A stretch of 47,533 nt of DNA. Source: Caulobacteraceae bacterium (lineage in GTDB: Bacteria; Pseudomonadota; Alphaproteobacteria; Caulobacterales; Caulobacteraceae). The DNA lies in contig JAQGIW010000002.1 of the NCBI GenBank assembly GCA_028290905.1, positions 1-47,533 of the forward strand, written 5' to 3'. A program made the translations under genes and the position numbers. Positions 1 to 47,533 of this stretch are shown piece after piece (positions within the stretch are counted from its first letter, which is position 1; each line of letters begins with the position of its first letter). Below the pieces are notes generated by a model. It had not been told where the DNA came from. It made no database searches and saw only the letters and a list, made by a program, of their open reading frames with translations.

Positions 1-163
1 GTCATCCACAGGATGAATCACGACCGCTCGGCTTTTAAAAGCCCCCCGCACGGGAATTTGCCCCGGTTACCTGAATCAGGTTCTAAACTTTTGATCCTGG
101 CGCAGGATTCAGATTTTAGGCGGTTCCGCCTAAAATCATCCTGCTCTGGGCGGCAAGCCCAGA
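1..163. repeat. Chain of six short perfect inverted repeats
   Basis: Six perfect inverted repeats follow each other almost without a break. They are TCATCC/GGATGA at 2-16 (loop ACA), a 14-nt palindrome at 30-43 around TTTTAAAA, ACCTGA/TCAGGT at 69-81 (one-base loop), ATCCTG/CAGGAT at 94-108 (loop GCG), an 11-bp stem at 113-136 (ATTTTAGGCGG, loop TT), and a 7-bp stem TCTGGGC/GCCCAGA at 145-163. The heptamer GATTCAG occurs at 106-112 and 162-168, and inverted at 71-77. No coding region is convincing in 1-270. Stems of the TAAAATC type resemble intergenic palindromes scattered through many alphaproteobacterial genomes (recollection, not checked). Function is unknown: a repeat element, a structured RNA or a protein-binding array are all possible. 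Confidence 0.75.
45..70 (-). repeat. 26-bp repeat, left copy (inverted match to 47408-47433)
   Basis: These 26 bases are the exact reverse complement of 47408-47433 near the right edge. The match stops on both sides (44 versus 47434, 71 versus 47407). On the minus strand it is preceded by a 13-nt odd palindrome (81-69) that overlaps it by two bases. The right copy is also preceded by a 13-nt odd palindrome, but of different sequence. Confidence 0.85.
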
Positions 164-270
164 TTCAGCCTCTCCGAAGCGCCCCAAACACCGAACCGCT
201 CGCCGCGACGCCACGGAAGCGCTAGGGTGGAATGGGGCGGGCGATGCTGAGGGAAGCGGGAGACGAAGGC

Positions 271-741
271 ATGGCTAGCAAGATCGAGGTCGGCGGTCCG
301 GGCTGGATGGAAGCCCATCGGGAACTCTATCAGAAGACCGATGGAGCTGAAGGCCACTTCGTGGACTTCAGTAGCGCGGGCGGCTCCGCGGAGACACCCA
401 CGCTCATCCTGAAGACGACCGGGCGGCGAAGCGGCGAGGCCAAGCTGCTCCCCCTGATCTATGGCAAGGACGGCGACCACTTCGTGATCGTCGCGTCCAA
501 GGGCGGGGCGCCGAAACATCCGGCCTGGTACCTGAATATCGAGGCCAACCCGGAGGTGGAGTTTCAGATCGGCGGCAAGAAGTATCGGGGGAAGGCGCGC
601 ACCGCGAAGGGCGCCGAGCGCGAGCGGCTGTTCAAGATGATGGAGAGCGTTTTCCCGCCCTATACCGCCTACAAGGCCAAGACCGACCGCGAGATCCCGG
701 TGGTGGTGCTCGAACCGCAGGCCGAGATCGAGCGGCTGTAG
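271..741 (+). CDS. Nitroreductase family deazaflavin-dependent oxidoreductase (DDN-like)
   Basis: A 156-residue protein that reads like the DDN / F420-dependent nitroreductase family (PF04075). Family features seen are the strand LILKTTGRRSGE, then LLPLIYGKDGDHFVIVASKGG, then HPAWYLNIEANPEV. The family forms small split-barrel proteins that bind F420 or related flavins and reduce quinones or nitro compounds; the substrate here cannot be read from sequence. The start at 271 is chosen because GGGAGACGAAGG lies just before it and family similarity begins there; an in-frame start at 232 would add 13 unconserved residues. The next gene, 88 bases downstream on the same strand, is a luciferase-like oxidoreductase, another family with many F420 users. 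No F420 biosynthesis gene is in the window. Confidence 0.85.
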   Translation: MASKIEVGGPGWMEAHRELYQKTDGAEGHFVDFSSAGGSAETPTLILKTTGRRSGEAKLLPLIYGKDGDHFVIVASKGGAPKHPAWYLNIEANPEVEFQIGGKKYRGKARTAKGAERERLFKMMESVFPPYTAYKAKTDREIPVVVLEPQAEIERL

Positions 742-829
742 GCGCTATTTCCGGCGCCGGGGTTGACCCGGCGGTGCGGGGCGCCAGTGTTGCGTCCAAA
801 GCGGCTGCAGCCGCGGGAGGACGACGCCT

Positions 830-1741
830 GTGACCCGCATGCCCGCCATCGGCCTCGCCGCCTCCTCCGGCCGCCGCCTTCAGGTGATCGAGCTCGCCAA
901 GGAGGCCGAGAAGCGCGGATTTGAGGGGATCTACTGCCCGACCGCCGGCGGAACGGACTGTCTGGCGCTGTGTCAGGCCATCGCGCAGGCCACGCATACA
1001 ATCCACGTGGGCACGTCGATCCAGCCCATCTATTTCAGGCTGCCCGCCGAACTGGCGCGGGGCGCCGCGTTCATCCACGAGGTCAGCGGCGGACGTTTCC
1101 GCCTGGGCATCGGGGTCACGCACGCGCCGGTGCACGCCGCCCATGGCCTCAACGTCGGCAAGCCCCTTGGCGATATGCGCGCCTATGTCGCCGCGATGCG
1201 CACCGCGGAGGCCACCACCGGCCCGCTGCCGCCGATCGTGCTGGCCACCCTGCGCACCAAGATGCTGGCGCTGGCCGCTGAGATCGGCGACGGCGCGGTC
1301 TGGGCGAACGGCAGTCGCAGCTACATGCCTACCCAGCTGAAAACGATTCCCCAGGAGAAGCGCGAGGCGGGCTTCTTCCTCGGAGATATGGTCCCAACCG
1401 TTATCGACGCCGACGAGGCTGCGGCCAAGGCGGTGTTGAAGAAGACCCTGGCGCTTTACTGCCGGCTGCCCAACTACCGGAACTACTGGAAGGAAGCCGG
1501 CTACGTGGAGGAGATGGCGGCGATCGAAGCGGCGATCGCTGCCGGGGACTTCGCCAGCCTGCCCGGTCTGATGACCGACCGCTGGCTTGCCGACAACTGT
1601 CTGTTCGGCTCGCCGACCAAGGTGCGGGATGGCGTCGAGGCCTGGTTCGACGCCGGCATCACCACCCCGATCATCGTCCCGTCATCCACCAGCGGTGGAC
1701 AGGCCAAAGCCGTCGCCGAGCTATTCGCCATCTTTGAGTAG
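830..1741 (+). CDS. LLM-class flavin/F420-dependent oxidoreductase
   Basis: A 303-residue luciferase-like monooxygenase-fold protein (PF00296). Typical parts are the N-terminal ELAKEAEKRGFEGIY strand-helix, HVGTSIQPI, SGGRFRLGIGVTH, and a C-terminal LFGSPTKVRDGVEAWFDAGI. In this class a TIM barrel binds FMN or F420. Similarity to F420-dependent members of the MSMEG/Mer type and pairing with the DDN-like gene upstream suggest F420, but this is inference. The start is a GTG with GGGAGG ten bases upstream. The reaction and substrate are unknown. The gene ends about 50 bases before the convergent WD40-caspase gene. Confidence 0.85.
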   Translation: MTRMPAIGLAASSGRRLQVIELAKEAEKRGFEGIYCPTAGGTDCLALCQAIAQATHTIHVGTSIQPIYFRLPAELARGAAFIHEVSGGRFRLGIGVTHAPVHAAHGLNVGKPLGDMRAYVAAMRTAEATTGPLPPIVLATLRTKMLALAAEIGDGAVWANGSRSYMPTQLKTIPQEKREAGFFLGDMVPTVIDADEAAAKAVLKKTLALYCRLPNYRNYWKEAGYVEEMAAIEAAIAAGDFASLPGLMTDRWLADNCLFGSPTKVRDGVEAWFDAGITTPIIVPSSTSGGQAKAVAELFAIFE

Positions 1742-1791
1742 CACCGCGGGACACGTCCTCGACGCAGGCGAAATACCGTCGGTGGTTGCCC

Positions 1792-4700
1792 CTATTTCAC
1801 CGTCGTGAGGGCGAAGGGCGCGCCACTCTGATTGGCGGTCGGCTGCTGGTTGCGGTTTTGCATGCTCCTGGCCAGGGGCGGCACCTCTGCATCGACATAG
1901 CTGGCGATCAGGTCGCTGCGCACGATCCCCGTCGCGCTGTCGGCCGCCTTGCCGGACAGTCCTTCGGTGAGGACCCAGGTGAACAGGCCGTGACCCTTGT
2001 AGCCCTCGAGAGCCTCCTGGTTGGTGGTGGTCGCCGCCAACTCGGTCAGGCCGATCGAGCGGCTGAGGATGGTCACCGCCGTTCTGGCGCTCATACCTCT
2101 GGTGGCGGTGAACGCCTCGCGCAGCGCGCCGGCTTCGCAGGTGTCGAGGATGGCGATCTTTCTTCTGGTGCGGATATTGGCGAGCAGGTCGGTCAACTGC
2201 TGGCGACTGATGGCGTCGACCTTCAGGCGTGCGGGATCGGAGCTGACGTTGGAGGTGATCAGATAGTATTCGCCTTCGTGGATGATCCCGTGGCTGGCGA
2301 CATAGAAGACAAACTCGTCGGCAGGGCCGACGCGGGCCTGGAGGTCTGTCAGGGTTTTGACGAGGTGCGCGCTGTCAGTTTCGGCCACGGTGGTCATCAG
2401 GCGGATATCGAGCCTGGCGAACAGGGGCCCGGCGTATCGACGGAGGGTGTCGGCGAACAGCTGTGCGTCGGCGACCGAGTAGTGCAAGGCGTTGCTGGCA
2501 AGCGCGTTGGGGAAGTCCTGGATGCCCACCACCACCGCATAGAGGGTCCCGCTCGGCTTGGCGGGGGTGGCGTCGATCGCCTCGCTGGCGCTGACCGTCG
2601 CCTTGGCGTCACTCCACATGGTGCCGTCGGCGTTGGCGGCGGTGACCCGGAGTTCGTTGACGCCGTCGAACAGCGGCACGGCGTAGCGGCGCGTGAGATC
2701 GCCGGCGGTGTGCGGCCGGGCGTCCTGCAGGATCACCGCCCCGCCGGAGAACACCCGGACCATGCCGACGCCACCACCGCCGTCGGTCAGCCGCAGCGTC
2801 AGGTTCAGCTCGGAGCCGCTCGCCGCCCGCGGCAGATCGGCGAGCTGAACGATGGGTGAGAGCTTGACCGTGGCGATGCTGCCGTAGGGGGCCAGCGACT
2901 CACCGCCGATGGCGGCCTTGACCAGGTCGGGCCGGTAGAAATTTTCGCGGAACGAGGCGATGCCGAACACCCGGTCGCCGATCCGCACGTTCAGATCGTC
3001 TTCCGCCGCCGCGGAGGAGGAGTCGAAAAAGCCCTCGGGGGTGAAGGCGATGGATGAGCCGTCATCGAAGCCGATCAGGGCGACGCGTTCCTTGCCCGAG
3101 GCCACATCCCACTGTCGGATCGCCCCGTCCAGGCCGCCTGAGGCCAGGGTCTTGCCGTCAGGCGAGAAGGCGATGGCGTTGACGACGCCCAGATGACCCA
3201 CCAGCCGCCTCGATTGGCGGCCGCTGGCCACGTCCCAGAGCACGACCACATGATCGGCGCCCGCCGAAGCGAGCACCGTCCCGTCGGGTGAAAAAGCCAC
3301 GGTGAGGACCGGACTGGCGTGACCGATGAGGGTCTTCAGCGTGCGGCCGCTGGCCACGTCCATGACCGTGACGCTGTCGTCGTAGTGTCCCGACGCCAGG
3401 AGCTTGCCGTCCGGCGAGAAGGCCAGGGACTGGACCTCGTCGACGACGGTCCCGGGGCGGTTGGCGTGACCGCTCCTGCGTAGTGTGTCCCCGCTGGCGA
3501 CGTCCCAGAGCGCGATCATGTTGTCGGCGTCGCCGGCGGCCAGCAGCTTGCCGTCCGGCGAGAAGGCGAGGGAATTCACCGCCGTCTTCTGGCCGCTCAA
3601 GGTTTGCAATTGGCGGCCGGTGAGCGCGTCCCAGAGCACGACCGGGCTGTCGTTGGTCCCTCCCAGGCTACCGCCAGAGGCCAGGATCTTGCCGTCGGGC
3701 GAAAAGGCGACGGTCTCGATAGCGGACAAAGGCCCCTTCAACGAGCCAAGCTCGCGCCCGCCGGCCGGGTCGGAGAGCTTGATAACGCCATCGGCGTCGC
3801 CTGAAGCGAGCCGTTTGCCGTCCGGGGAGAAGGCCAGGGCGTAGATGGAATTGGCGTGCCCCGGCAGGACACGCGGGCTTTTGCCGCTTGCCGCGTCCCA
3901 AAGGTTGACGACGGTGTCGCGCCTGCCCGAGGCCAGGGTCTCGCCGTCCGGCGAATAGGCGACGGCATAGACCTCTGAGGTGTGACCGCTCAGGGTGCGC
4001 AAAGGCGTCCAATCGCCGGTCGCCCAAAGGTTGATGGCGGGGTCCTCCCCGCGGTTTGAGGCCAGCACCTTGCCGTCCGGGGAGAAGGCGACGACGCTCA
4101 CCCCGCCGGCGATGCCCACGGCGCGCAGCTGGCGGCCGCTGGCCACGTCCCAGACCCGGATGGTCTTGTCGACGCTGCCGGAGACCAGCAGGGCGCCGTC
4201 CGGGGAAAAGGCGACGGCGAAGACCTCGGCGGTATGGCCGGCCAAGGTGCGCAGCTCCCGCCCGCTGGCCACATCCCAGAGCTTGATGGCGTTGTCGGCT
4301 CCGGCCGAGGCCAGGGTCTTGCCGTCCGGGGAGAAGGCGAGTCCATAGACCGACTGGACATGGCCTTTCAGGGTGCGGATCTCCGCGCCGGTGGCGACGC
4401 TCCACAGCTTGATGGTCTTGTCGGCGCTGGCGGAAGCCAGAAGCTTGCCGTCCGGCGAAAAGGCGACATGGTCGACGCCGCCGCCATGTCCGCTCAGGGT
4501 GCGAAGCTCGCGCCCGCCGGGAAGGCTCCACAGCCTGACGGTCTTGTCGCCGCTCCCCGAGGCCAGCAGCCTGCCATCCGGCGAGAACGCCACCGAGGAC
4601 ACTGGATCGGCATGGCCGCTCAAGGTCTGCAGCTCGAGGCCGGTGGCCATGTCCCACAGCTTGATCTTGTGGTCCCGGCTGGCCGAGGCGAGCCGCTTGC

Positions 4701-4965
4701 CGTCCGGCGAGATCGCCACCGAACTCACCAGGTCGGTATGGCCGCTCAGGGTGCGAAGCTCGCGCCCGCTGGCCAGGTCCCAGAGCTTGACGGTGTTGTC
4801 CCAACTGGCCGAGGCCAGCACCCGCCCGTCGGGCGAGAAGACGACCGCATTGATGTCTCCGGAATGGCCGAGCTGGGGGAAGATCACCGGCGTCATTTGC
4901 GCCCGGCCAGGGAACGCGCTGAGCACCGCCAGCAGAAGGATCAGCACGGCCCACGGGCGATTCAT
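1792..4965 (-). CDS. Exported WD40-repeat protein with C-terminal caspase (peptidase C14) domain
   Basis: A 1057-residue protein. Residues 1-22 form a signal peptide (LILLLAVLSAFPGRAQ), so the protein is probably secreted or periplasmic. Fourteen regular WD40 units follow, each with a FSPDG turn, ASGSxDxTIKLWD-like strands and a GH pair; a degenerate fifteenth (FTPEGFFD) follows. Fourteen units would make two seven-bladed propellers. After a roughly 100-residue linker, the last 250 residues read as a caspase-like domain: YAVVVGIQDF, the catalytic-His motif YVASHG, and the catalytic-Cys motif LDTCEAG. Both dyad residues are present, so it should be a competent orthocaspase. The start at 4965 follows GGGGGAGGAC; an in-frame start at 5079 would bury the signal peptide. 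It lies 76 bases downstream of a barrel gene on the same strand, probably co-transcribed. The substrate is unknown. Confidence 0.93.
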   Translation of the reverse strand: MNRPWAVLILLLAVLSAFPGRAQMTPVIFPQLGHSGDINAVVFSPDGRVLASASWDNTVKLWDLASGRELRTLSGHTDLVSSVAISPDGKRLASASRDHKIKLWDMATGLELQTLSGHADPVSSVAFSPDGRLLASGSGDKTVRLWSLPGGRELRTLSGHGGGVDHVAFSPDGKLLASASADKTIKLWSVATGAEIRTLKGHVQSVYGLAFSPDGKTLASAGADNAIKLWDVASGRELRTLAGHTAEVFAVAFSPDGALLVSGSVDKTIRVWDVASGRQLRAVGIAGGVSVVAFSPDGKVLASNRGEDPAINLWATGDWTPLRTLSGHTSEVYAVAYSPDGETLASGRRDTVVNLWDAASGKSPRVLPGHANSIYALAFSPDGKRLASGDADGVIKLSDPAGGRELGSLKGPLSAIETVAFSPDGKILASGGSLGGTNDSPVVLWDALTGRQLQTLSGQKTAVNSLAFSPDGKLLAAGDADNMIALWDVASGDTLRRSGHANRPGTVVDEVQSLAFSPDGKLLASGHYDDSVTVMDVASGRTLKTLIGHASPVLTVAFSPDGTVLASAGADHVVVLWDVASGRQSRRLVGHLGVVNAIAFSPDGKTLASGGLDGAIRQWDVASGKERVALIGFDDGSSIAFTPEGFFDSSSAAAEDDLNVRIGDRVFGIASFRENFYRPDLVKAAIGGESLAPYGSIATVKLSPIVQLADLPRAASGSELNLTLRLTDGGGGVGMVRVFSGGAVILQDARPHTAGDLTRRYAVPLFDGVNELRVTAANADGTMWSDAKATVSASEAIDATPAKPSGTLYAVVVGIQDFPNALASNALHYSVADAQLFADTLRRYAGPLFARLDIRLMTTVAETDSAHLVKTLTDLQARVGPADEFVFYVASHGIIHEGEYYLITSNVSSDPARLKVDAISRQQLTDLLANIRTRRKIAILDTCEAGALREAFTATRGMSARTAVTILSRSIGLTELAATTTNQEALEGYKGHGLFTWVLTEGLSGKAADSATGIVRSDLIASYVDAEVPPLARSMQNRNQQPTANQSGAPFALTTVK

Positions 4966-5041
4966 CGGCCGTCCTCCCCCAAGACATCCATGGCGCAGTC
5001 TGCTCTCAAAAAGCCCGCGCGCAAACGCCCTCCCGATGCGA

Positions 5042-5905
5042 TCAGAAGCGGTGCGAAATGCCGACGTACGCCTGAACATCCGGGGTCGACCGGTTCAAAC
5101 CGAGATTCACGCCCCCGTCGAACTGTACGTCTGGGGCAAAGGCCGGGATCCACGCCGCGCCAAGGTCTGCGGAGAACTGGCTGGTCCTTCCCGCGGGATC
5201 GAAGTTGGAGTCGGTCCAAAGCTCCGCCGAGAGGGTGACGGTCTTGGAAACCGGCTTGCCCAGGCTCACCAGGCCGATGGCGTTGGCGTGATTTCCGCCG
5301 CCCGCGGCATTCTCCAGCAGATCGACCTCCGGATCGAAGAGCAGCTGCCAGCCGCCCTGGAGGTTGAGCTGTATCGGCGCGATCAGCCCCCCCTCCACCG
5401 CTCCATTGCCGATGGCGCGGTTGGCTGTCGGCAGCTTGACGAATGGCTCGATGGCTATGGCCACCGGTCCGCCATCGTCGCCGATAAGGCTGGCCTTCAG
5501 GCGCAGGAAGAGGTCACCGACACCGCTCGCCCGCGTGGTGACGCCGTGGTCCTTGACCGTGACTCGTTCGTAGGGAGTCATGCTGGCCTCGAGATCGACG
5601 GTGTTGGTCAAGCCGAGCTTCAGCGTCGGGTTAGTGAACAGCTCAGTGGTGGTGGTCATCCCGCCGCCGCGCTGAACCGTGATATTGTAAAGGTCGCTCT
5701 CAACCTGCCAATGGCCCGCGTCCACGGTGCAGGGGCCGGTCGATTTGGTCGGCCGATCGGTGCAAAGGGCGCGCAGCTGATCTTTGGGCGTGGGATTCAG
5801 CACTGAGTAGCCGCTCTTGTCCGCCGCCGGCGCCGGCGGCGGATCGGCGAGGGCACGGCCAAAGGCCAGGGCGGCTACGATGAGAGAAATCAATCCGCGG
5901 AGCAT
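5042..5905 (-). CDS. Predicted outer-membrane beta-barrel, phenol MetA-type transporter family
   Basis: A 287-residue exported protein with a signal peptide (SLIVAALAFGRALAD). Alternating strands follow, such as WQVESDLYNITVQ, TNTVDLEASMTPYERV and FLRLKASLIGD, and the protein ends in a terminal aromatic (YVGISHRF) typical of outer-membrane barrels. The FVKLPTANRAIGNGAVEGGLI segment fits PF13557 (putative MetA-pathway phenol degradation/transporter family). Two cysteines lie in the N-terminal plug-like part (RALCTDRP and GPCTVDAGHW). The likely role is a small outer-membrane pore or export channel; the solute is unknown. It is first in a probable two-gene unit with the WD40-caspase gene, which would place both products in the envelope. 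Confidence 0.8.
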   Translation of the reverse strand: MLRGLISLIVAALAFGRALADPPPAPAADKSGYSVLNPTPKDQLRALCTDRPTKSTGPCTVDAGHWQVESDLYNITVQRGGGMTTTTELFTNPTLKLGLTNTVDLEASMTPYERVTVKDHGVTTRASGVGDLFLRLKASLIGDDGGPVAIAIEPFVKLPTANRAIGNGAVEGGLIAPIQLNLQGGWQLLFDPEVDLLENAAGGGNHANAIGLVSLGKPVSKTVTLSAELWTDSNFDPAGRTSQFSADLGAAWIPAFAPDVQFDGGVNLGLNRSTPDVQAYVGISHRF

Positions 5906-6221
5906 GTATCCCGATCACGCCGGAGGGCGATGCTTCACCCGTTGGCCAAGCCGAAGCAAGGTGAACGCGCTAAAGATTGTCGCATGCCGGAGACGAGTTG
6001 CCACTAGACTGACACCACCGCCAGCCATCACGTGTCCACCCCGCGACTCAGTGGCTAGCCGGAGCGACGGCGGCGAGGGCGAGCGCGCGCCACGATGCGA
6101 CGCGGGTCTATCCCGGTCCTCCACATCGACCTCGCCAGTATTCCACCATATTCCGTGGCGACGCTGTCAGGCAGGATCGGGCAGGCCTCGACGGGCCGCC
6201 CGCAGAGCTCTGGAGGCGACC
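5906..6221. other. Intergenic region between divergent genes; no gene seen
   Basis: These 316 bases separate the barrel gene (minus) from the crotonase (plus). Frames run through it on both strands, but their translations are arginine-rich and lack family features, so I treat them as spurious. Both outward promoters are presumably here. I could not pick a convincing -35/-10 pair or an operator. Confidence 0.5.
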
Positions 6222-7019
6222 ATGCCCGCTTACGACGCCTACGAAACCCTGGCCTTCGAGCGCCGCGGCCGGGTGCTGGGCGTGACCCTGAACCGGCCCG
6301 ACACCCGCAACGCGGTGAACAAGGTCATGCACCGCGAACTGTCCACGGTGTTCGATGACATCAGCCGTGACGGCGGCGCCGACGTGATCGTGCTCACGGG
6401 CGCCGGCGCGACCTTCTGCGCCGGGGGCGACGCCGGCTGGATGCAGGCGATGATCGACGACCCGGGCGAATTCCGCGACTGTGCGGCGGAGGCCAAGCGG
6501 ATCGTCTTCAGCCTGCTGGAACTCGAAAAACCGATCATCTGCCGCCTGAACGGGGCGGCGGCGGGCCTGGGGGCGACGATCGCCCTGCTCTGCGACATCG
6601 TCATCGCCGTCGATACGGCGCGGATTGGCGACCCGCATGTGCGCATGGGACTGGTGGCCGGCGACGGCGGCGCGGTGATCTGGCCCCAGCTCGTCGGGTT
6701 CACCCGGGCCAAGGAGCTCCTGATGACCGGGGACCTGCTGACCGCCGAACGCGCCGAGCAGCTGGGCCTGATCAACCATGTCGTCCCGGCCGAGGGGCTC
6801 GACGACAAGGTGGTGGCGATGGCGGCGAAGCTGGCGGACGGCGCGGGGCTGGCGATCCGCTGGACCAAGACCGTGGCCAACATCCCCCTCCGGAAGTTGG
6901 CCCAGGAGATGATGGACGCGTCCCTGGGCTATGAGGCGCTCTCCAGCGCCACCGCCGATCACCAGGAGGCGGTCACGGCCTTCCGGGAGAAGCGGAAGCC
7001 CGTCTTCACCGGCCGCTGA
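6222..7019 (+). CDS. Enoyl-CoA hydratase/isomerase (crotonase) family protein lacking both canonical glutamates
   Basis: A 265-residue crotonase-fold protein with VTLNRPDTRNAVN, the oxyanion-hole segment ATFCAGGDAGWM, GAAAGLGATIALLCD, and the C-terminal HQEAVTAFREKRKPVF. The fold binds acyl-CoA and stabilises a thioester enolate. In hydratases two glutamates act. By eye the first (in GGGCE-L-A) aligns to Thr in LGATIAL, and the second (QPE) aligns to His in GDPHVRMG. A standard hydratase reaction is therefore doubtful; an isomerase, hydrolase or dehalogenase-like reaction is as likely. The start follows TGGAGG at 6211-6216; the reading frame is open further upstream but carries no family similarity. 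Confidence 0.88.
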   Translation: MPAYDAYETLAFERRGRVLGVTLNRPDTRNAVNKVMHRELSTVFDDISRDGGADVIVLTGAGATFCAGGDAGWMQAMIDDPGEFRDCAAEAKRIVFSLLELEKPIICRLNGAAAGLGATIALLCDIVIAVDTARIGDPHVRMGLVAGDGGAVIWPQLVGFTRAKELLMTGDLLTAERAEQLGLINHVVPAEGLDDKVVAMAAKLADGAGLAIRWTKTVANIPLRKLAQEMMDASLGYEALSSATADHQEAVTAFREKRKPVFTGR

Positions 7020-7072
7020 CGGTTAGGCGGTCGTGGCGATCCGAGCGGTACGCCGCGACCGCCTTGTCGTCC

Positions 7073-7591
7073 TTATCGGTTATACGGGCCCTGGTTGTAG
7101 GGATCCCGATTATACGCGGGGCGATCGTAGTAGCCCTGGTTGTATGCCCGGCCATCGGAGCCGCGCTGATCATAGCCGTACCCGTAAGAGGGATAGGCCC
7201 GGCGGGACGTATCGACCCAGTGGCCATAAGCGTCATAGTAGCCGTATGAGGTGCGGGTTCTGGGGACCCAACCCCCGCGACTGTCGTAGTAGCCATAACG
7301 ATTGGACCGATAGCCGTATCTGTCGGGCCCACAGTTCACTGACGCGCCCCCTATGGCGTTGCCGGCCACCGCGCCGCCGACGCCGCCGATGATCGTGCCG
7401 CCAGGCTTGCCGCCGTGCTCGCCAATGGCGTTGCCGAGGAAAGCGCCGCCGACCGCGCCGACCACCGTACCGAGAACCCGGCTGTCGTGCTTTCTCTCCA
7501 TGCAGCCGGATTGGGCGTGGGCCAGGGACGGCGCCATGGCTGTGGCGAAGGCGGCGGCCGCGAGGCCGGCAATTACCCTAGATCTGGACAT
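7073..7591 (-). CDS. Exported glycine-zipper protein with tyrosine-rich tail
   Basis: A 172-residue protein. Residues 1-28 are a signal peptide ending AHAQ. A glycine-zipper 2TM segment follows (VLGTVVGAVGGAFLGNAIG, then GGTIIGGVGGAVAGNAIGG), the Rick_17kDa_Anti / PF05433 type that inserts in or coats membranes. The C-terminal 90 residues are low-complexity and rich in Tyr, Gly, Arg and Asn, with repeats such as YNQGYYD, YNRDPYNQ and GPYNR. The start is supported by AAGGAGAG eight bases upstream; an in-frame start at 7825 is unlikely. A set of GATGAACC direct repeats lies about 110 bases upstream. The likely role is an envelope structural or stress protein, by family only. Confidence 0.85.
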   Translation of the reverse strand: MSRSRVIAGLAAAAFATAMAPSLAHAQSGCMERKHDSRVLGTVVGAVGGAFLGNAIGEHGGKPGGTIIGGVGGAVAGNAIGGASVNCGPDRYGYRSNRYGYYDSRGGWVPRTRTSYGYYDAYGHWVDTSRRAYPSYGYGYDQRGSDGRAYNQGYYDRPAYNRDPYNQGPYNR

Positions 7592-7698
7592 TGTTCGTCT
7601 CTCCTTGCGGGGCCAGTCATCCCGGACAGACCCCATCAACGCATTTGCGACCCCGAAGGATGCCGTAAGTCGCGGTATGCGAAACTTAGAATCCTGGC

Positions 7699-7740
7699 GA
7701 TGAACCCGCAGTGAACCCGTGATGAACCGGTGATGAACCC
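7699..7740. repeat. Four imperfect direct repeats, GATGAACC(CG)
   Basis: Reading the plus strand, GATGAACCC, GTGAACCC, GATGAACCGG and GATGAACCC follow each other at 10-12 base intervals. On the minus strand, the direction of the glycine-zipper gene, this is GGTTCATC in tandem about 110-150 bases before the start codon. One helical turn of spacing suggests a regulator-binding array; the regulator is unknown. I see no gene in the rest of 7592-8083. Confidence 0.6.
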
Positions 7741-8083
7741 TCGCCGGCAACCTGACACCCCTCCCCTCGTTATGGGCGGCGCTACTGTCAATTCGGGAGA
7801 GACGCCGGCTCAGCGGCCGGAGCATTGGACGACCTGGCAGGCCGACTCGCCGTTATCAACCCCGCGGGCTGGCGGGACCTCGGCCCGGATCCTGAGAAGG
7901 GCGGGGGCTCGGCCCATGCGGCGTTTTCACTTCCCGCGCGCTCGCAGCGGGGCTGGTGGGCGATCGGACTGGACGCCCCGGCGCTACTACAGGCCGGAGG
8001 GTCCCATCATGGAGTTCCTCAACCGCCCGTTCAGAAGAGTCCTGTAAGATGGGCGAACCTGGCGAGCCCCCGGCTCTCCCGCG

Positions 8084-8236
8084 TCAGCTCAACAGCTTCA
8101 GGATCACGCCCGCCCAGAATATGACCACGCTGGCGATCAGGGCGATGTTCGTCCACTTGGGGCGACCCAGAATCAGACGTCGCGGGAGTCCCGCTCTCGA
8201 CGGCGCCCCTTTGTCGATGTCGGAAGCCTCACCCAT
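8084..8236 (-). CDS. Small one-helix membrane protein, general-stress promoter
   Basis: A 50-residue protein with a polar, basic N-terminal half (SRAGLPRRLILGRPKW) and one C-terminal hydrophobic helix (TNIALIASVVIFWAGVILKLL). No family is recognised. The frame is open upstream to 8458, but I prefer the start at 8236 because a perfect GGAAC-N16-CGTT site lies at 8273-8297, with its -10 element 36 bases before this ATG; a start at 8458 would be upstream of the promoter. The ribosome-binding site is weak (AGGGA about 14 bases away). This would be a PhyR/EcfG-dependent envelope protein; the function is unknown. Confidence 0.6.
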   Translation of the reverse strand: MGEASDIDKGAPSRAGLPRRLILGRPKWTNIALIASVVIFWAGVILKLLS

Positions 8237-8272
8237 TGTGTATATCGCCGCGTCCCTGGGATAATCACGACC

Positions 8273-8297
8273 AACGCCGCCAGCGTCGGACTGTTCC
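8273..8297 (-). promoter_or_regulatory. EcfG-type general stress promoter
   Basis: On the minus strand GGAAC (8297-8293), 16 bases, then CGTT (8276-8273). This matches the known alphaproteobacterial EcfG/SigT consensus GGAAC-N16-17-CGTT exactly. It points at the small membrane protein gene starting at 8236. Confidence 0.75.
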
Positions 8298-8847
8298 GGC
8301 CGTGCCGTCGCCCCAAAAAAGACGAGACTCGCCGTTGCATCCATGAACATGGCATACGTGAGCCGATAGCCAACCCTCAATTTGCGTTGGCGGAGATTCG
8401 AGCTTTTTCGAGGAGCCGGCGCCGCCCCTGAAATGAGCCCGTCGGGGCAGAGGCGCAAGGCCCTCCTCGGCCAAGGCTCGAGGCCCTCGGCAGACGCTCG
8501 GGGTCAAGCTGACACGGTCTACGACGGGGCGCGGCGATTGGATCACCGGGGTCCGCACCGCGGCGTGACCCGACGGCGATGGAGGAATTTCACCGCCGGG
8601 CCTCTGGTGATGACCGTGTCGTCGCCCTAGGATTCATTCATGGCCGACGCGCCGCCACCGTTGACCGAAACGCCTCGTGCGCAGATGCTCCGGACACCGC
8701 AGCGCGAAAGCATCGAGAGGCTGCGCCGCTTCGAAATGCCGCGGTCATGCGCGTTCGGCGTAGCCTGATCCGGAGGGGCGCCCAGATGGTGGACGCCGTA
8801 CACGCCTATCTTGCGCGCCGTGCGCCCGCGCAAACGGAGAGTCCGTG
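8298..8847. other. Region with no convincing gene
   Basis: Several reading frames cross these 550 bases on both strands, but all translate to arginine/proline-rich sequence without family features. One 42-codon plus-strand frame starts at 8640, and another frame ends in a TGATG overlap with the UBP zinc-finger gene. Together they could be the remains of a small frameshifted gene, but I cannot support either as coding. The promoter of the UBP-NhaA unit should lie near 8750-8840. Confidence 0.4.
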
Positions 8848-9159
8848 ATGCCAGCCGACGTCTGCAGCCACGGCGCCTGGCTACGCCACGTCACCCCCAG
8901 CGCCCGCGGCTGCGAGGAATGCCTCGCCATCGGCTCCCCCTGGGTGCACCTGCGTCTCTGCCGCGCCTGCGGCCACGTGGGGTGCTGCGACGAGTCCCCC
9001 CACCGCCACGCCACGGCTCATTTCCACGGCACAGGCCATCCGATCATCGAAGGTTACGATCCGCCCGAAGGCTGGGGATGGTGCTATGTCGACGAGGTGT
9101 TCCTCGATCTGGGCGAGGACACGACGCCCCAGGTTGGGCCGATCCCCCGTTTCGTCTGA
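8848..9159 (+). CDS. UBP-type zinc finger domain protein
   Basis: A 103-residue stand-alone ZnF-UBP domain (PF02148). The metal-ligand pattern is visible: C6 and H8 near the N-terminus, CEEC, CRACGHVGCCD, and the His-rich HRHATAHFHGTGHP. In eukaryotes this fold reads the free C-terminus of ubiquitin. The role of bacterial one-domain versions is not known. GGAGA lies eight bases upstream of the ATG at 8848; a GTG at 8845 is an equally possible start. The gene ends 27 bases before the DsbA-NhaA fusion gene, and the two are probably co-transcribed. Confidence 0.85.
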   Translation: MPADVCSHGAWLRHVTPSARGCEECLAIGSPWVHLRLCRACGHVGCCDESPHRHATAHFHGTGHPIIEGYDPPEGWGWCYVDEVFLDLGEDTTPQVGPIPRFV

Positions 9160-9186
9160 GGATCACAGCCGGAGAAGGAGACCGGA

Positions 9187-11133
9187 TTGGCCGAGCCCGG
9201 CGCCCAGCTCACGCTTCAGCGCCCGGTCGATCCCGGGCGCGACCACGTGCGGGGCGGCGGCGGTCGCGACACGGCCACCCTGTTGATCTACGGCGACTAT
9301 CTCTGTCCCTACTGTCGCCGTCTGCGCCATGTGGTCGAGAGGCTGCGGCACGCGATGGGCGATCGCTTGGCCTATGTCTTCCGACACTTTCCCAATGAGA
9401 AGGCCCACCCGGGCGCGGAATTCGCGTCGTGCGCCTCGGAAGCGGCCGCCCGGCAGGGATGCTTCTGGGAGATGCACGACGCGCTCTACGAGCGCCCACC
9501 GCCGCTGACGGAGGCGCACGTGCGCGAGGCCGCGCGCCAGATCGACCTCGACATGGACCGCTTCGAGCGCGATCTCGCGGACCAGGGCGTGCGGTCCCGC
9601 GTCGAGGAGGACCTCGCCGACGGCCGTCGCAACGGCGTCACCGGAACGCCGACCATCTTCGTCGACGGCCAGCGCTACGACGGCGCCTGGGACTTCTATT
9701 CCATGCTCGAAGCTCTGGAGCGCCCGGTGGGGACGCAGGTCCAGCGCACCGCCCGGGCTTTCGCGAGTCTGCCGGCCTCGGCGGCCCTGGTGCTGATCGC
9801 CGCGGCCGCGGCGGCTCTGGTCATAGCCAACACCCCGCTCGCGCCCCTCTATCGGCATATCGTCGACACGCCGGTCGGGATCGGCGCCAGCGCGGGGTCC
9901 CTGGCGCTGACTTTGGGCGACTGGTGCTCCGAAGGCCTGCTTACCCTCTTCTTTCTGCTCGTCGGCCTGGAGATCCGGCGCGACATGACGGCTGGCGCGC
10001 TGACCGACCGGCGCGCGGCGGTGCTGCCGGTGGTGTGCGCCATCGGCGGGACGGTGGCGCCGGCGGCGATCTACCTGGCGCTGAACCAGGGGCCGACCGC
10101 GCCGGGCTGGTCGGCGCCCACCTCCACCGGCATCGCCTTCGCCCTGGGCATCCTCGCCCTGCTGGGACGGCGCGCGCCCACCGGCCTGAAGGTGTTCGTG
10201 GCCGCCCTGGCGGTGGTCGACGACATCGTTTCGATGCTGATCCTCGCGGTCTTCTATCCGCAGGATTTCCACGCCCTCTGGCTCCTGCCCGCCGCCGGCG
10301 CCGTGGGCCTGATGGCGGCTCTCAACCGCGGGCGCGTCTACGCCGGCTGGCCCTATCTGGTGGTCACGGTGACGTTGTGGCTGTCGCTCCATGCCGCCGG
10401 GGTGAACGCGGCCCTGGCCGGCGTGGTGCTCGCCATCTTCCTGCCGACCCGGCCGGCACCCGCCGCCGGACCGTTGCTCGCCCAGGCGGCCACGGCCCTG
10501 GCCGCTCTCGAGCACGCCCAGAACGAGGCCAGGCTCGAGGCGAGCGGCAAGACGCGCGCCTCCCCGGGCCAGACGGCGTCGGTGGAGCAGGAACCGATCT
10601 GGGATTGGGCCAGCCGCAACCTCTCGGCCGCCAGCGCCCGCCTGCTCTCTCCTGCCGATCGCGTGGAGCGCGCCGTCGCGCCGTGGGCGGCCTATGTGAT
10701 CCTGCCGCTGTTCGCCTTTTCCGCCACCGGCATCCCCCTCGGGGTCGATCTGAACTCGCCGGGCGTGTTGCGGGTGATCCTCGGCGTGGTCCTCGGGCTG
10801 GTGGCGGGAAAGCCGCTGGGTATCTGCCTCGCGGCCTTGGCGGCGGTGAAGGCCAGGATCGCGGTCATGCCCGAAGACACCACCCCGCGGGCCTTCTTCG
10901 GCGCCGCCATGCTGTGCGGCGTCAGTGATCCGGTCGGGCTGCTCATGGCCGACAGCGCCTTCCCACACGGCGACTTCGCCGCGGCGGCCAAGATCGGCGT
11001 CCTCGCCGGCTCAGGGATCGCGGCCGCCCTCGGCGTCCTCGTTCTCGCCACCAGCCCTCCGCCGGTCACCCCCGCGCCGGCGGAGTCGAACAGCGTGAGG
11101 GAAGCGCGACGCGCGGAGCTGGCCCGCGCCTAG
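9187..11133 (+). CDS. nhaA: DsbA-like thioredoxin fused to NhaA-type Na+/H+ antiporter
   Basis: A 648-residue fusion. Residues about 30-175 are a DsbA/thioredoxin_4 domain with redox motif CPYC (GDYLCPYCRRL) and the cis-Pro loop GTPTIFVDG; no signal peptide precedes it, so it should face the cytoplasm. Residues about 195-630 are NhaA (PF06965) with LFFLLVGLEIRRD, the transport aspartates in ALAVVDDI and the TM10 lysine in AGKPLGI. By eye alignment to E. coli NhaA, Asp133 (ATDIAFALG) is Gly here (STGIAFALG). Gly338-Phe339 of TM11 (CGIGFTM) reads Ser-Asp (CGVSDPV). A long Ala-rich insert (ALEHAQNEARLEAS) lies mid-protein. The start is TTG with AAGGAG six bases upstream. Fused NhaA-thioredoxin proteins are known; coupling and cation specificity here are unknown. 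Confidence 0.9.
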   Translation: MAEPGAQLTLQRPVDPGRDHVRGGGGRDTATLLIYGDYLCPYCRRLRHVVERLRHAMGDRLAYVFRHFPNEKAHPGAEFASCASEAAARQGCFWEMHDALYERPPPLTEAHVREAARQIDLDMDRFERDLADQGVRSRVEEDLADGRRNGVTGTPTIFVDGQRYDGAWDFYSMLEALERPVGTQVQRTARAFASLPASAALVLIAAAAAALVIANTPLAPLYRHIVDTPVGIGASAGSLALTLGDWCSEGLLTLFFLLVGLEIRRDMTAGALTDRRAAVLPVVCAIGGTVAPAAIYLALNQGPTAPGWSAPTSTGIAFALGILALLGRRAPTGLKVFVAALAVVDDIVSMLILAVFYPQDFHALWLLPAAGAVGLMAALNRGRVYAGWPYLVVTVTLWLSLHAAGVNAALAGVVLAIFLPTRPAPAAGPLLAQAATALAALEHAQNEARLEASGKTRASPGQTASVEQEPIWDWASRNLSAASARLLSPADRVERAVAPWAAYVILPLFAFSATGIPLGVDLNSPGVLRVILGVVLGLVAGKPLGICLAALAAVKARIAVMPEDTTPRAFFGAAMLCGVSDPVGLLMADSAFPHGDFAAAAKIGVLAGSGIAAALGVLVLATSPPPVTPAPAESNSVREARRAELARA

Positions 11134-11204
11134 ACGGCCCTGGCCTGTTGCCAGCGGCGCGCCACCATGAAAGGCGTGCGCGCGCGAACCACGGGAGACG
11201 GCGC

Positions 11205-12404
11205 ATGGATACGGCCTGGAGTGCGGACGATCTCGCCTTTCGTGACGAGGTGCGGGAATTCCTGGAGGCCGTCCTGACGCCTGACCTTCGCCGGGCGGGC
11301 AGGACCATGACCAGCGTCTACGCCGATCCGGCCATCAGCCTGGCGTGGCAGCGCATTCTTCACGCCAAGGGCTGGGTCGCGCCGGCATGGCCGGTCGAAT
11401 ATGGCGGCTGCGGCTGGTCCATCGTCCGGCGGGCGATCTTCGCGACGGAACTGGCGTTGGCCGGGGCTCCGCCCCTCTCGCCGATGGGACTAGGGATGTG
11501 CGGTCCGGTGCTGATCGGCCACGGCACGCCGGAACAAAAGGCCAGGTTCCTGCCGCGCATACTCTCGGGCGAGGATTTCTGGTGTCAGGGGTATTCCGAG
11601 CCCGGCTCGGGTTCGGACCTCGCCTCGCTGCAGATGAGCGCCCGCGCCGATTGCGAGAGCTTCGTCTGCAACGGCCACAAGATCTGGACGACGCATGCGC
11701 ACGTGGCGAACTGGATATTCTGCCTCGTGCGGACCAGCCAGGAGGCGATCCGCCAGCGTGGCATCACCTTCCTCATGATCGACATGACCACGGCCGGCGT
11801 CGAGGTGAAGCCGATCATCTCGCTCTCGGGCGAACACATCCAGAACGAGATCTTCTTCACCGATGTGCGCGTGCCGAGGGACAACGTCATCGGGCAGGTC
11901 GGGGACGGCTGGACCGTCGCCAAATACCTGATGCAGTTCGAACGCGGAGGCGGGATGAGCGCCCCGTCTTTCAATTCCAGACTCTCGCGCATCCGCTCCG
12001 CGGCTTCGGAGATCGATGGCTCGGGGTCCCGCCTGGCGTCGGCCGCCATCGCCGTCGACGCCCTCGAGGCCATAGAACTGCGGATCATGGCGAGACTGAC
12101 GGCCGGCGACGCGCCGGGAGTCGAATCCTCCCTCCTCAAGACGGTGAGCACGGAGCTGAGCCAGCACCTTACCGAACTGGCCCTGGAAGCCGCGGGGCCG
12201 TACGCCGCGCCCTTCCAGCCCCACCTCACGCACACCGGCGGACCGACGCCCGGATACGTCCCGCCCAACCACGGCGGACCGGTTGGGCCGCCCGAGACCC
12301 ACATCGCCGCGGCCAAGTACTTCAATGACCGCGCGGGTTCGATCTACGCCGGAACCAACGAGATCCAGCGCAACATCATGGCAAAGGCGATCCTCGGCTT
12401 GTGA
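11205..12404 (+). CDS. Acyl-CoA dehydrogenase family protein
   Basis: A 399-residue FAD-dependent acyl-CoA dehydrogenase. Family parts are FRDEVREFLEAVL, the FAD-binding QGYSEPGSGSDLASL and GHKIWTTHAHVANW, FFTDVRVPRDNVIG, and the C-terminal YAGTNEIQRNIMAKAILGL. The enzyme would oxidise an acyl-CoA and pass electrons to ETF. The catalytic Glu of medium-chain enzymes sits at the second position of Y-E-G-T; here that residue is Ala (YAGT), so the base must come from elsewhere, as in isovaleryl- or long-chain-type enzymes, or from another subunit. The start follows GGGAGA. It stands alone on this strand, with no ETF gene nearby. Confidence 0.9.
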   Translation: MDTAWSADDLAFRDEVREFLEAVLTPDLRRAGRTMTSVYADPAISLAWQRILHAKGWVAPAWPVEYGGCGWSIVRRAIFATELALAGAPPLSPMGLGMCGPVLIGHGTPEQKARFLPRILSGEDFWCQGYSEPGSGSDLASLQMSARADCESFVCNGHKIWTTHAHVANWIFCLVRTSQEAIRQRGITFLMIDMTTAGVEVKPIISLSGEHIQNEIFFTDVRVPRDNVIGQVGDGWTVAKYLMQFERGGGMSAPSFNSRLSRIRSAASEIDGSGSRLASAAIAVDALEAIELRIMARLTAGDAPGVESSLLKTVSTELSQHLTELALEAAGPYAAPFQPHLTHTGGPTPGYVPPNHGGPVGPPETHIAAAKYFNDRAGSIYAGTNEIQRNIMAKAILGL

Positions 12405-12755
12405 CCGGCGCGGGCGGCGGTTCGCCGGGCGCGCCAGGGCGGCGGCCGCGGCTCATGCGTTCGGCGTCCAGTATGCAAGGATCCTCAGGCTGCATCCCGC
12501 CCCGGGGCGGCGGAGCGGCGGAGTCAACCCTCGCCGACGGGCCGAAGGTCCCTGAACCGGCCCGGCGCCCCCTTGATCCAGCGGCGGAAGGCGTTCGACG
12601 ACGACCGAGACCTTGAGGATAGGATAGACCGGAACGCCCGGGCTGGGGTCACCATCGCTGAGGCGCCTTGGAAAGGCTGAAGCTAGCATGGTTCGACCTT
12701 TGGGGTAACCTGCCGCCGTGGTGGCGGGGTTCTGTCACCCCCCAGGCGGACGAGA

Positions 12756-12783
12756 ATCGCCGCGCGGTTAGCCGCGCGGCGAT
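12756..12783. terminator. 12-bp perfect hairpin downstream of the PEP-CTERM gene
   Basis: ATCGCCGCGCGG at 12756-12767 and its exact complement at 12772-12783 enclose the loop TTAG. It lies 44 bases past the stop of the minus-strand PEP-CTERM gene, so it is a plausible terminator, though no T-run follows in that direction. The rest of 12405-12826 holds no gene I can support. Confidence 0.6.
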
Positions 12784-12826
12784 CCCCCCCCGGTCGAGAT
12801 GCCGGACCCGCGACTCCCCGCGGCGC

Positions 12827-13552
12827 CTAGGCCCTTTGGGTGGTCTTGCGCCCCGCGCGCGCGGGCTCAGTTGCGCGGCGGCGCAGGCTGACGCCCAGGA
12901 GGCCGAAGCCGGCGATCAGCATCGCCCAGGTTGTCGGCTCGGGCACGCCGGTGGCGAAACCCTGGGTGTAGCCGAAGCCCTGGCCGTTCGGGCCCTCCGG
13001 ATAGATCGCCTGCGCGTAGCTCTGTGCGGCGTGCGCCTGGGCGTAGGCGATAAAGCTGGCGATGTCGTTGTTCTCCTGGGGCGTGCCGATCACCTGGGAG
13101 GGCGCGAAGCCGTATTCCACCTCCCAGATCGCGCCCTGAATGGCGGTCAGCTTCTCGGCGCTCGGATTGGCGCTGTTGGCGAGGCCCGTGCCGATCTCGG
13201 CCAGGGTCTGGATCTCGCCGGACACCATCTGCGACAGCGAATTCCCAGTGCCCGACTTGGTCCCTGTGGAATCCGTTGTCACGACGCCCGTCTTGTACAC
13301 CAACGGGGGACTGTAGTTGGCGATGTAGACATTGTGGTTGAGGTCGACGCACCACACCCAGAGGGGTTTGGCGTCGCCCTGCACCGTGAGGGCGATCGCC
13401 GAGGCGATCACATTCGCCCCGTTCACATTGAGAGTGTTGTAGCTTTGAACGCCGACGCCGGTGATATTCAGGATCGCGGCGGACGCCGCCGAACTTGCCG
13501 CCAAAAGCGGCAGGATTGCCGCGATGGCGAGGCTATGCTTTACGTTAGACAT
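12827..13552 (-). CDS. PEPxxWA-CTERM sorting domain protein
   Basis: A 241-residue secreted protein. A signal peptide (LAIAAILPLLAASSAASAA) is followed by a roughly 170-residue beta-rich domain and the sorting signal VPEPTTWAMLIAGFGLLGVSLRRR, then a polar tail. The signal is the PEPxxWA variant common in Sphingomonadales and Caulobacterales, normally recognised by an exosortase, which cleaves near PEP and releases or anchors the protein at the surface; no exosortase is in the window. The central domain has WVWCVDLNHNVYI and QGAIWEVEYGF segments, reminiscent of thioester/GlyGly-type PEP-CTERM proteins, without a firm family. An AT-rich stretch (13610-13680) upstream holds the palindrome AACAATTGTT and two GAATTGAT copies, probably its promoter region. 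Confidence 0.88.
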   Translation of the reverse strand: MSNVKHSLAIAAILPLLAASSAASAAILNITGVGVQSYNTLNVNGANVIASAIALTVQGDAKPLWVWCVDLNHNVYIANYSPPLVYKTGVVTTDSTGTKSGTGNSLSQMVSGEIQTLAEIGTGLANSANPSAEKLTAIQGAIWEVEYGFAPSQVIGTPQENNDIASFIAYAQAHAAQSYAQAIYPEGPNGQGFGYTQGFATGVPEPTTWAMLIAGFGLLGVSLRRRATEPARAGRKTTQRA

Positions 13553-13714
13553 TGTTACTCTGCCCCGTGACTGCTACGCGAGCCGCCTAAACGCGAACCC
13601 ACCTCCCTTAGCCACGATCATGTCGTCTTGAGCAACTGAACAATTGTTATCAATTCTGAACTTTACATCAATTCACCATTGTAACGCCGTTTTGCGCTCG
13701 CGCGCATATATTGA

Positions 13715-14251
13715 CGCCTGATCGGCCGGCTGGCCAGGCAGGTGATCGAAAACGCCCTCCCGTGGTTCGCCAGATCGTTCAGGGACACGCCGGTCACGAT
13801 CGCGGTGAACTTGTCGGCGTCGGTGCTGTCCGACCCGCAGTTGCCCGGCTGGCTGTTCGGGTGCTGCTGCCGTTTCGGGATCGACCCGGGACAGCTTATT
13901 CTGGCGATCGAGGAAACCGACGCCGTAGCCCATCAGGCGAAGATCGCCAGAGTGGCGATGCAACTGAGGATCTATGGCTTTCTCTTTTGCATCAACAACT
14001 TCGGCGTGGGATATTCCTCATTGCTGAAGCTGGCCCAGCTGCCGTTCTCGGAACTGAAGGTGGACAGACGCCTGGTGACGCAAGCGTCGGTATCGGGGAC
14101 GTCGCGCGAGGACGACTGGACGCTGGAGTTCCTGACCAAGAAGGGATGCCACCCAGCCCAGGGATCACTGATCGCCACGCCTATGGACGGGGTGGCGACG
14201 CTCGCCTGGCGCAGCTCCCGGCCGGACGGGCGATTGCGGCCTGGAGCCTGA
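13715..14251 (+). pseudogene. EAL-domain remnant (N-terminal half missing)
   Basis: The translation from 13715 matches the last two-thirds of a c-di-GMP phosphodiesterase EAL domain: QVIENALPWF, TIAVNLSASVL, LAIEETDA, INNFGVGYSSLLKLAQLPF, LKVDRRLV and GCHPAQGSL. The EAL motif itself and about 90 preceding residues are absent; an in-frame TGA at 13712 and AT-rich DNA lie directly upstream. The first usable start is GTG at 13742. The metal-binding DDFGTG is NNFGVG here, so both aspartates are lost, while the later Lys and Gln survive. It is most likely a decayed gene fragment. A short expressed c-di-GMP-blind EAL fragment cannot be ruled out. Confidence 0.75.
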
Positions 14252-14262
14252 CGGGCGCTGGG

Positions 14263-15882
14263 TCACGATCCGGCGAGGGTCTGCGCCGCCGCCTCCGCCA
14301 CCTTGATCCCGTCCACGGCCGCGGAGAGGATTCCCCCCGCGTAGCCGGCCCCCTCCCCCGCCGGGTAGAGTCCCCGGGTGTTCAGGCTCTGGAAGTCCTG
14401 GCCCCGGGTGATTCGAACGGGAGAGGAGGTGCGGGTCTCAACGCCCGTCAGCACGGCGTCGGGATCGTCGAAGCCCGGAATCTGGCGGCCGAAGACGGGT
14501 AGGGCCTCGCGGACTGCGGCGACGGCGTAGTCCGGCAGGCATCCCGAAAGGTCGGCCGGGCGGACGCCGGGCCGGTACGAAGGGATCACCGCCCCCAGGT
14601 CGCTCGACGCGCGGCCGGCGAGGAAGTCGCCCAACTTCTGCGCGGGCGCCGCATAGGTCCCGCCGCCGGCCAGGAAGGCGCGGGCTTCCCAATGGCGCTG
14701 GAGATCGACGCCTGCCAGCGGATGCCCTGGGAAGTCGATCTCGGGTGTGATCTCCACGACGAGGCCCGCGTTGGCGTTGCGCTCGTTGCGCGAGTACTGG
14801 CTCATGCCGTTGGTCACCACCCGCCCCGGCTCCGAGGCGGCCGCCACCACCGTTCCTCCCGGACACATGCAGAAGCTGTAGACGGTCCGGCCATTGGAGC
14901 AGGCGTGCGAAAGGCGGTAGTCCGCCCCCCCCAGATCCGGATGACCGGCGTGTGCTCCGAAACGCGCCCGGTCGATGACGGACTGCGGATGCTCGATGCG
15001 AAAGCCCAGGGAAAAAGGCTTGGCCTCGATGTGGACGCCGCGGTCGTGGAGCGTGCGGAAGGTGTCGCGGGCGCTGTGGCCGATCGCGAGCACCAGGGCG
15101 TCGGTCTCAAGGAACTCGCCGCTTTGCAGAATCACACCGCGGACCTGCCGGCCGCCATCCTCATCGGCGGCCAGAACCAGATCGGCGACCTTGTTCCCGA
15201 AGCGGTATTCGCCGCCCAGGCCCTCGATCATGGCCCGCAGGCGCTCGACCACGCCCACCAGGCGGAAGGTGCCGATGTGGGGGTGGGCTTCGGTGAGAAT
15301 CTCCGGCGGGGCGCCGGCCGCCACAAGTTCGGTAAGCACCTTGCGCCCGAGATGGCGGGGATCCTTGATCTGGCTGTACAGCTTGCCGTCGGAAAAGGTG
15401 CCCGCCCCGCCCTCTCCGAATTGGACGTTGGATTCCGGGTCGAGGACGCCCCGCCGCCACAGGGCCCACGTGTCCTTGGTGCGCTCCCGCACCACCTTTC
15501 CGCGATCCAGGATGATCGGCCGGAAGCCCATCTGCGCCAGCAGCAGGCCGGCGAACAGCCCACACGGTCCCGCCCCGACCACCACCGGACGCCGATGTTC
15601 CCGCCCGGTCGCCCGCGCCACGAACTGATAGGTCGTATTCGGCGCCGGCTTGACGCGGCCGTCCCCGCCGAACCGGGAAAGCACCCGCGCCTCGCAGCGA
15701 AGGCTCACATCCACCGAATAGACCATCAGGATCGCGGACTTGCGGCGCGCGTCGTGGGCCCGGCGGACGACCTGGCAGTCGACGATCTCCGCCGCCGGAA
15801 CCCCCAGGCGCTCGGCCGCGGCGGCTTTGACGGCCTCGGAAGGGTGGCCCAGAGGCAGCTTGAGTTCGGTCAAACGCAACAT
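14263..15882 (-). CDS. NAD(P)/FAD-dependent oxidoreductase, COG2509 family
   Basis: A 539-residue protein. A ferredoxin-like N-terminal domain (to about residue 90, with CQVVRRAHDARRKSAILMVYSVDV) precedes a Rossmann FAD-binding site VVVGAGPCGLFAGLLLAQ. Then come FGEGGAGTFSDGKLYS, LVLAIGHSARDTF, YSFCMCPGG, and a C-terminal GLYPAGEGAGYAGGI flavin loop. This is the signature of the widely conserved but uncharacterised COG2509 dehydrogenases. It is cytoplasmic, with no membrane segment. The start at 15882 coincides with the family N-terminus (MLRLTELKLPLGH). It is convergent with the EAL remnant 11 bases away. Confidence 0.9.
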   Translation of the reverse strand: MLRLTELKLPLGHPSEAVKAAAAERLGVPAAEIVDCQVVRRAHDARRKSAILMVYSVDVSLRCEARVLSRFGGDGRVKPAPNTTYQFVARATGREHRRPVVVGAGPCGLFAGLLLAQMGFRPIILDRGKVVRERTKDTWALWRRGVLDPESNVQFGEGGAGTFSDGKLYSQIKDPRHLGRKVLTELVAAGAPPEILTEAHPHIGTFRLVGVVERLRAMIEGLGGEYRFGNKVADLVLAADEDGGRQVRGVILQSGEFLETDALVLAIGHSARDTFRTLHDRGVHIEAKPFSLGFRIEHPQSVIDRARFGAHAGHPDLGGADYRLSHACSNGRTVYSFCMCPGGTVVAAASEPGRVVTNGMSQYSRNERNANAGLVVEITPEIDFPGHPLAGVDLQRHWEARAFLAGGGTYAAPAQKLGDFLAGRASSDLGAVIPSYRPGVRPADLSGCLPDYAVAAVREALPVFGRQIPGFDDPDAVLTGVETRTSSPVRITRGQDFQSLNTRGLYPAGEGAGYAGGILSAAVDGIKVAEAAAQTLAGS

Positions 15883-16038
15883 GACGGTCTTCTACCATAG
15901 GCTGATTGGGGCCCGCGCTCCGTCTGTGCATCGCGGCGATCGCAGGCTAGACTGCGCCGAGACGACGCGGGCGCAGCGCCGGCAGTGTACGGGAGCGATG
16001 ATGAGGCAGCGCGCCGCCGAACCGCGGTTCAGAGGCCG

Positions 16039-18741
16039 GTGAACGCGCTGGCGCCGCCCGTCTCGTCGAGCCGCACTCAGGCGCCTCCCGTGGATTCCGG
16101 GCGCGCCCTGATCGGGCGGCTCGTCCTCATCTGCCTCTCGGCGACCATGGTCGCCGTCGCGCTCACTTTGCTGCTCGGCCTCCTAGGCCTCGAATTCACC
16201 CGGCGCCAGTGGGTGATTTTCTGGATGGCGGTGCCGTTCGGCGTGACGTTCTTCACCTCCATCGATGTCTTCGTTATCCGGCGACATCTCGCGCCCCTGA
16301 CCCCCGTGCTCGCCGCCCTGGACCGCGGAGAGCGGCCGGACGACGCGGCGCTCGGGGCAGCCCTGGTGCGGGCGCTGAACCTGCCCCAGTACTCCGCCGT
16401 GCGGGTCACCCTGCTGCACGGCCCGATGGCGACGCTGTCTCTGTGCGGCGTTATCTATACGATCAACACCCTCTTCGGGGCCGGCATCGCTATCTGGCAG
16501 TTGGTGGCGCTGGGGACGATGATCCTGCTGTTTGCTTCGCCCGCGCACGCGATTTTCGAGTATTTCGCGGTGAGCAGGACGATCGAGCCTCTCGTGGAGC
16601 GGATTTCCCGCGCCCTGGGCGGCCCGATCCCCACCGCGCAGCAGGCGAAGCTGATCTCTGTGCCCTTGCGCAACAAGCTGCTGTACCTGGCGATCTTCGT
16701 CAGTTCGCTGCCGCTGATGTTTTCGGCGGTCTCGTTCCTCTACAAGTTCGACCGGATGATTTCCGCGCACGGGTTCGCCGTGCCCGGCGCCGAGATGACC
16801 TCGCTCTATGTCTGGGGCGCCGGCGTGGTCGCGGTCTGCGTCCTTGGCGCGGTATCGATGGCCGTCCTTACGGCCAGCGAGGTGTCACGTTCGGCGGCTC
16901 GGCTCATCGAGGCCATGCGGCGGGTCGAAAGCGGTCAGCTCGACGACGCCAAGCTCGAGGTGCTCAGCACCGATGAATACGCCGACCTGAACCGTGGCTT
17001 CGGACTGATGCTGACTTCACTTCTGGAGGAGCAGCAGATCCTGGAAGTCACCCAGAACCTGGCCGGCGAGCTGCTGCTCGAGGTGCTCATCGCGCGCATC
17101 ATGGCGGCCACAACCCAGTTGCTCGGCGCGGAGCGCGCCTCCCTGTTCGTCTACGACGACAAGCGCGACGAGCTCTTCACGCTCTATGCCGACGGCCTCG
17201 AGACGCGGCAGATCCGGCTGCCGACGCACAGCGGCATCGCCGGTGCGGTGTTCACCTCCGGCCGGACGGAGAACATCACCGATCCCTACGCCGACCCGCG
17301 CTTCAATCAGGACATCGACCGGCGGACGGGGTTCACCACGCGCAGCATCCTGTGCGTACCGATCACCAACAAAGCCGGCGCCCGCATGGGCGTCGCCCAG
17401 GCTCTGAACAAGCGCGACGGGGTGTTCACCGCCAAGGACGAGTCGAGGCTGAAGGCCTTCGCCGCCCAGGTCGCCGTCAGCCTCGAGAATGCGAAGCTGT
17501 TCGACGACGTGCTCAACATGAAGAACTACAACGAGAGCATTCTCAAGAGCACCTCGAACGGCATCGTCACGACGGACGTTGACGCGCGCATCGTCACCGC
17601 CAACGCCGCGGCGGAGGCCCTGCTCGGCCTGTCGCGGGAGGACCTTATCGGCAGCCGCGCGGGCGAGCTGTTCACGGGTCCCAACCGCTGGATCGCCGAC
17701 AGTCTCGCCAAGACCCAGGCAACCGGCGAGACGGCCCTGGCGATCGATGTGGAGGTGGCGCGGGGAGACGGCGGCCTTGCCACTGTCAATCTCACCGCCA
17801 CGCCCCTCATCGATGTGACCGAGGCCCGGATCGGCTCGATGATCGTGCTCGAGGACGTCACCGAGGAGAAGCGCGTCCGCTCCACAATGTCGCGCTACAT
17901 GTCCAAGGAGATCGCCGACCAACTCCTGTCCGCCGGTGAGCTCGAACTGGGCGGCAAGGAACAGAAACTCACGGTGATGTTCACTGACATTCGGGGTTTC
18001 ACCTCGATCGCCGAGGCGCTCGGACCGCGCGAAACGATTTCCCTGCTGAACGAGTATTTCACCGAAATGGTCGACGTCATCTTCAAGAACGGGGGCATCC
18101 TCGACAAATACATCGGCGACGGGATCATGGCGCTGTTCGGCGCTCCCTTCGTGGGACTCAACGATGCCGACAATGCGCTGGCGGCGGCCGACGAGATGAT
18201 GGGGCGCCTGGCGGAACTTAACGCCCGCCGCGTCGCCGCCGGCCAGGCGGCGCTGGACATTGGCATCGGCTTCAGCACCGGGCCCACGGTCATCGGCAAC
18301 ATCGGCTCGGTCCGGCGGATGGAGTATACGGTCGTCGGCGACACCGTGAACCTCGCCTCGCGGCTGGAGGGGGTGACCAAGCAGTACGGAGCCAAGATCA
18401 TCCTGTCTGAGATGACCGTGCGGGACCTGCGGTGTCCGGCCACGCTCCGCGAACTCGACCTGATCCGCGTCAAGGGCAAGGACCGTCCGGTCGCCGTCTA
18501 TGAATCGCTAGGCCACCGCGCCCACGAACCGGGGCTCGCGACATTGCTGGAGCTTCACGCTGCGGGTGTCGCCGCCTATCGGGCGCGGGACTGGACCTCG
18601 GCCCGCGGCGCGTTCGATGCGGCGCTGGAGCTCTATCCGACCGACGGCCCCGCGGCGGTCTACCGCCGGCGCTGCGACCTCCTCGGGGCGACACCGCCCG
18701 CCGAGGCCTGGGACGGCGTGTGGAACCTCACCGAAAAGTAG
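16039..18741 (+). CDS. Membrane-bound class III adenylate cyclase with GAF and PAS domains
   Basis: About 900 residues. Five or six N-terminal membrane segments span residues 15-280, followed by a HAMP-like stretch ending near residue 340. Next is a GAF domain (MAATTQLLGAERASLFVYDD to FAAQVAVSLENA), a PAS domain (ILKSTSNGIVTTDVDARIV), then a class III cyclase domain from about residue 640. Cyclase residues are present: metal Asp in MFTDIRGFTS and DKYIGDGIMALFGAP, and the Lys/Asp adenine selectors in DKYIGD and VVGDTVNLASRLE. It should make cAMP from ATP. A TPR-like tail ends the protein. The start is uncertain: GTG 16039 follows AGAGG closely; GTG 15985 is in frame but lacks a ribosome site. 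Confidence 0.9.
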   Translation: MNALAPPVSSSRTQAPPVDSGRALIGRLVLICLSATMVAVALTLLLGLLGLEFTRRQWVIFWMAVPFGVTFFTSIDVFVIRRHLAPLTPVLAALDRGERPDDAALGAALVRALNLPQYSAVRVTLLHGPMATLSLCGVIYTINTLFGAGIAIWQLVALGTMILLFASPAHAIFEYFAVSRTIEPLVERISRALGGPIPTAQQAKLISVPLRNKLLYLAIFVSSLPLMFSAVSFLYKFDRMISAHGFAVPGAEMTSLYVWGAGVVAVCVLGAVSMAVLTASEVSRSAARLIEAMRRVESGQLDDAKLEVLSTDEYADLNRGFGLMLTSLLEEQQILEVTQNLAGELLLEVLIARIMAATTQLLGAERASLFVYDDKRDELFTLYADGLETRQIRLPTHSGIAGAVFTSGRTENITDPYADPRFNQDIDRRTGFTTRSILCVPITNKAGARMGVAQALNKRDGVFTAKDESRLKAFAAQVAVSLENAKLFDDVLNMKNYNESILKSTSNGIVTTDVDARIVTANAAAEALLGLSREDLIGSRAGELFTGPNRWIADSLAKTQATGETALAIDVEVARGDGGLATVNLTATPLIDVTEARIGSMIVLEDVTEEKRVRSTMSRYMSKEIADQLLSAGELELGGKEQKLTVMFTDIRGFTSIAEALGPRETISLLNEYFTEMVDVIFKNGGILDKYIGDGIMALFGAPFVGLNDADNALAAADEMMGRLAELNARRVAAGQAALDIGIGFSTGPTVIGNIGSVRRMEYTVVGDTVNLASRLEGVTKQYGAKIILSEMTVRDLRCPATLRELDLIRVKGKDRPVAVYESLGHRAHEPGLATLLELHAAGVAAYRARDWTSARGAFDAALELYPTDGPAAVYRRRCDLLGATPPAEAWDGVWNLTEK

Positions 18742-18801
18742 GCGGTGGCAGTCGGACTTCTCCCGGTCTGCGCGCCGGCCCCATGGCGCTCGCCGCCAGG
18801 G

Positions 18802-18827
18802 GGAACCCGCCCGCGCCTCGCCCCGTT
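18802..18827 (+). promoter_or_regulatory. EcfG-type general stress promoter
   Basis: GGAAC (18802-18806), 17 bases, CGTT (18824-18827): an exact consensus match, 66 bases before the ATG of the DUF1003 gene. Confidence 0.7.
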
Positions 18828-18893
18828 TTAGAGAGCTAGGGGCTGCACAGCGCTTTCCCCGGCCCACGAGGCCGCACTCCGAAAAGTCCTTCG

Positions 18894-19462
18894 ATGAATC
18901 AGACACATACGGCCTCGACCGCCGCGCACGCCGACCTGTCGGAACACGTCGCCCAGTCGGTCGACGAACTCGCGGAATTCCATCTTGCCCACTACCGCAG
19001 TGCGTCCTACCTGCAGCGAGCCATCGATCAGTTGACCGCGCTGGTCGCGACCCCGGCGGCGTTGCTGACGCTGAGTATAGGCATGGCAGTATGGATCGGC
19101 GTCACGCTGGCGGTCAGCCGGCGGGGTATCGATCAACCTTCCTTCGGCTGGCTGGAGCTGGCCGCCACCTGCGGGGCCTTGCTGGTGGCCGTCCTCATCC
19201 TGGTCACCCAGCGACATGAGGACCAACTCGCGGAGCGGCGCGGGCAACTGACTCTGGAACTGGCGATCTTGGCTGACAAGAAGAGCGCGAAGATCATCGC
19301 CCTGCTCGAGGAACTCCGTCGCGACCATCCTCAGGTCTCGGACCGCCTGGACCGGGTCTCCGCCGAAATGGCGCGGCCCACGGACGTCCCACCGTGCTCG
19401 CCGCGATCGACGAACGGGCGGGCGCCGCCGCAGTCCCGGAAGAACAGCCCGACAGCGGCTGA
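18894..19462 (+). CDS. DUF1003 family membrane protein, frameshifted near its C-terminus
   Basis: The DUF1003 pattern is clear: HLAHYRSASYLQRAIDQLTALVATP, a first membrane helix (LLTLSIGMAVWIGVTLAV), a second (LELAATCGALLVAVLILVTQ), then RHEDQLAERRGQLTLELAIL and KSAKIIALLEELRRDHP. The family is unexplained and often linked to stress or ion handling. The uninterrupted frame runs to 19691, over 220 bases of the opposite-strand phyR, with unlike-family sequence. If one C is restored in the CCC run at 19388-19390, the frame becomes ARPTDVPTVLAAIDERAG and ends at TGA 19460-19462. That is the usual DUF1003 tail, seven bases short of the phyR stop. I annotate to 19462. The cause is a recent frameshift or a sequencing error. 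Confidence 0.8.
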
Positions 19463-19468
19463 GCCGCG

Positions 19469-20278
19469 TCAGGCGATCTTCGCCTTGCTCTGCGGATGGA
19501 AGAACAGGGCCTGGCCGATGGCGGCCTTCACCGTGGCGGGCGCGAAGGGCTTGGTGATCACGAACGTCGGCTCGAAGCCGTTGCCCGTGAGCAGGCGCTC
19601 GGGAAAGCCGGTGATGAAGATCGCGGGCACGTCGATCATGGCCAGGATTTCCTTGGCCGCGTCGATGCCGGACGATCCATCGGCCAGCTGAACGTCGGCC
19701 AGGATGAGCCCGGGTCGCTGTCGGATGGCCGAGGCGGTCGCCTCGCGCCGCGTCGCGGCGATCTGGGTCACCCGGTGCCCCAGCTCCGCCACCAGGGCGG
19801 CGATGTCGGCCGCGATGATCGGCTCATCCTCGATGATCAGGACATCGGTGGCGAGTTCGGCGTCGATGTCGCCCTGGGCCTGGGCGATCAGCGATTCGAC
19901 TTCGGCGATGTCGGTCGAGAGGATGTCGGCGACCTCGGCGTGCGTGAACCCCTCCATCGCCGCGAGCAGGAACGCCTGCCGCGATCGCGGCGCGATCCTC
20001 AGCAGACGCGCCGCCACCGCTTTCGACACCGGCGATCCGTCCTCCGGCTGACGGGTCTCCAGCAGGGCGCCAGAACTCTTCCAGATCGCTTCGAATACCC
20101 GGTAGAGGCCCACGCGAGGCGACAGTGCCTCATCAAGCACCTGATCGCCCTGGACAATTGCTTCGAGGGCGGCCCGGACGTACCTGTCGCCCGTGGCCTG
20201 ATCGCCTGTCAGCGCCCGCGCGTAGCGGCGCACGTACGGCAGGTCCGGCGCGAGCGCTTCCGCCAATCGTCTCATCAT
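19469..20278 (-). CDS. phyR: General stress response regulator PhyR
   Basis: 269 residues: an N-terminal sigma-like domain (LPYVRRYARALTGDQATGDRYVRAALEAIV to EVESLIAQAQ, about 1-130), then a receiver domain (VLIIEDEPIIAADIAALV, phospho-Asp in LILADVQLADGSSGIDA, FITGFPERLLTG, KPF Lys in FVITKPF). This order is diagnostic of PhyR. In alphaproteobacteria, phosphorylated PhyR captures the anti-sigma factor NepR and frees EcfG. nepR and ecfG usually sit beside phyR; here they do not, and the neighbours are csbD and DUF1003. Two tandem ATGs follow GGAGGG; I use the first (20278). An ATG at 20332 would leave almost no leader. A GGAAC/CGTT site upstream suggests autoregulation. Confidence 0.95.
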   Translation of the reverse strand: MMRRLAEALAPDLPYVRRYARALTGDQATGDRYVRAALEAIVQGDQVLDEALSPRVGLYRVFEAIWKSSGALLETRQPEDGSPVSKAVAARLLRIAPRSRQAFLLAAMEGFTHAEVADILSTDIAEVESLIAQAQGDIDAELATDVLIIEDEPIIAADIAALVAELGHRVTQIAATRREATASAIRQRPGLILADVQLADGSSGIDAAKEILAMIDVPAIFITGFPERLLTGNGFEPTFVITKPFAPATVKAAIGQALFFHPQSKAKIA

Positions 20279-20356
20279 CCCTCCAGGGGCGTCGCGACTT
20301 CGGGGACGCTCGCAATCCGATTTCGACGGCATTTAAGCGCGCGAGCGCCGGGGCGC

Positions 20357-20380
20357 AACGCGACTGGCCACGGAAGTTCC
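20357..20380 (-). promoter_or_regulatory. EcfG-type promoter of phyR (15-base spacer)
   Basis: Minus strand GGAAC (20380-20376), 15 bases, CGTT (20360-20357), 79 bases before the phyR ATG. The spacer is one base shorter than usual. Autoregulation of phyR by EcfG is known in related species. Confidence 0.6.
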
Positions 20381-20472
20381 AGCAACGCTTGACGGGGCCT
20401 CGAATGTCAAACGAACGCGACCGCGGGCGAGCCCGCGGCCGCGTCAAGTTTATACTGGGTGTTGAACAAGCG

Positions 20473-20652
20473 CTAGCGGGTCGCTTTGTGAACCGCGTCC
20501 TTCGCCTTGCCCACGGCTTCCTTGGCCGCTCCGGCAACCTTGTCCGCCGCGCCTTCCGCCTGCAGTCGTTCATTGCCGACCGCCTTGCCGGCGGCTTGTT
20601 TCACCGCGCCCACACCTTTCTGGGCCACGCCTTCCACTCTTTCCTTACTCAT
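20473..20652 (-). CDS. CsbD family general stress protein
   Basis: A 59-residue, highly charged helical protein with the CsbD layout: MSKERVEGVAQKGVGAVKQA, AVGNERLQAEGAADKVAG, then KEAVGKAKDAVHKATR. The family is strongly stress-induced in bacteria, with unknown biochemistry. The start at 20652 has GGGAG at good spacing. A perfect EcfG-type site at 20684-20708 ends 31 bases before the ATG. It is followed on the same strand by phyR, which has its own promoter. Confidence 0.9.
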   Translation of the reverse strand: MSKERVEGVAQKGVGAVKQAAGKAVGNERLQAEGAADKVAGAAKEAVGKAKDAVHKATR

Positions 20653-20683
20653 CCGACATACTCCCGTTGATTGATGTTCGGCA

Positions 20684-20708
20684 AACGCCATGGATGACGT
20701 TCAGTTCC
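20684..20708 (-). promoter_or_regulatory. EcfG-type promoter of the csbD-like gene
   Basis: Minus strand GGAAC (20708-20704), 16 bases, CGTT (20687-20684), exact consensus, 31 bases before the csbD-like start codon. Confidence 0.8.
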
Positions 20709-20715
20709 GTCAAGC

Positions 20716-21048
20716 TCACGGCGCGGGCCATCGCCGCCCATCAATAGCTGGCGAACAATTCGAGCGCGGCCGGCAGGTGTCGCGCCGGCGGGCCGCCGCC
20801 ACCTCGCCGCTCACGAACATGGACGGCGCCCCGAGGTCATCTTTGGACTGTTGCGCCAGGGCCAGCCCCTCTTCGCGGCCCGAGAGATTGATGTCGACCA
20901 GGGCCAGGTCGGGCGGGCTGGCCCGGACCAGTCGTAAAGCCTCGTCGGCGTCATAGGCCGGACCGAGGACCTCATGGCCCGCGTCCTCCAGGGCGCCCGC
21001 CGCAGTCACCGCGACAAGAGCGTCATCTTCTACGATTAAGACACGCAC
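20716..21048 (-). pseudogene. Single-domain response regulator with damaged C-terminus
   Basis: The first 80 residues are a good receiver domain: VRVLIVEDDALVAVTAAGALED, phospho-Asp in LALVDINLSG, and SMFVSGEVAAARR. After that the frame yields CRPRSNCSPAID and runs to 20716. In another minus-strand frame the same DNA gives RHLPAALELFASY and stops at 20741, which reads like a normal receiver end. The strand with the conserved Lys-Pro (usually LAKPF) is missing from both. This fits an internal deletion of 3n+1 bases, perhaps 45-50, that removed the KP strand and shifted the frame. GTG start. It lies between csbD and the ferritin-like gene. Phosphotransfer function is doubtful. Confidence 0.7.
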
Positions 21049-21164
21049 AGTGAACTCTTTTAAGATCTACGGACCTTTAAACCGGCCGCGCAGATTTATG
21101 TTACGGGGGCGGCGTTCTCGACCCGTATTTCTAAGGACGCGGGACATTTCATGCGGGCGGCCAG

Positions 21165-21189
21165 GGAACTACTCGACCACTTCGGCGTT
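21165..21189 (+). promoter_or_regulatory. EcfG-type promoter of the ferritin-like gene
   Basis: GGAAC (21165-21169), 16 bases, CGTT (21186-21189): exact consensus, 73 bases before the ATG at 21263. Confidence 0.78.
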
Positions 21190-21262
21190 CTCCCAGCCGA
21201 TTCCCGCGGGGACGGCTGCGAGATCCCTCGGCCTTCGCCCGCATCCAATCCGGAGATGCAAA

Positions 21263-21829
21263 ATGGCCGAAGGCTCGCGAACGGCGGACAAGCCTTTCCT
21301 CAGCGACGTCAAGACCCTGAGGGATCGGGCGCGGAGGAACATCGCCGAGGGCGCGGTGACCTCGACCTACAAGGGGGATCCGAAACAGACGGTCGAGATT
21401 CTGCAATCGGTGCTGGCCACGGAGATCGTCTGCATCCTGCGCTACACCATGCACGCCGTCACCGCGACCGGCATCGCCAGCGAATCGGTCAAGGCCGAAT
21501 TCGCGCAGCATGCGAAGGAAGAGCAGGAGCACATGATGGCCGTGGCCGAGCGGATCAACCAGCTCGGCGGCCAACCCAATTTCAACCCGGAGGGCCTCGC
21601 CAGCCGTTCGGCCTCCGAATACAAAGGCGGCCCTGACTTGGTCGACATGATTATCGAGAACCTCGTCGCCGAACGCATCGCAGTAGATCACTACCGCGAG
21701 CTGGTCCACTACTTCGGCGAAGACGACCCCACCACCGCGCGCATGATCAAATGGATCCTGTCCGTGGAGGAGGAGCACGCTAACGACATGAGCGACCTGT
21801 TGGCCGCCCACGGAGGCCGAGCGGGCTGA
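21263..21829 (+). CDS. Ferritin-like di-iron protein
   Basis: 188 residues forming a four-helix ferritin-like domain. Di-iron ligands are visible: TEIVCILRYTMH, KEEQEHMMAVAERI, IENLVAERIAVDHY and SVEEEHANDM. The layout is bacterioferritin/Dps-like. It probably oxidises or stores iron, or scavenges peroxide in the cytoplasm. The start at 21263 follows CGGAG with seven bases spacing; the frame is open back to 21050, but that part overlaps the stress promoter. Control by EcfG fits an oxidative-stress role. Confidence 0.87.
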   Translation: MAEGSRTADKPFLSDVKTLRDRARRNIAEGAVTSTYKGDPKQTVEILQSVLATEIVCILRYTMHAVTATGIASESVKAEFAQHAKEEQEHMMAVAERINQLGGQPNFNPEGLASRSASEYKGGPDLVDMIIENLVAERIAVDHYRELVHYFGEDDPTTARMIKWILSVEEEHANDMSDLLAAHGGRAG

Positions 21830-21860
21830 CCCCGGGCGAGCCACTTGGGATCGTCAAACC

Positions 21861-23171
21861 TTAGGAACCCATGGTGGCGAACATCCCGACGGCGGCGGCG
21901 GCCATGACGGCGGTCGCCAGCCAGCCGACTACCTTAAGGCCGGTGCGGATCGCGAACGCGCCCATGCAGGTCTTGTGGCTCGCTAGCAGCATGATCATCA
22001 CCATGATCGGCACGGCCGTGACGCCATTGATGACCGCGCTCCAGAACAGCGCTTTGATCGGGTCAAGGTGGACGAGATTGAGGACGATGCCGATCAGGCC
22101 GGCGACCGCGATAGCGCCGTAGAAGGCCTTCGCCCGCCGCGGTTTCCGCGCCAGACCGACATGCCATCCGAACAACTCGCCGAGCGCGTAGGCGGCCGAG
22201 CCGGCCAGGACCGGCAGAGCCAGCAGGCCAGTCCCGATGATGCCCAAGGCGAACACCAGGAAGGCGAACTCGCCGGCGATGGGGCGCAGGGCGCGGGCAG
22301 CCTGAGCGGACGTCTGGATGTCGGTGATGTTGTGGGCGTGCAGCGTCGCGGCGGTGGTAAGCACCACGAACAGGGCCACGATGTTGGAGAACGCCATGCC
22401 CAGATAGGTGTCCACCCGGATGCGACCGAACTCCCTCGTGGCCTGTTCGGGAGCGCGTTCGAGCGGCTTGGCGTCCGGGCGTTCCTTGACCTCCTCGACC
22501 TCCTCCTCGGCCTGCCAGAAGAACAGGTAGGGGCTGATCGTGGTGCCGAGGATCGCCACCACCACGGTGAGATAGCCGGGTTGCAAGGAAATGTTCGGAA
22601 CGACCAGGTGGTAGAGCACGGTCGCCCACGGCATCTTCACCACCAGGGCGACCCCGACGTAGGCGAACAGCGACAGCGTCAGCCATTTAAGCACGGAGAC
22701 GTAGCGGGAATACCGGACGAAGATCTCCAGGAGCGCCGATACCAGTCCGAACCCCACCACATAGACCAGCTTCGGGCCCCCGACGACGAGGCTGAGGGCC
22801 GCGCCCATCGCCCCAAGGTCCGCGGCTAGGTTGATCACGTTGGCCACCACCAGGAGGGCCACCAGGCCGCTGACCACCGCCAGCGGATAGTGCAGCTTGA
22901 GATTGCCCGCCAAGCCGCGGCCGGTGACGCGACCGATGCGGGCGCTGATCTCCTGGATGGCGCACATCAGGGGCCAGCTGAACAGCAGCGTCCAGCCGAG
23001 GTCGTAGCCGAACTGCGCGCCCGCCTGCGAATAGGTCGCGATTCCGCTGGGGTCGTCGTCCGAGGCGCCGGTGATCAGGCCGGGTCCGAGGATCTGCAGG
23101 AGCTTGGGCCGTTCGGGTTGTTTGACGTCCTCGACCCGGGGTTCGCAACTGTCGCTGGCGGTCTCGGTCAC
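21861..23171 (-). CDS. NRAMP-related divalent metal transporter
   Basis: 436 residues, about 11 membrane helices. TM1 has GASDDDPSGIATYSQAG (canonical NRAMP has DPGN), and TM6 reads LGTTISPYLFFWQAEEEVEE. In classical Mn/Fe transporters TM6 has a metal-binding Met in MPH; here that Met is absent and a cluster of acidic residues follows. This places it in an NRAMP-related clade whose selectivity may differ (Mg2+ is known for one such clade), but the ion cannot be named. A cytoplasmic loop (KERPDAKPLERAPEQATREF) separates TM6 and TM7. The start is GTG with a weak ribosome site. A one-mismatch stress site (GGATC-N17-CGTT, 23233-23208) lies upstream. It is convergent with the ferritin-like gene. 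Confidence 0.85.
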   Translation of the reverse strand: MTETASDSCEPRVEDVKQPERPKLLQILGPGLITGASDDDPSGIATYSQAGAQFGYDLGWTLLFSWPLMCAIQEISARIGRVTGRGLAGNLKLHYPLAVVSGLVALLVVANVINLAADLGAMGAALSLVVGGPKLVYVVGFGLVSALLEIFVRYSRYVSVLKWLTLSLFAYVGVALVVKMPWATVLYHLVVPNISLQPGYLTVVVAILGTTISPYLFFWQAEEEVEEVKERPDAKPLERAPEQATREFGRIRVDTYLGMAFSNIVALFVVLTTAATLHAHNITDIQTSAQAARALRPIAGEFAFLVFALGIIGTGLLALPVLAGSAAYALGELFGWHVGLARKPRRAKAFYGAIAVAGLIGIVLNLVHLDPIKALFWSAVINGVTAVPIMVMIMLLASHKTCMGAFAIRTGLKVVGWLATAVMAAAAVGMFATMGS

Positions 23172-23243
23172 TGGGCACCCGGCCTTGCTTGTTTACGTTG
23201 CAAAGCCAACGCTCGAATCAGCGATTTCGATCCGGTCGGGAGG

Positions 23244-23621
23244 TCAGACCCGCTGGCCGCCCGCCATGAGGATGCTGATCGTGTCGCGCAGCGCGGCCAT
23301 GTCGAAGGGCTTGCTGATGATCGGCACGTCGGGATGCGACGTCGTCACCCCCGCGCCATAGCCGGTCATGAAACAGAACGGAATCTGCTTCGTCCTCAAC
23401 TCCTCGGCGATGGGACGGACCGTCTCCCCCCGCAGGTTCATATCCAGGATAGCTCCGTCGATGTCGTCATTGCTCTCGATGATCTGCAGGGCCTCGGGAA
23501 TATTGTCCGTCTGCCAGGCCATCTCGTGGCCCAGTTCGGAGAGATAGTCCTCGATCAGCATGGCGATCATGAATTCGTCTTCGACGACCAGGAATTTGCC
23601 GCGCGTTTTTTTTGACTCCAT
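23244..23621 (-). CDS. Single-domain response regulator (FAT-GUY-like receiver)
   Basis: A 125-residue stand-alone receiver: FLVVEDEFMIAMLIEDYL, phospho-Asp in DGAILDMNLRGE, PFCFMTGYGAG, and KPF in PIISKPFD. All phosphorylation residues are present. The FxTGYG segment resembles the FAT-GUY motif of single-domain receivers that feed the general stress pathway (SdrG, MrrA). It has no output domain, so it is likely to act by phosphotransfer or kinase control. ATG at 23621 is preceded by GGAGAG at rather long spacing. It lies in the stress island but has no visible EcfG site. Confidence 0.88.
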   Translation of the reverse strand: MESKKTRGKFLVVEDEFMIAMLIEDYLSELGHEMAWQTDNIPEALQIIESNDDIDGAILDMNLRGETVRPIAEELRTKQIPFCFMTGYGAGVTTSHPDVPIISKPFDMAALRDTISILMAGGQRV

Positions 23622-23710
23622 GGACACACTCACTCTCCAGCACCGACCATGACGCCGCGCCTCGCCTTTCCCCGCAACCATAGACGCGCGTTGGGGTCAA
23701 GCCACGGGGC

Positions 23711-24031
23711 TCAATCCTGCCGAGCATGCTCGGCGTTTCGCTTGTGCGTCGCGGCCGCCTTCCGGGCCGAGGCGGAGCGATCCGCGGCGCTGCGCGAGGC
23801 CGAGGCGCGCCCACCTCGTTCGCCGCCGCGGCGGGCCGCGGGATGGCCGGTATGGGCGCCGCGCCCCGGGCCGCCCGGCTTCTTGCCGCCTCCATCGTCC
23901 TTGTTGACCGTAGCCCAGGCGCGCCGCTCCGCTTCCGTCTCCGGCACGCCGCGCTCCTCATAGGAGCCCGCGATGTGATCGGCCTTGCGTTCCTGCTTGT
24001 CGGTATACTTCGACTTGTAGCCCCGGGGCAT
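23711..24031 (-). CDS. Small basic KGG-type 'plasmid stabilization' protein
   Basis: 106 residues. The N-terminal half MPRGYKSKYTDKQERKADHI, SYEERGVPETEAERRAWATV and NKDDGGGKKPGGPG belongs to a family commonly labelled plasmid stabilization protein, found on chromosomes of many alphaproteobacteria. The C-terminal half is low-complexity and rich in Arg, Ala and Ser, ending NAEHARQD. The charge suggests nucleic-acid association; no enzyme motif is seen and the label is not evidence of plasmid origin. The start has GGAGAA. A near-consensus stress promoter (TGAAC-N16-CGTT) ends 34 bases upstream. Confidence 0.8.
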   Translation of the reverse strand: MPRGYKSKYTDKQERKADHIAGSYEERGVPETEAERRAWATVNKDDGGGKKPGGPGRGAHTGHPAARRGGERGGRASASRSAADRSASARKAAATHKRNAEHARQD

Positions 24032-24064
24032 GTCGTTCTCCGCGTGGTCTCCAATTCGTGACTT

Positions 24065-24089
24065 AACGGCGACGACGCCGGAGGGTTCA
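24065..24089 (-). promoter_or_regulatory. Probable EcfG-type promoter (one mismatch)
   Basis: Minus strand TGAAC (24089-24085), 16 bases, CGTT (24068-24065). One base departs from GGAAC. It lies 34 bases before the ATG at 24031. Confidence 0.45.
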
Positions 24090-24111
24090 CGCTCGACGCT
24101 AAAAACGGGCT

Positions 24112-25212
24112 TCACTGGAGCGGCGAGATCGCCGTCCCTTCGCCGCGGCGCAGGAAATCCAGCACGGCCCTTTCCTCGGGCCGCAGCCCGTGCCGCGGCT
24201 CCCCTTGGGCGCCGGCGCCGGGCGCGAGATCCGGCGCCAGTTCCCCCCTCGTGTAGGCGTCGACGATGTGGGGATGGATATAGCTGGCACGGCACACCGT
24301 CGGCGTGTTTCCCAGGCGCGCCGCCACCTCCTTGACAACCTGGCGGATGGCCTTCGCGGCCTGCGTGTGGCTTTCGGCCGGGCCTGCCTCGGCCAAGGCC
24401 TTCGCGGCCAGCACCGTGGCCGCCCATGTGCGGAAGTCCTTCGCGGTGATGTCGCGGCCGCTGACCCGCTTCAGGTAGGCATTGACGTCGCAGGAGGTGA
24501 CGGCCTGCTGATGGCCGGCGTCGTCGAGATAGCCGAAGAGAGTTTGCCCGGGCAGATGCTGACAGGCGCGGACGATCTTGGCCACCCTGCGGTCCCGCAC
24601 GTCGAGGCGCCAGACCTTGCCGCTCTTACCCGTGAACTGAAACCGAAGCGCGGTTCCCTCGACCCGCACGTGGTCGCCCTGGAGGGTGGTGAGACCGTAG
24701 CTGTGATTCTCCCTCTCGTAGGCGCGGTTGCCCACCCGGATCATCGTCGTCTCCAGCAACTGCACCACCGTCGCCAGCACCTTCTCGCGGCCCAGTCCAT
24801 GCGCGCTCATGTCCAGCGCCACGCGCTCGCGGATCGACGGCAGCGCCTCGGCGAACGTCACCAGATGCTCGAACTTGGCCCCCTCCCGCATGTGCCGAAA
24901 TTCGGGGTGATAGCGGTATTGCCTTCGACCGCGGGCGTCGAAGCCGATCGCCTGGAGGTGGCCTTGCGGCCGCGCGCAGATCCACACGTTCCGCCAGGCG
25001 GGCGGTATCGCCAGGGCCCGGATCCGCGCAATGACTTCTGCGTCTGTGATGCGGCGCTGATCAGGATCCAGATAGACGAAGCCCCTCCCCGCGCGCCGGC
25101 GAGCAATTCCCGGTTCATCGCTGGACACATAGGTGAGGCCCGGAGTGAGGGCCGGCGCCTCCTCCGGCTGACACTGGACTACGGTGAGACCCAGCTCGAT
25201 GTCCTTCGCCAT
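24112..25212 (-). CDS. DNA topoisomerase IB
   Basis: 366 residues of the poxvirus/bacterial topoisomerase IB type: ITDAEVIARIRALAIPPAWRNVWI, GRRQYRYHPEFRHMRE, catalytic Arg/Lys region IRVGNRAYERENHSYGLTTL, KDFRTWAATV, and the nucleophile Tyr in CRASYIHPHIVDAY. It nicks one DNA strand through a 3'-phosphotyrosine and relaxes supercoils. The start at 25212 follows AAAGGGTC; a frame open to 25269 would start upstream of the promoter site at 25238-25262. In alphaproteobacteria this gene often belongs to the general stress regulon, which fits here. Confidence 0.92.
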   Translation of the reverse strand: MAKDIELGLTVVQCQPEEAPALTPGLTYVSSDEPGIARRRAGRGFVYLDPDQRRITDAEVIARIRALAIPPAWRNVWICARPQGHLQAIGFDARGRRQYRYHPEFRHMREGAKFEHLVTFAEALPSIRERVALDMSAHGLGREKVLATVVQLLETTMIRVGNRAYERENHSYGLTTLQGDHVRVEGTALRFQFTGKSGKVWRLDVRDRRVAKIVRACQHLPGQTLFGYLDDAGHQQAVTSCDVNAYLKRVSGRDITAKDFRTWAATVLAAKALAEAGPAESHTQAAKAIRQVVKEVAARLGNTPTVCRASYIHPHIVDAYTRGELAPDLAPGAGAQGEPRHGLRPEERAVLDFLRRGEGTAISPLQ

Positions 25213-25237
25213 GAATGACCCTTTGTCCTTCGCCGCG

Positions 25238-25262
25238 AACACGCGACGCGGCAAAGTGTTCC
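25238..25262 (-). promoter_or_regulatory. EcfG-type promoter of topoisomerase IB
   Basis: Minus strand GGAAC (25262-25258), 16 bases, TGTT (25241-25238); only the weakly conserved first base of CGTT differs. It is 26 bases before the ATG. Confidence 0.62.
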
Positions 25263-25349
25263 GGGTCAATCGACCGGGAACCCCCCGGCGCGAGAGGGAT
25301 TTTGGTCAGGCCGCGACACTTCGCGGCGATCACCAGATCCGAGGGACTC

Positions 25350-25895
25350 ATGCCCAGCTCACCGACAGCCCACTCGAAATCGACCGCCCGCGCGAAGACC
25401 GCCAAAGCTCGGCGTACACGGCGCACGGGAGCCCGCGATCCGCTCGCCATCACCCTGTTGAAGAAGGATCATCGGCAGGTGGAGAGTTGGTTCGACGAGT
25501 ACGAACAACTCGAATCCGAAGCGGAGAAGCGTAACCTATTCGACAGGATCGCCCTGGCGCTCAAGGTGCATACGCAGATCGAGGAAGAGATATTCTACCC
25601 TGAGGAGCGCGGCGAAGTTGACGATGATCTTCTCGACGAGGCCTATGTCGAGCACGACGGAGCGAAGAAACTTATCGCCGAGATCGAGGCGATGCAGCCA
25701 TCGGACGAGTTCTATGACGCCAAGGTGAAAGTGCTGGGAGAATACATCAAGCACCATGTACGTGAGGAAGAGCAGCCCGGCGGAATATTCAACCAGGCGA
25801 AAAAGGGCAGCGAGGATCTCGACGACGCCGGCCGCCGCATGGAGGCGCGCAAGGCGGAACTCATGTCGCAGATGGGGGCCCGCCAGACGAACTGA
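25350..25895 (+). CDS. Hemerythrin HHE domain protein
   Basis: 181 residues. A basic, Ala/Thr-rich N-terminal arm of about 35 residues precedes a hemerythrin HHE domain. Iron-ligand motifs are seen: KKDHRQVESWFDEYE, KVHTQIEEEIFYPE, EHDGAKKLIAEIEA and IKHHVREEEQ. Such proteins bind a di-iron site for O2, NO or redox sensing. The start has GAGGG five bases upstream. GGAAC at 25277 is followed by a poor -10 (GATT after 16 bases), so EcfG control is possible but not supported. It is divergent from topoisomerase IB. Confidence 0.88.
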   Translation: MPSSPTAHSKSTARAKTAKARRTRRTGARDPLAITLLKKDHRQVESWFDEYEQLESEAEKRNLFDRIALALKVHTQIEEEIFYPEERGEVDDDLLDEAYVEHDGAKKLIAEIEAMQPSDEFYDAKVKVLGEYIKHHVREEEQPGGIFNQAKKGSEDLDDAGRRMEARKAELMSQMGARQTN

Positions 25896-26149
25896 GCCCC
25901 GCGCCGCGCTCAGCCCCGGCGGTCGCCTGGACTGCCACCTCGTCGCCCGCCTGCCGGCGGGCGCGAGTTTGTGATCGAAGGCGGCGCATCCGGGCCGGAC
26001 TGATCGAGGTCGCAATCCTTCGCCTGCAGTCAGGCGCGATGCGGAGCTGATCCGGCGCGCGCGCTGCCAGTTGGCGCTCCAAGCCGCGATGGTTGGAGCC
26101 GAGGGTCGTCTCGCGCATTAAACGAGCTTGGCCCCGGAGGAAGCACCGC

Positions 26150-27613
26150 TTGCTATTGGAAAAAGGAAGTCGATGCTGGAGGGTCGCCACGGCGGGTCGG
26201 GCGACCGTGCTCATCGACACCCAGGCCTACTACGACGCCGCCATGGATGCGATGACCAGGGCGCGACGATCGATCCATTTCCTGAACTGGGCCTTCGAGC
26301 CGGACACCCGACTCCGCCCCACGCCGGGCCGGGTGAAGCGCGGCGTGGAAGGGATTGCCCATTTTCTCAAGGAGCTGGCGGAAGCCGAGCCGGAGCTGGA
26401 CATCCGCATCCTCTGCTGGCAGTCGGCCCTGCCTGTGGCGGCGACTCAGAAGTTCTTCCCCATCGTGGATCGCGGAGTCTTCGCCGGCAGCCGGGTCAAG
26501 TTCGTACTCGACGGAGCCTGTCCGCAAGGCGCCTGCCACCACCAGAAAGTTATCGTGGTGGATGACGCGGTCGCCTTCTGCGGCGGCGCGGACATCGGAC
26601 AGGATCGGTGGGACACCTCACGTCACCTGGACGACGACCCGCGCAGGGAACGAACGCGCCACCGTGGGCGATACTACGCCAATCGCCACGAGGTCATGGC
26701 CCTGGTGGACGGACCGGCCGCCTCGGCCCTGGGCGAGCTCTTTCGGCGACGCTGGCGACGCTGCACCGGCGAGGCCCTCGAACCGCCGCCGCCCTCGCCG
26801 CCCACCGCCTGGCCATCCGGAGTCGAGCCCCTCTTCGAGACTGCCCGGGTGGGCCTGTCACGCACCGAACCCGCGTGGCGAGGCGCGCCCGAGGTCCGCG
26901 AGTGCGAGGCGCTCCACCTGGCCGGCATCGCCGCGGCGAAGTCCTGCATCTATATGGAAAACCAGTACTTCACTTCCGAACTGATGGCGCGCGCGCTGGC
27001 GGCGCGCCTCGGCGAGCCGGACGGACCGGATGTGGTCCTGGTCTCGACGACCCGGTCGCCCAGCTATTTCGACCAGAACACCATGGACCCGACCCGGGCT
27101 CGGTTCATCGAGCGGCTGAGGGCGGCGGACCGGTTCGGGCGGTTCCAGATTTACAGTCCGGTCACGGCGCTCGGGCGCGACATCATCGTGCACGCCAAGG
27201 TAACCATCATCGACGACGTTCTGGTGCGTATCGGCTCCGCCAACATGAACAACCGCTCGTTCGGCTTCGACACCGAGTGCGATCTTTCCATCGAGGCTGA
27301 CGGCCCGACAGCGGAAAGCCAACGCGCGACGATCACCCGATTGCGGACCGACGTACTCGCCCACTGGCTGGGCTGCGCCGGCGCGGTCATCGATGACGCG
27401 ATCGCCAGGGAAGGCGGCGTTTTTCGCGCCGTGGAGTCGCTGCGCGAGTCCGGCCTCCGCCGCCTTCAGCCGATCACGCCCAAGCCGCTGCCTCCGCCGG
27501 CGGCGATGATCGCCCACTGGCACATCGGCGATCCGATGGGACCCACCGACTCCTTCAGGCCATGGAAGCGCCGCGACGCGATCGAGCGCGAATGCCGCTC
27601 CGCCGAGGTCTGA
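26150..27613 (+). CDS. Phospholipase D-like / cardiolipin synthase-type protein
   Basis: 487 residues with two HKD motifs: HHQKVIVVDD followed by FCGGADIGQDRWD, and HAKVTIIDD followed by GSANMNNRSFGFDTECD. That is the PLD superfamily layout for transphosphatidylation or phosphodiester cleavage. TFTSEL-like and TTRSPSYFDQNTMDPTR segments are typical of the bacterial stress-associated PLD clade. The start is TTG at 26150 with GGAGG nine bases upstream; a TTG at 26093 is in frame without a ribosome site. It is convergent with the EEP gene, nine bases between stops. Region 25896-26149 holds nothing else I recognise. Confidence 0.88.
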   Translation: MLLEKGSRCWRVATAGRATVLIDTQAYYDAAMDAMTRARRSIHFLNWAFEPDTRLRPTPGRVKRGVEGIAHFLKELAEAEPELDIRILCWQSALPVAATQKFFPIVDRGVFAGSRVKFVLDGACPQGACHHQKVIVVDDAVAFCGGADIGQDRWDTSRHLDDDPRRERTRHRGRYYANRHEVMALVDGPAASALGELFRRRWRRCTGEALEPPPPSPPTAWPSGVEPLFETARVGLSRTEPAWRGAPEVRECEALHLAGIAAAKSCIYMENQYFTSELMARALAARLGEPDGPDVVLVSTTRSPSYFDQNTMDPTRARFIERLRAADRFGRFQIYSPVTALGRDIIVHAKVTIIDDVLVRIGSANMNNRSFGFDTECDLSIEADGPTAESQRATITRLRTDVLAHWLGCAGAVIDDAIAREGGVFRAVESLRESGLRRLQPITPKPLPPPAAMIAHWHIGDPMGPTDSFRPWKRRDAIERECRSAEV

Positions 27614-27622
27614 TCCAAGCTC

Positions 27623-28360
27623 TCAGGACCGGTCGAGACGGAAATCCACGATCAGCGGGACGTGGTCCGAGGCCGTTCGCGAGAGGGGGTCCAGGGCGGT
27701 CCTGGCGGACTGGATCCGGATCCCCGGGCTGACGAACACATGGTCGATGGCCAGGATCGGCATGCGCGAGGGAAAGGTGGGGAGGGCGCGCGCGAACGGC
27801 GCCGCGCGACGCGCATCGGTCAGGCTCGAGGCGAGGGTGCGGTAGGCCGCCGCCAAGGGCGTGGCGTTGAAGTCGCCGACCAGCATCAGCGGGTTAGCCC
27901 TCTGTTCGCCGCCGAGCCATTCCCGCCCCGCCAGGGCCAGCGCCTGAGCCCGCTGCTCGCGTGGGACGAGGCCCAGGTGGGTGTTGATCACCTGGAGCTC
28001 CACACCGTCGATATCGATCGCCACCCAGAGGGCGCCGCGCGGCTCGAGGCGCGGGAATCGGGGGTCCCCAGGGAGCGGTCCGGTCTTGACCAGCCGCTCT
28101 GGCCGGATGGTGAGCAGGGCGTCGCCGTAGAGCTCGGATTCCACCCTCACGTTGGCGTGGAAGTGGAAGGCCATGCCAAGTCGCTGAGCCAGGCGTTCGG
28201 CCTGGTCGACACCGCCGGTGCGGGCGCGTCCGACATCGACCTCCTGGAGGGCGACGATGTCGGGTGATTGGGCGGCGATGACTTCCGCCACCCTCGCAAC
28301 GTCCAGCTTGCCATCGACCCCGACACAGCGGTGCACATTGTAGGTGAGCAGGCGGGCCAC
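27623..28360 (-). CDS. Endonuclease/exonuclease/phosphatase family protein
   Basis: 245 residues of the EEP fold (PF03372): RLLTYNVHRCVG, ALQEVDVGRAR, INTHLGLVPREQR, LVGDFNATP, IDHVFVSPG and SDHVPLIVDF supply the Asn, Glu, His and Asp residues of the two-metal site. The substrate may be a nucleic acid, an inositol phosphate or a lipid headgroup. GTG start with AAAGGA upstream. Pairing of PLD and EEP genes is common in proteobacteria, though usually in one operon; here they converge. Confidence 0.88.
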   Translation of the reverse strand: MARLLTYNVHRCVGVDGKLDVARVAEVIAAQSPDIVALQEVDVGRARTGGVDQAERLAQRLGMAFHFHANVRVESELYGDALLTIRPERLVKTGPLPGDPRFPRLEPRGALWVAIDIDGVELQVINTHLGLVPREQRAQALALAGREWLGGEQRANPLMLVGDFNATPLAAAYRTLASSLTDARRAAPFARALPTFPSRMPILAIDHVFVSPGIRIQSARTALDPLSRTASDHVPLIVDFRLDRS

Positions 28361-28544
28361 GTGGCGTCCTTTGCCGAACCCCCGGGGTTGGCGCAACCGT
28401 CTCTCCTGGACTGCGTCGCAAACACCCGCCCGGCGCCCGTTCTGCGGCGAGGCCGAATCGAAATGCGTGATGCATGATGGACAATGGTCCCCGTTCTGCG
28501 CCAATTACGCCCATGAGCCGCCCTCCCCGCCTGTGTTTTCGACC

Positions 28545-29627
28545 ATGAGCGGTGATCGGGACGAGACGCGTGTCGAGACCCTGCTCGACACGCCCGACCT
28601 CGCCGACGCCCTGGGCAGCGACCGGTTCAAGCAGTTCCTGGATCACGTGCCGGTGGGTGTCGCCGTCGCCGAACTCGGCCCGACCGAGCGGGTCGTCTAC
28701 GCCAATCCCGAATTCGAACGGCTCACCGGCGTTCCGATCGCCGAGATCGGCGGAGGGGGCTGGGAAATCCTGAGCGAGGCCAAGGACGACGACGGCCGCT
28801 CGCTGACCGCGGCAGTTACACAGGCCAGCGATTACATCGGCGCCTTCAGGGCCGAGCCGTCCGGCGAGCCCATCCGCCTCGACGTCTGGTCCAACGTCAT
28901 CGAAGATGACGACGGCGCCGCCGTCTTCCGCCTGGTGGCGCTGGTGGCCAGGACCTCGCGTGACGAAGAAGGCGATCAGGTTCTGGATAGCCAGGTCGCC
29001 GCCAAGGACCAGCAGCTTCGCGAGCTGCAGCACCGGGTGAAGAACAACCTGCAGCTGATCACGTCCCTGATCCGCTTCGAAGCGCGCGGCTTGCCCGAGG
29101 AGGCCGGTGGCGAGCGCTTCGACAGGCTTGCCGGGCGCGTCGGGGTGCTGTCCCTGCTCTACCACTCGCTCATGGAGACCGAGACCGCCGACAGGGTGGA
29201 TCTGGGAGTCTACCTCAGCCAGGTCGCCTCGGCGGCCATGCGCGCCCAGGCCACCGAAGGCATACACCTCGACCTCCAGGTCGACACCTTGCCGGTCTCG
29301 GTCAACGTCGCGATGCCGACGGGGCTCGTTGTCAACGAACTGCTCACCAACGCCCTGAAGCACGCTTTTCCCGGCCGGGAAGGCGGAACGATCCAACTGC
29401 AAGGCCTCATCGAGCCGGCGGGCTGGCGCGTGGTGGTCGCCGACGACGGCGTCGGCCTGCCGCCGGACTCGGTCTGGCCGACGGCCGGCACCCTGCCAGC
29501 CCTGTTCGTCCGATCCTTGCAGCAGAACGCCCATGCGACGATCGAGGTGGCCTCGCAACCCGGACGCGGCGTGCGTGCGGAAATCCTGTTTTCCCGCGCC
29601 GACGCCGCCCCCACCGAGATGGCTTGA
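28545..29627 (+). CDS. Cytoplasmic PAS-HisKA_2 sensor histidine kinase
   Basis: About 360 residues. PAS domain at 25-145 (FLDHVPVGVAVAELGPTERVVYANPEFERLTG). HisKA_2 dimerisation box with phospho-His in LRELQHRVKNNLQLITSLIR. ATPase domain with NELLTNALKHAFPG (N box), VADDGVGLP (G1) and GRGVRAEI. No membrane helix. PhyK and other PhyR-feeding kinases are HisKA_2/HWE kinases, so this is a candidate input for PhyR or the single-domain receivers; location in the island supports but does not prove that. The start is uncertain: ATG 28545 is where sequence becomes family-like, but no clear ribosome site precedes it. Confidence 0.87.
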   Translation: MSGDRDETRVETLLDTPDLADALGSDRFKQFLDHVPVGVAVAELGPTERVVYANPEFERLTGVPIAEIGGGGWEILSEAKDDDGRSLTAAVTQASDYIGAFRAEPSGEPIRLDVWSNVIEDDDGAAVFRLVALVARTSRDEEGDQVLDSQVAAKDQQLRELQHRVKNNLQLITSLIRFEARGLPEEAGGERFDRLAGRVGVLSLLYHSLMETETADRVDLGVYLSQVASAAMRAQATEGIHLDLQVDTLPVSVNVAMPTGLVVNELLTNALKHAFPGREGGTIQLQGLIEPAGWRVVVADDGVGLPPDSVWPTAGTLPALFVRSLQQNAHATIEVASQPGRGVRAEILFSRADAAPTEMA

Positions 29628-29796
29628 GCCCTCACGCCAGCAGTTTCCGCCATGGATCCGTTCCGGCGTTCGTCCGGCGAATCGCGCCACTGTTCAGTCA
29701 CCGAAGGTGAGGCCGATCATGGTTGAGCATCACGCCGGGACCAGGGTGCTGTTCGTCTGCGTGTCGAAGCTCGAATTGCCCGCCCAGCCTTGAGCG

Positions 29797-30228
29797 TCAG
29801 GCCTTCAGCGCGCGCATCCGGTCGATCGCCGCTTCGAGGCGCTCGCGATTCGTCGCCAGCACCTCTCGCACGTCGGGAGGCGCCTCCTCGGACTTCAGGA
29901 CATCGTCGTAGCGAGCAAGGTTGTGCTTCTCGGCCTCGATGAGGGCCGGGACGACGCCTTCGCCCAGGGCGCCGAATAGCGAGCGCACGCTCATCACCGT
30001 GCGGTTGACGGCGGCCATGAACGAGCCGTCCTCACCCACCGGCGCCCCCGACCGCTGCAGAATGTGCGAGAGGTCGTCGGCGTTCTTGGTGTGCACGGCG
30101 ATCAGCTCCTGAAACAGGGGCCTGGTATCGCGGCCCTCGGCGTCGTCGCGCGCTTCCTCATAGCCGCTGCGCGCATCGATGGCCGCCGTGTGCAGCGCCT
30201 TGAGATCCTCGAGAAGGTCGTGGCTCAT
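29797..30228 (-). CDS. PA2169/DUF2383 four-helix-bundle protein
   Basis: 143 residues, all helical: LLEDLKALHTAAIDARSGYEEA, LFQELIAVHTKNADDLSHIL, FMAAVNRTVMSVRSLFGAL and LARYDDVLKSEEAPPDVREVL. This is the PA2169 (DUF2383) pattern, a ferritin-like bundle related to rubrerythrin-type proteins and found in stress clusters. It starts 13 bases after the stop of the split-barrel gene, so the two form an operon. Confidence 0.88.
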   Translation of the reverse strand: MSHDLLEDLKALHTAAIDARSGYEEARDDAEGRDTRPLFQELIAVHTKNADDLSHILQRSGAPVGEDGSFMAAVNRTVMSVRSLFGALGEGVVPALIEAEKHNLARYDDVLKSEEAPPDVREVLATNRERLEAAIDRMRALKA

Positions 30229-30241
30229 CGAGGCCGCCTCG

Positions 30242-30745
30242 TCACGGGAAAGTCAGGCGAACGTGGCCGCCCACGTCGGGCGTGGATCCGATCAGATTGG
30301 CCTTGGCCATCTCCCAGCCGAACTTCAGCATGCCGGCGTCGGACACCCAGACGTCGGCGTCCTCGCAGGTGAGGCAGAGCAGCACCAGGTTGGGGTCGTC
30401 CTTGCCCTTGGGAAACCAGGCGGCCACCGCCGGGCTCCAGAACTTGTCGCGGTGCAGGGTGTCGGACGTCGTGCGGAGCTCGCCGCGAATGCAGGCCTGG
30501 AGTTCCTGGTCCTTGGCCATGACGATCAGCATCGCCGGAGCGCCCCGTTCGCCCACTCCGGCGAGGTCGCCGCCCCGGCTGGTATAGAACCAGACCTTTC
30601 CCGACTCCGGTTCGGCGAAGGCCGTCATCGGAACGAAGTGTCCACGGGGAACGTGGCCCGCGCCCAGCATGCCGCAACGGCTCTTCTCCAGCTCCCGCCA
30701 GAGTTCCTTTTCCACCGCGGCCCGGTCGCGGGTGTCCGTTGTCAT
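30242..30745 (-). CDS. Pyridoxamine 5'-phosphate oxidase-like general stress protein (GSP26 type)
   Basis: 167 residues of the flavin split-barrel fold: HFVPMTAFAEPESGKVWFYTSRGGD, MLIVMAKDQELQACIRGELR, KFWSPAVAAWFPKGKDDPNLVLL. The match is to the general stress protein 26 subgroup, whose members bind FMN, FAD or F420. The start at 30745 has AGGAGT nine bases upstream; a start at 30763 is in frame. It is first in a unit with the DUF2383 gene. No EcfG site is evident directly upstream. Confidence 0.87.
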   Translation of the reverse strand: MTTDTRDRAAVEKELWRELEKSRCGMLGAGHVPRGHFVPMTAFAEPESGKVWFYTSRGGDLAGVGERGAPAMLIVMAKDQELQACIRGELRTTSDTLHRDKFWSPAVAAWFPKGKDDPNLVLLCLTCEDADVWVSDAGMLKFGWEMAKANLIGSTPDVGGHVRLTFP

Positions 30746-30796
30746 CGGTCGATACTCCTGCATGAATCGCGAACGGCCGGACGGGGCCGGGGTCGA

Positions 30797-31117
30797 TCAG
30801 TCCGAGCCCGGCGAGGTCGAAACCGGATCGCTCGCGGGAAAGCTTTCCTTGAGGCGATCGTCCAGCCTGGCGTCAGGGGGATTCTCCCCACTGCGGCGCG
30901 ACCCCTTTTCGGGCTCGTGCACATCGCCGGCCGCCGTGGATCGGCGGGCTGCTTCAAGGTCACCTGCCTCGGGACCATCGAGCGCGTCGGCAGCTTCGCG
31001 GGCCTTCTGCTCCACCGGCCCCTCCTTCACGAAGGCCTCCTCGGCCCTCCGGAATCGACGGGCGGCCGCATAGTTGCCTTCGCCCTGCATGCCATCGTCA
31101 GAGGGGTTCTTGGACAT
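30797..31117 (-). CDS. Small acidic stress-cluster protein with SFPASDP tail
   Basis: 106 residues, hydrophilic, predicted largely disordered or helical. The N-terminal half NYAAARRFRRAEEAFVKEGP resembles small proteins of alphaproteobacterial stress clusters. The C-terminal RLDDRLKESFPASDPVST is a recurring motif in such proteins. Biochemistry is unknown. The start at 31117 is preceded by CGGAG about ten bases away. It lies between the split-barrel gene and SemiSWEET on the same strand; 31118-31320 holds no gene I can support. Confidence 0.75.
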   Translation of the reverse strand: MSKNPSDDGMQGEGNYAAARRFRRAEEAFVKEGPVEQKAREAADALDGPEAGDLEAARRSTAAGDVHEPEKGSRRSGENPPDARLDDRLKESFPASDPVSTSPGSD

Positions 31118-31320
31118 CGAATACGCTCCGTTTGAAGTTCGACAGCGGCCTGGATTGGCCGACTCTCCTGATGGCGGCGGCCGCCTCGGGACTTGCGCGA
31201 GGTTCCGCATGGAAGCGGTCCTGGGGCGCCATGGCCGTGACCTTCCGCACAACGGCGCGGCGCTTCCGGAACTGGCGAGACCCGTTTCTGAAAAACGCCT
31301 CAGCGTTGGAAAGGATGCGC

Positions 31321-31608
31321 TCAGGCCCGACCCTTGCGGTCCAGGCGCAGCTTGAGGACCAGGATGGCTCCCGACATCACCAGGCACACGGCGTTGGAGA
31401 CCGCGATGGGCCACTGGCCGATCACCAGTCCATAGCTCAGCCAGAGCGTGAAGCCTGTCACCGTGACCAGGTACATGCGAAGGGACACCGAACTGGCGTC
31501 CTTCTCGCGCCAGATCTTGATGAGTTGCGGCGCGAAACTGACCATCGAGCAGACGGCCGCGGCGGAGCCGAGGCCGTCGATCAGGAGCCGGCCGCCGTTC
31601 GCCGTCAC
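31321..31608 (-). CDS. SemiSWEET-type (PQ-loop) transporter
   Basis: 95 residues with three membrane helices: LIDGLGSAAAVCSMVSFAPQ with the PQ motif, MYLVTVTGFTLWLSYGLVIG, and PIAVSNAVCLVMSGAILVLKL. Bacterial SemiSWEETs dimerise to move sugars. The start is taken as GTG 31608, whose GTGA overlaps the stop of the upstream glycine-zipper gene, implying translational coupling. The substrate is unknown. Confidence 0.85.
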   Translation of the reverse strand: MTANGGRLLIDGLGSAAAVCSMVSFAPQLIKIWREKDASSVSLRMYLVTVTGFTLWLSYGLVIGQWPIAVSNAVCLVMSGAILVLKLRLDRKGRA

Positions 31609-31814
31609 CGGTAGTGGCGGGCGGACTTGCGGTGCGCCATGTGGTGGCCGATCACGCAGCCGGCGGCGGCGCCGGCCAAGGCGTGATGCCCGGCGAAGTG
31701 ACCGGCCACGCCGCCGACCACCGCGCCCTTGATGCAACCCCGGGCGTCGGCCGCGCCCGCGCCGCCCATCAGAAGCGAGAAGCCGAGGGCGCCGGCGAGC
31801 AGAGTCCTGATCAT
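31605..31814 (-). CDS. Small exported glycine-zipper protein
   Basis: 69 residues. A signal peptide (LLAGALGFSLLMGGAGAADA) is followed by CIKGAVVGGVAGHFAGHHALAGAAAGCVIGHHMAHRK, a glycine-zipper segment bracketed by two cysteines and rich in histidine. The basic tail ends RHYR. The start has AAGGGAAA. It overlaps the SemiSWEET start by four bases. Likely a small envelope stress protein. Confidence 0.8.
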   Translation of the reverse strand: MIRTLLAGALGFSLLMGGAGAADARGCIKGAVVGGVAGHFAGHHALAGAAAGCVIGHHMAHRKSARHYR

Positions 31815-31889
31815 GATGCGTTTCCCTTGTGTCACGGTGTGTGGGCCGCCCGCATCCATAACCCGCGAGGCGGCCAAGGTCAGCCCAGC

Positions 31890-32555
31890 TTAGCCGAGTC
31901 GGCGGTCGCCGACGCGGTCGGAGTCGAAGTCGCGGCCCGTCACCGGCGCCGTGGCGTCGAACGCCGACCAGCCCTCGGCGCGATAGGCCGAGCGGCGCTG
32001 GGTGACGTCCACGGTGTTGGCCGCATTGAGGATTGATTCGACCTCGTTCGACTTACTGTCGTCGACACGCACGCTGACCACCGCGCCGCCGCGCCGCACG
32101 CTCTCGGCATAGACATGGGCGTCCTCTTCGCTGACCCCGGCGTGGGTCAGGGCGCCGATGATGCCGCCGGCCGCTCCGCCTGCGGCGGCGCCCGCCGCCG
32201 CGCCCACGGCCGTGGAGACCAGCCAGCCGGCCGCCACCACGGGCCCCAGGCCCGGAATGGCGAGCAGGCCGACGCCCGCGGCCAGGCCGCCAACGCCGCC
32301 GAGCAGGCCGCCGATCCCCGCGCCCTTGGAGGCGTCATGGCCCGCTTCGCTCGCCCGCTCGTCCGCCCGGACGTCACGATCTCCAACGTCACGATCTCTG
32401 GCCAGGGCAGGGTCGCCGGCGCGGTCCCGGACATCGGCCGGCGCGCTGGCGACGACGCTGATGTCGGAGTCGAGGATGCCAAACGCCCTCAGGTCCTCGA
32501 CGGCCTTCTGGGCCTCCGCGTAGTTGTCGAACAGTTTCGTGATGGTCTTGGTCAT
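31890..32555 (-). CDS. YflT/GSP17M-like general stress protein with glycine-rich membrane segment
   Basis: 221 residues. The N-terminal domain TKLFDNYAEAQKAVEDLRAFGILDSDISVV matches the heat-induced YflT/GSP17M fold. A glycine/alanine-rich membrane-like segment spans about 80-140 (GIGGLLGGVGGLAAGVGLLAIPG, then VGAAAGAAAGGAAGGIIGAL). HVYAESVRRGGAVVSVRVD and a C-terminal tail follow. It lies 35 bases after the lipoprotein gene, so the EcfG-type promoter at 33024-33049 may serve both. The function is unknown beyond stress association. Confidence 0.85.
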   Translation of the reverse strand: MTKTITKLFDNYAEAQKAVEDLRAFGILDSDISVVASAPADVRDRAGDPALARDRDVGDRDVRADERASEAGHDASKGAGIGGLLGGVGGLAAGVGLLAIPGLGPVVAAGWLVSTAVGAAAGAAAGGAAGGIIGALTHAGVSEEDAHVYAESVRRGGAVVSVRVDDSKSNEVESILNAANTVDVTQRRSAYRAEGWSAFDATAPVTGRDFDSDRVGDRRLG

Positions 32556-32590
32556 GTTTCAGGTCTTTCGGAACAATGGGTTGAGAGCGG

Positions 32591-32992
32591 CTACTGGCTG
32601 GAAATGTCGCCCTTGAAGTCGACGGAGACCGAGGAGGTCTTGCCGCCCCTGCTGGCCGTGCCGTGCCACACACCGCTGGAATCCTGCGTCATGCCGGTCA
32701 CGTTGGTGTAGCCGGCGTTGCGGAGGTGTTCCTTCGCCTGAGCCTCGGTGAACGAATTGGCGCCGGCGGAGGGCGGAGCTCCGGTCTCCTGGTGAGCCGG
32801 TTTGACCGCGGCGTTCCCCATGTTGGAGGCGTCCGCCTGAGCTGGGGGTGGGGCCTGCGTCTGGGTCGGACCGGAGTCCGCAGGCGCGGCCGGGGCGGGA
32901 TTGGAGGCTTGAGTGGTGTCGGGCGACTGGGTCGCCGGCTTCGAGCAGGCGGCGAGCGAAAGCACCGCCAGTGTGGCTAGGGCAATGCGCAT
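32591..32992 (-). CDS. Lipoprotein with C-terminal PepSY-like/BON-like small domain
   Basis: 133 residues. Signal peptide with lipobox LSLAAC (Cys 16). A Pro/Ala/Thr-rich linker of about 65 residues is followed by NSFTEAQAKEHLRNAGYTNVTGMTQDSSGVWHGTA and SVSVDFKGDISSQ, a compact alpha-beta unit like PepSY-type repeats. It is likely anchored in the inner leaflet of the outer membrane. The start has AAAGGA upstream and an EcfG-type promoter with its -10 element 32 bases away. Confidence 0.82.
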   Translation of the reverse strand: MRIALATLAVLSLAACSKPATQSPDTTQASNPAPAAPADSGPTQTQAPPPAQADASNMGNAAVKPAHQETGAPPSAGANSFTEAQAKEHLRNAGYTNVTGMTQDSSGVWHGTASRGGKTSSVSVDFKGDISSQ

Positions 32993-33023
32993 GGGAGTCC
33001 TTTCAGGATCTGGAGGCGCCATC

Positions 33024-33049
33024 AACGCGACGTTCGCGAAAAGTGTTCC
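33024..33049 (-). promoter_or_regulatory. EcfG-type general stress promoter
   Basis: Minus strand GGAAC (33049-33045), 17 bases, CGTT (33027-33024): exact consensus, in front of the lipoprotein gene and probably the YflT-like gene. Confidence 0.75.
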
Positions 33050-33152
33050 GCAGAATTCGCAGGAACCGCGGCCGCTTGGCGTCGCGCCGCGGCCACCGCT
33101 ACAGTCGCGCCCCGCCCACAATTTCACCCGTCGCCGCGCCTGGAGCCCCGCC

Positions 33153-34553
33153 ATGACCACCGATCTGACCCAGGCCACCGCCGCCGAGCTGAGCGGGCTC
33201 TACGCGTCCAAGCAGGCCTCCCCAGTAGAGGCGATGAGCGCCGTCCTGGCGCGCGCCGAACGGATCAACCCCAGGCTGAACGCCCTGACCCTTATCGACG
33301 CGGAGCCGTCCCTGGAGGCGGCGCGCATCTCGGAATCGCGGTGGCGGGCGGGGGCTCCCCTCTCCCCGCTGGACGGCGTGCCAGTCAGCATCAAGGAACT
33401 GGTCCGCACGGCCGGCTGGCCGCTCACCATGGGGAGCCGGCTCACCGACAAGTCGCTTGCCGTGGAGGACGCCCCGGCCGTGGCCCGCCTGCGCGAGGCG
33501 GGCGCAATCGTATTCGCCCAGAGCGCGAGCCCGGAATACGGCTACAAGGGCGTCACGGACTCGCCGCTGCACGGGATCACCCGCAATCCCTGGAGCCTCG
33601 AGCGGACGCCGGGCGGCTCGTCGGGCGGGGCCGGGGCGGCGGTGGCCGCCGGACTCGGCCCGCTGGCGATCGGCACCGACGGCGGCGGATCGGTGCGCAT
33701 TCCGGCCAGCATGTGCGGCCTGGTCGGGCTGAAGGCGACCCTCGGGCGGGTGCCCGCCTGGCCGGCCTCGATGCACGGCGACCTCGCCAACACCGGGCCG
33801 ATGACGCGCACGGCGCTCGATTGCGCCCTGATGATGAACGCCATCGCCCGGCCTGACGCGCGCGATCCCTTCGCCCTTCCGCCCGAGGGGGTGAGCTACG
33901 CCGGGGCGCTCGGCCGTCCCCTGGCTGGGCGGAAGGTCGCCTTCATCCTCCACCCGGGCGACCACGCGCTGGACGAGCAGGTCGCCGCCTCGGTGGGCGT
34001 GGCGGCCAGACGGTTCGAGAGCCTGGGCTGCGTCGTCGAGGAGGCCAAGCCGCCCTTCGACAATGCCGAGGCGGGGATGATCTGGGCGGTGCACTGGATG
34101 TCGTCCATCCAGCGCCTGCTCCAGCTCTATCCCGAAGAGCGCCACCGCGAGTTCGATCCCGGCCTGCTGGAACAGGCCCGCATCGGTGCGTCCTTCACCG
34201 TGCAGGACCTCGTCAACGCCCAGGCCCGCCGGCGCGAGATCGCCCACCGGTGGAACCTGTTCTTCACCCGCTACGACTTCCTGGTGGGCCCCACACTGGC
34301 GGTCCTGCCCTGGGGCGTCGGCAGGAACACGCCCGACGGTCCAGACGGCAAGCGCAACCTCAACTGGGCCTGCACGGCAGTGTTCAACCTCACGCGCCAC
34401 CCGGCGGTCAGCGTCCCCTGCGGACTAAGCGGGGATGGCCTTCCCATCGGCCTGCAGATCGTCGCCGGCCACTACAAGGACGCCGAGGTGCTGGCGGCCG
34501 CGGCGGCTTTCCAGGAGGCCGCGCCCTTCGCCTTCCCGGTCCTGCCGGCCTGA
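33153..34553 (+). CDS. Amidase (amidase signature family)
   Basis: 466 residues. The Ser-cisSer-Lys triad is readable: Lys in PVSIKELV, and the serines in TPGGSSGGAGAAVAAGLGPLAIGTDGGGSVRIPAS. The family hydrolyses amides; the substrate is not predictable. The start at 33153 follows TGGAG; the open frame upstream to 32913 runs over the lipoprotein's promoter and is not used. It begins the catabolic-looking block and is convergent with a crotonase gene. Confidence 0.92.
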   Translation: MTTDLTQATAAELSGLYASKQASPVEAMSAVLARAERINPRLNALTLIDAEPSLEAARISESRWRAGAPLSPLDGVPVSIKELVRTAGWPLTMGSRLTDKSLAVEDAPAVARLREAGAIVFAQSASPEYGYKGVTDSPLHGITRNPWSLERTPGGSSGGAGAAVAAGLGPLAIGTDGGGSVRIPASMCGLVGLKATLGRVPAWPASMHGDLANTGPMTRTALDCALMMNAIARPDARDPFALPPEGVSYAGALGRPLAGRKVAFILHPGDHALDEQVAASVGVAARRFESLGCVVEEAKPPFDNAEAGMIWAVHWMSSIQRLLQLYPEERHREFDPGLLEQARIGASFTVQDLVNAQARRREIAHRWNLFFTRYDFLVGPTLAVLPWGVGRNTPDGPDGKRNLNWACTAVFNLTRHPAVSVPCGLSGDGLPIGLQIVAGHYKDAEVLAAAAAFQEAAPFAFPVLPA

Positions 34554-34566
34554 GTGGGCGCTGTGC

Positions 34567-35361
34567 CTATCGGCCGGAGAACACCGGCTGGCGCTTCTCG
34601 AAGAAGGCCTTGCGCGCCTCCTTGGCGTCCTCGCTGGAGAACGCGATCCGGATGTTGCCCAGCTCGTAGCGCAGCTGGCTCTCCAGGTCGCTGGTCTCCA
34701 GGGACTTGACCATGCCGCGCTTGAGGAGCCGAAGGGTGATCGGCGACCAGGCGCACAGCTGCTGGCAATAGGCCCCGAGCCTCGCCACGAAGGCGTCGTC
34801 GTCGACCACCTCACCGGCCATGCCGAGCTTCACCGCCTCGTCGCCCAGCACGGTGCGGTTCTCCATCATGAAGCGCATGGCCTGTTCGTAGCCCATGGCC
34901 TGGGGAAGAGTGATGGTGAGGCCGGCGTCTGGCGAGCCGCCGATGCGGGTGTAGCCGGCCATCAGCCTGGCGCCGCGGCTGACCAGCCGCACGTCGGTGG
35001 CCATGGCGAGGCCGAGGCCGGCTCCCACAGCCACGCCGTTGATCCCGCCGACCACCGGCTTGTCGCAGCGCTTGCGGATGGCCAGCAGGAAATTGCCGAC
35101 CCAGCCGACGTCGTCCAGCTGCGCCGATTGCGGCGACAGCGGCGAGGAACGCGGCGCGCCGGTCAGGTCAAGGCCGGCGCAAAAAGCGTCGCCGCTGCCG
35201 GTGATGGCGATCACCCAGACGTCGTCCACCCTGGCCGCTTCCTCGATGGCGCCGACCACACCCCAGGCGAGCTCGTCGCTGAGCGCGTTCTTCTTGTCGG
35301 GCCGATTGAGCGTGATCGTGCGCACGTGGCCCGCGTCCGCAATTTTGACGACCTCGGTCAT
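34567..35361 (-). CDS. Crotonase family protein lacking both canonical glutamates
   Basis: 264 residues: ITLNRPDKKNALSDEL, oxyanion segment DAFCAGLDL, GVAVGAGLGLAMATD, and the C-terminal KEARKAFFEKRQPVFSGR. By eye the hydratase glutamates align to Gly (AGLGLAM) and Thr (AGYTRIGG), while GSPDAG keeps an Asp seen in some isomerases. An isomerase or other enolate reaction is more likely than hydration. AGGAGG precedes the ATG. It is divergent from the amidohydrolase gene. Confidence 0.9.
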   Translation of the reverse strand: MTEVVKIADAGHVRTITLNRPDKKNALSDELAWGVVGAIEEAARVDDVWVIAITGSGDAFCAGLDLTGAPRSSPLSPQSAQLDDVGWVGNFLLAIRKRCDKPVVGGINGVAVGAGLGLAMATDVRLVSRGARLMAGYTRIGGSPDAGLTITLPQAMGYEQAMRFMMENRTVLGDEAVKLGMAGEVVDDDAFVARLGAYCQQLCAWSPITLRLLKRGMVKSLETSDLESQLRYELGNIRIAFSSEDAKEARKAFFEKRQPVFSGR

Positions 35362-35449
35362 TTCGGGTTTCCTCCTGAAGTCGCGCCAGCCATAGCTGGA
35401 CGCGCACGGTGCCGCGAGACCCGCGGGCCATTGACCTGAGGAGGCGGCC

Positions 35450-36433
35450 TTGGACGTTCCGCAGACCCTCGAGCCGATCCTGGAGCCGGACCGGATCATC
35501 GTCGACCCGCACCATCACCTGTGGCCGAGCGAGGAACGGCCCGCCTATCTACTGGACGATCTGCGCGCCGACACCGGCTCCGGCCATCGGGTGGAGGCGA
35601 CGGCGTTCATCGAATGCCTCACCGGCTATCGCGAGAGCGGGCCCGCACACATGAGGTGCGTCGGCGAGACCGACTTCGTCCGGGGTGTCGCGGAGTCGTC
35701 TGGCGATGGGAACGGCGCACGGATCGCCGCCATCGTCGGCGCCGCCGACCTGCTAGACGAGCGGATCGAGGATGTCCTGGCCGCTCACATCGCGGCCGGC
35801 GGCGGCCTATTCCGCGGAATCCGGCATGCGGCGGCCTGGGACCCCTCCGACGCCATTCGCGTCTCGCACCATCGGCCGCCGCCGCACCTCTATCTCGACG
35901 AGGACTTCCGGGTCGGTTTCGCGCAGCTGGCGCCCCTCGGCCTCTCCTTCGACGCCTGGCTCTATCATCCCCAGCTCCCCGAGTTGACCAACCTAGCCCG
36001 GACCTTCCCGGAGACGATGATCGTACTCGACCACTTCGGCGGACCGCTGGGGATCGGCCCCTACGCCGACCGGCGCGCCGAGGTGTTCGCCGACTGGCGG
36101 CGCGACATCGCGCCGCTGGCCGCCTGCCCAAACGTGTTCGCCAAGCTGGGCGGCATGGCCATGCCGATCAACGGCTACGGCTGGGACAAGGCGCAGGCCC
36201 CGCCGAGCTCGGACGCCTTCGTGGATGCCCAGGGCGACTATTACCGCGCCGCCATCGACCTCTTCTCCCCGGCCCGCTGCATGTTCGAGAGCAACTTCCC
36301 GGTGGACAAGCCGAGCCTCTCCTACCGCACCCTGTGGAACGCCTTCAAACGGCTGGCCGCGCCGTTCAGCGAGACCGAGAAGGACCAGATGTTCAGAGGC
36401 GCCGCGAGCCGTTTCTACCGGCTGGACGCCTGA
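35450..36433 (+). CDS. Amidohydrolase family protein (COG3618 type)
   Basis: 327 residues, TIM-barrel metal hydrolase (PF04909). N-terminal metal motif DPHHHLW, then EATAFIECLTGYR, FRGIRHAAAWD, DAWLYHPQLPEL, VLDHFGGPLG, and C-terminal CMFESNFPVDKPSLSYRTLW with the catalytic-type FESNFPVD. The family covers lactone hydrolases and decarboxylases of cyclic acids. TTG start with GAGGAGG six bases upstream. Its stop is five bases from the stop of the convergent CoA-transferase gene. Confidence 0.9.
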   Translation: MDVPQTLEPILEPDRIIVDPHHHLWPSEERPAYLLDDLRADTGSGHRVEATAFIECLTGYRESGPAHMRCVGETDFVRGVAESSGDGNGARIAAIVGAADLLDERIEDVLAAHIAAGGGLFRGIRHAAAWDPSDAIRVSHHRPPPHLYLDEDFRVGFAQLAPLGLSFDAWLYHPQLPELTNLARTFPETMIVLDHFGGPLGIGPYADRRAEVFADWRRDIAPLAACPNVFAKLGGMAMPINGYGWDKAQAPPSSDAFVDAQGDYYRAAIDLFSPARCMFESNFPVDKPSLSYRTLWNAFKRLAAPFSETEKDQMFRGAASRFYRLDA

Positions 36434-36437
36434 GCCC

Positions 36438-37625
36438 TCAGGCGAGTTGCGGGACTTGGTCGGCGAGGACGCCGGCCTCGGTCAGGGCGTCCACCCCGGC
36501 GTCTCCCAGGCCCAGCCATTCGCCGAGCACCTCGCGGTTATGTTCGCCCCGGTGCGGGGCGCCGCCGCGCACGCCGCTGCGGGCGGCCGAGAAACGGTAG
36601 GGCGACTGCGGTATCGGGCGGGTTCCCCCGGCCCGGTCGTCGATCTGGGCGATCGAGCCGCGATGGCGAAGCGTCGGCTGGTCGCCGAGGTCGTGGCCTC
36701 GCCGCACGCGTCCCCAGGCGATGTTGATCCCGGCCATCGCCGCCTCGACCTCGTCCCAATCGGCAAGGCCGCGCATGAAAGCGTCGACGGCGCCGCGGCG
36801 GGCGGTGATCTTGGTCTCCAGGTCGGTGACACCCTCGGCGGGATCGGGGAAATCGACGCCGCGCGTCAGGCTGCGCCACAGGTGACGGAAGTCGGCAGAG
36901 ACGAGGATGGGGCCGGCGCCGGTCTCCCAGACGTCGTTGGGCAAGCCCATGGTGTCTTCGGCGTTCTCGAGCTCGTAGTGGATCTGGTCGTCGGTCACCA
37001 GGGTGGCGTCGACCATGGCCATATCGATGTGCTGGCCCAGCCCCGTCCGCGCGCGCATGATCACCGCCGAGAGCACGCCGATCAGGCCGTGAAGCGAGGC
37101 GTTGGTGTCGGCCACCGACAGCGGCAGGTCGCCCCGGCTGACCTTGTTCCGGCGCATGGTGCGCGACATCAGGCCCAGTTCCGCGTGGACGATCGGGGCA
37201 TAGGCCGGCCGCCGCGATTCGGGTCCATCGTGGCCGAAGCCGGAGATCGACAGCATGATCAGGCGCGGATTGACCGCCTTGAGCGATTCGTAGCCCAGGC
37301 CCAGGCGGGGCATGACATCGGGGCGGTAGTTCTCGATAAGGATGTCGGCGCGCTTCGCCAGGTCCAGCACCAGCTCCCGCGCTCCCGGGGCGCGCAGGTC
37401 GACACAGATGTTCCGCTTGCCGGCGTTCTGCTGGTGATAGTAGCCGGGGACCCCGCCGATCACCTTGCCCCAGAAGCGGGTGACGTCGCCGTCCGGCGGC
37501 TCGACCTTGACCACGTCGGCGCCCAGGTCAGAGAGCATCCGCCCGGCGAACGGGCCCGCCAGCACCCGCGACAGGTCCAGGACCTTCAAACCGGCCAGGG
37601 GATAGTCGGGCGCGCCGTCAGCCAT
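36438..37625 (-). CDS. CaiB/BaiF (family III) CoA-transferase
   Basis: 395 residues: LKVLDLSRVLAGPFAGRMLSDLGADVVKVEPP, QNAGKRNICVDLRAP, ADILIENYRPDVM, catalytic Asp in LSVADTNASLHGLIG, and TGLGQHIDMAMVDA. The enzyme transfers CoA between carboxylic acids, probably to activate a catabolic intermediate. The start at 37625 is the family N-terminus; an in-frame ATG lies three codons upstream, and the ribosome site is weak for both. Confidence 0.92.
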   Translation of the reverse strand: MADGAPDYPLAGLKVLDLSRVLAGPFAGRMLSDLGADVVKVEPPDGDVTRFWGKVIGGVPGYYHQQNAGKRNICVDLRAPGARELVLDLAKRADILIENYRPDVMPRLGLGYESLKAVNPRLIMLSISGFGHDGPESRRPAYAPIVHAELGLMSRTMRRNKVSRGDLPLSVADTNASLHGLIGVLSAVIMRARTGLGQHIDMAMVDATLVTDDQIHYELENAEDTMGLPNDVWETGAGPILVSADFRHLWRSLTRGVDFPDPAEGVTDLETKITARRGAVDAFMRGLADWDEVEAAMAGINIAWGRVRRGHDLGDQPTLRHRGSIAQIDDRAGGTRPIPQSPYRFSAARSGVRGGAPHRGEHNREVLGEWLGLGDAGVDALTEAGVLADQVPQLA

Positions 37626-37735
37626 GCAAATCATCCATGCGCCCCGCGCCGCCCCGGGTCGCGCCTGGGATTGACGGCGGCGGGACAGTTTGCGCGAATG
37701 GCGGAAAGCCGACCCTACAGGGAGGAACGTCGTCG

Positions 37736-37780
37736 ATGAAGCCCCCCGCCGCGACCGCGGTTGCAAGGTCCCGCTCTTGA
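37736..37780 (+). other. 14-codon upstream reading frame with strong ribosome site
   Basis: GGGAGGAA at 37719-37726 is the best ribosome-binding site in front of the transporter, but the ATG it serves (37736) opens a different frame, MKPPAATAVARSRS, ending at TGA 37778-37780. That stop overlaps the TTG (37777) in the transporter frame. Either this is a coupling leader, or a base is missing in the C6 run at 37742-37747; one extra C would fuse this ATG to the transporter. Confidence 0.4.
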
Positions 37781-39285
37781 CCGTCATTCCCGTGTCGGCG
37801 GATGCGACTGCCCCCGTTCCCTCCAAGTCCAGGCCGGCGGACGCGGAGCGCCGCCTGGACACCAGCTCGAAGCTTTTCTACGGGTTCGGCTCGGTGGCCT
37901 TCGGGGTCAAGGACAACGGTTTCAGCTACCTGCTGCTGCTGTTCTACAATCAGGTGATGGGCCTGCCGGCCCCCCTGGTGGGCCTGGCCCTGATGATCGC
38001 CCTCGTTTTCGACGCGGTGATCGATCCGATGATCGGCCAGTTCTCCGATAACCTGCGCACGCGGTGGGGCCGGCGCCACCCGCTGATGTATGCCGCCGCC
38101 CTGCCGATGGCGATCTGCTACGCGGCGCTGTGGAACCCACCGCACTGGGACCATAAGGCGCTCTTCTTCTATCTGCTCGGCATGGCGATCCTGATCCGCG
38201 GGATCGTGTCGTTCTACGAGGTGCCGAGCTCGGCGCTCGCCGCCGAGTTCAGCTCCAGCTACGACGAGCGCTCGATCCTGCTCAGCTACCGCTATTTCTT
38301 CGCCTGGGTCGGGGGGCTGGCGATCAATCTGCTTGCCTTCGCCGTGCTGCTGAGGCCGGACGCCACCCACAAGGTCGGCCAGCTCAATCCGCTCGGCTAC
38401 GCCCACTATGGCATGGTCGCCTCGGCGGTGATCTTCGTCTCGATCCTGGTGTCGACCGCCGGCACCCACCGCTACATCCCTCAGCTGAAGACTCCGCCGC
38501 CACGTCGCCACCTCACGCTGGGCCAGATGCTCCGGGAAATGCGGGAATCCCTCTCGAACCGCTCCTTCCTGTTCCTGCTCGCCTACGGGATCACCGCGGC
38601 CCTGGCCACGGGCCTGGGCGCCTCGCTCAACAACTACTTCAACACCTTCTTCTGGGGTTTCAGCGCCAAGCAGATCTCGCTCTTCACCCTGGGCGTGTTC
38701 CTGTCGGCGATCATCGCCCTTCCCGTCGCGCCGACGCTGTCTCGGAAGTTCGGCAAGCGCACGACCGCCATCGTCTTCACCATCCTGTCGATGATCTTCG
38801 GACTGGGACCGCTGTTCCTGCGCCTCGCGGGACTCATGCCCGCCAATGGCTCGCCGGCCCTGGTCGCGACCATCTTCTGCACCGCGATCACCACCACCAC
38901 CTTCATCATCGTCTACCAGACGATGGGGTCGTCGATGGTCGCCGACGTGGTGGAGGCGGCCGAGCTGAAGACCGGCCGGCGGTCGGAGGGCCTGTTCTTC
39001 GCCGCCGCGGCCTTCATCCAGAAGGCGACATCGGGGTTCGGCATCCTGGCCGCCTCGCTGCTGATCACCGCCATCGGCCTGACGCCGCACGCCAATCCGG
39101 CGACCATCTCGCCGGACGTGACCCGGAACCTGGCCCTGACCTATGCGCCGGCGATCATCTGCCTGCACGCCCTGGGCCTGACCCTGCTGCTCGGCTACCG
39201 GATCAACCGCGCCTCGCACCGGGAGACCCTCCGCCAGCTTGCGGCCGAGGCCGAAGAGCTGGCCCACCCGGTTCTCGCGGAGTGA
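37777..39285 (+). CDS. GPH-type MFS transporter (glycoside/cation symporter family)
   Basis: About 500 residues, 12 membrane helices. Family marks are KLFYGFGSVAFGVKDNGFSYLLLLFYNQVMG, DPMIGQFSDNLRTRWGRRHPLMYAAALPMA, YEVPSSALAAEFSSSYDERS, and ADVVEAAELKTGRRSEGLFFA. GPH members import glycosides or other anions with H+ or Na+; Phenylobacterium-like genomes carry many near catabolic genes. The start is ambiguous: TTG 37777 (TTGA overlap with the upstream mini-frame), GTG 37792, or TTG 37690. Conserved sequence begins near RRLDTSSKLFYG. Confidence 0.88.
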   Translation: MTVIPVSADATAPVPSKSRPADAERRLDTSSKLFYGFGSVAFGVKDNGFSYLLLLFYNQVMGLPAPLVGLALMIALVFDAVIDPMIGQFSDNLRTRWGRRHPLMYAAALPMAICYAALWNPPHWDHKALFFYLLGMAILIRGIVSFYEVPSSALAAEFSSSYDERSILLSYRYFFAWVGGLAINLLAFAVLLRPDATHKVGQLNPLGYAHYGMVASAVIFVSILVSTAGTHRYIPQLKTPPPRRHLTLGQMLREMRESLSNRSFLFLLAYGITAALATGLGASLNNYFNTFFWGFSAKQISLFTLGVFLSAIIALPVAPTLSRKFGKRTTAIVFTILSMIFGLGPLFLRLAGLMPANGSPALVATIFCTAITTTTFIIVYQTMGSSMVADVVEAAELKTGRRSEGLFFAAAAFIQKATSGFGILAASLLITAIGLTPHANPATISPDVTRNLALTYAPAIICLHALGLTLLLGYRINRASHRETLRQLAAEAEELAHPVLAE

Positions 39286-39304
39286 CCTTGACGAGGAGAC
39301 CATC

Positions 39305-40465
39305 ATGAACAAGCCCCTGGGACCGATCACGGCCGACTACGGATCCGAGGAAGCGGCGATGCGCGCCTATTGCCGCGACGGCGAGCGGCGCGCCGTGGCG
39401 CTCGGCAACCGCGGTCCGATCCGCTTCACGGCGGATGGCGCGCTGCATCCCGAGATCCTGGAGGCCTATTCCCGCTGCGGCTTCTACGTCTTCGAGGGAG
39501 TGCTGGGGCCCGAAGAGCTGGCGGATATCGAGGCGGACTTCCTCGATATCCGCTCGCGCCTGCCGACCGAACCGGGCAATCCCGTCGACCGTCAGGGCCG
39601 CCCCGCTCTCGGCCATGGCCACCAGGGGCTGAACCTCGTGTGGGGGAAGCCGCTCAGCGACCCGGTCGGCGGCACCAAGGCGGCGCACGGCCGCTATCCG
39701 GTGAAGATGTTCGAGCCGCGCCCGGCCGCCGGCGCGCCGGACAAGGTGGTCTATCTGATCCTGGGCTCGCTGCAGTTCTCCGAGGCCTGCCTTCGGGTCT
39801 ACGGCCACCCGGGCCTCCTCGCTGTCGCCGCCGCGGTCAACGGCGAGGACTTCGCGCCGTTCAACGAGGGCCTGTGGATGAAGGAGCCGGGGCTCGGCGC
39901 CTCGGTGGCCTGGCACCAGGACGGCTGGACCCATTGGGACAGTCCGGACTTCGACGAGGGCTCGCATGGTTTCAACTTCATGGCGCAGCTCTACGGCTGC
40001 ACGCCGGCCAACGGCCTGTGGGTCGTGCCGGGATCGCACCGCCCCGGCAAGGCCGACATCAAGGCCTGGGTGGCGGCGGCGGGGACGGAGCGGCTGCCGG
40101 ACGCCGTCCCCCTGGTGTGCAAGCCGGGGGACGTGGCCATCACCAACCGCCAGGCCGTCCACGGCTCGTTCGCCAACACCAGCCCCGACTGGCGGGTGAC
40201 GGTGAACTTCGGCTTCCATCGCCGGCGCTCGGTGTTGGGGGTGATGGGCGGGGGCGTGCACAACGCGCCTGCGGTCTACGACGCCGAGCGTATTCGCCGC
40301 CGCGCCCGCCTGATCGGCTACGCCATCGAAGCGCGCCGCCAGCGCTTCCCGGACGAGCCGTCATTCAGTTACGCGCCGCACGCGCAGAGCGGCGAGGTCT
40401 GGCGCTGGGACGAGGCGGCCAGGGCCGAGATCAAGGATTACAACCTGCTCGATCTGGGCATCTGA
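39305..40465 (+). CDS. Phytanoyl-CoA dioxygenase (PhyH) family protein
   Basis: 386 residues of the Fe(II)/2-oxoglutarate oxygenase fold. Iron ligands are visible: HQD in SVAWHQDGWTHWD and the distal His in TNRQAVHGSF, followed by SPDWRVTVNFGFHRRR with the 2-oxoglutarate Arg. GFYVFEGVLGPEEL is the N-terminal family signature. The enzyme probably hydroxylates an acyl or xenobiotic substrate. It starts 19 bases after the transporter stop with GAGGAGA, so it is an operon partner. Confidence 0.9.
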   Translation: MNKPLGPITADYGSEEAAMRAYCRDGERRAVALGNRGPIRFTADGALHPEILEAYSRCGFYVFEGVLGPEELADIEADFLDIRSRLPTEPGNPVDRQGRPALGHGHQGLNLVWGKPLSDPVGGTKAAHGRYPVKMFEPRPAAGAPDKVVYLILGSLQFSEACLRVYGHPGLLAVAAAVNGEDFAPFNEGLWMKEPGLGASVAWHQDGWTHWDSPDFDEGSHGFNFMAQLYGCTPANGLWVVPGSHRPGKADIKAWVAAAGTERLPDAVPLVCKPGDVAITNRQAVHGSFANTSPDWRVTVNFGFHRRRSVLGVMGGGVHNAPAVYDAERIRRRARLIGYAIEARRQRFPDEPSFSYAPHAQSGEVWRWDEAARAEIKDYNLLDLGI

Positions 40466-40485
40466 GCCGGAGCGCCGGCGCTCCG

Positions 40486-40842
40486 CTACCGGGTCATGGT
40501 CTTGGCGGCGGAGATGACCTTGTCGACGCCGTCGAGGCAGGCGCCGACTTCGTCCATGTCGGCGTTCCCCGCTGCGCACGCGGTCTGCTGGGACTGAAGC
40601 TGGGCGTTCACCTGGGCCATGCGCGCCAGGAGGTCGGTGACGTCCTGTCCGCTGTCGATGGCCGCCAGCAGCGACTGCCGCGCCGCCTCGAGCTGGTCGG
40701 CGGCGCGGTCGGCCTGCTGGCCCAGCTGCATCTCGCGCGCGAGGTCGCCAGCGTCGCGGGCGGCGGTCCAGGCGTCCGAGAGGCTTGTCTGGACCGCGTC
40801 GAGGTTGTCGATCAGGGACTGGGCGTCGCCGCTAGCGGCCAT
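40486..40842 (-). CDS. Small helical protein, probably a lipoprotein partner; unknown function
   Basis: 118 residues, almost wholly amphipathic helix (LIDNLDAVQTSLSDAWTAARDAGDLA, QQADRAADQLEAARQSLLAAI) with two cysteines near the C-terminus (QTACAAGN, GACLDGVDKV). No family is recognised. It overlaps the upstream lipoprotein gene by 11 bases, so they are co-translated and probably partners. Confidence 0.72.
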   Translation of the reverse strand: MAASGDAQSLIDNLDAVQTSLSDAWTAARDAGDLAREMQLGQQADRAADQLEAARQSLLAAIDSGQDVTDLLARMAQVNAQLQSQQTACAAGNADMDEVGACLDGVDKVISAAKTMTR

Positions 40843-41812
40843 CGTCGCTCTCCTTGTCGTCGCCGCCGGAAGGCTTGTCCGGAGGGGGCGGTGGCTCGAG
40901 GCCGGTCATGCTCTTCAGGGCGTCCTGGAACGCCTGCGCCTCGGCGACGCTGGTGGTGACGTCGGCGCGGGGATCGCGGAGCGCCGCCAGCAGGGCCCGA
41001 TGCGAGCGGCTGAGGGGAGTGAAGTCCGCGCGGATGGCGCGGGCCTGGCCGACCGCGGCGGCGGCGGCCGAAACCTGGGCGATCAACCGGGTCCGCGCCT
41101 CCCTCGCCTTGCCCGGGTCGGCGTCGGGCTTGGCGTCGTAGGCGTCCAGCGCCTCGACCGCATGGCGAAGGCGCGTCTTGCGGACGTCCAGCAGGATGCC
41201 CCGCAGCTGCGTCGCCTCCTCGCCGAGCACCGTGGCGGTCCCGGCGATCACCGGGTCGGCCGCGGCGCCGAGGCGCAGCATCGTCGCCCGCCGCTGGCGG
41301 ATGCGCAGCTGCTGGGCGCCGAAGGTCAGGGCGTCCACCGCTGCGCCCGCCGCCCCGGCGCCGGCGGGATAGACGGCCCCCACCAGGGACTTCAGGCTGG
41401 CCGAGACCTTGCCGGTCGCCTCGGCGGCGGCGTTGAGATCCTTGGCGGCGGCGAGGTCGCTCATCCCGCCCGCATAGCCGCCGACGCCGCCCAGCAGCGC
41501 CCGCAGGCGCTCGGTGTGGGAGGCGAGGGCGATATTGCCGACCTCCAGGAAGCAGGGGCCCGTGACGCTGTCGCCGGCGAGGCAGGCGGGGGCGAGATCG
41601 ATGCGCTTGCGCCCGTCGGCCGCCAGGGCCAGCTGCTCGTCGGCCAGATCCTGGGCCTGGGCTCCGGAGAGGGCTGCGAAACCTGCCCGGCTGCCCGAGG
41701 CCAGAGTCTTGAAGGCGGCCGCCTGCTCCTTCGGCAGGCTGGCGCAGGCGGCCAGCTGCACGGCCAGGAGGCCGAGGGCCGCGCCCCTCAATCTGTTCCG
41801 GAACCCCACCAT
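40832..41812 (-). CDS. Predicted lipoprotein, helical; unknown function
   Basis: 326 residues. Signal peptide with lipobox LLAVQLAACAS. The body is Ala-rich and helical (GVGGYAGGMSDLAAAKDLNAAAEATGKVSASL, TVLGEEATQLRGILLDVRKT) and ends in a Pro/Asp-rich tail (PPPPPDKPSGGDDKESDDGR). Cysteines at LAPACLAG and TGPCFLE suggest one disulfide. No family is recognised. The start at 41812 follows a GGGGGG run. It is first in a two-gene unit. Confidence 0.75.
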   Translation of the reverse strand: MVGFRNRLRGAALGLLAVQLAACASLPKEQAAAFKTLASGSRAGFAALSGAQAQDLADEQLALAADGRKRIDLAPACLAGDSVTGPCFLEVGNIALASHTERLRALLGGVGGYAGGMSDLAAAKDLNAAAEATGKVSASLKSLVGAVYPAGAGAAGAAVDALTFGAQQLRIRQRRATMLRLGAAADPVIAGTATVLGEEATQLRGILLDVRKTRLRHAVEALDAYDAKPDADPGKAREARTRLIAQVSAAAAAVGQARAIRADFTPLSRSHRALLAALRDPRADVTTSVAEAQAFQDALKSMTGLEPPPPPDKPSGGDDKESDDGR

Positions 41813-41953
41813 CCCCCCGCAGGTCACGCGCGTTCGACGGTGAAGTCAAATGGCCCGGTGGCGTGTCCGGAATAGAAGCAGGAGCGGGCCGAAAGCGCCT
41901 GCTCCGTGCCTGGGCGGTGGGCAAGGCCTCTCAGCGTAGTAGAGTTCCGGAGC

Positions 41954-44662
41954 ATGGAGGCCCCTTCCCTGGACCAGACTGCTTCAATATCGCGCGAACC
42001 CGCCGGGACCGCCGACGCCAGCCGCGCCGTGCTGCGGCTGCTCGGGCGGCTGCTGGGCGACGTGATCCGCGAGACCCAGGGGCAGTCGACCTTCGACCAG
42101 ATCGAACGGATCCGCTCGCGCTCGGTGGGCGAGCACCGGCGCGGGGAGGCGGACGCGGGGCTGGGCGAGGCGCTCGAGGCGCTTCGCTTGAGCGACATGG
42201 TGCTGCTGATCCGCGGCTTCGCGATCTTCTCGCAGCTCGCCAACATCGCCGACGACCACGTCATGCGCCGGGAGGCGCTCAATGAGCCCAGCCCGCTGGC
42301 CCGGCTCGAACTCGACGCGGCGTCGCCCGAGGCGCGCCGGTTCCTGCACCAGGCCGTCGTCACGCCGGTGATCACCGCCCACCCCACCGAGGTGCGCCGC
42401 AAGAGCACGCTGGACCGCGAGACGGCCATCGCCGCCCTGCTCGACGCCGCCGACGCCGGCGGGCGGGCGACGGCGGCCGGGATCGAGACGGCGCTCAAGC
42501 GGGAGATCCGCATCCTCTGGCAGACCCGGATGCTGCGTTCCGAGCGGATCACCGTGGCCGACGAGATCGACAACGCGGTTTCGTTCTTCCAGCTCACCTT
42601 CCTGCCGCAGATCCCGGCCCTGAAGCGGCGGCTGGCGACGCTGTTCGGCCTGGAGGGGCCCCTCCCCGCCTGCTTTCAGCTCGGCTCCTGGGTCGGGGGC
42701 GACCGCGACGGCAACCCCTTCGTCGGCGCCGACACCCTCGACTACGCCCTGAAGCGCCAGGGCCAGGCGGTGATCGACTGGCTGCTGGAACAGCTGCACG
42801 CCCTGGGCGCGGAGCTGTCGCTGTCGGACGAGTTCGCCAGGGTCAGCGAGGCGCTGAGCGCCCTCGCCGCCACCGGCCAGGACGCCAATCCGCACCGCGG
42901 CGACGAGCCCTACCGCCGGGTGCTGGTCAACTGCTACGGGCGCCTGGCGTCGACCCGGGCCAGGCTGCTGGGCGCGGGACCGGTGCGGGCGAGCCCGATC
43001 ACCGCGCCCGCCTACGCCGACCCGGCGGACCTCGCCGCCGACCTGGCGGTGGTGGCGGATTCCCTCACCGCCAACCAGGCCGGGGACATCGCCCAGGGGC
43101 GGCTGCTGGACGTGCGCGAGGCGGTGGCCAGCTTCGGCTTCCACCTGGCGGTGGTCGACCTGCGCCAGAACTCGGACGTGCACGAGCGGGTGGTGGCCGA
43201 ACTGCTGACCTCGGCCGGCGTCGTCGCCGACTACCTGGGCCTGCCGGAGAGCCGGCGGATCGCGGTGCTGGTGGCCGAGCTGGGCAATCCGCGCCTGCTC
43301 CGCTCGCCCTACCGCGACTACGGGGACGAGACGGCCCGGGAGCTGGCCATCGTCGACGCCGCCGCGCGCCTGCGCCGCCAGTTCGGCCCGGGGGCGATCG
43401 CCAATTATGTGATCTCCAAGGCCGCCAGCGTCTCCGACATGCTGGAGGTGGCGATCCTGCTGAAGGAGGCGGGCCTCTTCACCCCCGGCGAGGCGCCGGA
43501 CTGCGCCCTGCGCATCGTGCCCCTGTTCGAGACCATCGACGACCTGCGGGCCAGCGCCAGGGTGATGTCGGACTGGTTCGACCTGGCCGTGGCGCGGGCG
43601 ATCCTGGAGCGGCAGGGGCGGCTGCAGGAAGTGATGATCGGCTATTCCGATAGCAACAAGGACGGTGGCTACGTCACCTCCAACTGGGAGATCCGCACGG
43701 CCTTGAACGGCCTGCTGGCCCTGGCGGCGCAGCGCGGCGTCGAGCTGCGCTTCTTCCATGGCCGGGGCGGCGCGGTGGGCCGGGGCGGCGGCTCCAGCTT
43801 CGAGGCCATCCTCGCCCAGCCGGACGGGGCGGTGCGCCGGGGCATCCGGATCACCGAGCAGGGCGAGGTGGTGGCCTCCAAGTACGGCCATCCGCTGGGC
43901 GGGCTGATCAGCCTGGAGACCATCGCCGCCGCCGCCCTGACCGCCGACATGGCCCACGAGGCCGACGCCGCCGACGGCGCGTTCGCCGATGTTCTGGGGG
44001 CGATGAGCGGCGAGGCCTTCGCCGCCTACCGCGACCTTGTCTACGGTACGTCGGGCTTCGAGGACTACTTCCGGCAGTCGACGCCCCTGCGCGAGATCGC
44101 CGACCTGAAGATCGGCAGCCGCCCGGCCTCGCGCACGCCGTCGACGGCGATCGAGGATCTGCGCGCCATTCCCTGGGTGTTCTCCTGGTCGCAGGCGCGG
44201 GTGATGCTGCCCGGCTGGTACGGCTTCGGCGCGGCGACCACGGGGGCGGGGCCGGGGCGGCTGGAGACCCTGGCGCGGGTCCACGCGGCCTCGCCGTTCT
44301 TCCGCTCGGTGGTCTCCAACCTGGAGATGGTGCTCGCCAAGTCGAGCCTGGCCATCGCCGCCCGCTACGCCGAGCTGGTCGAGGACCAGGCCCTGGCTGC
44401 CGCGATCTTCCCGCGCATAGAGTCCGAGTGGAACGCGAGCCGCGACGCGGTGCTGGCGGTCACCGGCCAGAAGGCGCTGCTGGAGAACAACCCGCGCCTC
44501 GCGGAGTCGATTCGGTTGCGGCTGCCGTACATCGATCCGCTGAACGTCCTGCAGGTGGAGCTGCTGCGCCGCCACCGCGCCGGCGAGACCGACGCCGAGA
44601 TCGGCCAGGGAATCCATATGTCGATCAACGGGATCGCCGCGGGGTTGCGGAACAGCGGATAG
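41954..44662 (+). CDS. ppc: Phosphoenolpyruvate carboxylase
   Basis: 902 residues, full length for the family. Catalytic motifs are VTAHPTEVRRKST (the His-containing site), GGDRDGNPFV, GYSDSNKDGGYVTSNW, ELRFFHGRGGAVGRGGG, and the C-terminal MSINGIAAGLRNSG (usually ending NTG). It carboxylates phosphoenolpyruvate to oxaloacetate to refill the TCA cycle. The start at 41954 is followed directly by family sequence and preceded by CGGAG at short spacing; an in-frame start at 41906 is less likely. Confidence 0.97.
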   Translation: MEAPSLDQTASISREPAGTADASRAVLRLLGRLLGDVIRETQGQSTFDQIERIRSRSVGEHRRGEADAGLGEALEALRLSDMVLLIRGFAIFSQLANIADDHVMRREALNEPSPLARLELDAASPEARRFLHQAVVTPVITAHPTEVRRKSTLDRETAIAALLDAADAGGRATAAGIETALKREIRILWQTRMLRSERITVADEIDNAVSFFQLTFLPQIPALKRRLATLFGLEGPLPACFQLGSWVGGDRDGNPFVGADTLDYALKRQGQAVIDWLLEQLHALGAELSLSDEFARVSEALSALAATGQDANPHRGDEPYRRVLVNCYGRLASTRARLLGAGPVRASPITAPAYADPADLAADLAVVADSLTANQAGDIAQGRLLDVREAVASFGFHLAVVDLRQNSDVHERVVAELLTSAGVVADYLGLPESRRIAVLVAELGNPRLLRSPYRDYGDETARELAIVDAAARLRRQFGPGAIANYVISKAASVSDMLEVAILLKEAGLFTPGEAPDCALRIVPLFETIDDLRASARVMSDWFDLAVARAILERQGRLQEVMIGYSDSNKDGGYVTSNWEIRTALNGLLALAAQRGVELRFFHGRGGAVGRGGGSSFEAILAQPDGAVRRGIRITEQGEVVASKYGHPLGGLISLETIAAAALTADMAHEADAADGAFADVLGAMSGEAFAAYRDLVYGTSGFEDYFRQSTPLREIADLKIGSRPASRTPSTAIEDLRAIPWVFSWSQARVMLPGWYGFGAATTGAGPGRLETLARVHAASPFFRSVVSNLEMVLAKSSLAIAARYAELVEDQALAAAIFPRIESEWNASRDAVLAVTGQKALLENNPRLAESIRLRLPYIDPLNVLQVELLRRHRAGETDAEIGQGIHMSINGIAAGLRNSG

Positions 44663-44663
44663 C

Positions 44664-44770
44664 CCCCCTCCGCCCCTTCGGGGTCCCCCTCCCCCACGCC
44701 AACGGGAGGAGAGGCGCTCGCTGAACTCTCTTCCCCCTCTGGGGGAAGCACCCCGAAGGGGGGATGGGGG
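44664..44770. terminator. Large imperfect inverted repeat between convergent genes
   Basis: The arms 44664-44684 and 44750-44770 pair at about 18 of 21 positions. Each holds CCCC-TTC-GGGG or its complement. A perfect 8-bp stem CTTCCCCC/GGGGGAAG sits inside at 44730-44748. It lies exactly between the stops of ppc and the MDR gene, so it may act as a two-way terminator. GC-rich palindromes of this form also recur as repeats in Caulobacteraceae (recollection). Confidence 0.65.
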
Positions 44771-44773
44771 CTT

Positions 44774-45784
44774 TCAGGACACCAACCTCGCCAGCTTGCG
44801 GCCGAAGTTCTGGCCTTGGAAGAGGCCGACGAAGGCGGCGGGGAGGCTTTCCAGGCCGTCGACGATGTCCTCGCGGTATTTCAGGCGGCCGTCCTGGATC
44901 CAGCCGGTGAGCTCGGTCCAGGCCTTGGAGAACTCGCGGGCGTAGTCGAAGACGACCAGGCCCTGCATCTTCAGCCGCGCGGTGATGAACGAGCGGGTGT
45001 TCTTCAGCCCTACCCGCTCCTCCCGCCCGAGGTTGTAGTCCGCCGTCTGGCCCGAGATCACCAGGCGCCCGTGCTGGCGCATCAGGGGGAGGATCGGGTC
45101 GATCAGGCTGTTGCCGACATTGTCGAAGAAGACGTCGACGCCGTCCGGGCACTCCCGCGCCACGGCCGCGGCCATGTCCGGCTCGGCCAGGCGATCGATG
45201 GCGGCGTCGAAGCCGAGCTCTTCCGTAAGCCACCGGCATTTGGCTTGGCCGCCAGCGATTCCCACCGTAGATGCACCGTTGATACGGGCGATCTGCCCCG
45301 CCGCCGATCCGACCGCCCCGGCGGCCGTGGAGACCAGCACCGTCTCCCCGGGCTTGGGCTGGCCGATGTCCAGCAGCCCGAAATAGGCAGTGAGGCCGGG
45401 AATGCCGAGGACGCCGATGTGAGCCGAGGGCGGGATCGGACCCTCGGGGATCCGGCGGATGCCGCGTCCGCCCGGAGAGAGACCCAGCTCCTGCCAACCA
45501 AACGCCCCGGCCACCCACTCGCCCACGGGCCAGGCGTCGTTGTTCGAGGCGATGACCCGGCCGACGGTGGCGCTGCCGACCACATCGCCGAGCGGCACGG
45601 GGGCGGTGTAGCTGGCCTCGCCCGACAGCCGCCCGCGCATGCCCGGATCGACGGAGACATAGTGGTTGCGCACCACGACCTCGCCCTCGCCGGGCGGCGG
45701 CTGGTCGACGGCGTCGATGCGGAAGTCGCTCTCCCGGGGCATACCGGATACATGCGCGGCCAGGACGACGCGGCGGTTGATCAT
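44774..45784 (-). CDS. NADP-dependent MDR-family oxidoreductase
   Basis: 336 residues of the medium-chain reductase fold, zinc-free type like curcumin/prostaglandin 13-reductases: YVSVDPGMRGRLSG, the Rossmann STAAGAVGSAAGQIARINGA, GVDVFFDNVGNSLIDPIL, and GRLVISGQTADYN. It should reduce an activated double bond with NADPH. GGGAGGA precedes the ATG. Confidence 0.92.
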   Translation of the reverse strand: MINRRVVLAAHVSGMPRESDFRIDAVDQPPPGEGEVVVRNHYVSVDPGMRGRLSGEASYTAPVPLGDVVGSATVGRVIASNNDAWPVGEWVAGAFGWQELGLSPGGRGIRRIPEGPIPPSAHIGVLGIPGLTAYFGLLDIGQPKPGETVLVSTAAGAVGSAAGQIARINGASTVGIAGGQAKCRWLTEELGFDAAIDRLAEPDMAAAVARECPDGVDVFFDNVGNSLIDPILPLMRQHGRLVISGQTADYNLGREERVGLKNTRSFITARLKMQGLVVFDYAREFSKAWTELTGWIQDGRLKYREDIVDGLESLPAAFVGLFQGQNFGRKLARLVS

Positions 45785-45810
45785 GCGGGGGTCCTCCCGG
45801 CCTCTCCTAC

Positions 45811-45841
45811 GCCCTCCTACGCCCTGCGGGCTTCGGAGGGC
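45811..45841. terminator. Nested hairpin downstream of the 45857-46627 gene
   Basis: GCCCTCC (45811-45817) pairs with GGAGGGC (45835-45841), and GCCC-TGC-GGGC is nested inside (45821-45831). It lies just past the stop of the minus-strand unknown gene and before the MDR start. Likely a terminator. Confidence 0.55.
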
Positions 45842-45856
45842 AGGCCCTCGTCGCGG

Positions 45857-46627
45857 CTAGGGCGGCGGCTTGGCGAGTTCGTATGTCTGGTGGTGGTAGT
45901 TCTGGTTCTGCTTGAGGATCGGCCTGGGGCTGGGCTCGCGGAAGGGCGACCAGCGGGGACGGGCCTCCGGTCCGCCCACCGGCGGCTCGGGCCAGCCCTC
46001 GTCGGTCCAGTCCGACCAGTCGGGGTCGAGGCCGATATCCTTGCAGAGTTGCTCGACGACGTCGCGGAAGGGCTGGCCCCGCACGTCGTCGTAGGCGTCG
46101 TCCTCATCGAGGCGCTCGTCCATGGCGGCGGAGCGCTCGAAATACTCTTTCTCGGTCTCGGTCTCGCGCATGATGGCGATCTCGAGCTGGTCCTCGACCC
46201 GATGCCGGGCCTCCTGCCGCGCCCTTTCGTCCGCCTCGCCGACGAGCTCTTTCGCCTTATCGGCGAGCCGATCGCGCGTTTCGCGGCGCCTTTCGTGCGC
46301 CCTGACCTCGCCAGCCAGCGCGGCGCGCAGGTCCTCTTCGGCGCGCACTTCCAGATCGAGGGTCAGGCGCACGGCGCGGGAGAGCTTGGCGAAAGTCACC
46401 ACGGGGTCAGGACGAGGCGCGTCCGACGCCGCGTCCTTGGCCGGCGCGTCGTCCAACTTGCGCATCAGGCGCATGCCGATCTCGGCGATCTCCTCCAGCA
46501 CCCGCAGCCGCCGCTCGGCGCGGGCGACGGACGCCGCCAGCCGGTCGGCCTCGACCACCGCTGACCGGTCGTCGGCGGGCGGATCGGGGGCGGTCGCCGG
46601 GGCGGAGGTGGGGCCTGACTTCGACAT
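45857..46627 (-). CDS. Hydrophilic coiled-coil protein of unknown function, leaderless-looking
   Basis: 256 residues with no signal peptide or membrane segment. The central part is long charged helix (AERRLRVLEEIAEIGMRLM, VRLTLDLEVRAEEDLRAAL, RAHERRRETRDRLADKAKEL). A Trp/Pro-rich tail follows (DPDWSDWTDEGWPEPPVGG) and a Gln/Asn/His patch near the end (NQNYHHQTYELA). No family is recognised. A good -35/-10 pair (TTGACC, 17 bases, TACTCT) ends only eight bases before the ATG, leaving no room for a ribosome site, so translation is probably leaderless. Confidence 0.72.
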   Translation of the reverse strand: MSKSGPTSAPATAPDPPADDRSAVVEADRLAASVARAERRLRVLEEIAEIGMRLMRKLDDAPAKDAASDAPRPDPVVTFAKLSRAVRLTLDLEVRAEEDLRAALAGEVRAHERRRETRDRLADKAKELVGEADERARQEARHRVEDQLEIAIMRETETEKEYFERSAAMDERLDEDDAYDDVRGQPFRDVVEQLCKDIGLDPDWSDWTDEGWPEPPVGGPEARPRWSPFREPSPRPILKQNQNYHHQTYELAKPPP

Positions 46628-46635
46628 TTGCAGAT

Positions 46636-46664
46636 AGAGTAGGGCTTTGCATATTGCAGGTCAA
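46636..46664 (-). promoter_or_regulatory. Sigma-70-like promoter with TTTGCAnATTGC direct repeats
   Basis: On the minus strand TTGACC (46664-46659), 17 bases, TACTCT (46641-46636). Plus-strand copies of TTTGCA-n-ATTGC at 46646-46657 and 46673-46684, plus TTTGCA at 46627-46632, flank and overlap it. They look like operators for one regulator. Confidence 0.5.
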
Positions 46665-46682
46665 CAAGAAACTTTGCAGATT

Positions 46683-47118
46683 GCCACGACACTGACCCGC
46701 CCGCTCACCGCCGGCGCCGATCTCGCGCTCTACTCCTTGCACAAGTTCCTGGGCGGACCGACCGGCGGCATCGTCGCCGGTCGCCGCGACCTCGTTCGCG
46801 CCGCCTTCCTGCAGAACGGCGGGATCGGCCGCGGCATGAAGATCGGCAAGGAGGGCGTCGCCGGCGCCATCGCGGAGCTGGACGCCTGGGAGCGGCGCGA
46901 CCACGCCGCCGTCCGCGCGCGGGAGACGCAGGCGCTGCATCTCTGGCGGGAGACGCTGCAGGGGCGGCCCGGCGTCACCGCCGCCATCGTTCCCGACCCG
47001 ACCAACGACCCCCTCGACCGGCTGCAGGTGGCCGTGGAGCCCGCCCCCGCCCACATCACCGCCTGGGACCTGGCGGACCGGCTTGCCGCTGGACGCCGCC
47101 CGGTGATCGTGCGCGCGC
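46683..47118 (+). pseudogene. SelA-like PLP-dependent enzyme, fragment truncated at both ends
   Basis: About 145 codons read as the C-terminal half of a SelA/DgaE-type PLP enzyme: [30 protein letters not shown] with the Schiff-base Lys, [43 protein letters not shown] and [13 protein letters not shown]. The N-terminal 200 or so residues are absent: upstream DNA is the promoter of the opposite gene. The usual C-terminus is replaced by unrelated sequence after PVIVRA. A TTG at 46647 is the only start. It is a remnant. Confidence 0.8.
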
Positions 47119-47328
47119 TTGGCTTGGCCGGAGTGACGAGACAGCGCTGCGTCAAAACCCGCCTGGGCGCGATGGCCGCTACCCCTCAGCCGTCGCCCAC
47201 GATGACCCCGTCGGACCGGATGCCAGAAAATGGCTCCTAGCCGTAGTTCCAAGGTCCGCTTCTTGGTGTCGAGGGTCTGTCATGTGTCCCACGCCACCCG
47301 GTCTGAAATCTCACGGACCTCGGAAGGG

Positions 47329-47378
47329 TTGCCCTCCGAAGGCAGAGGTCGCAGGTTCGAATCCTGTCGAGTGCGCCA
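47329..47378 (+). pseudogene. 3' remnant of a tRNA-Arg (anticodon CCG)
   Basis: Reading 5' to 3': anticodon stem TTGCC, loop CTCCGAA (anticodon CCG), stem GGCAG, variable AGGTC, T-arm GCAGG-TTCGAAT-CCTGT, acceptor strand CGAGTGC, discriminator G and an encoded CCA. The matching 5' acceptor strand (GCACTCG) and D-arm are missing; the 5' neighbouring DNA does not fold into them. Such 3' fragments are what integration of mobile elements into tRNA genes leaves at the distal junction. Confidence 0.75.
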
Positions 47379-47394
47379 AAATTTCAACGGCTTA

Positions 47395-47433
47395 GGAGAT
47401 CATCTCCGTAACCGGGGCAAATTCCCGTGCGGG
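47395..47433 (+). repeat. 26-bp repeat, right copy, with adjacent 13-nt palindrome
   Basis: 47408-47433 is the exact reverse complement of 45-70. Directly before it is GGAGAT-C-ATCTCC (47395-47407). It starts 16 bases after the tRNA remnant's CCA. Confidence 0.85.
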
Positions 47434-47533
47434 CTAAGCGGCGGCCAACGTGACGAGGTGGGGTAGGCTGGGCACGGCTGGCGCAGTTGGAACGCCGATG
47501 CGATCGCCGAGGAAGCGGTAGAACGAGACATCG
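47434..47533 (-). CDS. Possible C-terminal end of a gene cut by the window edge
   Basis: A minus-strand frame is open from the window edge to TAG at 47436-47434, giving about 32 residues including DVSFYRFLGDRIGVP and SLPHLVTLAAA. The composition looks protein-like, and position next to a repeat and a tRNA remnant would suit a mobile-element gene, but no family is recognised. It could be chance. Confidence 0.25.
   Translation of the reverse strand, partial: DVSFYRFLGDRIGVPTAPAVPSLPHLVTLAAA

Follow-up and report, generated by a model that had tools for sequence, protein, structure and literature searches.

A predicted DsbA-NhaA fusion of a Caulobacteraceae bacterium as a divergent NhaA variant with altered residues at the TM4/TM11 crossing

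The window analysed here, a stretch of 47,533 nucleotides from a Caulobacteraceae bacterium (contig JAQGIW010000002.1), contains a gene that joins a DsbA-like domain to an NhaA-type antiporter, and in its product the residues of the ion-binding crossover differ from those of E. coli NhaA. The question that this locus raises is whether these differences represent a charge exchanged between two helices in connection with the fusion, or whether they have another history. The crossing of TM4 and TM11 is a hallmark of the NhaA fold, common to eukaryotic exchangers, and Asp133 has been proposed to balance it (PMC13408996, PMC10928194). The distance between D133 and T340 in E. coli NhaA is 4 Å, and cysteines at these places can be cross-linked (PMC10928194).

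The fusion gene is located at 9187..11133 on the forward strand, as are all the features described here, and encodes 648 aa from a TTG start; the sequence AAGGAG at 9175..9180, 6 nt 5' of the TTG, is its likely ribosome-binding site. The first part of the protein is a DsbA-fold thioredoxin domain (residues 31-178, 9277..9720; assigned from the Pfam DSBA and Thioredoxin_4 matches and from hydropathy), with the active-site CPYC at residues 40-43 (9304..9315) and the cis-Pro motif T154-P155 at 9646..9651. CPYC is a motif of the glutaredoxin type. The DSBA match (PF01323) covers residues 32-177 and reaches 65.5 bits with a cut-off of 25.6, and the profile, the CxxC and the cis-Pro that define a DsbA-like fold are all present. 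The second part is an NhaA antiporter domain (residues 191-620, 9757..11046), recognized by Na_H_antiport_1 (PF06965; residues 192-620, 362.4 bits, cut-off 23.5) and by the NCBIfam NhaA equivalog TIGR00773 (302.1 bits, cut-off 254). Solved structures matching by sequence were DsbA-like proteins for the first part and NhaA for the second. A preliminary description of this DNA had read the gene as an intact CPYC redox domain fused to NhaA, and these matches bear that reading out.

To locate the crossover residues we used E. coli K-12 NhaA (locus L076) as reference, and the alignment was ungapped across the TM4 and TM11 segments. In TM4, GWAIPAATDIAF of E. coli NhaA is aligned with GWSAPTSTGIAF of the window protein; in TM11, LCGIGFTMSIF is aligned with LCGVSDPVGLL. 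The TM4 unwound segment, A131-T132-D133-I134 in E. coli, is S313-T314-G315-I316 (10123..10134), with Gly315 at the position of D133, and the TM11 unwound segment, G338-F339-T340 in E. coli, is Ser580-Asp581-Pro582 (10924..10932). Both replacements had been noticed by eye in the preliminary description, and both hold in the alignment, where no Asp is found at position 133. The ion-binding pair D163-D164 and K300 are retained as D345-D346 (10219..10224) and K542 (10810..10812). Beyond what had been described, H225 is replaced by Asn (N407, 10405..10407) and S347 by Asp (D589, 10951..10953), the latter being a second clade-typical Asp of TM11. The TM4 motif of NhaA is A1T2D3I4 (PMC6181914); with STGI in place of ATDI, the window protein appears as a divergent, untypical NhaA, and at the position of Phe339, a criterion drawn from the present sample and not a published one, it carries Asp581. 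An assembly or sequencing error behind the motif was considered and is unlikely, since two further assemblies (L004 and L010, Phenylobacterium MAG records) have the same STG and SDP. The AlphaFold2 model obtained from a seven-row fusion alignment (A1) had a mean pLDDT of 55.7, with both crossover segments partly below 50, and at this value it lends no support to structural claims.

Relatives of the window protein were collected at several taxonomic depths. A scan of species genomes, which detects only loci with one of six exact peptide stretches, gave 12 loci, with titles naming Phenylobacterium (2), Caulobacteraceae (3, two from one isolate), Alphaproteobacteria (4) and Betaproteobacteria, Myxococcales and Actinomycetota (1 each); the Actinomycetota locus (L014) is a distant, canonical NhaA. 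The family, class and phylum searches were limited to scoring three candidates at most in each genome, so the numbers of genomes with fusions are lower bounds. Fusions with Asp at position 339 (the D339 clade) were found in at least 6 of 390 genomes of the window's family; two of them are split over contigs and in G008 the TM11 is cut off. The proteins of L004 and of the Caulobacteraceae locus L011 were found again among these genomes. Another family of the same class had 11 of 96 genomes matching at E <= 1e-100, namely nine full D339-type proteins, a truncated one (L049) and one canonical N-terminal fusion (L106). In the class sample of 385 genomes, the D339 type was present, beside the window's genome, in at least three genomes of that second family, with a truncated protein in one of them. 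Among the candidates scored in the phylum sample (398 genomes, E <= 1e-90) no D339-type protein was found beside that of the window's genome, and there were at least three N-terminal fusions of the canonical kind. Plasmid records contributed further N-terminal and C-terminal fusions, called plain NhaA where annotated. The D339 clade is rare and patchy within the genomes searched.

The resulting alignment holds 208 NhaA frames plus E. coli NhaA, whose own locus is among the 208 and is thus counted twice. The main count was made on 202 rows with at least 280 aligned residues, leaving out seven short rows (L003, L012, both pieces of L013, L015 and both pieces of L216); one further pair among the 202 is 99.7% identical. 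Many unfused rows are the best-scoring loci of each search, which was offset with 80 places hand-picked across families, one of them duplicating an earlier row. For another 26 loci (L218-L243) the motifs alone were checked: 24 unfused rows read ATDI/GFT, several of them at places already sampled, the partial L230 reads PTDA with an unreadable TM11, and two rows duplicated L004 and L010. An alignment-free check by regular expressions was too noisy: of the 208 rows it missed 17 for TM4 and 11 for TM11, and it gave four odd matches, three for TM11 and one for TM4, the latter arising by chance in TM1 of L084. Motif counts were taken from the alignment.

Outside the D339 clade there are 185 of the 202 rows (173 unfused, 7 N-terminal and 5 C-terminal DsbA fusions). 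All 185 have Asp133, none has Asp339, and 184 have Phe339, the exception being the Leu of the divergent paralogue L192; by this count the change of motif is far from chance. Asp133 is kept even by four divergent unfused NhaAs in which the 163-164 pair is altered (L190, L191, L192 and L196). The D339 clade has 17 rows, with Asp339 in all 16 that are readable, and its position 133 is Asp in 10, Gly in 6 and Asn in 1. The ten Asp133 rows read GDT in TM11. Gly133 is accompanied by SDP in the window protein, L004 and L010, by GDP in L079 and by GDT in L008, and in L011 the TM11 is cut off and residue 339 is not readable. Asn133 with GDP belongs to L049, which is truncated, has D164 altered, lacks the DsbA domain and TM1-3, and is probably a decaying gene. 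In L079 and L011 an Asp is also present at 131, two residues ahead of the lost Asp133.

Loss of D133 is therefore confined, in our sample, to the Asp339 clade, counting L011 with its unreadable residue 339. Of the 6 rows that lack D133 and can be read at 340, 5 have T340P, versus 0 of the 10 clade rows that bear D133, which indicates that T340, and not F339, changes alongside D133; the replacement is not obligatory, because L008 lost D133 without it. G338S within the clade is limited to the three-member subgroup of the window. Further residues that characterize the clade and are seldom found outside it include N64S, A127S (14 of 16), A167S, F344L and S347D. A different replacement at one of these positions, A167P, lowers Na+ affinity and slows turnover in E. 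coli NhaA (PMC3750164). In the 16 clade rows examined Phe7, Glu78, Glu82 (Asp in one) and Glu252 are kept, and Arg6 occurs in none.

The phylogeny was inferred with IQ-TREE on 37 rows, excluding the trait columns, and with a second, larger FastTree. In the IQ-TREE result a single branch held the D339 clade (100/100), and a wider one united all N-terminal fusions (100/98); the grouping of the seven canonical N-terminal fusions as one sister group was weak (85/62). In the FastTree the 24 rows of the N-terminal fusion group, that is, the 17 of the D339 clade (including L049, without its DsbA part) and the seven canonical ones, formed one clade with support 0.994 and no other row inside, and the five C-terminal fusions formed another (0.99). 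Position 133 changed at least three times on the tree, in the window's lineage, in L008 and in L049; without the truncated L049 two losses remain. The window protein, L004, L010, L011 and L079 form one fork (94/89). The D339 clade makes up 5.3% of the total FastTree length, and on a crude estimate, with equal rates and near relatives unweighed, the chance that two losses both fall in the clade is about 0.003, and about 0.0002 for three. Since all readable clade rows carry Asp339 and ten of the rows still have D133, parsimony on alignment and tree places Asp339 first, and the most likely order is N-terminal fusion, then Asp339, then loss of Asp133. The best reading of this order is that Asp339 made Asp133 dispensable.

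The charge swap suggested in the preliminary description can be weighed on this basis. It stood in so far as the gain and the loss of an Asp at the TM4/TM11 crossing are real, and it did not stand as a single step, both aspartates being present in 10 of the 17 clade rows. The strict form, in which loss of Asp133 and gain of the TM11 Asp form a single compensatory exchange peculiar to the fusion, draws on the presence of both changes in the window protein and on the restriction of D133 loss to the Asp339 clade, but parsimony puts the gain on the stem of the clade, ahead of the losses, and the seven N-terminal and five C-terminal fusions outside it have a canonical crossover with neither change. 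We regard it as very unlikely, and only the weaker, permissive form survives. The GFT of these twelve proteins also rules out that the gain of Asp is a property of DsbA fusions, and the fusion alone gives no explanation for the changed crossover. As to the suggested check whether the two changes co-occur only in fusions, D133 loss is limited to the Asp339 clade, and neither change is present in those twelve. As to whether they occur independently, Asp339 is found without D133 loss in the ten rows, and D133 loss without Asp339 was not seen in the readable rows of the sample; by the refuting condition that the preliminary description set itself, the swap is thus half refuted. The swap is probably better described as a gain first and a loss later, in a clade with the crossover already rebuilt.

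Another explanation is relaxed constraint: the fusion would be the cell's second NhaA, drifting, and the loss of D133, T340P, H225N and G338S would be decay that the protein tolerates, positions 133 and 339 not compensating for each other. Another contig of the same genome does carry an NhaA of canonical length (L001) that has D133 and GFT, and the subfamily can decay, as illustrated by L003, the tail remnant of a second D339-type copy, and elsewhere by the truncated L049. The dN/dS of the NhaA part (Nei-Gojobori, to be read with the caveat of high GC) is 0.32-0.37 among the window protein, L004 and L010, and 0.13-0.24 in five other clade pairs, including the D133-less pair L011/L079; being above that of these pairs, it leaves room for somewhat relaxed constraint in the window's subgroup. 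These values are nevertheless well below 1, as is expected under purifying selection; the STG and SDP motifs are common to three assemblies; D163, D164 and K300 are kept in the five rows of the window's lineage, and CxxC and cis-Pro in the four that are readable. Furthermore, D133 persists in 173 of 173 unfused rows, even in the four with an altered 163-164 pair. We consider that purifying selection, possibly in a slightly relaxed form, acts on the window protein, and that drift is an unlikely account of its crossover.

In relation to the DsbA domain, CxxC and cis-Pro are intact in the 17 readable domains of the D339 clade (14 CPYC, 3 CPFC). Four of the other seven N-terminal fusions keep the CxxC and three have lost it (L081, L083 and L091), so not all fusions depend on redox chemistry. 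No hydrophobic export segment was found ahead of NhaA TM1 in the window protein (top 19-residue hydropathy 0.37), nor a strongly hydrophobic stretch in 17 other fusions, measured from the start of the DsbA match rather than from the true protein start up to NhaA. The N-terminal tail of E. coli NhaA is on the cytoplasmic side, where its N-terminal segment plugs the cytoplasmic funnel at low pH (PMC13408996). From the lack of an export segment and this location of the tail, the DsbA domain is most likely cytosolic. The DsbA-NhaA junction falls at the E. coli plug segment, and the domain may gate the pump; redox gating of the plug is plausible as the most natural mechanism. Such a model is weakened by the deletion of residues 2-13 in E. 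coli NhaA, which had little effect, antiport being wild-type-like at pH 6.5-9.0 (PMC13408996).

The domain could, on the other hand, be a passenger: a cytosolic thiol oxidoreductase that is tethered to the membrane and whose chemistry is unrelated to ion transport. DsbA has joined NhaA at both ends, the N- and C-terminal fusions being separate groups, and the three N-terminal fusions without CxxC keep D133, the Asp pair, K300 and GFT. This is opposed by the conservation of CxxC in every readable domain of the clade, by the DsbA part running straight into TM1 in the D339-type members aligned, and by the remodelling of the clade's transport core (N64S, A127S in 14 of 16, A167S, F339D, S347D). 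We find a mere passenger unlikely as well.

With respect to transport, Asp163 and Lys300 mark electrogenic antiporters and TM4 residues 131-134 mark the choice of cation (PMC6181914). Because D163, D164 and K300 are kept, cation/proton exchange by the NhaA route is expected. In E. coli NhaA the fitted pKa of 8.8 drops to 7.0 with G338S and to 7.1 with H225R (PMC3750164, Table 2), whereas D133C raises the Km and leaves the pH profile close to that of the wild type (PMC10928194). Loss of D133 alone thus does not predict altered pH control, and an acid-shifted pH response is a reasonable prediction whose basis is positions 338 and 225, not 133. The residue of the window protein at 225 is Asn, differing from the Arg tested. 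Ser at TM4 position 1 is found in K+-selective NhaP-II CPA1 proteins (PMC6181914), by which the window protein may have a looser cation choice with some use of K+. In the Kef proteins of CPA2 the fourth TM4 motif residue is Thr (PMC6181914), and the Ile of the window protein at this position counts against a K+ reading.

Taking these lines together, our preferred reading, to which we assign a probability of about one half, is that of a D339-type clade with a permissive Asp339, a later loss of D133, an acid-shifted pump and a cytosolic thiol domain. Phe339 of the TM11 crossover would have become Asp while Asp133 of TM4 was still present; Asp339 would then have been permissive, making Asp133 dispensable, and some lineages would have lost Asp133 afterwards. 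In that of the window protein the loss would have come with T340P and the change of H225 to Asn or Ser, and finally with G338S, in the order given by parsimony. The pump would still swap cations for protons by the NhaA route, with its pH response shifted to lower pH and its cation choice maybe looser towards K+, and the DsbA-fold domain would sit in the cytosol at the mouth of the funnel, coupling thiol state to funnel opening. A bolder version is a thiol-gated antiporter in which the cytosolic CPYC domain replaces or controls the plug and the rebuilt crossover works near neutral pH and accepts K+, a Kef-like system made from NhaA and DsbA parts; we hold it to be distinctly doubtful. The rebuilt crossover meant there is Asp in TM11, none in TM4 and Ser at TM4 position 1.

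The gene neighbourhood was also compared. A gene for a zf-UBP zinc-finger protein (8845..9159; Pfam PF02148, 43.6 bits) ends 27 bp upstream of the fusion, is the only zf-UBP match of the genome at E <= 0.001, and was considered as a possible operon partner. Adjacency to the fusion was seen in no more than two cases, the window and G105, which belongs to the same genus, although fragmented assemblies can hide neighbours, and the gene was set aside in that role. A zf-UBP match anywhere in the genome was found in 11 of 15 fusion genomes versus 5 of 25 chosen relatives without the fusion (Fisher 0.002, kinship uncorrected). A conserved neighbourhood is not supported, the widest sharing being five of the 15 clade loci compared. 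Four loci of one genus (L047, L101, L102 and L104) share flanking frames; six of these were submitted and gave no Pfam match, so that they may be shadow frames or reflect plain relatedness.

The clade is a natural experiment on how the NhaA pump fold tolerates change. It offers natural proteins with both aspartates and with the TM11 Asp alone, which allows the need for an acid at the crossing, and its place, to be examined on naturally occurring proteins and single revertants. In addition, the fusion points to a definite site at which redox control of a model antiporter may be sought. By its sequence, the window protein is a divergent NhaA variant of the D339-type fusion clade. It shares with E. 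coli NhaA, a CPA2 protein, the antiporter domain over residues 191-620, D163/D164/K300, E78 and E252, and differs from it in the N-terminal DsbA domain, in A131S, D133G, H225N, G338S, F339D, T340P and S347D, and in about 60 additional residues past E. coli residue 240, which presumably fall between TM8 and TM9.

An open-access full-text search, with most subscription papers outside its scope, returned no description of a DsbA-NhaA fusion in titles or abstract openings. Proteins with an N-terminal DsbA-fold domain followed by NhaA, like the window protein, are nevertheless present in databases, for instance in Sinorhizobium mexicanum (WP_246452646.1) and Paroceanicella profunda (WP_138576889.1). 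The other N-terminal fusions, annotated only as "Na+/H+ antiporter NhaA", fall in one clade with the D339 type (100/98); unlike the window protein, the seven examined have TD at 132-133 and GFT at 338-340, and three of the seven have lost the CxxC. The C-terminal NhaA-DsbA fusions (L090, L092-L094 and L096, from Actinomycetota and Pseudomonadota records) have the same two domains in the opposite order, form a separate group in the larger tree, and present a canonical crossover in which the residue at TM4 position 4 is Thr. KefB and KefC are glutathione-gated K+/H+ antiporters. The window protein resembles them in the idea of a cytosolic thiol-sensing part that controls a CPA2 antiporter, and differs in that no Kef-type regulatory domain is among its Pfam matches at E <= 0.001, which are only Na_H_antiport_1, DSBA, Thioredoxin_4 and Thioredoxin_2. 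Finally, NapA of Thermus thermophilus (CPA2, NapA-I clade) belongs to a different clade of the superfamily and has Arg (R331) at the 338 position, where the window protein has Ser. Like the window protein, it carries an acid in the TM11 unwound segment, E333, which is at the E. coli T340 position, whereas the acid of the window protein is at 339 (PMC6181914). An acid in the TM11 crossover is therefore compatible with a working pump.

A gene beside the DsbA-NhaA fusion encodes a zinc finger of the ubiquitin-hydrolase type (zf-UBP); it lies at 8845-9159 on the forward strand, 27 bp upstream of the fusion, and was the only zf-UBP gene detected in this genome by a genome-wide search (E <= 0.001). 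In G105, a genome of the same genus, a zf-UBP gene whose product is 78% identical to that of the window is located 3' of the fusion tail (locus L015, 637-945). Genes of this type were found in 11 of the 15 fusion genomes, compared with 5 of the 25 chosen relatives without the fusion. On the other side, past an acyl-CoA dehydrogenase gene, a PEP-CTERM protein is encoded on the reverse strand (12827-13552).

Incomplete copies of D339-type NhaA, the fusion group with Asp at E. coli position 339, were also observed. The genome of the window carries on contig C294 (685-882) a lone NhaA tail of this type, reading GVSDSL, with the remaining gene absent alongside, which is probably a remnant of another copy. 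In genome G386 (contig C22), a D339-type NhaA without the DsbA domain and TM1-3 carries D133N and D164G, and is probably a gene in decay.

Among unfused NhaAs, one from the genus of the window (L189, genome G034) presents Asp at position 340 (GFD) and retains D133; this residue is a further natural acid in the TM11 crossover. Four divergent paralogues from other genomes of the family (L190, L191, L192 and L196) retain D133 and K300, and their 163-164 ion-binding pair is changed (GA, DN, GQ and AD, respectively).

Outside the D339 clade, three N-terminal fusions (L081, L083, L091) form a subclade that retained the DsbA-like domain and lost its CxxC. The plasmid-borne C-terminal NhaA-DsbA fusions L093 and L094, in Stutzerimonas and Rhodococcus, adjoin the excinuclease gene uvrA, which is 3' of the fusion in Stutzerimonas and 5' in Rhodococcus; perhaps both genes belong to a common mobile segment. 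Thr at position 4 of the TM4 motif (E. coli residue 134) was present in 9 of the 12 DsbA-fused NhaAs outside the clade; these nine (L082, L089, L090, L092-L096 and L106) are divided between two groups in the trees. Of the 199 unfused rows, some of them repeats, 4 have this Thr. In the published scheme, Thr at this position is a mark of the K+ type (PMC6181914).
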